From Hirudinaria manillensis (Eukaryota > Annelida > Clitellata > Hirudinida > Hirudinidae), in contig CM067527.1 in NCBI GenBank assembly GCA_034509925.1, forward strand, positions 7,124,501 to 7,188,500: a stretch of DNA of 64,000 nucleotides, given 5' to 3'. Under the pieces are notes generated by a model, which was not told the origin of the DNA, ran no database searches, and saw only the letters and a program-made list of their open reading frames with translations. Below, piece by piece: positions 1 through 64,000 of the stretch; position 1 is the stretch's first letter, and each line of letters begins with the position of its first letter. The position numbers were made by a program, and so were the translations under genes.

Positions 1-280
1 GAAACTGAAAGCTAGAAAAAAACCCCAAATTTTTTGCTTCTTTGTGTCTTTGTAAATTTGACAAATTATCGGGGATTTCATTTGCAAAGCTTTTAGCAAA
101 CTATTTTCGTTGGCTCCGTTGAAATCAATCCGAAAACTTATAGGTTAATTATTAAATTAATGTGCGTTTATTAAATTTATATTATTAAATTATTATTATA
201 ATATTGTATTAATAGTATCAATATTAATATTATTATCAATATTAATTATTAATTTATTATTTATTAATATTATTTAATAA

Positions 281-355
281 TATTGTGTAACCCGTTGATT
301 TTGGCCTATGATGACCGATGAACATTGATTATAATTATTTCATTAAATTAATGGT
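281..355 (+). repeat. diverged direct repeat, copy 1
   Basis: About 75 bases containing the words GTAACCCGTTGATTTTGGCC and AACATTGATTATAATTATTTC recur at 1052-1128 with a few substitutions (GTATAACCCGTTGATTTTAG there). Same orientation, about 770 bases apart. The identity of the repeat is unknown; it may be a piece of a dispersed family or a local duplication. Confidence 0.6.
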
Positions 356-469
356 AATTGATCGAAAATTGTAATCATCTGTCTTTTTTTTTATAATCAT
401 TATCATCATTATTATCTTCTTCTTTATAATATTAATGTTATTATTATTATTGCTAAAATAACAACTACG

Positions 470-510
<41 letters not shown>

Positions 511-1051
511 TGGGGCAATAATTCTTTGTCTTATCGCCAAACTCTTATTTGCATATTCCAGGCATATTTACGTTAAAAAAACCGTGAAAAAGGTTTCCGT
601 GTGTTTGCAATGAAGTCATTTGGAACGGAATTATCATTGCCATGTGTGGTGATGACGACGACGACGACGACGATGATGATGATGGTGATGGTGGTGGTGA
701 TAATGATGATGACATTGTTTTGATTATATCGCTATTACTTAATTTTAATCATTATTATCATTAATACGTTGAGTGATAAATGATTTCACGGTAACAGTGA
801 TGGCGAAGATGACGACGACGACGATGCCCACGACGTTGATGAAAATTAGAGCATCAGAGACGCACGCAACGGACATTTCAAATTCGACTGATCAAATGAG
901 ATAAAAATTCGTTCGCGGAAAACAAATAATCTTAAATAAAGTTTATTATCCATATAAATTATCATTATTATTAATATTATTATTATGATTAATAATATAT
1001 GATAATATATAATAATAATAATAATAATATATATAACATATAATTATTTAA

Positions 1052-1128
1052 TAACATTGTATAACCCGTTGATTTTAGCCTGTGATGATCGATAAACATT
1101 GATTATAATTATTTCAATGGATTAATAT
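1052..1128 (+). repeat. diverged direct repeat, copy 2
   Basis: Second copy of the 281-355 unit, same orientation, with scattered substitutions. Both copies are flanked by short AT-rich simple sequence. Confidence 0.6.
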
Positions 1129-2611
1129 TATATCATAATAATATATGATAATAATAATGATACATATATAATAATATTATGTATATTATTAATATTATTA
1201 TTTTATTTATATTTACTAATGTAATAATAATAATATGATATTACTATTATTATTATAATATTATTATTATTATTAAGGAATTGTTGTTATATTTCATTAC
1301 GCTATTAATAAATTATCACATTGTTACTGGCTACTGTCACTTATTAACTTCATGAATGAATGTCTTAGTTTTTCAATCATTTTGAAATAAATTTTAAATA
1401 TGTTACATTTACATTTACTCTGTTATTTATAACAAATTAATAAAATAAATTATGAATAAAAAAAAATATTACCTTGAAATAATTAGAGAAAATAAATTCC
1501 AGATAGAAAAATGAGCATATTGACACAAAAAATCAATTCGAGAAAAAACTCTGTGTGTTGGCGCTGACAGCCGTGATGTGGAATAAACTCAAAAAAATGT
1601 CACGAGGTTCTGATAATGATTGCTTGTGCTGCAGCTGATGACGACGACGACGATGGCGATGGTGATGGTAGTAGTAGTGATGGTTTACCATCGTCGTCGT
1701 CGTCGTCGCCATCAACACCTGTTCGTGTTAACATCCTTGTACTACATAAAGCACGATATCCCCAATGAAGTCCTTAATGACATAGGATTAACTCCAACCT
1801 TTCACAGACTTTTTTTTACACACTTTCATCTTCCCATCCTTCAGTCCCCCATCAGTCTATCCGTCAATCCATCCCGGGTCTCAACCCTCCATCACCCATC
1901 CATAAAATCCATCCGTCCATCAATTCAGCCACTGGGCTACCAGGTTGCGTAAACTTGAAAAGATAATAATTGGTCGCAAGTCAGCATTTACCGTTTAAAC
2001 AAAGTTAATAAATAATAACTTAATTAGTTATATTATTAAATAATATTTATGTATAATTAAAACGTTTGGATGTAATTTAACATAAAACTAAGTAATATTC
2101 CTTCTTGCCATATTGCAATCAATTTAACTCATTGATTATACTTCACTTTCAAAGCACCATTTGCAAAACTTCATTTTTAATATATTCGTGGATGTGAAAT
2201 ATAAATATTATATCATATTTTATATTATTATATAATAAAATTACACAAATATTGATCCTGCAGTTGCATAAAATCCCAAGGTCTGCATAAAAACATTTCA
2301 ACACCTTTTTAATAAAACAATAAATAAAAATTTATTATTAAAAACAATTATAATTAATGCAGATTAAATGAAGATCTAAAGCTGACTACCAAAGGGCGTA
2401 ACTTAATGTCATTAATTATTCATTAAAAAGTATGAATATTCATTAACTCACTCATTTAATATTCATTAAATCATAAATATTTTAAAGTTATAACTAATAT
2501 TTGTTGCTGTTGCTTGTGTTGTTGAAGGCACGTGTTACACATAAGTGTTGCCATCGCTGGTCTTGGCAATGTTTATCGATCTTTCTAGTGGCAGGATTTG
2601 ATTGGACCAGG

Positions 2612-3011
2612 CCTGAGTGAGTGAGTGAGTGAGTGAGTGAGTGAGTGAGTGAGTGAGTGAGTGAGTGAGTGAGTGAGTGAGTGAGTGAGTGAGTGAGTGA
2701 GTGAGTGAGTGAGTGAGTGAGTGAGTGAGTGAGTGAGTGAGTGAGTGAGTGAGTGAGTGAGTGAGTGAGTGAGTGAGTGAGTGAGTGAGTGAGTGAGTGA
2801 GTGAGTGAGTGAGTGAGTGAGTGAGTGAGTGAGTGAGTGAGTGAGTGAGTGAGTGAGTGAGTGAGTGAGTGAGTGAGTGAGTGAGTGAGTGAGTGAGTGA
2901 GTGAGTGAGTGAGTGAGTGAGTGAGTGAGTGAGTGAGTGAGTGAGTGAGTGAGTGAGTGAGTGAGTGAGTGAGTGAGTGAGTGAGTGAGTGAGTGAGTGA
3001 GTGAGTGAGTG
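2612..3011. repeat. (GAGT)n tetranucleotide array, about 100 units, pure
   Basis: About 400 bases of GAGT with no interruption that I can see. On the minus strand it reads as an endless Ser-Leu-Thr-His repeat, which is an artefact of the array being stop-free. A degenerate relative of the same motif lies at 9877-9975. Confidence 0.97.
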
Positions 3012-4222
3012 ATTATTTACAAAAAAATATATCTCCATGTTCACCACCATTGTCATCAACGATATCATTGTCCTCATAGACATGATTTGAAGTCTGACTT
3101 GTATTGAATCATTCGGTAAATCAATTGATTATTAGGAAGAATTCTCTGCAAGCATTTCCGTCAACGTAACCATCATCCCAACCATCTCTTCGTCGTTGTC
3201 GTCCTCAATAGGATCTTTGTCCTCATCATCTCTGATATCATCATCATGACCATCATCACCATCATCATCATCACCATCGTCATGTTCTCATTTATCATGG
3301 CCTGAGTTGTCATCAATATCGGTCCTTAAAAGTATGCATCAGATAAAAACGATTATCGCTCCATTATCGGACCAAACCATTGGTAACCATGACGACCATG
3401 GAATGATGACGGTTGCTTAATATTATAATGATTGCATTAAAATTATGAATATGTTAATTAGAGCGGTTTTGGACAATGCCTGACATTACGATGAAAGCAT
3501 GATCCAACAAATTTCCCCAACTTGACTTGACTGATTATAATTAAACATGTCATGAATATTCATGATCTCTTATTAATAAACACGGTGACTAATATTTATT
3601 AAATTTTATTTATTTATTTTAATAATTATTAACAAATTATGCGTATTTCTATCGTCATTGAAATTAAAGTAGGTTTATTAAAATTATTTGACATTAAACG
3701 TTTACCTGAAAACTGACAGAGGTTTTCCACAAATCTTCCGAGATTTTTGAGTGCATTTAAGTATAAAATACACATAAAAAAAGATGATCTCCACTCAATC
3801 ATAGGAAAGAAAATAAAGATTTAAAGAATTATTTCTTTAAAAATTTATAAAACAAAAAAGCTTCCTTGCATTTGTAAAGAGTTAAGTTAATCTGTTACGT
3901 TAAATGAAATTAAAGCTAATTAAATGAAATGGAATTTAATTAAATTAAATTTATATAATGAATATTTAAATTAAAAATACAATCAACAATTTGCAAATCG
4001 GCAAATTAGTTAAAAATCACCGTCTTTAATCTGAATATTTGTCGGAATTTGATTTTATTTTTTTAATTTAAACATTTATTTAATTAAAATTATTTATGAG
4101 TTCTTTTTCCATGCAAACGGAAATGACGTCATGGAGGCCTCCTATTGGATGAGTTAAAAGGTAACAAAAAATGATTGAAAGACGAACAGGAAATTGAAGT
4201 TTGGAAAACAACGGATTTTTGA

Positions 4223-4273
<51 letters not shown>

Positions 4274-7200
4274 ATTAGTATTTCAGTATCATCGTCGTCG
4301 TCGTCATCATCATTGCTATTTACAAACATTATTCAAGGTTTTCGTGAGAAGACGATAAATAAGGAGACCAAAATCTAATAAACAACTTGTCGCCAGATGT
4401 CATGAAATTCATTCGAAAACTCATTACTCTGTGAAATCATTTCTGCCTTAAACTCAGATGTTCCGTTCAAACTGGAATGCAATCGAAGTGATTATTTGAT
4501 TATTTAATAACAATTATTTAATATTATTTAACAAACATTATTTAAAAATATTTAATATTATTTAATAACAATTATTTAAATTAATTAACAACAAATGTAA
4601 TTAATTCAAATTATTTAATATTATTTAATAACAATTATTTAAAATTACTTAATAACAGTTATTTAAAATGATTAAATGCAATTATTTCAAATTATTTAAA
4701 AAGAAAAGCAGTTGATTAAAATTAATAAAATTAATTAATAACTTAATTTTATTCGACAATTAATACAAATTAATCGATATGATTACAACGATTAATAAAT
4801 TTATTTATTTATTTAAAATTTTAATAATAGTTAATTTATATAGCGCCGTATGCATAGCGTCGGACGCGCTTATAAATATAATATTATAAATTTATTTGAA
4901 CACCTCTATTAGCCATCACTGAACACCTTCATAATTTAAAAGATGTTTTCCATAGAACAAAAAATTATGTCATTTAAGAATTTATATTAAATTATAACAT
5001 TTAAAAATTATATTATCTAAAAATTTGAAAAAAATCGGACTGGATGCCAATCCATTTTTGATCCTGCTGCAGACGTGGCGATTTATTTTGAATGAATTTA
5101 TGTAAATTGTTAATAATAATAATAATAAAATAATAATAATAAAATAATAATAATAAAATAATAAATACTGTTATGTTGTCAGACGTTGGTAGACGTTCTG
5201 CAAATCAATTTCACAAATTAAAAATTAAATCTCCATCAATCAGGAGAAAATGTGTTAGAAACGCATTGAATTCAAATACGTCCCTTGGTTCGTTTCGAAC
5301 CCGAAACCCACGCATTAAAACGTCAGGAGATCCACGAAGGGTATCAGTTGAATGAGTTGAATCACTCCAGATAAGACTGGAATGAATGTGAAGGCGATAA
5401 AGTTCGACTTGGAATCCACAGCAAAGAATAATGAACATCGAACCAATTTATCGATACATCAGAGTGCGTCGTTCATCCATTTGTTCATTCATTCATTCAT
5501 TCATTCATTCGTTCGTTCGTTCATTCCTTCCTTCCTTCGTTTGTTCATTCATTCATTTTCAAATCATCCTTCTTTCCATCCATCAATTGACTCAATCATA
5601 AATCCATCCAAAGAACCTCAGAATGAACGATTGAAAGAACTAAAATGAAAATAAAATAAATTAAAATCTCTTGAAGTTAACATTTAACAGCACGTACATT
5701 GAAGGTAATTCTACCAGGTGCAATTTTATTTTAATTAGCAAAATTAAGTAAAAATAATGAAGAAATAAAAAAAATAAGCGATAAACAATCTGTAAATGAA
5801 ATCAAGTGCCATTGTTGCCGTTGTTATGAAAATCATGGCATAACTTTACAGCTACCAAGAGACACACTCAATCAGAGCAAACAACGACAAACAGTGGCAA
5901 CAACAACCAGAGCAAACAACAACAATGCCTTCCGTTCCAGCCACCAATCCCAGGAAGGGATTGAAAAAAAGAAGATAAATCTCATGACCCACCCTTTATT
6001 AATTATAACTCGTAAAATAAACGAAACCAAATGCTTCCTGAGGGGTGTCCGGGTCAGACCACTGCCCCATCATGGTCATTATTGGGTGCCCCACACCTGA
6101 AGTCGGAAAGTGACTTCTAATCGCTTAATTGAGTAAGGAGTGTCAAAGATGATTTCTTCTTCTTATTATTATTAATTAATTATATTAATTATATTAATAT
6201 TAATTATTATTATTATTATTATAATGGTGATGGTGATTATTATAATTATATTATTATTATAATGGTGATGGTAATGATGATGGCGTTGTAACGAAAATGA
6301 TGTCGATGATATGAATCAATCGGACTCCAACTGATTCTATGAATGCATCGATGAAAAGGCAAAGTTCCACAGATTTCGAGGAGAGAAACAAAAATGTGGT
6401 TCTTCGAAGTTGAAAGTTCGTTTCAAGGAGTTTAAGGTTCAGTTCAACGAAGGAACAAAGGATTAAAGATTAAATTCATGATTAAAGGCGCACATTAAGA
6501 TAGAAATCAGGTGTCGATGTAAACAAATCATTCCATCGTTCCATTATCATTCTATATTCTTATGAATCTGAACCCAATCTTAAGAACTGCTGATGACTCG
6601 TTCGTGCCAAGAACAATGCCCAAGTGATGACTGCTGCATGAATGAAGATGATGACGACGATGATGATGATGACTGTGGTGGTGACTTTGGTGATGATGAA
6701 GACGATGATGGTGATGATGGTTATGATGATGATGATGTTGATGTTGATGATGCAGATACATCGAAAATAAATTTGCAGAATTGAGAATGTCCTTCGAGAT
6801 TACGAAGAACAGAGACACAGGGCAGACCCAAGAAATAAAAGAAAAGCAAAGAATGAAAACAGACCAGAGCGTCTGACATTACAATGACGTCACCCAAATT
6901 AGATCAGAAGCCTGGCAGGGTCAAAAGCGCACGATTTTACAGAAGTTTTCGAAAACATTAAATTACCGCCGGCTGTTTATTCTTTGCTGTGAAAAATTTT
7001 AATATCTTTGCCGCGGATACGAGCGAAAAAAGGGGAGAGTTGAGCGGAAAACGGGTGAAGATAATGTTTCCTGTTCGCCATATCCGCCATAAGTGTGAGC
7101 TTAAAAAGATTTTTGGACGCTTTTAAAATGAATGTTGGTTCATCGTCTCTTAGTTTAATATTGAAATTAGTTATCAATTTTATTTATTTATTTATTTGTT

Positions 7201-7840
7201 TACATATATTACTTATTTATATATTTATTTATTTATTTATTTATTTCAATTTTAATTCTGAAGGCTTTCATTCGTCAACACGCTCTCGTTTATCTCTGAG
7301 GCTTTGAAGTCCTGCATTCAACGTTCCTTGGAAAATAAAATATTTTACTTCGAAACCTTCTGTTTTTTTCTTTCCTTTTTTTGTGCTTTGAAAAGTTATT
7401 TTTTATTTTAATTTCTTTTTATTTCTTCCACTTCACTTTTCAATTGTTGATGGGGGGAGTGACCTTTGGATTAGATGAAGATGTCATTGTCACAACAATG
7501 ATTATTATCATCATCATCACTTTCTTCTTTATTATTATTATAATTATTAATATTATTATTATCATCATCGTCGTTATCGTCCTCATTTTCATCACATCTT
7601 CTTCTTATGATCCCTAAAGATTCATGAGGACATCACAAGTCCATCGTCACATCATCAGACCCCAAGTGCAAACATCAATTAAATCACATTTTACCTCATA
7701 AACATTCGAACACATATTTATAATTAATAAATCATAATTTAAAAAAAAACTAAAAACACGATCTCCATCCCGGTGGGACTTTAAAAAATCTGGGTCACCA
7801 CGGCGAGGGAAATGACCTCCAGGAGTTCAGAGGTCGAAAA
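3012..7840. other. gene-free AT-rich DNA with simple repeats
   Basis: No recognisable gene. It holds (CAT)n-like words at 3230-3300, (ATT)n at 4227-4272, an AATAATAATAAA tract at 5112-5165, an (ATTC)n tract at 5479-5560, (GAT)n at 6640-6750 and T-rich (ATT/TTTA)n at 7170-7250. Open frames of 60-90 codons here are composed of these repeats or lack any family resemblance. Confidence 0.65.
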
Positions 7841-7906
7841 TGAGGTCACGTTACGATCGTAAACATTGGGTGGAAAAATTCAAGATATGTTGTAGTTTCA
7901 ATTCTT

Positions 7907-8455
7907 CAAAACAATATACAAAACAATATACAAAACAATATACAAAACAATATCCAAAACAATATACAGAACAATATACAAAACAATATACAAAACAATA
8001 TACAAAACAATATACAAACAATATACAAAACAATATACAGAACAATATACAAAACAATATACAAAACAATATACAAAACAATATACAGAACAATATACAG
8101 AACAATATACAGAACAATATACAGAACAATATACAGAACAATATACAAAACAATATACAGAACAATATACAGAACAATATACAGAACAATATACAGAACA
8201 ATATACAGAACAATATACAAAACAATATACAGAACAATATACAGAACAATATACAAAACAATATACAGAACAATATACAGAACAATATACAGAACAATAT
8301 ACAAAACAATATACAGAACAATATACAGAACAATATACAAAACAATATACAAAACAATATACAGAACAATATACAGAACAATATACAGAACAATATACAG
8401 AACAATATACAGAACAATATACAGAACAATATACAGAACAATATACAGAACAATA
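7907..8455 (+). repeat. 12-bp minisatellite, about 45 units of ACAATATACARA
   Basis: A 12-base unit is repeated about 45 times. The main variation is one A/G position (CAAA versus CAGA), with the A form dominating the left end and the G form the right end. A single 11-base unit near 8018 shifts the phase. Because 12 is divisible by 3 and the unit lacks stops in several frames, long artificial open frames run through it on both strands. Confidence 0.95.
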
Positions 8456-8496
8456 GCTGCAACATTAATAACTTGATTCGTTTATTATTAATGTTA

Positions 8497-8655
<159 letters not shown>

Positions 8656-8699
8656 TTACGAAGTTCGTTGCAAAGCATTTCAGAGGAATATCTAACCTT

Positions 8700-9876
<1,177 letters not shown>

Positions 9877-9975
9877 GAGCGAGTGAATGTGTGAGTGAGC
9901 GAATGGGTGAGCAAATGAGTGAGTGAGCGAGTGAATGAGTGAGTGAATGAGAGAGTGAACAAGTGAATGAGTGAG
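9877..9975 (+). repeat. degenerate (GAGT)n tract
   Basis: GAGTGAGC/GAATGAGT words make up about 100 bases. It is the same motif as the pure array at 2612-3011 but with many substitutions, as expected of an old array. Confidence 0.7.
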
Positions 9976-10313
9976 AGCGGCCAAGCGAGCTTAATGACAT
10001 TTAGAACTCATCCAGCTGAATCCAAACCTTTTTTTTCAAGGAAAACTTGCATGAAAAAAATGTAAAATTCTTGTCCCTGCATCTAACTACACGATAAACT
10101 ACTCCACAACAAACAACCCCACGACAAAACAACTCCTCTGTCATTTATAAATCCACGTACACTTCGACGTTTTTTCCTAATAAGTCACTCAGCATTTTTT
10201 GCATTTTTTTCAGGATTTTTACCGTTTTTTGTGTAAGAATTGAGAGAAATTGTTTTTAAATGTCCATAAATGAAATTTGCTGCTTCGAGAAAATTGTAAT
10301 TACGATCACTTGA

Positions 10314-10559
10314 TTGTTAATAAATGGTCTTTTTTCCACAAAAATAAACTTTTATTATTTACAAGATATGCTCGATCGTCTTCATTCAACCTTGACCGAC
10401 GCGATTAAGCACTTAAGCAGGACCTCATCGTGTCGAGGTGATCAACCATGTGGAACATGTTCTGCTTTGGAATCTCGTTGTGAATGTGTTGCAGATGTGT
10501 TGAATTCACAACTTGTTAGGCAAGAAGATGAGTTCATTCAAGAACATAAAAAGTTTTAA
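10314..10559 (+). CDS. possible small ORF or terminal exon, unrecognised
   Basis: An open frame here ends at a TAA at 10557-10559. Unlike its surroundings it is not simple sequence: it has a Cys-rich patch (CRGDQPCGTC, then CEC) followed by an acidic, helical tail ending QEDEFIQEHKKF. A possible splice acceptor (TTTACAAG) precedes the Asp-Met-Leu-Asp-Arg stretch at about 10368, so this may be a last exon rather than a full gene. I do not recognise a family and found no partner exon upstream. It could be a chance open frame. Confidence 0.25.
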   Translation: MLINGLFSTKINFYYLQDMLDRLHSTLTDAIKHLSRTSSCRGDQPCGTCSALESRCECVADVLNSQLVRQEDEFIQEHKKF

Positions 10560-13100
10560 TCATAAACTTATCATTGGAAACGATTCGAATGCCTGACTAG
10601 TTAGTAGCTCATTATAGCAAGCTGATCGCAAGTTTAGCGCTGGAGTAAGTAAGTGCAAATGAATTTATCCATCCATCCATTCATCCGTCCGTCCATCCAT
10701 CCACCCATCCATCATCCATCCATCCATCCATCCAACTCAAACTGGACCCCCCATATTCAGCTGTTCACCAATCAACCAAGGAAACCATCGCAAAGTGCCG
10801 AGCATACGGAACTGAGGTTACAACGTAAACCTTGAAAATTCAACGAACGGAAAGTAAAAAAAAAACAGCAAAACATTCTTGTGGTGTTTAAACAACAACG
10901 ACAATAACAACAACAACAAGGGAAACAAATTCAAATACTTGGGATTTTAAATAAAAACTGAAATATCATGAATTTCCTGTATTTTTTTTAAACATATTTT
11001 TCATTGAAATTAAAATTCTCTTTTAAACTCACTTGTTTATCCTTTAAAGTCGATTGATTGATTGATTGATTTGTTGATTGATTGATCGATTGATTGATTT
11101 GTTTGTTCAACTGATGAATCTTGATTTCGTCTGGAAGTCTTCAAGCAACAAAACGTTCAACAACAACAACAACAACAACAACAGAGAATCGTTTCGTGTT
11201 TCATTCGATGACAATTGACTCATATTCTGAGAGCCGTTTATAAATAATCATCACTTGATCGTTTTACAGTAACATATTACAATTACTATTACCGATGACT
11301 TGATTATTTGTTCATTATAATATTATAAATACTTATAAATACTATTATAAATATTGCATAACTCCAGGCGAGAGGTGTTTACAATTGCCATGTGTTCCCA
11401 AAACGAAGGCAATCATTGAACAATAAGCTACAATTACACGTTACAGACGTCAGTTTATCGTTGAATCATTGTAATCGAGTAATTAATCTATTTATTTATT
11501 TAATAAGTTAATTAAATAATTTGTTTATTGATTTAAGTTTAAAAATATCACTTAAATGAGACGATCGTAGTATTGCAAGTCGGAGGATAATTTAACTAGG
11601 GTAACTAAGTTAACGCAAGCTGTCAACAACAACAACAACAACAATGTCAACAACAACCACGCGTTTCACAAATGAGTCTCAGCGGCAGAAATACTCCATC
11701 AATTGGCATCCTTCGATCCTTCCCCACAGCCTTCCAAGTGAAGACGAGACTTTCCAAGTCTTTTATACAACCACGCTCCAGACTCGTGGTTGATGGTATT
11801 TCTTGCAATCCACACACGCCCATCCATTTATTCATCCGTCAATCCATCCATCCATCTATTCATACGTTCGTCTGTCTGTCCATACATTCGTCTGTCTGTC
11901 TATGCATTCTCTTGTCTATCCATCCATTCGTCCGTCCGTCCACACATTCGCTTGTCTATGCCTCCGTTCGTCTCTCCATCCGTCAACAATAAGTCCCAAT
12001 AACCGGATCAAATGCATATGGAAATATTTGGTTGCTGCCTGCTCTCCATTTTTTTTTGGCACAAAAATTTCGAACGAAGACATCCATTGATATTAAATCC
12101 ATTGACATTAAATCCATTGATATTAAATCCATTGATATTAAAATCCATTTTCGTTCTGATGGCTTTAATAAGAACCCTTGAAGAGGAAACTGAAGATGCA
12201 CTCAATTGCACTCCTCCTGTGCATTTAAAACAGTTTTTTTTTTAAATTTCCATATTTCTCTTTAGTATGAATATAATAATATTTCTTTTCGTTTTATTTA
12301 TTTATGATTATTTATTAATATTTATCTTCGTTTTATTTATTTATAATTATTTAGAAATATATTTCTCTCTACTTTCTTCATATTCTCTCTGCCGAGCAGA
12401 AAAATTCATATTCCAGTTAGCTTTTATTATAACTACATCTGTATCTCTGATGACGACGATGATGGTGTTGATGATGACGATGATGATGGTGGTGATGGTG
12501 ATGATGATGATGATGATGACGATCGTTATGTTTAAAATAAGCTGCGTGTAGAAACATTTGTTGTTTGTTGCTCGTGTTTTCACAGTTCATTTGCTTTCTT
12601 TGTTAATCCTGGCGAGTTGCTTAATTTGTGTGTGTGCGTGCGTGCGTGCGCGTGTGTGTGGTCCCCTTTTCTAAGATCGGATGTTTGGTGGGGGGGACTT
12701 TTCTTCCTTTCTATCTAAAGCTTGTTTAATTTATTAGCAGAAGATTTATTATTTCAATTGCTTATATCATCTCCGGACAACGACAATTATTCACTTTATT
12801 CGTTGTCATTATCATCGTTGTGGGTCTTTATTACGGTCGTGTTGTTGCGGGTCGTTGTTGAAATTTTTGGTTGATTTCAATAACAAAGCCTATAAATCAT
12901 TTTAGAGTCCGGTGAAATCAATCATTCAGAAAAGCTTCAGCGAAAGTAGCGCTGGAGTTGTTGTCGTCGTCGTCGCCACTACAGTTAATGCTTGCAACGA
13001 CATCACCCTCTCCCAGGAAAACCGGAAGAGATTTAAATGTAAACAGTGGCTCACTGTATCGTTTGATCGAAGACCAACGAGGCCGCACTCTGGCGAATGA
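10560..13100. other. gene-free DNA with (ATCC)n-type tracts
   Basis: (ATCC)n/(GTCC)n tracts lie at 10668-10735 and 11822-11972, CAACAA words at 11161-11185 and 11622-11650, four 15-bp repeats at 12083-12142, GATGATG words at 12450-12530 and GT/GC-rich simple sequence at 12628-12660. No gene is recognised. Confidence 0.6.
12083..12142 (+). repeat. four tandem 15-bp units
   Basis: The unit TCCATTGATATTAAA is repeated four times; the second unit has C for T (GACATT). It is followed by a partial fifth unit. Confidence 0.85.
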
Positions 13101-13149
13101 ATTCCAAACTTCTGGATCAGCAATAGGGACCCACGGGCCTGTCCTGTCG

Positions 13150-13620
13150 ACTTAAGAAGAATGGACGGGGCCAGGCGTTCAATGCTTTAAAGCGGGCTTT
13201 GACGGGCCGTTATGTTCTCAACTCAGATTTTCACGTTTTGCAGTATATAACACTCCAATCGAATAATGTTATAGTGGGCTAATAATAGATCTATCAAACA
13301 TGATTTTGCATATCTGTTTCAAGACGCACTCATACGTGATTTTGATCTTAGCAAATACCTTATATATAACTGCCTCATTGTCGTCATTATCGTCACCACG
13401 ACTCATACTCTCGATTTGTCCTTTGCTCGAATTGACCAAACTGTGTTAGTGGTCATATTGGGCCCTTCAGTATGTAAATAAAATAAAAATAAATAAATAA
13501 ATATCAGACTTATATAGTCTTGTGTGATTATTAAGTATGGGATGGATCCATAATTCGAGCGGTCCGGGCCGGTCTCGGACAAAAAAATCCTGCATCTTGC
13601 AGGTCTCTACTCATAACATT
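13150..13620 (+). repeat. dispersed repeat, copy 1 (GGCC/CCGG-rich ends)
   Basis: Blocks of this stretch recur in the same order at 41620-42180: CAATGCTTTAAAGCGGGCTT followed by GACGGGCCGTTATGTTCTCA, then CATGATTTTGCATATC, then a CTTATATAGTCTTGTGTGAT block and a GGTCCGGGCCGGTC word. GC-rich CCGGNCC words at both edges of an otherwise AT-rich element suggest a decayed DNA transposon (hAT-like in style), but no transposase is seen and the family is not established. Confidence 0.5.
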
Positions 13621-14097
13621 CATAGCCTTTATTTTGTTTATTAAATTGTCTTATTTTATAATTTTTTTTACCTTAATATGAGCCGTTGTTTTTGCAGAGA
13701 TGTTTTGTTAAATTGTAAAATTCTGCGCGTCGAAAACCTCGCATTGTGGAAACAATTGTTCATTGAACATTGTTAAATCGCGCAACACCTCTAACTTCTT
13801 AAACTTCCATTCGTTTGCCATTTGTTTTCTTCAGTAATAAAATGAAGAAATCATCTATATATTGGATAATTCATCTGCTGATGGTGGGGCTTGAGAGGTT
13901 GTAAAATCTAAAGAGGGTAAAAGGGTTTATTTCAAATTTCCGATTTACTACCTTTAACTGATTTAAGCTTTCTAATCATCATAGATAGAAAAGTATATTA
14001 CTATCCATAATATGTATATTATATATTTAAAAAAACGAAATCCTAGGAATTCCCACAGGATGTTTATCACGCGACGTAAAATACGCGTGATCTCTGG

Positions 14098-15298
14098 ATG
14101 GACAATCTAGACCTTAATCGTATTAGGAACTACATCACTTGCAGCCTGTGTTCGAAACTCACCAAAGACCCTCGTATTCTGGACTGCTACCACAGCTTCT
14201 GTCTGAACTGCTTGATTGTCAAGTGTCAACCCAAAGACGATTTGGCCGTGGCCAACTGTCCCCAGTGTCAGAATTCATTTGAGATTCCGAACGGAGGCTT
14301 GGAATATTTAAAAAAGAACGATTTTCAGGCCAAGATTTATGAAACGTACATGGCGACAATGTTGTGTGAAATCTGCACCAAAGACATGGCCGAGCGCCGA
14401 TGCGAGGAATGCAGTCAGGTCTACTGTGAAATGTGCTCGAGTATTCACTTGAAGTTTCAAGCTACCAAACATCACACTCTGACGACCTTGGAAGGTCTGG
14501 ACCAAGTAAATTTGAGAAGGAACGAATATGTGGTGTGCCAGGAGCATGCCAGGAACATCGACATGTTTTGCAGTGCCTGTCTGGAGTTTGTCTGCATAAA
14601 TTGCTTTGCTATCAAACACAATGGACATCAGGTCCTGTTGATTGGGGACAAGTTTGAAGAAGTCAGAAAACACCTGACCCAAATTGTTGAGCACAAGAAG
14701 GACACCCTCTCGAAGTTGGCCGCCGAGCGAGACCGCGTCGTTCCCCTGAGGAACGAGTCGGGAGTGCGGGCAGAAACCCTACGCCAACAAATGAGGGATC
14801 GTGGCGAGGCACTCAAGTCCATCATCAATAACCACGTGTCCGTCCTATGCACGGAGGTGGATGCCAACCTTGATGCTTACCAGGCCAAAGCGGACACCCT
14901 TGTCGAGACTCTTGACATACTCAAGAACCAGGTAGAAGGCGAGATGAATTATTGCCAGGATAAAATTAAAGATCTGGATTTCAGGACTGTGACAGGATAT
15001 GCAAAAATGGAACAAGAGCAGCCCGAACCAGACATACCCACGTTCGGGGAGGTTTTTGGAGTGGAATTTCTCAGTTCTAATGACCAGGAAGTCATCACGT
15101 TGGCCAATGTGATTGGAGTGGTTTCCAATGGTGAGAACTTAATTCAATTACATTTAATCAAAGAATTTATCTGAGACCAATCAGTTTGTTATTACTAGTT
15201 AACCTATGATTCCAACATTAGCTTGTTAACCAATGGAATTTAAATCGAAAATCTTTACAGGTACTGCTGCCTCACAACCATCGAACGCTACTGGATAG
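14098..15298 (+). CDS. RING / B-box / coiled-coil (TRIM-type) protein
   Basis: Probable E3 ubiquitin ligase. CDS: 14098-15130 joined to 15261-15298. The RING finger is C3HC4 with C15, C18, C30, H32, C35, C38, C54 and C57. A B-box 1-like zinc site follows (C90 to about H126), then B-box 2 (C147, H150, C158, C161, C166, C169, H174, H177), then a helical region of about 185-300 suited to a coiled coil. Reading through would end at 15174, but GTGAGA follows at 15131, an acceptor (CTTTACAG) sits at 15251-15260, and the phase closes into a short tail ending SQPSNATG. No SPRY, NHL or other C-terminal domain is present, which leaves substrate choice open. Family known: RING binds E2, coiled coil dimerises. 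The E2 genes in this window need not be its partners. Confidence 0.88.
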
Positions 15299-16909
15299 AC
15301 ACTCGTCCGGGCTACGAATGCACCAGCACAATTTAATTTCCAGCATAATTTATTGCCCAAGAATGATGGGTTCCCAATTTCTATTCCTCGACCAAACGTC
15401 TTTGATCATCGCAATGATGTGCTCTATCTGATTTTTTTAACTCATCTCTGTTGATTTTTACCACTGCCTTGCATTAAATGTCAGTGTTATTTACATGAGA
15501 TTTGTATTTTCCAACGAGTCAAACTTCAGTTTTCAAAAGTTAACAACATCAACTTGTTTAGCAAAAGATCTGTTAGTCTGCAAAACCTTTATTGCCATGC
15601 TTGAATTTTGGTGTCAGTTTTTAAATTCCCACAGGACAGCATTTAGCTTCAAGTGTCCTCACCTTAACATATGTTTATTTCACCTTAACATTTGTTTATT
15701 TCACCTTATCATATGTTCATTTCACCTTATCATATATTTATTTATATTTACTTTGCCTTATTGGCATAAAATTTCCACTTGATTGTTACTAATAAAAATA
15801 TTTTATTTTTTACTAACTATTATTATAATTTCCAGTAAAATTATCTCGCTTATCCGAGTCAAGTTGACAGAAAGCGATTTTTTAAAATTGATTCGTTAAA
15901 ATTAAAATTCTTTTGATGAGCATTTTAAAAATAAGCACAGAGTAAGATATTTCTTGTTTAAATGTATGGCATCAGACATCATCATCAGCAGGAGGAACAA
16001 AGTTTAAATCAATGCCAGAGCTTGAGTTTAAGATGAAATTAATTGAAAATAAGGACAAATTTGTTAAAAATAACATCTAAAAATGAGTCTCAAAACTAAA
16101 TTTGAATTAAATTGGACTGAATCAAACAGCAAAAACTGATGGCAACCGGAATGACGACATTGACTGCATCTGATTTAAGATCATCGAAACTTAATTAATT
16201 CATTCAGATCATGTTCGTGTGGTTTATACATTTAAAGATTGTATTTGTATGGTTTATATTTGTATAATCACCTTTCCCAGCTGAGTAATGACTCAAAGTC
16301 CATGCAATATCAATCAAAATTTGAACCATTTTCAATCCATTTTCAACCGATTGTCAGTTTCAAAATGGCAGGTCAAAACGTTGCTCCCAATAAATGCAAC
16401 AACAAATGATAACCACAACATCGTCATGGCAACTTAGCGACAGATAATCCACTTTACCCTAACTAATACTGACTACAACTTAGAAGCACAACAACAACAC
16501 TGATGACGACGATGATGATGAAGGTGGATTGGGATGGAGACCTCTTTGGGGATTTCAAAGAAGTCTGGCTTCAGTTGCAATGATGAAAGCAAGCTGGGTT
16601 AACATTAGCAACAACAACAATGATGATGATGATGATGACGATGCTCATTTGCATCTGATTAGCATATCCAGATGCAGTCCAGATAGTCTGTAAAACTATT
16701 GCCAACTTTGTATTCACTAATACGAATACGTTAACGATACAAAAAAAAACAAAAAACTAGTCCATCACCATGGTAACGTGCAGAACCAGAATTAAAAATA
16801 AAACCCTGATCTTTATAAAAAGCAGTTCGAACAAAAATAAAAGGCGACCGAGGGACTCGGGGCGTGGGGTCGGAGTCGCGTCCGACGGCATTCGACCTCG
16901 GGTCGGAGG
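15299..16909. other. 3' flank of the RING/B-box gene, otherwise gene-free
   Basis: A canonical poly(A) signal AATAAA lies at 15791-15796, and four 21-bp tandem repeats lie upstream of it. Beyond 15800 I see only AT-rich DNA with GATGATG words near 16500-16640. Confidence 0.6.
15660..15743 (+). repeat. four tandem 21-bp units in the probable 3' UTR
   Basis: The unit CACCTTAACATATGTTTATT(T) starts at 15660, 15681, 15702 and 15723, with T-for-A changes in the later units. It lies just before the AATAAA of the RING/B-box gene, so it is probably transcribed in its 3' UTR. Confidence 0.8.
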
Positions 16910-18667
16910 TCAGCGGAAGTATTGGAGCTTCTCCTTCAACCACTCTTCTGTCATGTCTTCGAGAATCCTAACCTCGAAAATCTGTGCAAATTGAACTTAC
17001 GATTGCATTTTTATGGCCATATTGTTTTGACTGAAAGACTAGTTTAGTACATATTTTATGATTATGATTAGTTACAAAATCATCATCATCTTTGTCATCA
17101 TTACCATCACCACCACCACCATCATCATCATCATCAGGAGGCAACTGAATATAACCTTGGTGATTCCAATTTCTGAGACCAGGGATTTCATGCTTCCAGC
17201 ATACATCATCTGCAGTTGGGGACTGCAACCTGAAAAAATCCCACACGGAGTTGATGCCAACAATCCACAAATTAAATGCAAGAAGGAAACCTCTTTAAGC
17301 CACTGCCATCTTCATCATTACCATCAAAAATCAACATCAATCACAACCCCTCCATTTTCCACATCGCCATAATCACCACTACCACCATCATCACCATCAT
17401 CATCACCATAATCATCATCAGTACTCACCCTCAGGACTGACAAATATGAAGCAGAGTGGGTAGGACTTCCTGCCGTCCTCGTGTGAGTACTCGTAACTGT
17501 AAACCACGTACCTCGGCTGTGATTCTGGCAGCTGCTCCCTCACGTCATCGATGCTGCAGTCCTGCACGTCACAAAGGGAAGGATGGTTGGACTTAATTTA
17601 TACTTAATTTATCACATAATGTGGTTAATGACATTTATCTTTAATCATTAAATATTAACAAGATCTAGGAAGATAAATGTATTAATGTAGTTAATTATAT
17701 TTATTTTATTAATTATATTTAATGTTATTAGATAAATATTAACTAATGCTGTAAAGAGGTAATTGTTATTGTCAAGAGCTGCTGAGGCTTGTGCCGCATT
17801 CTAGCTTCACTTGTTGACTCGCAGGGATTGATATATTGTGGCGATGATGATAATAAGATCAATAATGGTGCTAGTACTGAATTATTGAAGTTTTATTTAG
17901 TTTATCACTCACTCTATGCTCTTCCTCCAGAACTACCATCTGCTTTTCTTTATCAACCTTGACTGAAATTCATATGAAGTTGTGAATGAAGCAGAATTAT
18001 GAAAAAGTCATTGTTTTTAGTTTTTTATTGCCAATTCCTTTATATGTTCAATTTATCAAGAAAGACTGTCAGTAAATTTTTTATTGCTAATATTAATAAT
18101 GTCAATAATTCCTCAAAGTTCCAATATATGTAACATTCCTTGCCTATTATGGCGGCATTGTCCTTCTCCTTTCTAAATCTGAACTGTTTCAACTTTTCTT
18201 TCAATTCCGGTGCGATCTCGCAAACACGTACGTTTTCTCCCTGCGTTCAAAATAAATTTCTTAAAAATTTCCTTCCGTGTAAATTGACAGAAATCTCGAG
18301 TTGGAGACGAGTTTCGGATTGAAATCAACAAACTAATTTAACTAATGAAAGAGACGCCCTCAAATAACCATTTTCTTTCAAAGTATCTAATTTCCTCGAT
18401 CAACAGAAAAATCCCGACGTCTGTTTCTTGAACAAACTTGTCCGGCAATGTTTTGGGGGCGTAACATTAATTTTAATTTTGAAAATTAGCAGAATAAATA
18501 AAATGTCAATTTAAATAAAAAATAAACATTGATCACTAAAAGGCAATTTCTAAAATTTTTAGGAGATTAGACCTCACAATTTGACATTTTAAAAATAAAA
18601 ATAAAAAATTGGAAAAAGTTCTTATGCATATAAATATTTAAATACTTACAATCATTGCATAATGCAT
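16910..18667 (-). CDS. GMF: glia maturation factor (ADF-homology domain)
   Basis: GMF binds the Arp2/3 complex and debranches actin networks in the cytoplasm. Six coding exons, minus strand: 18650-18667, 18144-18240, 17913-17962, 17429-17561, 17156-17229, 16910-16981. Phase closes at every junction. The most likely start is the ATG at 18653-18655, giving 143 residues; an in-frame ATG at 18665-18667 would add four. Vertebrate GMF has about 142. Diagnostic segments are [50 protein letters not shown] and [12 protein letters not shown], spanning a single ADF-H domain with the GMF-specific C-terminal helix. Intron 2 appears to begin with GC (AG/GCAAGG) rather than GT. The window shows no second GMF copy. 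Confidence 0.95.
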
Positions 18668-19661
18668 CGTGCTAACGAATTAATTTGTCTAATTAAGTGA
18701 ATGAAATTTACGTCAAACCGTCTAAATTGTTCGGAGAATATCAAAGTTAATATTAAAGAACGAAAAGCAAGTTATTTTTTATCAAAGTAATTGTTTTGAC
18801 TTGGACCATTACATAGGAAACTTGAGAAATCCAAATAATCTTCCAACCACTTGATTGAACAATTCTAAAGTCAACATTTCAGACTGAAACTTGAAATGAA
18901 AATTTTCCAAGACATCTCCTACGAAGTAATCCTTCCAATTAAGCAGCCTGCTAAAAATAGCTCCATTGATTCTGAAGCAGTGCGAGTGACATTACGAGTG
19001 GAAAAATCCTCATTTCGAGGGGAAGCGATATTCGAGAGCAATCGTATTTATAATCTTTTACGACATCATGGCGGCAGTCATAATAATAAACAATATGGCG
19101 ACCGTCATTAATATGGCGTTATTCTTTTAATACGGCGACGAGCGGAGGCAATAAGAGGGATGAATACGATGTTATGAATGGCCGAAAGTGGATCTTAAAT
19201 AAAAAGAAAATAAAAATCATAACCATAAAAGATGACGTTTATAGGCGAACCACTCTGCCATTAGAGACCCTCCTGGAAATAGGAGGATATGCCGATCAGA
19301 GGGCGAGTCTTCCCTGCACTTCAGATGAAATGGTCGTATAATCAGGTCTATATCATATTGATTATATTGATTAAAATGCATTTAAAGAAGAAATACTAAA
19401 AAAATAAATAAATTACCATCAGAATAATAAATGGTGACCAATATTTTAGATTAAGGTAATATTATTGTTATTAGTGAAAATGCTGTTTCTTTAATAAAAA
19501 TTCAGTAATTTATATCTATTCAATTTCAGTTGCTATATTTAAGTCATAATTACGATTATGCAACAAGTCGATTTCATCCGAGAAAAGTCGAGCATTTGTA
19601 GATTCTTCATTGTGGATTTTCATTGTAAACAAAGAAAGTAGATTAATTAATTGCATCGTAT
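18668..19661. other. upstream region of GMF, no gene seen
   Basis: AT-rich sequence between the GMF start and the R2-clade element. ATGGCGGC/ATGGCG words occur at 19066-19130. The open frame at 18896-19111 has no family resemblance or splice context. Confidence 0.5.
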
Positions 19662-19676
19662 GTTTATTATTATTAT

Positions 19677-19680
<4 letters not shown>
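19662..19680. repeat. (TTA)n flanking the 3' end of the R2-clade element
   Basis: TTATTATTATTATTATT lies immediately left of the 39-T run that is the element's poly(A) on the minus strand. On the element's sense strand this is TAA-type repeat. Confidence 0.85.
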
Positions 19681-19717
<37 letters not shown>

Positions 19718-22700
19718 CCTTTATTTTCTCGGCCAAAAAAATCATCCAACAGCAAACGCGATCATCAAACACCTCAACTAACATCCACTGTCCCCCATCC
19801 GGGCCCGAGATCACCCCGGGACATACAACCGCATTCCCCAGCGCCAACAACACCGCGCTATAAACAAGCGACATCAACCATAATCAATCACTATAGTCCA
19901 ATTCGCCGGCGCCAACGTTTATGAGTTCTGCGCTTATGGAATTTCCACATAAGGTAGGTGTCCAGCAAAACCGATGTTGCCAGGTACATCATGCCGTTTC
20001 TGGACAGACCGATGCCCCGCCATGACAAGTAAGATCTGGAGGATATTACACCTCTGAAGTTGCATACAAAGGCGGTTACTATGATCTTCGGAGAGATAGC
20101 ACCCCCAGGGCTATTGTTAGACATCCAGATGTGGATGTCTTTGGAGTTATATTTCCCTGTCTTGGATGAGTGGACCTCGTCCAGTGAGGCGGTATCAGAG
20201 ACAATGGTGACGTCGCATACGATTGAATCGTCCTTACTCCACGCGACTAGGTCAGGGACTCTGATGCCTTCCTCAACTGGTATCCTCGGCTCGATTTTGG
20301 TGAAGTACCCTTTCTCGGCCAACTTCGTTTCCAGCCGATGGACGAGGTTGTTGTGCCTCTCTCGTCTCGATACATCCATTCCTGGACAAACCTGGAAAAT
20401 GTGATCCAGGCTCTCGGTGACTCTGCAACCGGCGTCACACTTGGTGTTTACCTCTGGATGATATCTGGAAACCCGGAGATTGCATGGGAGGACGCCTGCT
20501 CTGACCTTTAAGCACTTTAAGTAGTCACTCGGGAACAATCTTGAACGCCCATCCGCGATCCATTCACTGATACCGACACCCTGGAAAAAGGACTGGAGTC
20601 CAAATCCGTCTACCGAGCTGTAAAGGCTCTCGAGAGTCTCTTCCTTAAGTCGTTTTTTTGGCTGACGACTCCGAATTTAATTGCCCGAACTTCCTGTGTT
20701 CTCCAAGGACGATGCTGTTGTCCTTTAGAGTGTCGAGCAAGAATTCGTCTTCATTGCTTTTCGAGCGAGCCATCATAGATCTCATTCTGCTGGTTCTGAT
20801 GAGTGGAACCCACTTTCTGAGCTGCAGTAGTCCCAATCCACCAAATTTCAGCCCCGCATGGAAGAAGGCGGTCGGCGTGTCTTTTGGGAGGCGCAGCCAT
20901 TGCCTGACGGCAGATCTTACTTTCGTGTCTGCAGCCTTTAGAGATTTCAAAGAGATTTTATTGAAGGTAAGATAGTGCACGAGGCTTGGAATAAGGTTCG
21001 ATCTTAGGGTGTAGAGTTTTTGATTTGGCTTTAAAGGAGCTCTAGATATTGCATGCAAGGATTTATGCATTCTGTCGCCTAGTGACGCGTATTTCATTTT
21101 TGGGCCAATGTCAATTCCAAGATATCGGTAGGTGTCGAGAATGTTCATTGCCTTGATTGGCAGCTGGCTGACACTGAGGTAAGAATCCGGGTCAACAATC
21201 CAAGGACTGTTTTTCTTTTGCACTTTCGCTCTCAGTGAAGAACATTTTTGGGCATTCATAATTAGTCCAACTTTTGCCAGAGATTCCTCGACTTGTTTCA
21301 ACAACATCCTCATTCCAATATCAGTAGAGGATAGCAGGATCAAATCATCTGCGAACGCCAAATAATTGCATTTGACTGATGAACTAACATCGCCAGTCAC
21401 ACCGATGGATTGGTCTACTTCTGACATCACCATGTCGATAAACCGCGTTGAAAAGTAGAGGAGACATTGGATCTCCTTGCCTGACTCCTCTATTAACTGG
21501 TATGTCCCGACTCAATTTGCCTCCAATCTTCATTTGAACTGAACAATCGCGGTAGGCCTCTGAAATGTATCTCAACAAAAAAGGAGGAGTTCCCAATCTG
21601 TGAGCCGCTCTTACAATGGACTGGTGTGAAACCGAATCGAAGGCTTTGGTCACATCAATGAACGTGAGATTGAGATTCTGTTTCTGTTCCTTCTTTTTCT
21701 GTATGATTGCTTTCACGAGCCATATATTATCCGCCAGGCCATCACCGTGTCTGAAAGCCTTCTGACGATTTGAGATGGACCAGTGTGCGAGCATTCTCTT
21801 GCTCAGCAATCGGTGAAATAAACGACCGATGATTGATCCCACCGTAATTGGTCTAAAATCCTCTGGCTTCAGACTTTCTTGTTTCTTTGGAATGCAGGTG
21901 ACAATTCCTTTCCTGAGTGCATCGGGAGGGCATCCAGTAAATAACCAAAGCGTCATGTGAGTCGCCAGGTCCTCCGGTGCAATTTTGTTCAGATCAATTT
22001 TTTTCATGCCGTCAAAGCCGGGGGCAGAATCTTTCAATCCTTTTGCCGCGTGAATGATTTCATCGACCGTGATTGGAATGTCCATTTCATCGATAGGCTC
22101 AATCGTTTCATCCAATGGCCGGGAGTCGGTTTTGGAAGCTTGAGTGAAAAACTTCTCCCAATACTCCACCAATGTTTCATCGGAAGGACATACTGCATTT
22201 TTCTCGTAGTCACCTTTCATTACCGTTTGTGCCCCAAGACTTGGACTTTTCCTAAACAGCTGCTGGATCCTCGCATACTGCTCCTTCCGACGCCTCTCTT
22301 TTATCGCACGCTTTGAGTTGCGATTGATCCATTTGACGAATTTGCGGCCACTTGTTTGCACCTTGTCTTGCTTCTTCGTCTGATGTTTCTTTGCCACTTT
22401 TTGAGTCCTCTTCTTTGACACTGTTATGCCAGCAATCCATCTCTGATATTCTATGTTGATAAGTGACCTTTTAATCTCGTATACCTCAGTGGAATCAATG
22501 AGCGAACTGAACTCTTCATCAGACAATCGAAGAAAAAATCTTCTTCTTTCAATGAATTGCAAGGGACCAATAATATTTTCTGGGTCTAATGCTTTGCAAC
22601 AGGCTGAGATACCAGCATCGGCCTTAACGTCTGCCATTATAATATTTGAGAGAAGATGACGATATTGAGGCTTATTTCTAATCACTTTTATAGCATCCAC

Positions 22701-23580
22701 ACTGAGGGAGGGAAATTGCTGCTGAAGTGAGAGGTTGATTCTGTTTTTGTGTGTTCCCCCAAGACTAAGTTCAGCCTTGGCCAGTACATTCCATGACTCA
22801 GTGTTATGCAAATTGGGAACAAAACACTCACTATCCTCTGATGGATTAGAATCCTGACAAAAATTGGTTCCTTGATGCATCAACTCCTCATTTGCTATTG
22901 TTGAGTGATTGAGATATTTTTCTAGAGTTGTCTTGTATTTCTCGGTTAATCTACGGCTTTTGATGGCATTCAACGATCTATGTTCAAATCTTTTGTGGAG
23001 TTCCTGATTGACATTGTGAACTCCCTTTCTAATCAATTCAACCTCCATGGAAGCCAGCATGCAATATTCTTCTTCAGTCCATCTTGCCTTGGAAGAGGGA
23101 AGACCTGCTCTAATTTTATGATATTCTTCTGGATGAATTCTGTTTTCATGTATATGTTTACCTCTAACAGAAGCAAATGTCTTTGCACAGAATTCACAAT
23201 GCACCTGTGTTCCAACAGAATCTGAAGAATTTTCTTTCTTTCTTTGACAGCCAAAGACTTTATTCTGACAGTTCTTATCTTCCATAATCACCAAACCAAC
23301 ACCAAATACAATCAACCGCTGAGGAATAACGATTCCTGTGTTTGTAAACCTGTTTGTTACCCGAAAGAAATGTCGAATACAACGGGTGTGCAGGTATATT
23401 TTCCCCTTTTTCTAAATTCCCTCGGGGAAGTAGGCTGTTCACCGAAAGACAAACTAACGGTAGGGGACACGAGCAGAAAGTAAAATCAATTAAAAAAATT
23501 GACTTTGAAGCGATGTTTAATCGTTTAAACTCGAGAGCCAAAACAAAACATGCGCACTTATCGCTCGCTCGAACATAAAC
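19681..23580 (-). mobile_element. R2-clade non-LTR retrotransposon, near full length, non-rDNA site
   Basis: About 3.9 kb on the minus strand. The 3' end carries a poly(A) of about 37-39 (T run 19679-19717) and the 5' end abuts (TAT)n at 23581. It encodes N-terminal C2H2 zinc finger, Myb-like domain, reverse transcriptase, CCHC knuckle and restriction-like endonuclease in R2 order. The flanks are (TAA)n and not 28S rDNA, so this is not a classical R2 insertion. Only two coding breaks are seen, both single-base changes in homopolymers. No target-site duplication can be defined because both flanks are simple repeat. Confidence 0.88.
19891..23284 (-). pseudogene. R2-clade ORF: ZF-Myb-RT-CCHC-RLE, two frameshifts
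   Basis: Likely start is the ATG at 23282-23284. From the N-terminus: C2H2 finger C30-x2-C33...H46...H51 ending in HPEEYH; Myb-like region about 68-118 beginning ARWTEEEYCML; reverse transcriptase with FIDVTKAFDSV, RGVRQGDPMSPLLFN and the catalytic LAFADD; knuckle CDAGC...H...C (CX3CX7HX4C); endonuclease PD...D...CDVTIVSD. A single extra base in the AAA run at 21440-21442 breaks the frame just after LLFN, before the FADD motif. A second shift sits in the seven-T run at 20653-20659. Both are in homopolymers, so an assembly or base-call error is as likely as true decay. Stop at 19891-19893. The role is target-primed reverse transcription of its own RNA. Confidence 0.88.

Positions 23581-23625
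<45 letters not shown>
23581..23625. repeat. (TTA)n flanking the 5' end of the R2-clade element
   Basis: About 15 units of TAT/TTA begin exactly where the non-repetitive element sequence ends (GAACATAAAC). Same orientation as the tract at the other end. Confidence 0.9.
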
Positions 23626-23627
<2 letters not shown>

Positions 23628-24207
23628 TTGTTCATAATATTTATATTTATATACTATTTATTCCTTTATTAAACATCGCATTTAATTATTAATTAGATGT
23701 TTTATTAAATGTAATTTATAATGACTTGTAATTATTTTATAATTAAGTTAAGTAAAAACTATTGTTGTTCTAAATCTATTATTATTATTAGTGGCAGGAG
23801 GCTGTTCAGGTACAAAAAATATAAGGAATAAAAATGAATTATATTTTACGATATCAGTAATCGTATTAAATTCCATTATCAAATTGTGTATCATTATAAT
23901 TAATTAAAGATGATTAATTATTACTAATTATAATTTAATAATTAAATATAAATTAAATTTAAACATAATTTAAAGTTGTAGAAAAATTTATTTTTAAATC
24001 CATTCCGCCCGAACCTATCGTCTGCACGGTGTTCAGCTTCGGCGGGAAAATTTATAATCGGAGTTGTGCTCTGAATATTCATAAAGCGTGAGTCGTAAAA
24101 ATGATCGACGATGATTGGCTGCTGATTTATGGGTCACTTCTAGGAATGAGGTCAACATGGCCAGTTCACTGCTTTAGAAAACAATTATGCCAAGGTCCGT
24201 GATGCCA
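23626..24207. other. AT-rich spacer, no gene seen
   Basis: A/T-rich sequence with TTATTA and AATTAA words; no exon, repeat family or RNA gene recognised. Confidence 0.5.
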
Positions 24208-24600
24208 CCATGACGACGATGACGATGGTGATGACGACGACGATGATGGTGATGACGACGATGACGATGGTGATGACGACGACGATGATGGTGATGACGA
24301 CGATGACGATGGTGATGACGACGATGACAATGGTGATGACGACGATGACGATGATGGTGATGACGATGATGACAATGGTGATGACGACGACGATGATGGT
24401 GATGACGACGATGACGATGGTGATGACGACGACGATGATGGTGATGACGACGATGACAATGGTGATGACGACGACGATGATGGTGATGACGACGATGACG
24501 ATGGTGATGATGACGACGATGACGATGGTGATGACGACGATGACGATGATGGTGATGACGACGACGACGATGATGGTGATGACGACGACGATGATGGCCA
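24208..24600. repeat. GATGACGAC-type compound minisatellite
   Basis: About 390 bases of imperfect higher-order repeat made of GATGACGACGATGACGATGGT-like modules with occasional GACAAT variants. It reads open in four frames (Ser/Pro, Val/Ile, Met/Thr runs), which are artefacts. Confidence 0.92.
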
Positions 24601-27348
24601 TGAAGTTAAATGAATTGTTATTGTTATGATTAATGTTAATTATTAATCAAAAGGTTTTTTATATTGTTCTATTATATTACAAAAATCTGTTGGCAATGTG
24701 CCCCCGATCATAACTACATCACCCAGTCAATCATCGTCATTTAATAATTGGGTACATTTTTAATTAAATGACTTTTGGAAGGATGGATGGATGGACGGAC
24801 GGACGGATGGATGGATGGACACATAGGTGAATTGATGTTGAAGTCGGATATCTTAAGGCGTGTTCATTGATCCGAAGAAAATTGTTTTGAAATTTATGGG
24901 CATGCAAGCAAATCGTTTCAACGTTTCCTTCTTCGACCCCATATCCGCCATCATCATCATCATAATAATAATAATAATCATCATCATCATCTCCATTACT
25001 ATTAATGACAATAGTTTTATTATTATTATTATTATAACTATCATCATCATAATCGTCGTCGTCATCACCACCACCATCATCATCATCATCATCGTCATCA
25101 TCATCTGCATGGTCCTTAATAAGTTCTTTCATCATTACAAACACTTCACATGAAAGGAATGATGTATTAAATTGCAAAACGAGGAAGCATACAAAAAAAA
25201 ATCCTTACATGGGTACGTTCCTGTATAAGAATGACTGGACGGATAGACGGATGGCCAGATGGATGGGTGAATGAATGAACGTGTGTGGATTGATGGATGA
25301 CCAGATGGACAGACAGGCGGATGACTTATAAGACCTGTTGAACAGGTTTTGGAACATAATTATAATCCAGGTGCATCTCCAGGTGAGTTACTGGATAAAA
25401 AAATAATGGATGGGTGGATGGATGGATGGAAAGATAGATAGGTGGAATGGACGGCTGAATTGATGGACTGAAGGACGGACGGATGGATGGTCCATGCATG
25501 GCTGGATAAATGGAAAGATGGATGTTGGAAATGGAGAGAGAAAGAGGGAGAGATGGTGATGCTGTTCTGGAGGGGTTGCATGTGCAAGGAGATAACGAGC
25601 TTCCAGCGCGCGGAATAAAAACAAAGAAATGACAGCGCCTCAAGACGAGCGCCAAGAATCAAGTCGCCTGCCTTGCTCTCGAGCACCGGATTATCGCCCC
25701 GAGAGACAGAAGTTCTTTGTTCTCGAGTTCTTTGTGGGTCTTTTTTTTTTGAACAGCGTCCCGGGCGATATTGAGGAAGAGTATGCAAGGTGATTATGTT
25801 TATCTGCCTATTTATTTTAACCATGTAATCTATCTCGTTCATTCGTAATCCATAGATTATCCATTCACCAAGTCTCTATTATAATCGCTGTCATCATCTT
25901 CATCGACGTCGTCATCGTCGTCATCGTCGTCATCAGAGGTAATTTCTAGTTAATTAATTAAGCGTTAATTAATTAATTCCCTTTCACTTTTAATCAAATC
26001 ATAGTTTTTCTTAAACACGTGGCAGCTTTTTTTGTTGCCGCAAGGATGGCGTACCAGAGCGCTAATGAATCTGATGACGACGACGACGATGTTAGTCGAC
26101 AATTTAATCATCATCGTCAGGACATCATGGCTTCAATATCATATCAAAATATCTTCTGGATTATAAAGTCTTTAAAAGTTATTTTTTTTAAATCAGTCCA
26201 CCTTTGAATCAAAATGATAAAAAAATGATTATAACTGGTACGATGATGGTGATGATAATGATAACGATTGTTTTGAAGACGACGACGAAGATGATGACGA
26301 CAAACGGGAATAAAAATGACAGAGATGATGGATTAAGGAATGGACCGAACGACAGTGGCCAGCGTTAAAATTAACACAAGCTGGAATGGTCAATTAAGGA
26401 ACATGATGGATGGACGGATGGATGGATGGACGGGGAAGAGGACGGATGGACGGACGAACGGATAGAGAGAGATGGACAAAGGAATAAAAGATTGATGGAT
26501 TGATAGATGAATGAACCTCGTAAACGCAAAGATACAAGTTGGAAATATTTGAAAAATGTCATAATTGACATTATCATCGTCGTCGTCATCAACGTCATCT
26601 TTGCCATTGTGGTTATCGTCATCCAGCCGTCATCATCATCGTCGTCGTCATCCTCGTATAACATCCTCTCCAGGTCTTCCATTTCCAAGGATCTGCAAAC
26701 ACTTCCACATCCTGTATTCGAACAAACTGCTGGAACAAGCAGAAGTGGATGGATGGATTGATGGATTGTTTGGTTAATGAATGGAAGATCGATTGAAAGG
26801 GATAGGACGGTTGGATGGACCTGCATTCCACATTCTGTTCATCCATCCATCCATCCGTCCGATGTCCATCCATCCATCCATCCATCCGTCCGTCCGTCCA
26901 TCCATCCATCCATCCGTCCATCCGTACATCCGTCAATCCGTCCATCCATCCATCCATCCATCCATCCATCCATCCATCCATCCATCTATCGTATCGATTC
27001 ATCAGCGTCCAGATGGCATGGTTTTTTTAAGAATTAAGGACACAAATGTCCTTTTTTAGGGCCAATAAAAATTTCTATTCTCCTATGACCACGAACGATG
27101 AGGCGCTGATATTGATGATGGTGATGACGATGACGACGATGATGATGATGATGATGATGACGGCGTTGATGAAGCTAACTCATAGATAAAGTGACAGTCA
27201 GGACTTCAATCGTTGGCATTATTCTCCTTTCAGGACCGTACGAAGGTAACCCTCCCCGATAGTCCATCTAGTCAGTTGTTTACGTCGAGGTTGTCATGAC
27301 AACGACGACGAATAATCATCGCCGGAGAACAAACAACTCAAGAAGAGA
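24601..27348. other. simple-sequence region: (GGAT)n, (CAT)n, (ATCC)n
   Basis: (GGAT/GGAC)n lies at 24778-24820, 25400-25500 and 26403-26465; ATC/ATT words at 24950-25110; GATGATG words at 26230-26310 and 27110-27165. The complementary (CATC/CGTC)n run lies at 26838-26990. Many open frames exist because these tetranucleotides are stop-poor. None is credible as a gene. Confidence 0.65.
26838..26990 (+). repeat. (CCAT)n with CCGT variants
   Basis: About 150 bases of CATC/CGTC tetranucleotides. GGAT/GGAC tracts of the opposite strand sense lie at 26403-26465 and 25400-25500, so single strands of this region could fold back on each other. Confidence 0.9.
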
Positions 27349-29232
27349 ATGAAGTCCGACCAGAACAAAGAACCGGGAGTCAACGAAGTCCTTAGGGATT
27401 GTCATCATCACCAAAAACATCATCATCTGCAGCATCATCACCAATGTAGCATTACATATGACGTAATCTGTGACGAAGAGGTCTCGTCACTGTTATCAAA
27501 GATCCCAAATGTCGTCGCCAAAGACATCGAAAACACCGGAAGTGAGTCGATCGTTGCGGAAATCTCGACGGTCATCGATCAAGCGCCTCCGATCCTCGAC
27601 CGCCATCTTGGATCACGTGACAGACCCCGGGGAGGGGGATGGCCCTTGGAGTTGTACGCCGAGAGGCCCATACTGGATTTCAGGAAGATGAGGGTTAGTC
27701 CTAATGATGATGATGATAGTGATGATTGTGACGACGACGATGATGATGATGATTATGATGATGACAGTGACGGTCGGTTCAATGGGTTGCATTCCTCTAT
27801 GAAGCGAAAATCAAGGCAACAGTGTCGTGTTTCAACTCAACCCACCCTCCACCCCAAGGAAATCACCCCCGGGAAGAGGGCCTTGTAAATGGTGTGGCAG
27901 TCGCTGGACCTTCACGCCAGATTCGGGTGCGCAAAGCACCTAAAATATCGGATAAATATGATGATGACTCTGACGACGACGGCAATAATGCTGAGAATAT
28001 TGTGTATTAAATGTTGATAACCCTCTATAGTCATTGATTCTCCATGTTGAAGATTTGATTGTTTACAATTATTTCTTGAATTTATGCCTGAGATGACGTT
28101 GATGATTACTATGACGACGACGATGATGATGATGATCTTGCTGATGCTGATAATGATGTTCATTCATCGAACTGCTAAGGAAATCGATCGGAATTGTCAC
28201 GGATTTATGGTGATGACCGTTGGTGTTTATAAGTGTGAGTGCACGAGATTTATGACTAGGCTGATTATGATGACGACGACGACGATGATGGTTGTTGTTG
28301 TTGAGAAGGAGGAGGAGAAGGATTTACGATGTTGATGGTGATGATGATGACGGCAGCGGAGCCGACGACGACGACGCTGCTGCTGCTGCTGCTGATAATG
28401 ATGACGATGACTGATGATAAGGTCTCGATTAGCTCCACCCATTCGACTCATCATCCCACCCATTCATTCACCCGTTATCCCCATCGTCCTCATTGTTCAT
28501 CGTTTGAATGCACAGAAGCGCAAGTTCCAGAGGGAGGGCAAAGAATCCAAAGAATCGCTTAACTTTCTTTGCCGTCTTCTCAACTGTCAGTCCCTGAATG
28601 ATTTTGGCGGCAAGAACTTCAAACCGATTGCAGTCCTTCCACTCAAAGAGCTTCCATTCCATCAGACGGGTCGCCGGCAACGACACCGGTGCCACCCTGC
28701 CAACGCCGTGGCAAAGTTCCAACCGCTGCCACCTTTCTTCGAGTCCAAGACCCGTGGAGCAGAGGCAGTGAAAGAGTCGACTATGGCTTCAGAGGGAGAC
28801 ATACTGCTCACTGGATCTTCTCTGAAGTTTGCCGGCAGATGGTCCTTGAAGGCGGGAAGAGGTCTGAACAATTGTCGACAAGATGAACAGAGCGTTAAGA
28901 TTTCAACAGGAGACAAGTCGGACTCTGATTTCGACGGTTCGATTCTCGCCAAGTTCATCAAAACGACAGAATCCAAAGGAAGGGTCATTACCGAAAATAT
29001 TAACAGAAATGGAAACTATAATAATGTAAATGATAAACATAATATCAGCGATAGTAGCAGTAATAATAATAATAATAATCGTTTGTTGATATTCGATGGG
29101 ATCGCACAGGAAGCCATTGCATCGAAGCCAACCTCCTGTCAAACATTTCATTCGATGTCCAATCAGAGTTGGGGTGGAGTGTTTTTCCCCAACGAAGCCC
29201 CTCCCCTCTTTCTTCCGATTGGAACAAACTAG
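27349..29232 (+). CDS. unrecognised two-exon gene, 353 codons
   Basis: Model: 27349-27693 joined to 28516-29232, stop at 29230-29232. Both sides of the intron are phase 0: donor ATGAGG/GTTAGT, acceptor TTTGAATGCACAG/AAG. Exon 1 begins MKSDQNKEPG, has a His-rich stretch (residues about 20-35) and then complex sequence with ESIVAEISTVIDQAPPILD. Exon 2 begins KRKFQREGKESKESLNFL, contains PLPPFFESKTRGAEAVKES and a Ser/Asn-rich run from an (AAT)n tract, and ends PPLFLPIGTN. No domain, signal peptide or membrane segment is recognised. The intron is full of GATGAC repeats, the coding parts are not, which supports the model. Upstream exons are possible (an acceptor-like CTCCTTTCAG lies near 27232). 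Function unknown. Confidence 0.45.
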
Positions 29233-29677
29233 TTGCAAGAAAAGAGAAGTTTCAAGTTGATTATGAAGTTATTAATAATAACAATTAATAATTATTTATA
29301 ATAAGTTTAAATAATCAGCTAATTTAAGTTATATGTCATCGTTAATTGAAATTGTTTGATGTTTCATGAAAGTTACGTAATAAAATTGAATTCCGAAAGT
29401 TTATTGAATCAATTGGTAATAATTTTACTAATTATTGTTAATAATGATATAATAATAATAAATATAATAATAATTATTATTATTGTAACATTAAGGCCTC
29501 TTATTTAGTGAGAAGCCATTAGAAGAGTAAAAGAATTTCCAAACAACAACACAAACAACAATTGCAAACTCCGAGACCGATAGTAACTGCAAAGTTTTTT
29601 CCTGTAAAAATATGTCCCACGTAATGGGTAAAGACCCCGCCCAACCATAACATCCTAAAAAATAAAAAAAAAACGAT

Positions 29678-29712
<35 letters not shown>

Positions 29713-31090
29713 TATTACTCCTCACAAACTCTGACTCGAGTGTAGGGGAAAAGAAACACAGAGAATGCCTCTTGACGCAGATCTTGACGCATGTTCATTG
29801 GCCAGTGTATTTTTGGTCACGTGCCGAGAAAATAAACAAATGGACTCCATGATTCCCCCGCAAGATGCAACGAAAGCTTAGAGTGGGGAGGTCGGCGAAA
29901 GCATAGGGGTGGGGAGATAGATGGGCGGAGCCATAGTCGGTGGGAGGAGCTGCCCTTTGCCGGTGGAGTTGCGTTTTTATTACGCCAATGGGATGATTTC
30001 TGGCCGAACACAGTTTTTCATAATGATAATGAGGTCTGCTGTAAAGTATTGTTATTTGTAAATGAATTTCTTTTATGGCTGCCATTAATAGTCTTGGTAT
30101 TACTTATTTATTTGTCCAAAAAAATGCAATGTTTATAGATTCAATTCGCTACATGGTACTCCATCAATCTGCCATAAAACCAGATGTGAGCAGGCATCCT
30201 CAATTTGCAGCTGCAATATTAGTAACTAGAATAATGAAAGTTATCTTAAATATTCGAATATAATAACAATAATGAAAAAAAAATTATGATAAAATAATTT
30301 CTAAAGGTTCTGCGCCCCAATATATTAGATAGCGGAACGAAATGAAATACAGAACAGTGAGATCCATTTACTTAGATTAAGGATTTATAAATATTCATGA
30401 ATATAATTATGCATAATAAATATGGAATAAATATTCGTTATTTATTATTTACTCCGAGGAAACTTCGACAGACTTCATATTATTCTTTGCTTTTGTTTAT
30501 GGTCATGTGCCCTTTTAACAGCATTAGTAATATTATCAATGAAATTAATAATAATAACAAAAATAACAAAATCATAACAACATTAATAAAAGTAACAAAC
30601 CAACATAACGACTACAATATAAGTGCCACATCCTACATTGTAATGCGAAATATGCAAATCGTGACAGTATAATTAAGAAGCTGACAACGATGACGACGGA
30701 ACCAACAACGATATGGTTTTTGTATTTAAAACAAGGTTTTGCTGTTTCTGAGCAGATGAAGAACCTCAATTGGTCATCACATTGGTTGATTAATTCAAGG
30801 TTTTATATTATTTGTGAAATAAACTAATTATTGCTTTTTAAACTAAAAATTCAATTAATTACAATTTTAACTACTTAAATCAAAATAATTGAAAGATAAA
30901 TCTTATGACATTAAAATTCTTAATTCAAATTTTTTATTGCAAGTATTGCAATCTGGAAATTAGAAACAATCCTTTGCCAAAATACTTTTGAAAATCAATT
31001 TACAAAAACTCATACAAAATCATTTTTAACGTACGTATGTTGTCTTTATTACCATTGTTTGTCATCAGTTACTTGCTAACATATTAAATA
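29233..31090. other. AT-rich intergenic DNA, no gene seen
   Basis: AT-rich DNA with (AAT)n at 29679-29713 and a CpG-bearing stretch at 29750-30000 (GGGGAGGTCGG and similar words). The short open frames on either strand here have no recognisable features. Confidence 0.5.
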
Positions 31091-31153
31091 TCGTGAAATT
31101 TAAAAAACAACAACAACAACAACAATAATAATAATAATAATAATAATAATAAT
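31091..31153 (+). repeat. (AAC)n-(AAT)n tract at the 5' edge of the Dong fragment
   Basis: CAACAACAACAACAATAATAAT runs directly into element sequence beginning CAACGTATGATATTGAAG. Confidence 0.9.
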
Positions 31154-31829
31154 CAACGTATGATATTGAAGCAGCAGATAGATGGCAATTGCAGGATCTG
31201 TGGCAAGGCCCAAGAAACGATAAGCCACATAACGTCGGGTTGCACTGTGTTAGCAGCAACTGAGTATTTGCACCGACATAATAAGGTGGCCAGTTACATC
31301 CACTGGATTGTATGCCGTGAGCTAGGATGGGAAGTTCCAAAGAAATGGTACGAGCACACGCCCCAAAGTGTGACGAATATAAAAGATTGCACCATTCTAT
31401 GGGACTATGCGATTATCACGGACAGGAAAATATTGGCCAACAGACCTGACATTGTTATCCATGACAGGAGATCCAAGTCTTGCATGCTAATCGATGTTTC
31501 AGTTCCGGATGATAAGAACATCGCGCTCAAAGAAGCTGAAAAAATTAGCAAATACAAGGACCTGGAGATTGAAATCAACCGGATGTGGAAAGTGAAGTCT
31601 AAAGTCGTTCCGGTAATTGTAGGAGCGCTCGGAACGCTAAGAAAAGACTTTACAAAGTATGTAGAGTTGATACCAGGACGACCAAAGACTTCGGAGATTC
31701 AGAAGATCTCCTTGCTGGGCACTGCCCACATTCTTCGAAAAGTTCTTGGGTGAATTGCTGAGAGCACTGGTAGTGCTCAGCATTCATTCATCACCGGCTG
31801 TGAGACCGAGAAGAAGCAGGAAAAATGTG

Positions 31830-31830
<1 letters not shown>
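31154..31830 (+). mobile_element. Dong/R4-clade retrotransposon, 5'-truncated copy
   Basis: The last ~680 bases of the element described at 44398-48635, in + orientation, starting CAACGTATGATATTG and ending AGGAAAAATGTGT directly before (ATA)n. The encoded segments differ by only about four residues from the full copy in the ~190 shared, so it is young. 5' truncation is the usual product of incomplete target-primed reverse transcription. Confidence 0.92.
31160..31753 (+). pseudogene. Dong/R4 C-terminal fragment: CCHC and restriction-like endonuclease
   Basis: Open 197-codon frame holding the knuckle CRICGKAQE...H...C (CX2CX8HX4C) and the endonuclease core ANRPDIVIHDRRSKSC...LIDVSVPDD, then KYKDLEIEINRMWKVKSK and the clade-typical end GTAHILRKVLG. 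It lacks the reverse transcriptase, so it cannot act alone. No promoter is evident. It is kept open by recency, not necessarily by selection. Confidence 0.9.

Positions 31831-31919
<89 letters not shown>
31831..31919 (+). repeat. (TAA)n at the 3' edge of the Dong fragment
   Basis: About 29 units of ATA/TAA begin right after the element's last unique bases (ATGTGT). Confidence 0.95.
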
Positions 31920-33463
31920 TTGGATTCTTATAAGCTGCTAAATTTGCTGCGTCCGACCTGGAAAAACCCGCTTGGATTAGTTACTTCAAAGGACTCCAGC
32001 GAATCATGGATTCTCTTTTGAAGTTGAAAACTTCACACGCGATTTATTATCCAATTAATGTCAGGTTTTTTTATTTGCTTTTAGAAAATATTTAATTTTC
32101 CTTGGGTTTAAATTTGATTTCGGAATTTCTGTTCGTTGAGAATATGATCGCGAGCAGGTACAGTAAGTGATCCATTACAAACCTCGCCGTTTCAATGCTT
32201 CCGTTTGTTCGATAAATTGCATAATTAATAATTACTTCACTAATATTTCAATCGAATTAATACCGCTAATTTAACGCTTAATTAATACCAATATTTGTTT
32301 TAATTAAACTATCAGAGTTTAATTATAGTTTAATGAATATGCGTAAAAGGACTTATATTACATCTACGTATCCTTGTTAGTTCACATGAATTAGACTCGG
32401 CCCATTGCTATCATTGTGATTTGCACGTTATTTGCTATTATTAAGCTTATTAATTTATATTAATAATTATTATATTATATTAATAATATATATGCAAATA
32501 ACTATATTGTATGTCATGAGCCTGAATTTGCCCAATCCCCTTGCCCTAGCATCCGGAATTAGCAGCAGCCATGGAGAACATAGCTGAACGTATATTAACA
32601 TATATACATATGTTTTTAAACTATATTTTGATTATTAATTGTTCTGTTAAGTAAAGCTAAGAGATGCAATGCGATCTCCCTTTGCTTACATTCACTAGTT
32701 TACGGAGTTCAACACCTGCCCTGGTTTTATTCATCCAATATCCGTTTATGGCAACACAGAATCACAATCCGCTTAAGATTTAATTTTTTTTTTTAATTCA
32801 CCAATTAATCAAATTAAACCATCTTCAAAACTCTTCGAAATCATCCTTAAATCATAAAGAAACGTCAGCAAACGACAACACTTTTCAACATCAAAACCTC
32901 TGAAATCTAACAATGCCCTTTTGACCCCGAGGACTGCAGGCAAAAAACCAGCAGCCAAACAATAGCTGACCGAGCATAACAAGCAAAAGAGCAACTCAAA
33001 TGTAATTGAAAGACAAACAACTTGCCACCATTTGGAAACGACATCAGATCCTCATTTATACTTTGCATTTTACATCTTCAAGCTTAAATAATGAAAATCA
33101 TCTAGGAGACCGAGGCAGAACTAATCCGATCACAACGATGCGATCCCGATCGTCGTCGCGCTGCCAGGTTTTTGCGGCACTTGTACCGACGCGAGTGCTG
33201 CATCGTTCGATAGTTTGCGAGCACCAGATGTGGACTGTTACAAATTTTACCAACAAAACTGTTTTTGTGCTAATTTGCACTAATTAATATTAATGTACAT
33301 GGCAAACATACATACTCATTCCTAAATCAAAATTCGTGAAAAAAATCAAAGATTCAATCTGCATCTGAGTCGTGAACAATTAAAAAGTGTTGGAATGAAT
33401 GTAAACCAATCAGAATCCAGATCACAGAACTATGGGATGTATGCCATCCAGGTGTCATCTCTC
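31920..33463. other. intergenic DNA downstream of GLMP, no gene seen
   Basis: AT-rich DNA; the 61-93-codon open frames on either strand have no splice context or family resemblance. The 3' UTR of the GLMP gene should extend into its right end. Confidence 0.5.
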
Positions 33464-36400
33464 TCAACCAATCCTGGGATAGCTGCTGCTCAGTTCCTCG
33501 TAGCCCCTCCTCCTCTGAATCCTCTTCCTGATCAGAAAGTAGATGGCACCGGCGAACAACAAGACGACGGGGGTCCCAAGGCCGATGGCAATGAGGAGAA
33601 TGACCAGCAAGGACACCGAACCCTGGGGGTGTGATCCCAAGCCAAAGGTCAGCTGCCTTAAAATAGCAATGGGAGGAGTCATGATGATGTAATTGAAATG
33701 TAAGATGTTGACCGAAATCAAAGCCGCCTATCTTTACGAATCACGAATATTAAGATTTAATTATTAATTAAATAGATTTGTAATTTAAATTAAAAATATT
33801 AACGAAGACGAGAAACAAACCATGTTAGGAAGTCGGTCTTAGAGTAGAAGCTGTCACCGGAAATCCCGAAGGTGATGTTGACGCTGGACATCCACACATC
33901 GTCCTGGAGACCTTTGTGCTCATAGAAGGCTGTGGACATTTTACAAATGCTCAGTGAATTTTCTATTTGTGACATCCAAATTAAATTACTAAATTCATAA
34001 AAATTTAAACTAAGCAAAGTGCCAGGGAAAAAATCAAATTATGATTGAAAATATCACTTAAGCATCTCATTCAGAAAATTAAGTGACCAAATTGGCTCAA
34101 TGTAAAGATGTAAAAAAAGCATTTGTAATAATATTTAAACAAATAAAAAGCTACGAGCAGGGCTATTTGCCATGACACAAAGCAGGACATATGTCACATG
34201 ATGTCGTTTCCCCGAGATTCGCAGTGCAAGACCATCCGAGAGCTTCATCCCGCTGCTCAAGGGTATAAAGACTCAAAGGAAGCCAAACGAGCAGCATGAT
34301 CGATGACTCGTCGATAGAAATCATTTTGCATTAAATTAATAAATTAAACGAGTTAAAGAATAAATTATCGGTCGGTGGAGCAAAAACGTTCTCTCCTCAC
34401 CCGTGGCCAACGAGAGGGGAAAGTCAGAGGAGAAGTTCTTCTGCCGGAGTTCCTGATGGGAAGCCACGGTCAGGTTCCTGAGGGACCTGTCGAGGGACGA
34501 GTAGCAGATGGGCTTCCATTGAACGAAAGCTCCGACCTGGTAGGAGGAAGAACCGAGACTCGAGGTTCTGTTCTCGCTGTTCAACCAGTTGAGCGTCTAA
34601 AGGGATAGAATTTATTTAATTAATTGCAAATTACAAATAAATAATTGATGGATAATTATGAAATCAATAATAATGATAATAATAATGATGATGATGATAT
34701 TCTGATATAGTACTTTTGTTTATTTGTTAAATTTGTCATAACTAGCAACGATGAATCGATGCTTTAGGCCATCGGTTCAAATTCCAATCATTTATCTAAA
34801 TATTCATTTGATTGAGTTAATTCATTCAAATTTGAATGCCTGTTTAATAATATATTCTGAACATATTCTGATCATTCAAGTCAAACATAAATATGCATCT
34901 CTCATTTAATATTCAGAATTACTAACAAATTCCATTCAAATACAGAATTAAGAATCCCTGATGCATCAAGGCTTATAATCAGATGCTCAGTCTTATAGCA
35001 CTCTATAAATAACTCTTATTATTATTATTATTAATACAATTATTATTGTAGTTATTATTATTATGACCTGCAATCATTAATAGTAACAATCAATTAATTA
35101 ATGAAATAATAATTCATTTTTAACATTAAAATTAACACAAACAATTAAAAACAATTAATCTTTTATTTTCTAAATGTAAAAAGTTAAATAAATAAACTAA
35201 ATAAATAAATAAATAAATAAGTGAATAACATTCAAAGCTGAAACAGCAAACACACCAACCCTGAAAGCACCGGGCGACAGGTCATCATTGACAAACTTTT
35301 CTTCCACCAATTCGCTTTGAAGGAAGTTCTTCTTGGGGGCCGTGAGGGTCAGACCAAGGGCCACTCTGGGCTGCTTGAGGTCGTTGTGGATATTTTCGAG
35401 AAAGACGTTGATTTGGGTGAGGTTGCTGCTGAGTAGCAGATGGGGAAGTTCCGAGGCATATTCGTCGAGACCAGAACTCACCAGAAACTGTTGATTGACA
35501 GAGGGCAGGCAATTAAGAAATTTTAAAAAAATTAAAAAATAATAAATAAATAAAAAAATAAAGAGATGCACTTTGCAAGAAGCACTTAAAGAAATTATCA
35601 TTTGGTCATAAAAACATAGAAAGTGGTACTCGTGGTGTGTTTGTGATTATATTTTTTGTGTGTGTTGTTTAACAACGATCATGGTTTTATGATTAGTATT
35701 GTTATTATTGTTACATTATTATATTAAGAGGCAATTTAAGATTTTAATTGAAGGGGTAGCTGGGCAACCTTTTTATAATAACGGGAATCATGCGGGATGC
35801 ACGTTATCTTTGTACGATCATGTTTTGTTGTTTTTTATAATAAGCCTTAGTTACAATTATTCGTTTAAAATGTTGCAACAAAGTTTTGAAGTGTTGATTT
35901 TAATGCACGAAATTTCAGGACTACCATCCGTAAATAGTAAAAAATAAAAACAAACAATTTAGCAAATAATTTTATTAATTTCGTTCTTTCTATGTTCATT
36001 GGGAAGAACTTGATTATTGGTGTAATTGCAACTCTCTAATATTATAACCATAACTGAGTTCACAAAATCTTATGTCTTTACTATTAATTTCACTATTAAT
36101 AGCAGGTTAGCATTTTATAATCTTCCCCAAAAAACCCCAAATTGCTTCCAAAACTCACCTCGATCATCACTTTCTGCGTCTCGTTCTCCGTTCTGTTGAA
36201 GCTGACGAATCTAACCAGGTCGGGCTGATGTTCGACCGGTTCTGCCAGGGACCAGAGAAGGTCTTTTGCGTCCATGCGAGTGACGTTCGAGCCTTTGTCC
36301 AATGAAGCTTTGTCTTCGGTGTCATTGTACGTGTATATCTGATGGGAGTTTTTGTTTGGACCGAGAATTAGTCAACGAATTAGGCATTAAATTTAATAAT

Positions 36401-37819
36401 AGTTTAATAATTAAAATCTCCTGTAAAAAAAAAACATAACAGCTTTAAAACTAATTACTACTGAATTAACTACTGTCAGCAATTTGCAATTTTCATAATT
36501 TTGTATCATCCAATCAGATAGAATAAGGCAAAAGAAAATTTAAGAAGATTCGTTATGCTCATCATTATTGCTATTTCTTAATCCAAAATACTGATGTTCA
36601 TGTTAATATAATGCCACGTAAGTTCAATAATAACTGACAGCAAATAAAAATTAAATAAATATTAAAAACAGTGAACAATTAGATAATGTGTTATTATTGT
36701 TATTATAATTATGACAATAATTAATAAATCGAGTTGTAAATAATTATGGTGAAGATGAAGGTATGAGCTGACAAAATCAAACATCTGACTCACTGCATCA
36801 AAAGACAAAAGAGCATTAGCCAAGACTTCCCCATCAAACTTGATGCTCCCGTCTTGCAAGGAAGCATTCTGTGATGAGAATTTCTGCCAATCAACATCAG
36901 CCATTTTGACATCTTTTGGGGTCCTCGCGACCAGCACCGAAGGGCGACCGAGGGTGGAAAAGACGTAGTGAAGAGTGTCTTCTACACCGACAGCAACGGA
37001 TCGGACCAAGTTAATGCAGGTGCCATTATCGCAAGCAATCTCCACGCTCTTTGGAGTCAGGAATTCTGTGCTTACCTGTCAGATAGATGGATATAATGTC
37101 TGGAGAATGAGTTTATAATCAAACAATTGAACTCAAATAAAAAAACTGTAATTAAAATTTAGTTTTTAGCTTTTCTTTTTGATTTCTTTGTACCTTTTAC
37201 TATTAATTATTACATATAACTTAATGCTAATATTACAGATATCAGAGACCAAACATAATTTCTGAAATATTTTCAAGCAACTTTTTTAAAATTAGTTGCA
37301 TTCATAGATTCAAAGCTCATTAGAGAAAACAAGGAAACAGATAGCCATGGTTAGTTTATCAACATTCTTAGTAAATTCAAAAATGTGCATGTGTCTTGCT
37401 AACCATTTTATTTCAGCAGATACCCAGGTAATAAATAGGTGCTGTCACCAGGTAAAATACCATTTTTTAAAAATGCATTGCTATATTTAAGTAAAAATTT
37501 TCTAAAGCCACTGCAAACCCTAAACAAAGTATCACATCTTCTCCTCAGAAGAGCAATTCTCCTTTGGAATATTGTTTATCAAATAAAATGTTAAGCAATT
37601 CAAGTCGTAAATGACTTCATCATTCGCATGAATGCATCAGGTGATCATTTTGAATGCAATCATGTGATAAATACTAGGATCTAAGCCAGAATCACGATGA
37701 AACAAAAATAAAAGTTCATATAATTTACCAACATTTCTGAATTCACTCGCACTTCTTGACAAAGAGAAATTCGAAAAAATGAAACAAATAGCTAACAACA
37801 AAACACGACAACTCGCCAT
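33464..37819 (-). CDS. GLMP: glycosylated lysosomal membrane protein (NCU-G1)
   Basis: Single-pass, heavily glycosylated lysosomal membrane protein that protects and partners the MFSD1 transporter in vertebrates. Seven coding exons: 37729-37819, 36794-37065, 36159-36338, 35260-35487, 34401-34596, 33821-33929, 33464-33656; phase closes throughout, 422 residues (human 406). Start is ATG 37817-37819, beginning MASCRVLLLAICFIF, a signal peptide. Family segments: VEDTLHYVFSTLGRPSVLVA near the N-terminus, VQWKPICYSSL, then SVNITFGISG. A transmembrane helix (LLVILLIAIGLGTPVVLLF) sits near the C-terminus, followed by a basic RKRIQRRR stop-transfer and GYEEL, a YxxL-type lysosomal sorting motif. Several N-x-S/T sites are present (for example SSNLT, VNIT). 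The minus-strand call is firm; exact exon 1/2 borders are less so because alternative AGs exist. Confidence 0.93.
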
Positions 37820-38619
37820 CGTAAAACAAAACAATCGAATGCTTTTGCGCTAATAATAAGGTAGTCAGAATCCTTTTACAAAGCCATATGATGAGAGATG
37901 AGCGAGATTATCTTAAAATAAAGATTTATTTCAAAGGCTATTTTAAAACAATAAGAATAGTGTTTTAGTTGCTTTTAAAGTTTGACTATTTAAAATTATT
38001 AAGAGTTACAAGATTTTGAACAATAAACTGCAGCATGACATTGTCGTTGTGACAACTGCTCATATTTTTAATAACTTCTAGTTAAACAAGTTAAATCTAT
38101 GGACTTTGAATAATTCAATTAAATTATAGCACATGTGCCATACATTCAAAACATTTTATAATTAAATATATTTTTGCTTTTCAGAACGTAGCTCTTTGGT
38201 ATATTGCTGATTTCTTACAAAGACAAACATAGTCATTGGTGTAAATGTTTGGATTTAAGCAAGACACTTAAGACCTTTGATTGAACTTTAGAAGTTCCAG
38301 AGTGTACTCATATTTAAAATTGTCGAGGAAACTAAACTACCATAGCATGGGAGAAAGTTCTGTCCGTAAATTAAAATAATCATCAAGTTTTCTTCCTTTG
38401 GCGAAATATGAGTCGCAAACAAAACCTAACACTGACATTAACGTTAATAATTAACAATAAAAAATATAATTTCACAATAAATTTATAAAATAAAAAACCT
38501 ATTTATAAATTTCAATAGTGGTATTAACGATCTTTGATTTGCTGCTTCAGGCCGATCTTGAATATCCTAAGCTGTGGCAAGATTTTCGAACAAGTTGTTC
38601 GTGAGAAACTATATTTAAA
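37820..38619. other. 5' flank of E2 copy A, shared with copy B
   Basis: The last ~330 bases (38288-38619) match 57866-58196 almost base for base, including TTAACGTTAATAATTAACAA and the GCTGCTTCAGGCCGATCTTG word just upstream of each start. Weaker similarity extends left to about 38130 and 57560. This is the proximal part of a duplicated segment and should carry the promoter. TGCTTCAG/GCC could be a 5'-UTR splice acceptor. Confidence 0.75.
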
Positions 38620-39345
38620 ATGTCTAGAAGGGAGTGGGAAGAACGTCTGGGCGGCAAAGAAATACCTGCTAGGTGTCTCAAGAGAATTCAAAGGGACATA
38701 AGTACGTTGATTAAAAATCCAATTGGAGGAATATATGCGTTATCAGACGAGGCAAACATTAGAAAATTGCAACTTCTTATCGTGGGTCCTCCAGGTACCG
38801 CATATCACGGAGGGATGATTACTTTCCTGATTGGTTTTACTGATGAATATCCTTTGAAACCACCATTGGTGCATTGCGAGACGTCATCCGGAATACGATT
38901 TCATCCGCACATCTATGAAGATGGTTCAATATGCCTTAGCATTTTAGAGGCATTTGGTGGTCCAGGATGGTCACCGGTGATTACATTGTCAACCTTAGCC
39001 ATCACTCTTCAGTCATTTCTGAGTGATAAGCCTTACCATCACGTAAATGGATATAATGAAAAGGACGAGGAATCAGTCAAGTTTTACAACTTTGCAGTTC
39101 AACACCAGATCATTAAGGCTGCTGTTATTAATGTTATGGAGAATATAGACAGGTGTGATGAATATTTTGTTGAGAAGATCAAAGCGATATTTAACGAAAA
39201 TTACGACCATTATATAAATTTCTGCAAAGAAAACATGCATCTTGATGGTCAAATATGCAAAGGTCCTTACGGAGATTTCAAATATGAATTCAAATTTTTT
39301 CTTGAAAAACTCGAGTTAATTAAACAGAATTTGGTGACGAAATGA
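38620..39345 (+). CDS. UBE2Z-like: UBE2Z-like ubiquitin-conjugating enzyme, copy A
   Basis: E2 enzyme carrying ubiquitin (or, for the UBE2Z/USE1 family, ubiquitin and FAT10 charged by UBA6) as a thioester. Single exon, 241 residues. The UBC fold starts at about CLKRIQRDI (residue 19); the P-x-x-P-P strand EYPLKPPLVH follows; the active site is SICLSILEAFGGPGWSP with catalytic C105. The long C-terminal extension (VINVMENID..., MHLDGQICKGPYGDFKYEF) matches the UBE2Z type. The canonical HPN is HPH (H95-P96-H97), so the usual oxyanion asparagine is replaced. Downstream AATAAA lies at 39405-39410. The intron-free frame suggests a retrocopy origin before the local duplication; I infer this, since no parent gene is in the window. 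Paralogue B at 58197 is about 93% identical. Confidence 0.85.
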   Translation: MSRREWEERLGGKEIPARCLKRIQRDISTLIKNPIGGIYALSDEANIRKLQLLIVGPPGTAYHGGMITFLIGFTDEYPLKPPLVHCETSSGIRFHPHIYEDGSICLSILEAFGGPGWSPVITLSTLAITLQSFLSDKPYHHVNGYNEKDEESVKFYNFAVQHQIIKAAVINVMENIDRCDEYFVEKIKAIFNENYDHYINFCKENMHLDGQICKGPYGDFKYEFKFFLEKLELIKQNLVTK

Positions 39346-39404
39346 TTCATCTTGTAAATTCTCGAGGTGAAGAGGCTTCAGAAGTTTAAGAAAAACTGTT
39401 TCTA

Positions 39405-39410
39405 AATAAA
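39405..39410 (+). other. poly(A) signal of E2 copy A
   Basis: AATAAA 60 bases after the stop codon of E2 copy A. The equivalent in copy B is 58981-58986. Confidence 0.7.
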
Positions 39411-39517
39411 CATTCTTTGAAAGTTGTTTGGTGATGGGGGTTTACAGTCTTTTTAATATCGAAGATGGTCAAAACTTCATTAGTTAGAATAATGTTAGTG
39501 GTGATGATGGAATAATA

Positions 39518-40182
39518 CAGTCAAATCTTGTTACTATGGCATCCTTCGGAACCGAGTAAAAGTGGCATAGGAGCGAGAGTGGTATAATGTCGAGGGTTTG
39601 TAAAAACGGCTTTATTTTCTCAAGTTACCCTTCAGCTCAGTCTCAAAATAGTTTGCTGCATCATCTTCTTTAAGCGGATCTCGTTGTCTAGCCGATCGCA
39701 CGCCTACATCACGCAGGAATTGCGAATACATCGCTCCAGCTTCGCCATGTCTTGAACGTGATGCAGTGACGCTTCTCTCCGACTCACACCAATCTTCATT
39801 CTAATTCTCAGTTCTCAGTTAAGATCCGAACATTCACTCTCATTCCAATTTATACTCCCAGTCAACTTTGACACCAATTAAATTCCATGAAACGCTTCCA
39901 TCGCCTTCCTTAATCATCCCTCACCAACAATTCCTGGGTAAGTACTAACTTGACCAAGTCTTAAAAATACAAGATAATGTCTCTTAATTATTTCCCCGAT
40001 TGTGATATATGTGTTTAACTTCATGTGTTAGATAATCATTATCAGGACCCTGGTGGCATAGTAAAGAGAGTAGGGATGGCATAGTAAATTTATTTTGATT
40101 GAATTTTGTCGGGACCGAACAAAAGTGGCATAATAGCGAGAGTGGCATTGCAGCAAGTTGGCATAGTAACGAGATTAGACTG
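39518..40182. mobile_element. pogo/Tigger-like MITE with TA target duplication
   Basis: A 665-base element flanked by TA (39516-39517 and 40183-40184). Left end CAGTCAAATCTTGTTACTAT; the right end reversed is CAGTCTAATCTCGTTACTAT, so about 21 of 24 terminal positions match. CAGT termini and a TA duplication are typical of the pogo/Tigger branch of Tc1/mariner. Internal GTGGCATAGTAA/AAAAGTGGCATA words repeat the subterminal motif. No transposase frame is present. The right ~100 bases of a related copy end at 59487. Confidence 0.82.
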
Positions 40183-40215
40183 TAATAGAAAGAAGGATAA
40201 TCATAGTGTGTTAGT

Positions 40216-41420
40216 TTAATAAAATGTTAAGTTTCTGCGTTTAATGCAGCTCCATCGAAAAATGATTTCAGATTTACTGGATTGCAAGCATGGAGGGTCC
40301 ATTTCGACAAGACCTGTTTTTCGCAGAATTTTTCTCCTCAGAGCTGTTTGAACCGGATATTCCATGAGGAAATGCTGGACAGTTTCGTCAGTCTGACGGC
40401 AAACCAGGTATTTCCAATCTACGTGAATTTGGATCAAGTATCGATTCAGGTGGCATCTTCCAAATCGGAGTCTAGAAATGAGCAACTCCTTTGCCCTGTG
40501 GGCACATTGGAAGAAGCTCCTGGTCGATACCTGTTTTTATATTCCGTAGTATGGGCTGGCAGAAAAGGTGCCCCATCATTCCTGCCATTCCTTTTGGATC
40601 TTCGCAAAGAAGATCTTCAAGGCTAGACTTGGTGCTCCGCTGCCTTGCTTATTTTCTTATTTTTCCTATTTCTATTCTTAGATTTAGGTTTATGCTTGGG
40701 ATCCGTCTTCTGGGCCTCAACCTTGGGCGCGGGCGTAGTAGGCCCCTCTCAGCCTTGTGCTTCGTACAAGCAGCCTGACTAGTATAATGACTGACATTGT
40801 TGCAGGTCGAACAACACTATTCGACATCCTTTGAGGGGCGCTTTTTAGCAGAGCTCACCCTAATGTAGGAATTAAACTTGAAGCTTCAAGCTTGTATGCC
40901 AACCTTACTTTTTCTGGAAGGGTTCCAGCAAAGTCAAGAATGACCACAGATGATGCACCTTTTTCCCACTGACTTTCTTAGTAATTCTGGTTGAATAATA
41001 TAGCCTAAAACGTTTTCTTACACTCGGTGTATTCACTCGCCGTGATACCCCCGATGCTACGAAGCCGGGAAAGCTTTCTAGTCTCTTCGTTCTCGGCAAA
41101 TTCCTGCCCACAATGTTGCTCAGTTGTTGGTGAACCCGTAATGAGTTCAGCTTACTGGTTTCGGTCTTTATGAAGACCTTCTTCGTGGCCAAGTTGTTAA
41201 CCTCGGTTACCGAGGATGACGATGATACCTATTTCCTCCTTCTTCCTTGAATAACTTGAAAGCCTTCATCTTCCGAGTCCATTGGCAAGTTCTGGTCTGA
41301 CATATTATACTGATCTAAAACATGCAATGAATAAAAAAGATGACGCACTCCTGAAAGTTGCTTCAGTTTGTCTCGCCCTTTATCGTTACATCGCTCTTGT
41401 TTAAATGTTGCGGCGTTCAT
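40216..41420 (-). mobile_element. LINE remnant, ORF1 start joined to ORF2 end
   Basis: On the minus strand, 41420-40905 carries an ORF1-like start (MSDQNLPMDSEDEGFQVI, then a basic ARRRK-like stretch and FIKTETSKLNSLRVHQQL). 40485-40216 carries an ORF2 C-terminal segment (LISRLRFGRCHLNRYL, then a Cys/His ...C...TDETVQHFL motif typical of I/Jockey-type LINEs). The reverse transcriptase between them is missing and several stops and shifts interrupt the frames, so this is an internally deleted, dead element. The clade assignment is tentative. Confidence 0.6.
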
Positions 41421-41619
41421 TCCTTTTTACCTTGTATCGCGATTATTTCACACTATTTGATTGCAATCTTATAATTAAGACGGAATCGAGCAAAAGGTAG
41501 TCAGCGATAGCGGTCCACGACACATTCGGCATCATCCGAAGAATGAGCCTTTTACTTATGAAGATAAGTGATTTAATGACACTTTTAAAAACTCTCTGTA
41601 ATACCGATACCGATTAGAG
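41421..41619. other. short spacer
   Basis: No feature recognised between the LINE remnant and the dispersed repeat. Confidence 0.4.
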
Positions 41620-42180
41620 ACCGGTCCGGTCCGGCCCTCGAAAGCCTGCTGGGCTAATAGACCTCAAACAAATTGGAGGGCCAGGCCGGTGTTCAATGCT
41701 TCAAAGCGGGCTTTGGCGGGCCGTTACGTTCTCAATTCAGATTTGTATATTCGATGTAATAAAATATTATTTCCTGCACAAGAAGAGATACCATCTTTAA
41801 TCTTTGAAACGTTTCTGAACAAAGTGATTTTTCATGGAGCTTCACTCATATTCAAATTTTACTTCACAAAACTATTGAAATTTTATTAAGTGAGTATAGA
41901 GGCGAAATAATTGAGAGTTGGAGCAATTACATGCTATGGTTTTTCATCAAACTAGAAAAAAGTCTAAAACAACGGATGCGGTGTTAAATTTGCATTATAC
42001 TAATAAAATTCATAGATTTATTAAATATGATTTTGCATATCAGACTTATACGGTGTTGTGTGATTATCAAGATCTTGTATGGGATGAATGCATAAATCGA
42101 GTGGGCCTGTGCGGGCCGGCTCTTACCTAACGTTCACATTTAGCAGGCCGGAATGGGCTTGGACAAAGAAATGCAGATCT
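41620..42180 (+). repeat. dispersed repeat, copy 2 (GGCC/CCGG-rich ends)
   Basis: It shares ordered blocks with 13150-13620: CAATGCTTCAAAGCGGGCTT, GGCGGGCCGTTACGTTCTCA, TATGATTTTGCATATCAGAC, then CTTATACGGTGTTGTGTGAT and GGGCCTGTGCGGGCCGGC near the right end. It starts with GGTCCGGTCCGGCCC. Probably a decayed DNA transposon; no transposase seen. Confidence 0.55.
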
Positions 42181-42345
42181 AATTAACATAATAAAAATAA
42201 TTATTATAAAAGCGTTTTTTGCAACAGAAAATATGATTGAGAGAGTATTTGTTTTAATAAAGTTAAGGACTTAACTAACTGAAAACACCAGCAGTTTGTT
42301 CCAAATCCTCCTGGTGAATCGGATATTGGATTTTTAGAATGATTT
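42181..42345. repeat. segment shared with 59565-59765 (duplication remnant)
   Basis: AACATAATAAAAATAATTAT, AAATATGATTGAGAG and AAGTTAAGGACTTAA, then TTTGTTCCAAATCCTCC, recur in the same order beside E2 copy B. It marks the distal part of the duplicated segment. Confidence 0.6.
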
Positions 42346-42958
42346 TATTTCATGACAAGGCACTCTCTTTCCTCCTATCGGCTTTAAAGTTTGTAGTTCT
42401 CTCCCAGCAGTACTTCCTGAAGTGGCTTTGCAGATTATAAAACCCTCCGAAGCTTCTCCTTAGCAGATGTGCATTATCAAACCTTTCATCAAGTTCATTT
42501 GCAAACATACAATTGCGATCAGCTGGACATGCATGTCTTTCGACCCCAATTCTACTCACTGTGATATTAGATAGCCTATTTTTACACAGCTTCTCATAAA
42601 CTGATGCCTTGATTTATTTTATATCACAGCAAGTGTCCCCTCCTTAAACCCACCACTGGTTGAGTCAAACTTATCACTCGTTTATCTGTGCATTAAGAGC
42701 GATTTCTTTCAGTGCATCTGCTTATCGGTTAAAACGATTTCCTAATCCCAAGCATAAATCTTTAATCATTATCATAACCATCGAGAAGAAATAAATGGTT
42801 TAAATTCCGCTGCAGGGATCCACTTGGACAGAAGGAAATGCTTGTTGTTCTAATTCTGTTGGTGGCTTCAACTATTTCAGGTGATGCACCAGACTACTTT
42901 AGCTTTTTTTTAATTTTAGATTAAGAAATTGGAAATAAAAATGAAATTAACGAATTGT
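42346..42958. other. no gene seen
   Basis: Mixed-composition DNA. The short minus-strand frame at 42350-42559 (Cys-bearing, ACPADRNCMFANELDERF) is not recognised and has no splice context. Confidence 0.4.
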
Positions 42959-43508
<550 letters not shown>

Positions 43509-44324
43509 CGTCATCATCATCACCAAGTAAATTAACTTTTGTTATTTCACGTTTTAGGACATTATCCTAGGTTTGAAGGGATGTCATGTCGCTACGTAAA
43601 CATTGATTTTTTTTATTATTTCAGTTATTTCGTTATTTTAGTCGCATAGTTTTGTTTAGGGATGGGATTGCCCCTGGGGGTTGTGGTGCAGTAATTTCAG
43701 ATGCCGTGAGTAAAATTTTTTACCTAGCCACGCTTTCTGGAGACATTATATAACTAGTTACAATTATGACTAGTCGTGTTTATTATAATATTATAATAAT
43801 TAAGTTCATAAAATTGTTAAAAAGATTTATTATCTGCTGCAGTTTTAATATCAACGTCTTGAGCGTTTATTGGATGTCACGGTTGAGTTCTAAATGAAGT
43901 TGTAGATACCAAATGATGTTGTTATTACTGCACCTGATGCACCCTCCAATCGTGCACGTGTGATTCCTAAAATGCTGTTTATTCAAAGAGCAATCAATTC
44001 AAAAACAATTATTTTATTTAATTATGTTACTCGGACGGAACTATATTTTCTTAAAATTCTATCTATATTAAGTGGCGATTTCATAAAAAAATAAATCACG
44101 TAAAAAACAAAATTAAATAATGATGAAGTGATAATGTATATTGGAAATTTTGAAAAATAGTAACATTTTATTGAAGATTATCCGCTCATAAAAAAGATCG
44201 GTGAAGCGTGCCAAGAGGTTGGAAAATGAATCGATTGGTCTACTGTGTTCGATTAAGCTGTTAATTAATACGTTGTTATATTTAATTGATTATATTAGTT
44301 AGAATTATTATTATTAGTGATGCA

Positions 44325-44325
<1 letters not shown>
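43509..44325. other. no gene seen
   Basis: AT-rich DNA between two (TTA)n arrays; no exon, repeat or RNA gene recognised. Confidence 0.5.

Positions 44326-44397
<72 letters not shown>
44326..44397. repeat. (TTA)n at the 3' end of the full-length Dong element
   Basis: About 24 TTA units abut the element's terminal bases (on the minus strand AGGAAAAATGTGTATG, then (ATA)n). The same junction occurs in the truncated copy at 31831. Confidence 0.95.
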
Positions 44398-50499
<6,102 letters not shown>

Positions 50500-50796
50500 T
50501 GTTGGATCCCTAGATCCAATAAATTGAATAATATTTAAAATTATATTGCCGATTAATTATTTTAATAATTAATTAAATTTAGTGGCAATATAATTTGAGA
50601 ATTAAATTGGTGCTATTCAGACTCTTTGGTTATGTACCTTTGACAAATGGATTTATATCGGAAAGTAGAGCGAGAGTAATAGAAACAGCAGATTTCAAGA
50701 CTTAATCAATTAAGCATTTTACATCTTCCAAGCCATCTGACAACTTTCAATAAACCTGCCCTTCTATAATTAGTTTGAGGACCCCGGGTTATTACA
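50500..50796 (+). repeat. left LTR of the SAP element
   Basis: 297 bases, TG...CA. Contains AATAAA words (CCAATAAATTG, TCAATAAACC). Identical by eye to the right LTR. Confidence 0.95.
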
Positions 50797-50797
50797 T

Positions 50798-50816
50798 TGG
50801 TGTCAGGAGTGGGATT
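50798..50816 (+). promoter_or_regulatory. primer-binding site, tRNA-Leu
   Basis: TGGTGTCAGGAGTGGGATT starts one base after the left LTR. It is the reverse complement of the 3' 19 bases (with CCA) of a metazoan tRNA-Leu; this rests on remembered tRNA sequence. Confidence 0.85.
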
Positions 50817-50877
50817 TAGAGTTAAAGGGTATCCAAAAGTAACTAAAGTAGAAGCTTGTTTAGTTGAAAAGTGAACG

Positions 50878-52032
50878 ATGCCGAAGTACTTGGATGAATT
50901 GTACGTGCCTCGATTGAGACAAGAATTGAGAGAGCGTGGCCTGGATTGGAAAGGCACGAAAGCTGAGATACGAGAGCGACTTGGGACATGGCTGACAGAG
51001 AATGGCCATGACCCAGAGGAATACGAATTCGAGAATCCATCCCATAAAAAGATGGATGAATTTCTTGATTTTATGAAAAAGTCCGTAGATGAGATGAGGG
51101 AATGTATTAGGAGTATTAGGGGTGATTTGAAAAACAGAGCGGTTCCATGCCAGGATGTCTCGTTGGCTTCGGGTGAAGACTCTGCCGAGAAGAGTCCTGT
51201 TGGTTCTTTTGAGGAGAGCAAAGTGGTGCTTCCATCTTGCGAAGAACAAGGAGAGGAACTCTGCAAAAAGGTTACCAACGAGGAACAAATCATGTCCGTT
51301 GTTCCAGGTACCGTTTCTGGCAGCGTTGGGATGGAGTCATTAGAGGGCACATCCAACCACAGTGCGTGTGTGTCTCTAGAAGTTCTGTGCGTGATGGCAG
51401 ACTTAGGGAACTCGACGTTGGAGCCCATAGAGTTACCAGATCAGGTCGAGTCGTCAGCAGGGCCCAGAGAGCTCACGGAGGTTTTAGTGGAGCAAGTGGG
51501 GCTTTCGGAGGAGCCTGTGGGATTGCCGGTGGATCATGTGGAGTTGTTGGTGCAGCTCGAGGAGTTACTGATGAGTCACGTGGAGTTGCCGGTGGAGCAC
51601 ACGGATTTGATGGTGGAACAAGTAGAGTCTACAGAACAGCCCATGGATTTACCAGCGGATGTTTCGGCTCCATTGGAAATAACAGAAGGGAGTGCTCGGG
51701 ATTTCAGGAGAGTGCCTAGCATGGAAAGTGGAGCAGGTGATCCTGAGGAGAGTCTGGGATCTGGCGACATCGTGGAGCAGGAGAGTGTGCATAGAAATGG
51801 CGATGTTCCGCGGCTGAAACTTGCGGGACGCAGAAGTAAAAGGGAGGAGACAGAAATCCCAGAAGATGACAAAGCAAATGGATCTGGGATTTGCAGCCAT
51901 GAGATTGTTGGAAGATCGGATCCTATTCCGAGAGTAAAAATGAAAATGGGAATAGATGTCTGTTCGGGACGAACAGATTTAAGGAGGGGGCAGTGTTGGA
52001 TCCCTAGATCCAATAAATTGAATAATATTTAA
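50878..52032 (+). CDS. SAP-domain protein of the young LTR element
   Basis: 384 residues. Residues about 5-42 form a SAP DNA/RNA-binding motif: LYVPRLRQELRERGLDWKG then KAEIRERLGTWL. Next is a short helical stretch (KKMDEFLDFMKKSVDEMRE, about 57-75) that could oligomerise. The middle is an acidic, Val/Leu/Pro-rich degenerate repeat with words such as VGLPVDHVELLV and VELPVEHTDLMV (about 195-270). A basic patch (LAGRRSKREE) and a charged tail follow. No CCHC knuckle, protease or capsid motif is recognised. The final ~13 codons and the stop lie inside the right LTR. It may act as a gag-like RNA or chromatin tether; that is inference. Confidence 0.75.
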   Translation: MPKYLDELYVPRLRQELRERGLDWKGTKAEIRERLGTWLTENGHDPEEYEFENPSHKKMDEFLDFMKKSVDEMRECIRSIRGDLKNRAVPCQDVSLASGEDSAEKSPVGSFEESKVVLPSCEEQGEELCKKVTNEEQIMSVVPGTVSGSVGMESLEGTSNHSACVSLEVLCVMADLGNSTLEPIELPDQVESSAGPRELTEVLVEQVGLSEEPVGLPVDHVELLVQLEELLMSHVELPVEHTDLMVEQVESTEQPMDLPADVSAPLEITEGSARDFRRVPSMESGAGDPEESLGSGDIVEQESVHRNGDVPRLKLAGRRSKREETEIPEDDKANGSGICSHEIVGRSDPIPRVKMKMGIDVCSGRTDLRRGQCWIPRSNKLNNI

Positions 52033-52290
52033 AATTATATTGCCGATTAATTATTTTAATAATTAATTAAATTTAGTGGCAATATAATTTGAGAATTAAA
52101 TTGGTGCTATTCAGACTCTTTGGTTATGTACCTTTGACAAATGGATTTATATCGGAAAGTAGAGCGAGAGTAATAGAAACAGCAGATTTCAAGACTTAAT
52201 CAATTAAGCATTTTACATCTTCCAAGCCATCTGACAACTTTCAATAAACCTGCCCTTCTATAATTAGTTTGAGGACCCCGGGTTATTACA
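51994..52290 (+). repeat. right LTR of the SAP element
   Basis: 297 bases, same length as the left LTR and with no difference seen by eye. Followed by ATAT, the target duplication. Confidence 0.95.
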
Positions 52291-52299
52291 ATATAATAT

Positions 52300-52800
52300 C
52301 TTTTCTTTGTTGTCTTTTGATTCTTTTTCCTTAGTGAATCCAGCGCACTCGAATATCTTGATGACCTCATTGAACTATAAAATAACTGAGAAATGAGTCT
52401 TTTGAAGTAAAATGAATTAAGTACCTTCTTTGAAGAATTTGTGGGGTATTTTTGTTCCATTGGGGTATGTTTGTTTGCTATAAATATGCAGACCTTGCTT
52501 CGTTTTCTCTCTCCACTTCTCGACGACAACCATATGTGCCTTTGCATCCTGCCATTATTTATGCATTGGAAGAGTGAATATAGGAGGGTGCTTAACTCAA
52601 TCGCTTTACTATTTGAGGTATATTGCCTTTTTAGGCGAAATTTTGAATGATTCCTCCGTTTAACTTTTTGTGTTGCTATAGGAGACAGCATATTATATGA
52701 AATCGTTCAGCTTTAGCTGGAAAACTTACCAATCGTTCAGTCTGTCATACATTTTTCTGTGTCTCCAAGTTATCAAATTTTTCTAAGATTTCTCTCTTGC
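52300..52800 (-). other. possible coding exons of an unrecognised gene
   Basis: Minus strand. Three blocks look coding: about 52817-52758 (NLRRKREILEKFDNLETQKN), 52551-52420 (DAKAHMVVVEKWREKTK... KIPHKFFKEGT, stop) and 52374-52300 (FNEVIKIFECAGFTKEKESK). The first two join in phase 0. Acceptor-like TTATTTTATAG precedes the third, but it does not fit the phase of the second with the only visible donor, so the model is incomplete: alternative exon, decayed gene or chance. The third block runs directly into the SAP LTR insertion. Family not recognised; the helical, Lys/Glu-rich character suggests a coiled-coil protein. Confidence 0.25.
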
Positions 52801-52819
52801 GTCTTAAGTTCTATTATTC

Positions 52820-53265
52820 TTTGTATAATTCTATAAAGTCATAGTTTTTGATTGCATTTGGATGCATTTAAACCAACTGAATTCATTCGACACACCTGGA
52901 ATGCCATGCAACTGTATCTTTGCAAAATCTTATGAAATATCTCGCACACCTCGCCCGTCCCGTGTTTTCCAAGATCGCCTGCTCGAATCGTTTAGGATTT
53001 AATATCATCATGATAAATAGCAGAATGTTAACAGAAATATCTAGCAGCAATCATGTCCATATCACAAATAGGTATGAATAACTTGCGAAATTTACTCATG
53101 AGCTTCTGAACAATCTTTTTTTGATTCTACAGCCGCGTGAGATAACCTCGTTATCCATGGCTTAAGAGAAGCCTCTCAAAAGGCGAGATGTAAAATTTTA
53201 TTTCTCTATTCTTCTGCTCATCGTCATACGATGGATCACCTGCAAATTCACCTTTTTTTTCGTTA
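52820..53265. other. no feature recognised
   Basis: AT-rich DNA between the possible exons and the copia element. Its last five bases (TCTAT, 53266-53270) are the copia target duplication. Confidence 0.5.
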
Positions 53266-53270
53266 TCTAT

Positions 53271-53409
53271 TGTTAGAATCGTAAATTCGCATTGTTATAC
53301 TTTATCTTTGGTTTTCGCCATTGTGTGCGCGTGTTTCCTTTGTTGTACAGTGTTGCGTTGTTTAGTTGCTGAATAAATTTAGTTTCTTTGGACTAACGAG
53401 TTTCCAACA
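53271..53409 (+). repeat. left LTR of the copia element
   Basis: 139 bases beginning TGTTAGAATCGTAAATTCGC and ending GGACTAACGAGTTTCCAACA; AATAAA inside. Confidence 0.95.
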
Positions 53410-53423
53410 GGTTATGGGCCCAG
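53410..53423 (+). promoter_or_regulatory. copia primer-binding site, internal tRNA-Met-i
   Basis: GGTTATGGGCCCAG immediately follows the left LTR. It is complementary to CTGGGCCCATAACC in the anticodon stem-loop of initiator tRNA-Met. Drosophila copia is known to prime from a tRNA-Met-i fragment in this way. Confidence 0.88.
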
Positions 53424-53489
53424 TACCAAGAAACTAAATTTGGAAGAGTTTGGATTCGATTCATTTTTAAACTGACTGAAGACCTAAAA

Positions 53490-54227
53490 AATGGCGACAT
53501 AGGAGTTGCAGCGTCAGTTGTCAGATCTTCAACAGCAACTACAGAATCAGAGATTTTTTCATCATCGGTCTCACTTTCTGCTGGAAGTTTGCCTGAAAGC
53601 AAACATCTAGATGGTAGCAATTACAGTGAGTGATGAAAAATTTTCTTATTGTGGCATTGCGTGGAGCCAAGAGAGGGACAGAAAATAGATCCAGATCTTG
53701 ACAGGAGAACGCTTGCTAAAATCAATCTTAGCCTGAAACTTTCAGTTGATAAAGTAACAAAGAAATGTGAAACTGCATCATCTGCGTGGAACTCTCTTGA
53801 AAATGAATTTGAGAGCAACACAATAGTTCGACTTATCAAGCTGTACTCGAATTTGTTCAACACGAAATTCCAAGACTTTTTGAGCATGACCCAGTATGTT
53901 GATCATATTTTGGAGATCTGTGAACAACTGGAGAACATAGGAGAGCCATTTAGAGACAATGTTATAGTAGCAATAATCCTTGCTGGTCTTCCAGAAGCCT
54001 TCACTCCTTTGATTTTAGGAATTCAAGGTTCTCAGCAAGTCACTTCAGTGGAATTTGTGAAGCGATTGCTGCTGCAAGATGGCATTAAAGATTTAGGAAT
54101 CTCCAACGAAAAAGGTGGTGCATTCAGCACTAGAGCATTAAAGAACAGTCCTCGATGCTTCAATTGTAGAAAAATTGGTCACATACAGAAATATTGCAAA
54201 AAAGACAAGCAATCACAAAGTGAATAA
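53490..54227 (+). pseudogene. copia gag, decayed
   Basis: The N-terminal part is broken by an early TAG, by a TGA where the family has Trp (just after LDGSNYSE) and by a frameshift. From 53649 the frame is open: copia gag helical domain (SSAWNSLENEFESNTIVRL, ILAGLPEAF) and a zinc knuckle CFNCRKIGHIQKYC (CX2CX4HX4C). Ends at 54225-54227. Confidence 0.88.
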
Positions 54228-54242
54228 AAAAGCGGTGCTGAT

Positions 54243-54399
54243 ATGTCAAATTTTGCTTCTTTTGTTGCAAGCAACATAGAGACTTCTGACGAGTGGTACT
54301 TGGACACAGGAGCAACCTCTCACTTGTGCTCAAAAAGGAGCATGATGAAAGACTTTGAACCAAGTAATGCACACAGTATAAAAATTGCAGATGGAACAA
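54243..54399 (+). pseudogene. copia protease fragment
   Basis: An aspartic protease start with the catalytic motif WYLDTGATSHLC is cut at IKIADGT by the nested LINE. Its continuation (LKSAGTGKI) resumes at 55537. Confidence 0.9.
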
Positions 54400-55536
54400 T
54401 TGATTATGGTGTTCCTCAAGGTTCTATACTGGGTCCCCTTTTGTTTCTTATTTATATTAATGATTTTCAATGTTCTTCTGATCTTCTCAAAGTATTAATA
54501 TATGCTGATGATATTGTTATTTACACATCAGGAAAAAACTTAAATAATCTTATTACTTTACTCAATAATGAGTTAACTCTTTTGAAAAACTGGTTTGCGA
54601 GCAATTGTTTATCTGTCAATGTTTACAAATCGAATTTTCTGGTTTTTCATTCTTCTAGAAAGGTCATTGAATGTAACAACTCTCTCTACATAGATAGGTT
54701 TTCCCTTAAAAGAGTCACAAGTATTAGATATTTAGGGATCGCAATAGATGAACACCTTTCTTGGCTTAATCATATATCTTATGTACAAAATCGCGTCTCT
54801 AGAAATATTGGAATAATCTCAAGGATTCGGCCTTTTATCAACACAAAAATAGCACTTTTATTATATTTCTCACTCATCTAGCCCTACCTAACTTATTGCA
54901 ATATCATATGGGCTTCTACATACAGGTCACACTTGCATCAGTTATCAATATTACAAAAACGGATTGTGCGTGTCATTTTCCTGCTGCCGCCTTTTTCATC
55001 AACTGTTTCTGCCTTTACAAACAATAATCTACTAAGTTTAACGCAAATTCATGAATTACAAACTGCCCTTTTTATGTTTGCTTATCACTTCAATTCTATT
55101 CCTAAAATATTTTCAGACTTTTTCATAACAAGCAATAATTATAACAATCCTTCTTATTTCTTACGTAACACTCACGAATACAGTCCTACCTTTGCTAAAT
55201 CTACTTTGAAATTATTTTCTATACAGTGTTATGGTCCCAGATTATATACCTCAATACCAGATTCAATTAGGGAGTTAACTTGTTTACATTCATGTCCTTT
55301 TGAGTTATTATTCTTGTTGTTTAAAAAATTGTATAAGTCTCATCTTGTGAGAGATGCCTCAGTTGCTTGAGTTTACATGTTTGTATTATATATGATTTCC
55401 AGGACCAGTCTGTTTAGCGGAAGCTTGCGCTTCCTTAAGACTGACCCTATGAGTTTATTTTATATTTTAAGTTCATTTGTTTCGTTGTGTTATGTACATA
55501 ATTGTTTGTTTAATAAACTCATAAACTCAAAAAAAA
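54400..55536 (+). mobile_element. 5'-truncated LINE nested in copia (CR1/Jockey-like)
   Basis: It begins inside the reverse transcriptase at YGVPQGSILGPLLFLIYIND, with catalytic YADDIVIY and thumb segment RYLGIAIDEHLSWLNHI. One stop (54881) separates the C-terminal part (ILQKRIVRVIF). The 3' end is two copies of ATAAACTC followed by A7, the short 3' repeat style of CR1-type elements. Same strand as copia. No clear target duplication. Confidence 0.85.
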
Positions 55537-56939
55537 TGCTGAAAAGTGCTGGTACAGGGAAAATCCCAATCCCATTAACCACTGGCAAAACCATGGATGC
55601 CAATGATGTCTTGTATGTGCCAGACTTGTCAATAAATCTTCTAGCTGTGAACAGAATTGCACGTTTTGGAAGAAGCATTATTTTTGATCAGCATGGATGC
55701 AAAAAAAAAGATGCAAATGTTGATCAAGCCATTCAGGTCTCTCAGAAATCAATTCTTGGAACTGCCACACAGGTGAATGGATTGTATGTTTTAGATAAAG
55801 AGAAAACAACTAGCTTCTTCACATGCACATCATCGGATAACAACATTTGGCATCGAAGACTAAGTCACCTGAACAGACACTCACTCAATCAATTAAGTAA
55901 AGGTATGACCATTGGTATTCAGATAAAAGGAGACAAACCAAGTCCTTGTGAGGCTTGTGTAAAAGGAAAGCACATCAGAAAGCCATTTGTGTCGAATGGT
56001 ACAAGAAAAACTAAAGCTTTTCTGGAACTGGTTCATTCGGATATTTGTGGTCCCATGCCAATAGCTTTGATTGGTGGAGCGAAATAATGTGTTACGTTTA
56101 TTGATGACTATAGTAGATTCTGCTTTGTATATTTTATAAATTCAAAAGTCATTGAAAAATTCAAAGAGTTCAAGCTTCTGGTTGAAAACCAGACAAATAG
56201 AAAAATAAAAGCTTTTAGAACAGACAATGGTCTAGAATATGTCAATAATCTTTTTTCTGAGATCTTGAAGAGCAATGGAATAATTCATGAAAAAACTATT
56301 GCATATTCCCCAGAGCAAAATGGCTTAGCAGAGAGGTTCAATAGAACATTGCTAGAATGTGCAAGGAACATGCTGATGGACTCAGGAGTAAGCAGTGATT
56401 TATGGGCCGAAGCAGTCGCCACAGCTACTTATCTCAAAAATAGGTCTCCCACCAAGTCGCTGAAAAGTATGACTCCTTTTGAAGCATGGATGAAGAGAAA
56501 ACCAAATCTTAGTCATCTCAAGATTTTTGGTTGCAAGGCACTAGTGAGAATTCCTGATGCACATAGAAAAAAACTGAATTCAAAGTCTAAAGAGTGCATA
56601 CTTGTTGGTTACAGTGAGTACACAAAAGGATACAGATTAATTGACCCTATCACAAAAAGACTTCAAGAAGCTAAAGATATGGTATTCTTTGAGACACAAT
56701 TCTTGTTGACTGACAATACATTTCCTTTTTCACCTCAAGAAGAATCACAGGAACCCACAAATGTAACAGAAAGAAGGATCATCCCCGAAACAGATGATCA
56801 CCTACAAGAACCTCTTGAAGATCAAATTGAGATGAGGACAACATGTCAAGACAGTATTTCTTATGAGGCAAGTGATGTTGAATCTGAAATGGATGATTCA
56901 GAAGCACCAAAGGGAAAAGAAAGACCTCGAAGGAATTGA
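55537..56939 (+). pseudogene. copia protease end and integrase
   Basis: GAG-pre-integrase and integrase. HHCC zinc site IWHRRLSHLNRHSLNQL...CEACVKGKH; then ELVHSDICGPMP. A TAA at 56087 interrupts the frame before VTFIDDYSRF (first catalytic Asp). FRTDNGLEYV (second Asp) and SPEQNGLAERFNRT (Glu) follow. The linker after DMVFFET is acidic. One nonsense codon appears to be the main lesion in this part. Confidence 0.9.
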
Positions 56940-57366
56940 ACACTTAATAGAAAGATCTTCAACGATCAGTTTGTGGTCTACCAGGCAGCTCAATGCTCAG
57001 TCGCTGATCCAACAACACCTTGGGAAGCTCTCAATTCTCCTCATTCTGATGACTGGAAAAACGCAATGGATGATGAAATTCAGGCTCACATTGACAACAA
57101 AACCTGGACTCCTTCAAAGTTGCCCCCAGGAAAAATAGCCATAAAATCCAAATGTTTTTTTTAAACAAAACTAAACCAGGATGGAGATATTGAACGTCAC
57201 AAAGCTCGTTTGGTCATAAAAGGATGTTCACAAAAGCCTGGCATAGATTTTGAAGAGACCTATGCACCAGTAGTGCGTTATGTCTCAATCATACCTCAAG
57301 GATGCAAACACCAAGTGCAGAACGTTAATGGGTGTCTCTGAAAACTGATATCGTATAAAGTGGGGA
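56940..57366 (+). pseudogene. copia reverse transcriptase N-terminal stub
   Basis: Recognisable RT start: WKNAMDDEIQAHIDNKTW, PPGKIAIKSK, then after a TAA at about 57162 [20 protein letters not shown] and YAPVVRYVS. The sequence then jumps to a short tail and the purine tract. The YVDD palm, thumb and RNase H are deleted. Confidence 0.88.
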
Positions 57367-57505
57367 TGTTAGAATCGTAAATTCGCATTGTTATACTTTA
57401 TCTTTGATTTTCGCCATTGTGTGCGCGCGTTTCCTTTGATGTACAGTGTTGCGTTGTTTAGTTGCTGAATAAATTTAGTTTCTTTGGACTAAGGAGTTTC
57501 CAACA
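57367..57505 (+). repeat. right LTR of the copia element
   Basis: 139 bases, about five substitutions from the left LTR; followed by TCTAT (57506-57510). Confidence 0.95.
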
Positions 57506-57510
57506 TCTAT

Positions 57511-58196
57511 GTCTTCACGACATTTACCAGCAAAACTTTTATTAAAACATATTTAATTTACCAAATACTTTCAAAACAATTCATAATTAAATACATTTTT
57601 TTCTTTTCGGAACATTTTGTTTTATCAATATTGCTCTATCGATATTGTTACTACTATATTTCTACATTCGTAGCTTTTTGTTATATATTGCTGATTTCAT
57701 ACATAGGCAAACATAATCATTGGTATAAATATTTGAATCGAACTGTGTCGTTAACTCCTGCCAAACACTTAATCAATTGATCTTTAAAAATTCCAGAATG
57801 TAAAATTGTCGCGGAAACTAAATAAAACTGGCTGCTGCCAAACACTTAAGACCTTTAATTGACCTTTTAAGTTCCAGAGTGTACTCATATTTAAAATTGT
57901 CGAGGAAACTAAACCACCATAGCATGGGAGAAAGTTCTGTCCGTAAATTAAAATAATCATCAAGTTTTCTTCCTTTGGCGAAATATGAGTCGCAAACAAA
58001 ACCTAACACTGACATTAACGTTAATAATTAACAATAAAAAATATAATTTCACAATAAATTTATAAAATAAAAAACCTATTTATAAATTTCAATAGTGGTA
58101 TTAACGATCTTTGATTTGCTGCTTCAGGCCGATCTTGAATATCCTAAGCTGTGGCAAAATTTCCAAGCAAGTTATTCGTGAGACACTATATTTAAA
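57511..58196. other. 5' flank of E2 copy B
   Basis: 57866-58196 is nearly identical to the flank of copy A. Left of this, similarity to 38130-38290 is patchy, with a partial internal repeat (CCAAACACTTAA... occurs twice, near 57762 and 57837), so this side has been rearranged. Confidence 0.7.
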
Positions 58197-58922
58197 ATGT
58201 CTAGAAGGGAGTGGGAAGAAAGTCTGGGCGGCAAAGAAATACCTGCTAGGTGTCTCAAGAGAATTCAAAGGGACATAAGTACGTTGATTAAAAATCCAAT
58301 TGAAGGAATATATGCGTTATCAGACGAGGCAAACATTAGAAAATTGCAACTTCTTATCGTGGGTCCTCCAGGTACCGCATATCACGGAGGGATGATTACT
58401 TTCCTGATTGGTTTTACTGATAACTATCCCATGAAACCACCAATGGTGTATTGCGAGACGTCATCCGGAATACAATTTCATCCGCACATCTATCAAGATG
58501 GTTCAATATGCCTTAGCATTTTAGGGACACATGATGGTCCAGGATGGGCACCGGTGATTACATTGTCAACTTTAGCCATCACTCTTCAGTCATTTCTGAG
58601 TGATAAACCTTACCATCACGTAAATGGATATAATGAAAAGGACGAGGAATCAGTCAAGTTTTACAACTTTGCAGTTCAACACCATATCATTAAGGCTGCT
58701 GTTATTAATGTTATGGAGAATATAGACAAGTGTGATGAATATTTTGTTGAGAAGATCAAAGCGATATTTAACGAAAATTACGACCATTATATAAATTTCT
58801 GCAAAGAAAACATGCATCTTGATGGTCAAATATGCAAAAGTCCTTATGGAGATTTCAAATATGAATTCAAATCTTTTCTTGAAAAACTCGAGTTAATTAA
58901 ACAGAATTTGGTGACGAAATGA
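58197..58922 (+). CDS. UBE2Z-like: UBE2Z-like ubiquitin-conjugating enzyme, copy B
   Basis: 241 residues, single exon, same start as copy A. 17 residues differ from copy A by my count: R9S, G36E, E76N, L79M, L83M, H85Y, R93Q, E100Q, E110G, A111T, F112H, G113D, S118A, Q163H, R178K, G215S, F226S. Catalytic C105 is kept (SICLSILGTHDGPGWAP) and the HPH in place of HPN is shared. The SILGT-x-x-GP-x-W wording of this copy is closer to vertebrate UBE2Z than copy A, so B may keep the older active-site loop; that is inference. Probably a working gene: frame intact, AATAAA at 58981-58986. Confidence 0.85.
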   Translation: MSRREWEESLGGKEIPARCLKRIQRDISTLIKNPIEGIYALSDEANIRKLQLLIVGPPGTAYHGGMITFLIGFTDNYPMKPPMVYCETSSGIQFHPHIYQDGSICLSILGTHDGPGWAPVITLSTLAITLQSFLSDKPYHHVNGYNEKDEESVKFYNFAVQHHIIKAAVINVMENIDKCDEYFVEKIKAIFNENYDHYINFCKENMHLDGQICKSPYGDFKYEFKSFLEKLELIKQNLVTK

Positions 58923-58980
58923 TTCATCTTGTAAATTCTCGAGGTATAGAGGCTTCAGAAGTTTAAGAAAAGCTGTTTCT

Positions 58981-58986
58981 AATAAA
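58981..58986 (+). other. poly(A) signal of E2 copy B
   Basis: AATAAA 59 bases after the stop codon, in the same relative position as in copy A. Confidence 0.7.
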
Positions 58987-59094
58987 AATTTCTTTGAACG
59001 TTGCTTCAGTTTGTCTTGCTCTTTATTGATACACTGTTCTTGTTTAAATGTTGCTTTCACTGAGTTTTGTGATGTGATTATGTCATTATCTCTG

Positions 59095-59487
59095 CTGAAG
59101 CAGGAATCTTGATAACGGAACGCTCATGTGGCTGAAACAAGCAAGAGGAAAGAATCTGCCTGTCAGCAGCGATCTGAAAAGAAGGCAATGAAACTGGTTG
59201 AACGGATGCAAATCCCGGACTTCACGGTTGGCTGAACAATTTCAAGAAGCGCCACGGCATCATGTCCAAGAGAGCGGGGCGAAGCTGGAGTTATGAATTT
59301 GCAAGTCCGGTATGATGAAAGAAGATGCGCCAGCTACCGATTCATGAGAGCTTTAGATTGGGCTGATGGGTAACTTGAGAAGATAAAACCGTTTTTATTT
59401 GATAAAATAAGGATGTTTTTACAAACCCTCGTTAATATGCCACTTTTACTCGGTCCCGACGGATAGAATGGTAACGGGATTTGACTG
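59095..59487 (+). mobile_element. pogo/Tigger-like transposon remnant with CENP-B-type helix-turn-helix
   Basis: Right end ...CGGGATTTGACTG followed by TA; reversed, it matches the termini of the MITE at 39518-40182 and continues with shared ACCGAGTAAAAGTGGCATA and GAGGGTTTGTAAAAAC blocks. Left of the shared end are decayed coding pieces: TLMWLKQARGKNLPVSS and GWLNNFKKRHGIMSKRAG, both typical of the CENP-B/Tigger DNA-binding region, in different frames. The left end and catalytic DDE domain are missing. Confidence 0.75.
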
Positions 59488-60073
59488 TAGAATGGTTCTC
59501 AATCTTTTACCTGCCACGGACACCAATTTCTTACTTAATTCTTTTGAGACCCCAATGTAATTATTCAGATATAATTAACATAATAAAATAATTATTATAA
59601 AAGCATTTTATGCAACAAAAAATATGATTGAGAGCTTTGTCTTGATGAAGTTAAGGACTTAAGATTTGTGATTTATGGTCTTTGATTGGAGTTTTGAATA
59701 AAAGTCACGAAAAAACATCATCAAGACTAGTTTGTCCCAAAGCCATCCAGTGAATCTGACAATGGATTGTTGTTTGATCCAAGGCCAACATTATTTTTCA
59801 TATGTGCAGTAAAACCTGCCTATGGGGACAACTACACTTTGCATGAAAGAAGTGCCCCTATGAGTTAACAAGAATATTGCAAAAACACTTCATTATAGAG
59901 GATAGTTTTGTGATTGGTTTGGCATATTTTTTTAAATTTTTAGTAGAACTGTTTCTTCTCAGTTTAACCAGTGATTTTTTTCATATGCTTTTAATAATGG
60001 GCCCTCTCATATGATGGAGACCAACTTCAAAGACTACCAAACAAGAACAGATTAGATTGAAAAAAGTAAGCAT
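59488..60073. other. duplication remnant, otherwise no gene
   Basis: 59565-59765 matches 42181-42345 in several ordered blocks. 59806 onward begins CAGTAAAACCTGCCTATGGG, which resembles a Tigger-type terminus, but no partner end was found. Confidence 0.5.
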
Positions 60074-60079
60074 TTATTA
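60074..60079 (-). other. poly(A) signal of the Arg/Ser-rich gene
   Basis: TTTATT on the plus strand reads AATAAA on the minus strand, about 400 bases beyond the stop codon of the gene at 60477-63039. Confidence 0.5.
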
Positions 60080-60476
60080 AACCAAAAACAACTAAAATAC
60101 ACATCCTCGGATCAGTCAACTTATTTTTGGAGCAGAATGGAACCTTCCAATTCCTGCCTGGCTGCCTAAAACAGTCACATAACCTCTTGACTCTCTTCTG
60201 CCAACAGCTCTTCAAACTTGTCATGTTTCCAGGTATCCATGTCTGGACGTGATACTTTAAAGCGAAGTTCAAATTATTATTCGATAATTAAATTAAAATT
60301 AGAAAATGGACATGCCCTTTAACTACATTAGAGCACTACATCCAAATGCAGCAATAGGCATAAATTATGAACATTTATTTGTTTACATCCTTAACCTCAA
60401 ATGATGCCATTTTCCAAATCACAAGAATGAATACATTGAAGTGATCCATTATTCATTCACACAATTCCAATCCACA

Positions 60477-63039
60477 TTAGTAATGGTATACAATAACAAG
60501 TTCTTCAAATCCTGAAAAATGGGAGCAAACACCCTGGAAATGAAACCCACCCTGCCTTCCTCCATAACCTCCTCCCCCTCTGCCCCTGGGAACCCTCCCC
60601 CTGGCCCAATGACCTCCTCTGACATCATTTCTTGCTCTTCTTGAATCATTGTCCAGTCTCTCCCTCAGGTCATGCTGTCAATTAGAAATATAAGATTATA
60701 ATATCATCATGGCTACCATCAATTCAAAAAAGTTTCAAAGCACCTACCTCGTAATAACTCTTCCCCTTTGGAATCATCTCTGGCTTGTCCTTCCAAGCTT
60801 CATACATGAATCTCCCTGCAATCGAAAACGTCATCCGTCGGGTTAACATAAGTCGCAATGGCTTTTGATTTTAATGGAATTTAATTAGAATTAGAAAAAA
60901 ATTTAAAAATTAAATCTAATTGCATCCACACCTGTTGTTAGAAATATAGATTACAAACACCAACCTGGTCTCTTTGAAAAATCTGGTAGGTTTGAGCCAT
61001 CTGCTGCAAACAAATTTAGACGAACATCAGCAATCAAAGAATTAATTAATTAATTAATCAATTAATTTCTATCGACGTTTTGTAATTGCAATATTTCTAC
61101 ATCAAACTCTTTGTGCAGACTCGATTTATGCACGCAAAAATCTTTGGTTAAACACCTACTTCTACAGAATGGTTTAATGAAGTTAACATGAAAGAATCAC
61201 GATTTAAATATCACTAGCATTAGCAAGTTGTAATGTACCGACCAAGTCCTCTTAAAGATCTTACCTTCTGCAACCCTTTGCCTGGCCTCTTGGTGATCAT
61301 TGTATCTGCTTTAATAGGTGAATGTTGAGTGACACTTTATAGCAAACCAAAGATCTTTTGAAAATCATAAACAGGTTCTTTATCAGTGGGGTGAAGGTCA
61401 AAGGGGAAGAGTGGTTATGAATAATCGATCGACGTTATAATCGATAAGGTACGAAGGCATAGTTAACGTACCGAGTGCCCTGCAATAGAATGAGATTAGC
61501 TACAAATTTAATCATTACTTGTAATCCTTCACAGGTGAGCCATTCCAGTTCTCTTTAAATCTTCTTTCCCGAGGTGGTCTTCCTTCTCCGAAATCCTCAT
61601 TTGCATCGGCGGGCCTGACGACCCTTTTTTCCAGGTTGCGACCGACGAACCTGTCGTCGGAGTGACGGGGAGGTGCCGGGAAGTCTGTAGCCTTGCCCCT
61701 GAACTCGTCCCTGAGAGTCAAAGATCCACGACCCTCTAGGGCGCTCTTGGGGATTACGACCGCCCTCGGATCGAGCACCTTGGGGATCCTAAAGCTCTCC
61801 CTGCCAGATATCTTCCTCTCTATCTCAACGGAGACATTCTCTTCCACCACCAGCTGACGACTGGTGCTGAGGGCAGAGAATCTGTCGTTGAGCAGGAATT
61901 CCGTCTGGTCGTACCTCCTGCCCGGGTAGCCACCTTCTTCCGAGATATCGACGACCTCTCCAGGGTCAGGTGACTTCCTCCTCTTCTTTGGCATGTCGTT
62001 CTCTCTCTCCTCCTTGAATTTACGCTTCTCCCTTGGTGGAGTTTCGCGATACCTTCGTTCTGTGCGAGATTTTAATGATTACTATACAATGTAAAAGTAT
62101 AAAGAATTTTATGGAAGATCTTTAATACTAAAGGCTGCCTTTAAATTACATATAAAATGCCAATTTAGCAATAAATTGAATATAACAAATAAATAATAAC
62201 TTGGAAATAAAATGATGGGTAAAACTAAAAAATAACTAATTCAATTATTTCTTTTTTTGCCTGCAACCTGCTCTGGAGCTGGCATCTATCCTTTCCCTCC
62301 TGTTCAAGGGCGACCTGGACCTTGATCTTCTTCTGAAATCCCTGCTGAAATGGGTTCCCTTGTCAGGCTCCCTGGGTATATAAGAAGTGAACCATGTAGC
62401 AAAATAATGTTTAACCTATCTATGAGATTTTTTTACAAGGAAGCTGAAAACCATTTTAATTCCAATATTTCATAAATGCAATTATAGAATAGTTACACAT
62501 AATGCTAATAGCATCAAAAGAAGATGACTAAATCAGGAATCACCAGTTTGTATTTCATTGTCATTGTCATATTACTAATCAGCATTATTATTAAACAAGA
62601 AAGACAAAACTAATTTTAAAGTCTAAAAACTAGTAAAAGATCCATACTTAAAGGATTACTAGAAGCTATTCTGTCTCACATATGGTAAAGGTGATGTGAT
62701 GTTTCCATGTAATTTAAAGTTGATGTGATGTTTCAATGTAATTTAAATTAAACTTTAATAAAATTGACAACAAATGATTTCCATTTCAGTTTCCTTTCAT
62801 TTCAGCAAAGAAATTCATTGGCAAGTGAAATGCAATATGCTTAGGAACACAACTTAAAACTGGCTTCATTCAGAATAAAAACGAATTAAATTAATGGCTA
62901 TTTACCTGTACCTGGCAGTATCATGTGGGCTTTTCCTGTCCCTTGGCTCAGGAACTTCAGTGAATCTTCTCCTTTTTATGCGTGGACTGACATCTCTTCT
63001 AGTGTCTCCGTCATCATGTCTCGCCAATCGACTAGACAT
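60477..63039 (-). CDS. Arg/Ser-rich protein with RG box, probably nuclear RNA-associated
   Basis: Seven exons: 62906-63039, 62268-62371, 61519-62059, 61265-61305, 60965-61003, 60748-60815, 60477-60674; phase closes at all junctions, 374 residues. It starts MSSRLARHDGDTRRDVS. Exon 2 has an RS stretch (RRRSRSRSPLNRRER). Exon 3 has basic nuclear-localisation-type KKRRKSPDPGE, then FLLNDRFSALSTSRQ, reminiscent of the LNERF motif of CHTOP and BCLAF1/THRAP3 proteins. Exons 5-6 give SKRPGRFMYEAWKDKP. The last exon has an RG box (HWARGRVPRGRGGGGYGG). These traits suggest mRNA processing or export, but I cannot name the family. The exon 2 donor (AG/GTTGCA) is weak. Exon 5 has a CAGCAG tandem acceptor. 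Another frame in the last exon is also open. Confidence 0.7.
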
Positions 63040-64000
63040 TGTTTACTATAAATCTTTTGGACAAAATCATACATTAAATGCGACATGCAATCTTAATCGT
63101 CAATGCGCAGAAATGACGTGTGCTAAGACTCAAAACCGAAACATTTAATCTTTCCCAAATCAAAATCACAATGCACAACCAGTCTAGTTTATCCCAAGAT
63201 ATAAAAGCTCACGCTAATATCTTTCCAAGTCCTATAACCCCGGCAGCTTCGGTAATGATGGCAGATCTAACAACCGGTGTTTACAAATGTATTTTGTAAT
63301 TATTTTTTGAAAATTTCATAAGAAAATTGAAATTATTTGTTTGCAAAATTAAACTTGTTATAATAGTTTTAATGGCATTTTTTAAAGTTTGAGTCCTAAA
63401 TTTTTATGTTTAAATAACAGATTAAGTGAATTTTAACAGTTTACAAAATTCTTAACACAACAAAAAGTTGCATGACTTTTTTGTATCCATCCAAAGCCTC
63501 ACCAAACGTTGAAATTTCATTTACCTCAAAATCCCTAAATTAACGGCTTGAATTATTAAATTTCTGAAGCGTGATTTCACAAATAAAGTTTAGACACATC
63601 CCTCGAGAGAGAGAAGCAAGTTTGGACGTGGTCTAGAATCTACTAAAATCGACCAAATCACCATTTGCCCCCTCTGCCCGTTCAAAACCTAACCCTCAAT
63701 CAATGTGTTTAATCACTAAAATGACCCTATTCTCTATGTAATAATTTATTGATGGGTCCACCCAACTACTGCATTAAAAAAAATTGACATTCCCACGAAA
63801 TCCTTAACCGATAATCCCTACTGCCCGTTGCATAAACAACTCGTTCGATCATCAAGTATTCGTTAATCTAATTCACCTCTGAAACCAGACTTAATAATCC
63901 CATATCTAGTTATTTCACATGCAACAAACTTTACTAATGCTAATTCACAAATTAAAAACTCAAGGTGAAAAATGAAGAATGTAGTTAAATGTGAATACAA
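63040..64000. other. 5' flank of the Arg/Ser-rich gene, no other gene seen
   Basis: AT-rich DNA; promoter of the minus-strand gene is expected here but no defined element is recognised. Confidence 0.45.

What the first reader, a model, noticed from the sequence alone, without database searches (positions are those of the whole stretch)
50500..52290. Very young non-autonomous LTR element whose only protein is a SAP-domain protein
Seen: identical-looking 297-bp LTRs, ATAT duplication, tRNA-Leu primer site, purine tract, and one 384-codon frame with an N-terminal SAP motif and an acidic Val/Leu/Pro repeat. Known: most small non-autonomous LTR elements (TRIM, LARD types) are non-coding or carry gag remnants. 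Inference: the SAP protein is conserved cargo, perhaps binding element RNA or tethering to chromatin, while enzymes come from a helper. I know of no described element of exactly this make-up. The stop codon being supplied by the right LTR is also unusual.
Basis: partly seen in the sequence, partly recalled or inferred. Interest (0 to 1): 0.85.

Follow-up and report, generated by a model that had tools for sequence, protein, structure and literature searches.

The report
Satellite retrotransposon carrying conserved SAP protein
This is a young copy of a small jumping element that cannot move alone, appears to borrow the machinery of a larger related element in the same genome, and yet keeps its own protein, whose DNA-binding-type front end is held nearly unchanged by natural selection.

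Summary
In this 148-Mb genome 40 of 40 scored whole-element matches are 99-100% identical (1,210 candidates). It shares a 23-bp primer site, 33 bp at the purine tract, LTR ends, 4-bp duplications and the SAP N-terminus (44% over 82 aa). So residues 1-83 are a Gag N-terminus; the ~300-residue tail was found in no gag-pol examined. The frame is selected: 28 of 38 copies keep it open into the right LTR at 345-494 aa; SAP-region dN/dS is 0.26; synonymous sites against the helper are saturated. One locus joins the small element's LTR to a helper body exactly at the primer site. Best reading: an old satellite retroelement of a SAP-Gag Gypsy helper, with its own Gag-derived accessory protein. The protein's role is inferred.

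The parts
50496..50499 (.). left target-site duplication ATAT
   Evidence: sequence; 30 of 37 sampled copies with both flanks have identical 4-mers, 16 of them ATAT
50500..50796 (+). left LTR, 297 bp, TGTTGGATCC...GGGTTATTACA
   Evidence: identical to right LTR; 155 of 191 aligned columns identical to the helper LTR, alignment score above 100 of 100 shuffles
50797..50819 (+). primer-binding site and neighbours: 23 bp identical to the helper element; 50798-50817 complementary (19 of 20) to a host tRNA 3' end
50878..52032 (+). 384-aa frame: Gag-type SAP N-terminus plus acidic low-complexity tail
50878..51126 (+). residues 1-83: SAP segment and short helix-like stretch, homologous to the helper Gag N-terminus
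   Evidence: blastp E 6e-16, 44% over 82 aa; SAP residues 7-35; residues 1-52 dN/dS 0.26
51127..51959 (+). tail of about 277 residues: 57 D/E, 22 K/R, 2 aromatic; acidic Val/Leu/Pro heptad-like repeats; no Pfam or PDB match
   Evidence: residues 84-360; last 103 residues before the LTR only
51960..51992 (+). 33 bp identical to the 3' end of the helper, where they hold the end of pol and the purine tract; in this element read in another frame
51981..51993 (+). polypurine tract
   Evidence: sequence
51994..52290 (+). right LTR; supplies the stop codon at 52030-52032
52291..52294 (.). right target-site duplication ATAT

Best explanation
The element is a recent insertion of an old, large family of satellite LTR retrotransposons. 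Its RNA carries the primer site, purine tract and LTR ends of a resident Ty3/Gypsy family (type copy L030) and is most likely packaged, reverse transcribed and integrated by that helper's proteins (inferred from shared anatomy plus one mini-LTR/helper recombinant). It has no capsid match, zinc knuckle, protease, RT or integrase of its own. It does code for one protein that selection keeps: the helper-type Gag N-terminus (SAP domain plus a short helix-like stretch) fused to an acidic, low-complexity tail of unknown origin. Inferred role, in order of my belief: the SAP end binds DNA, as SAP domains do, and so serves the nuclear phase (holding or steering satellite cDNA and integration complexes at chromatin), while the tail makes protein contacts, perhaps with helper Gag. 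Shown: structure, family, helper candidate, frame retention, purifying selection on SAP. Not shown: expression, helper dependence, any biochemical activity.
For: Family: 40 of 40 scored whole-element matches at 99-100%; at least 150 tail-bearing places, 109 of 150 in frames of 336 aa or more. Helper: L030 has 220-bp identical LTRs, GTAT duplication and a 1,673-aa frame with SAP, CCHC, protease, RT, RNase H and integrase; 46 of 149 tallied SAP hits lie in frames of 1,600 aa or more. Shared ends: 23 bp at the primer site, 33 bp at the purine tract, 12 bp at the LTR start. Recombinant: L029 runs from the last 118 bp of a small element through its LTR straight into a helper body at the primer site, ends in a helper LTR, and has ATAT on both sides. 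Coding constraint: 28 of 38 distinct copies open into the right LTR, 13 length classes from 345 to 494 aa; in-frame differences of 1, 3, 7-8, 21 and about 33 residues besides whole repeat units; SAP region parsimony changes by codon position 8, 4, 26, P = 1e-5, dN/dS 0.26 against 0.34 for the same region of ten helper Gags; small element against helper: synonymous differences saturated (pS 0.79), pN 0.25.
Against: Only 1 hybrid junction of this kind was found: 1 of 75 listed places, and none of 212 places had fewer than 2 mismatches to the reverse hybrid, so exchange is rare or seldom kept. Overall dN/dS is only 0.67, against 0.88 and 0.81 when the same columns are read in the two wrong frames; residues 52-90 (1.05), 90-190 (0.75) and 270-345 (1.01) show little or no protein-level constraint. 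Three of 25 copies with identical LTRs have a broken frame (L016 and the tandem pair in L021), so the frame may not be needed in cis. Some tail length changes are of repeat units that are multiples of 3 anyway. No expression data. No structure prediction could be run.
Confidence: 0.72

Rival explanations
1. Plain deletion derivative: a Gypsy element that lost most of gag and pol, whose leftover frame is open only because it amplified recently from few intact masters; the protein does nothing.
For: SAP end is helper Gag; much of the tail evolves near neutrality; broken copies with identical LTRs exist, 3 of 25.
Against: Copies of 13 length classes keep one frame to the same LTR; in a substitution-only simulation the window frame stays free of stops in 6.6% of runs at 5% divergence and 0.65% at 10%; SAP third-position excess P = 1e-5; synonymous saturation against the helper while protein identity stays 44%; an older relative (L010:3991-5657, LTRs 37 of 275 different) already has the decayed SAP and tail.
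Confidence: 0.13
2. The first ~160 coding bases are kept as an RNA signal (packaging or dimerisation), and the protein is a side effect.
For: Total change per site is lower in the SAP segment (0.25) than in the middle of the frame (0.46-0.53); packaging signals near the 5' end are usual in retroelements (recalled).
Against: Changes that do occur there are mostly at third positions (26 of 38) and synonymous sites are saturated against the helper; an RNA signal would not spare amino acids.
Confidence: 0.07
3. The protein is an interference factor: a Gag N-terminus without capsid that competes with or poisons helper Gag, favouring satellite RNA or protecting the host.
For: Shares the Gag N-terminus but no capsid or zinc knuckle match was found; truncated Gag restricts Ty1 (recalled).
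Against: Nothing here tests interaction; both helper and satellite have many young or intact copies.
Confidence: 0.08

Closest known systems
PbTRIM of the red harvester ant (PMC3532108; abstract and search passages read)
   Same: Small non-autonomous LTR element of an insect, tRNA-Leu primer site, 4-bp duplications mostly ATAT, many young copies.
   Different: PbTRIM is 480-781 bp with 152-184-bp LTRs and a non-coding interior; its authors found no autonomous partner. Here the interior codes for a selected protein and a partner is at hand. No sequence comparison with PbTRIM was made.
TR-GAG elements of plants (PMC8704663; abstract and passages read)
   Same: Non-autonomous LTR element with a single Gag-related frame and an autonomous relative; one was seen to transpose in Arabidopsis ddm1.
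   Different: TR-GAGs encode the entire GAG; this protein has only the Gag N-terminal 83 residues plus an unrelated tail. The example read is a plant copia element.
Ty3/Gypsy LTR retrotransposons (the helper L030)
   Same: Same LTR termini, primer site, purine tract, 4-bp duplication, SAP N-terminus.
   Different: The window element lacks zinc knuckle, protease, RT, RNase H and integrase.
VL30 and ETn/MusD of mouse (recalled, not looked up)
   Same: Non-autonomous elements mobilised by a related coding element.
   Different: As recalled, their gag remnants are not a selected independent protein with a new tail.

Membership tests
TRIM | under about 1,000 bp in all, non-coding interior (as stated in PMC3532108) | tested here: not met
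   1,791 bp with a selected 384-aa frame
TRIM | LTRs, primer site and purine tract present | tested here: met
LARD | about 4.4-kb LTRs and a 3.5-kb non-coding centre (as stated in PMC3532108) | tested here: not met
   297-bp LTRs, 1,197-bp coding interior
TR-GAG | a single frame encoding the entire GAG | tested here: not met
   only residues 1-83 match helper Gag; no zinc knuckle in Pfam scan. Capsid could not be tested by Pfam, since the helper's own Gag gave no capsid hit either
TR-GAG | autonomous relative sharing LTR ends | tested here: met
   L030
Ty3/Gypsy (helper L030) | protease, RT, RNase H, integrase in that order | tested here: met
   Pfam on four consecutive pieces of the frame
Ty3/Gypsy satellite (window element) | shares cis signals with a Gypsy helper | tested here: met
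Ty3/Gypsy satellite (window element) | is mobilised by that helper | not testable with these tools
   one mini-LTR/helper recombinant is indirect support
SAP domain proteins | PF02037 match over its cut-off | tested here: met
   28.2 bits against 23.9
SAP domain proteins | binds DNA | not testable with these tools
   no binding data

The most novel reading that the evidence does not exclude
A retrotransposon satellite with a selfish gene of its own: it took the SAP N-terminus of its helper's Gag long ago, fused it to a fast-changing acidic tail, and has kept the fusion by selection because the protein, acting mainly on the RNA or cDNA that made it, captures helper particles or tethers satellite cDNA to chromatin. 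This would be an LTR-element counterpart of satellite viruses that carry their own accessory protein, with an arms race recorded in the tail.
Probability: 0.33. Interest if true: 0.78.

Novelty: new variant of a known kind. Interest (0 to 1): 0.6.

Why it matters
The small non-autonomous LTR elements in the paper passages read here are either non-coding or carry a whole Gag, and the authors of the ant PbTRIM paper report no autonomous partner. Here a coding satellite and a candidate helper sit in one genome, with hundreds of junctions, many young copies and one recombinant, so the questions of what a satellite needs and why it would keep a protein can be asked directly. It also shows a Gypsy lineage whose Gag starts with a SAP domain, for which five full-text searches found no description.

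Tried and rejected
Foreign-cargo reading of SAP: rejected, since the same segment starts the Gag of the helper. Tail derived from helper gag-pol in any frame or strand: tblastx against L029, L030 and L045 gave only L029's own small-element remnant, else E 0.44 or worse; L045 covers only the 5' part of its element, so this is partial. L013 and L012 as autonomous partners: both leave the element's interior soon after the primer site and had no long gag-pol frame. Looking up the host tRNA by an exact pattern gave 0; with 2 mismatches it gave 322 places. The original TR-GAG paper is not held. The alignment A1 contains a stray one-residue row of mine (L050), to be ignored. The dN/dS values rest on 15 representative open frames chosen at over 1.5% divergence from 29; all pairs were summed, so they are not independent. 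Broken copies were left out of dN/dS.

Full report
What is there. The window element spans 50500-52290 exactly as described: two identical 297-bp LTRs, ATAT on both sides, a primer site, a purine tract and one 384-aa frame whose stop lies in the right LTR. Pfam finds only a SAP domain over its cut-off (28.2 bits, residues 7-35). The primer site agrees with 19 of 20 bases of the complement of a host tRNA 3' end that Rfam scores as tRNA; I read it by eye as tRNA-Leu(CAA) with an intron, while ARAGORN found none with bacterial settings and a low-scoring Met with introns allowed.

The family. In the window's own genome (148.4 Mb, 23 contigs) the whole element matched 1,210 candidates, of which the tool scored 40; all 40 are 99-100% identical, 39 over the whole query and one from base 15. 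The LTR/primer-site junction occurs at 492 places with up to 3 mismatches, control 0, but that pattern also takes in the helper. With the small element's own leader the count is 212, a lower bound, since the pattern already costs it 2 mismatches. A search with the tail of one copy scored 150 of 405 candidates, all at E of 1e-48 or better; 109 of the 150 lie in open frames of 336 aa or more, 4 have a stop inside the matched segment, and the longest frame is 602 aa.

The helper. SAP hits in the same genome fall largely in long frames: 46 of the 149 rows that I tallied (of 150) are in frames of 1,600 aa or more, and integrase hits lie about 3.9 kb downstream of many of them (read by eye). One copy, L030, has 220-bp LTRs identical to each other, a GTAT duplication and a 1,673-aa frame. 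Pfam on four consecutive pieces gives SAP, a sub-threshold coiled-coil hit, zinc knuckle, aspartic protease, RT, RNase H and integrase, the Ty3/Gypsy order; no capsid family was hit, so a capsid there is by eye only. With the window element it shares the first 23 bases after the LTR, 33 bases at the purine tract, the first 12 bases of the LTR and most of its last 19, and 155 of 191 aligned LTR columns. The helper junction occurs at 144 places with up to 3 mismatches, the recombinant included. A second SAP-Gag family is seen in L045, with a shorter shared primer site (16 bases) and an LTR end closer to that of the small element.

The protein. Residues 2-83 align to the helper Gag N-terminus (44%, E 6e-16); nothing beyond is significant. 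The tail was not found in L029, L030 or the 5' part of L045 in any frame, apart from the small-element remnant in L029 itself. Its 277 residues 84-360 hold 57 acidic, 22 basic and 2 aromatic residues, which suggests disorder. A profile of its last 103 residues matches no solved structure at E up to 1. The C-terminal end is the helper's pol/purine-tract stretch read in another frame, which is why the stop falls in the LTR.

Is the frame kept? I read 38 distinct copies (39 entries, the window being L001); eight of them (L001-L008) were fetched for their similarity to the window. In 28 of 38 the frame is open from the homologous ATG into the right LTR; without L001-L008 it is 20 of 30. Lengths fall in 13 classes from 345 to 494 aa, by gain and loss of a 52-residue module, of heptad cassettes, and of non-repeat pieces of 1, 3, 7-8, 21 and about 33 residues. 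Seen another way, of the first 36 exact junctions listed (the window's included), 18 lead into a two-LTR copy with the frame open, 8 into copies with it broken or ending short (L009, L011, L016, L021 twice, L023, L036, L042), and 10 were not resolved as full-length by my filter (L012, L013, L019, the first copy of L020, L022, L026, L032, L033, L034, L043). LTRs are identical in 25 of 37 copies that could be compared; 22 of those 25 have the frame open. The three exceptions are L016, with one frame change, and the tandem pair in L021, both damaged near the start.

Selection. Over 15 representatives the whole frame has dN/dS 0.67, against 0.88 and 0.81 for the two wrong frames: a modest signal. 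It is concentrated: residues 1-52 0.26, the repeat region 190-270 0.44, 345-372 0.31; residues 52-90, 90-190 and 270-345 give 1.05, 0.75 and 1.01. On a tree, changes by codon position in residues 1-52 are 8, 4 and 26 (P = 1e-5) and in 190-270 54, 47 and 88 (P = 1e-4); 52-90, 90-190, 270-345 and 345-372 show no significant third-position excess. The same SAP segment in ten helper Gags gives 0.34, and between small element and helper synonymous differences are saturated (pS 0.79) with pN 0.25. So the small element's SAP has long been separate from this helper's and has been held at the protein level. An older relative in L010 (3991-5657; LTRs differ at 37 of 275 compared sites) already has a decayed SAP and tail.

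Link to the helper. L029 begins 118 bp before the end of a small-element interior, runs through that element's LTR and continues at the primer site into a helper body (95% to L030 over 4.8 kb) and a helper-type LTR (96%); ATAT stands at both outer ends. This fits a cDNA made from both RNAs in one particle, but the left end is not an LTR end, and ATAT can match by chance in an AT-rich genome. It is the only such junction among 75 places listed; the reverse hybrid was not found (no place with fewer than 2 mismatches).

Mechanism. Most likely the satellite RNA uses helper particles and enzymes (shared signals; inferred), and its protein serves through the SAP end, which in other proteins binds DNA (recalled), with the tail as a variable contact surface. 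Whether it steers cDNA to chromatin, helps packaging, or interferes with helper Gag cannot be decided here.

Comparison with the literature. PbTRIM of an ant (PMC3532108, abstract and search passages) has the same kind of primer tRNA and ATAT duplications but is non-coding and had no known partner. TR-GAG (PMC8704663, abstract and passages) encodes a whole Gag. Five full-text searches pairing SAP with gag, Gypsy, transposon or retrotransposon terms gave 1, 1, 1, 0 and 0 papers, none of which by its title and opening abstract lines (all I saw) concerned such an element. Only the open-licence PMC library was searched, and Repbase-type libraries were not available, so the helper or satellite may be catalogued there.

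Verdict. Real, selected, and better explained than at first reading: a coding satellite of a SAP-Gag Gypsy. New variant of a known kind.

Noticed in passing
own genome C1:4489177 onward (fetched piece L056, 571 bp): 322 places match a tRNA-Leu 3'-end pattern with up to 2 mismatches; the 100 listed form a tandem array with a period of about 246 bp. Each fetched unit holds an intron-like tRNA that Rfam scores as tRNA. It is also close to the complement of the elements' primer site.
   Followed up: partly
L021:5991-9783: Two identical-looking small-element interiors share three identical LTRs in tandem, both with the same early frame break.
   Followed up: partly
L010:3991-5657: Older, decayed relative of the satellite with 13% LTR divergence, SAP start closer in look to the second helper family.
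   Followed up: partly
L045 (C12:3549700-3552500): Second Gypsy family with N-terminal SAP Gag, zinc knuckle and protease, and a 16-base version of the same primer site.
   Followed up: partly
window 38620-39345 and 58197-58922, + strand: Two very similar intronless 241-aa frames that look like E2 ubiquitin-conjugating enzymes, about 20 kb apart (by eye, no family search).
   Followed up: no
window 20645-23285 and 44478-48029, - strand: Non-LTR retrotransposon frames with RT, the first with an N-terminal zinc-finger look (by eye).
   Followed up: no
window 53649-56939, + strand: Copia-type gag and pol pieces, one frame running from a protease-like start into an RT of non-LTR look, so probably a nested insertion (by eye).
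   Followed up: no
window 48590-49601, 7840-8718, 2535-3083, 42941-43570: Long simple-repeat tracts that read as homopolymer-like frames.
   Followed up: no
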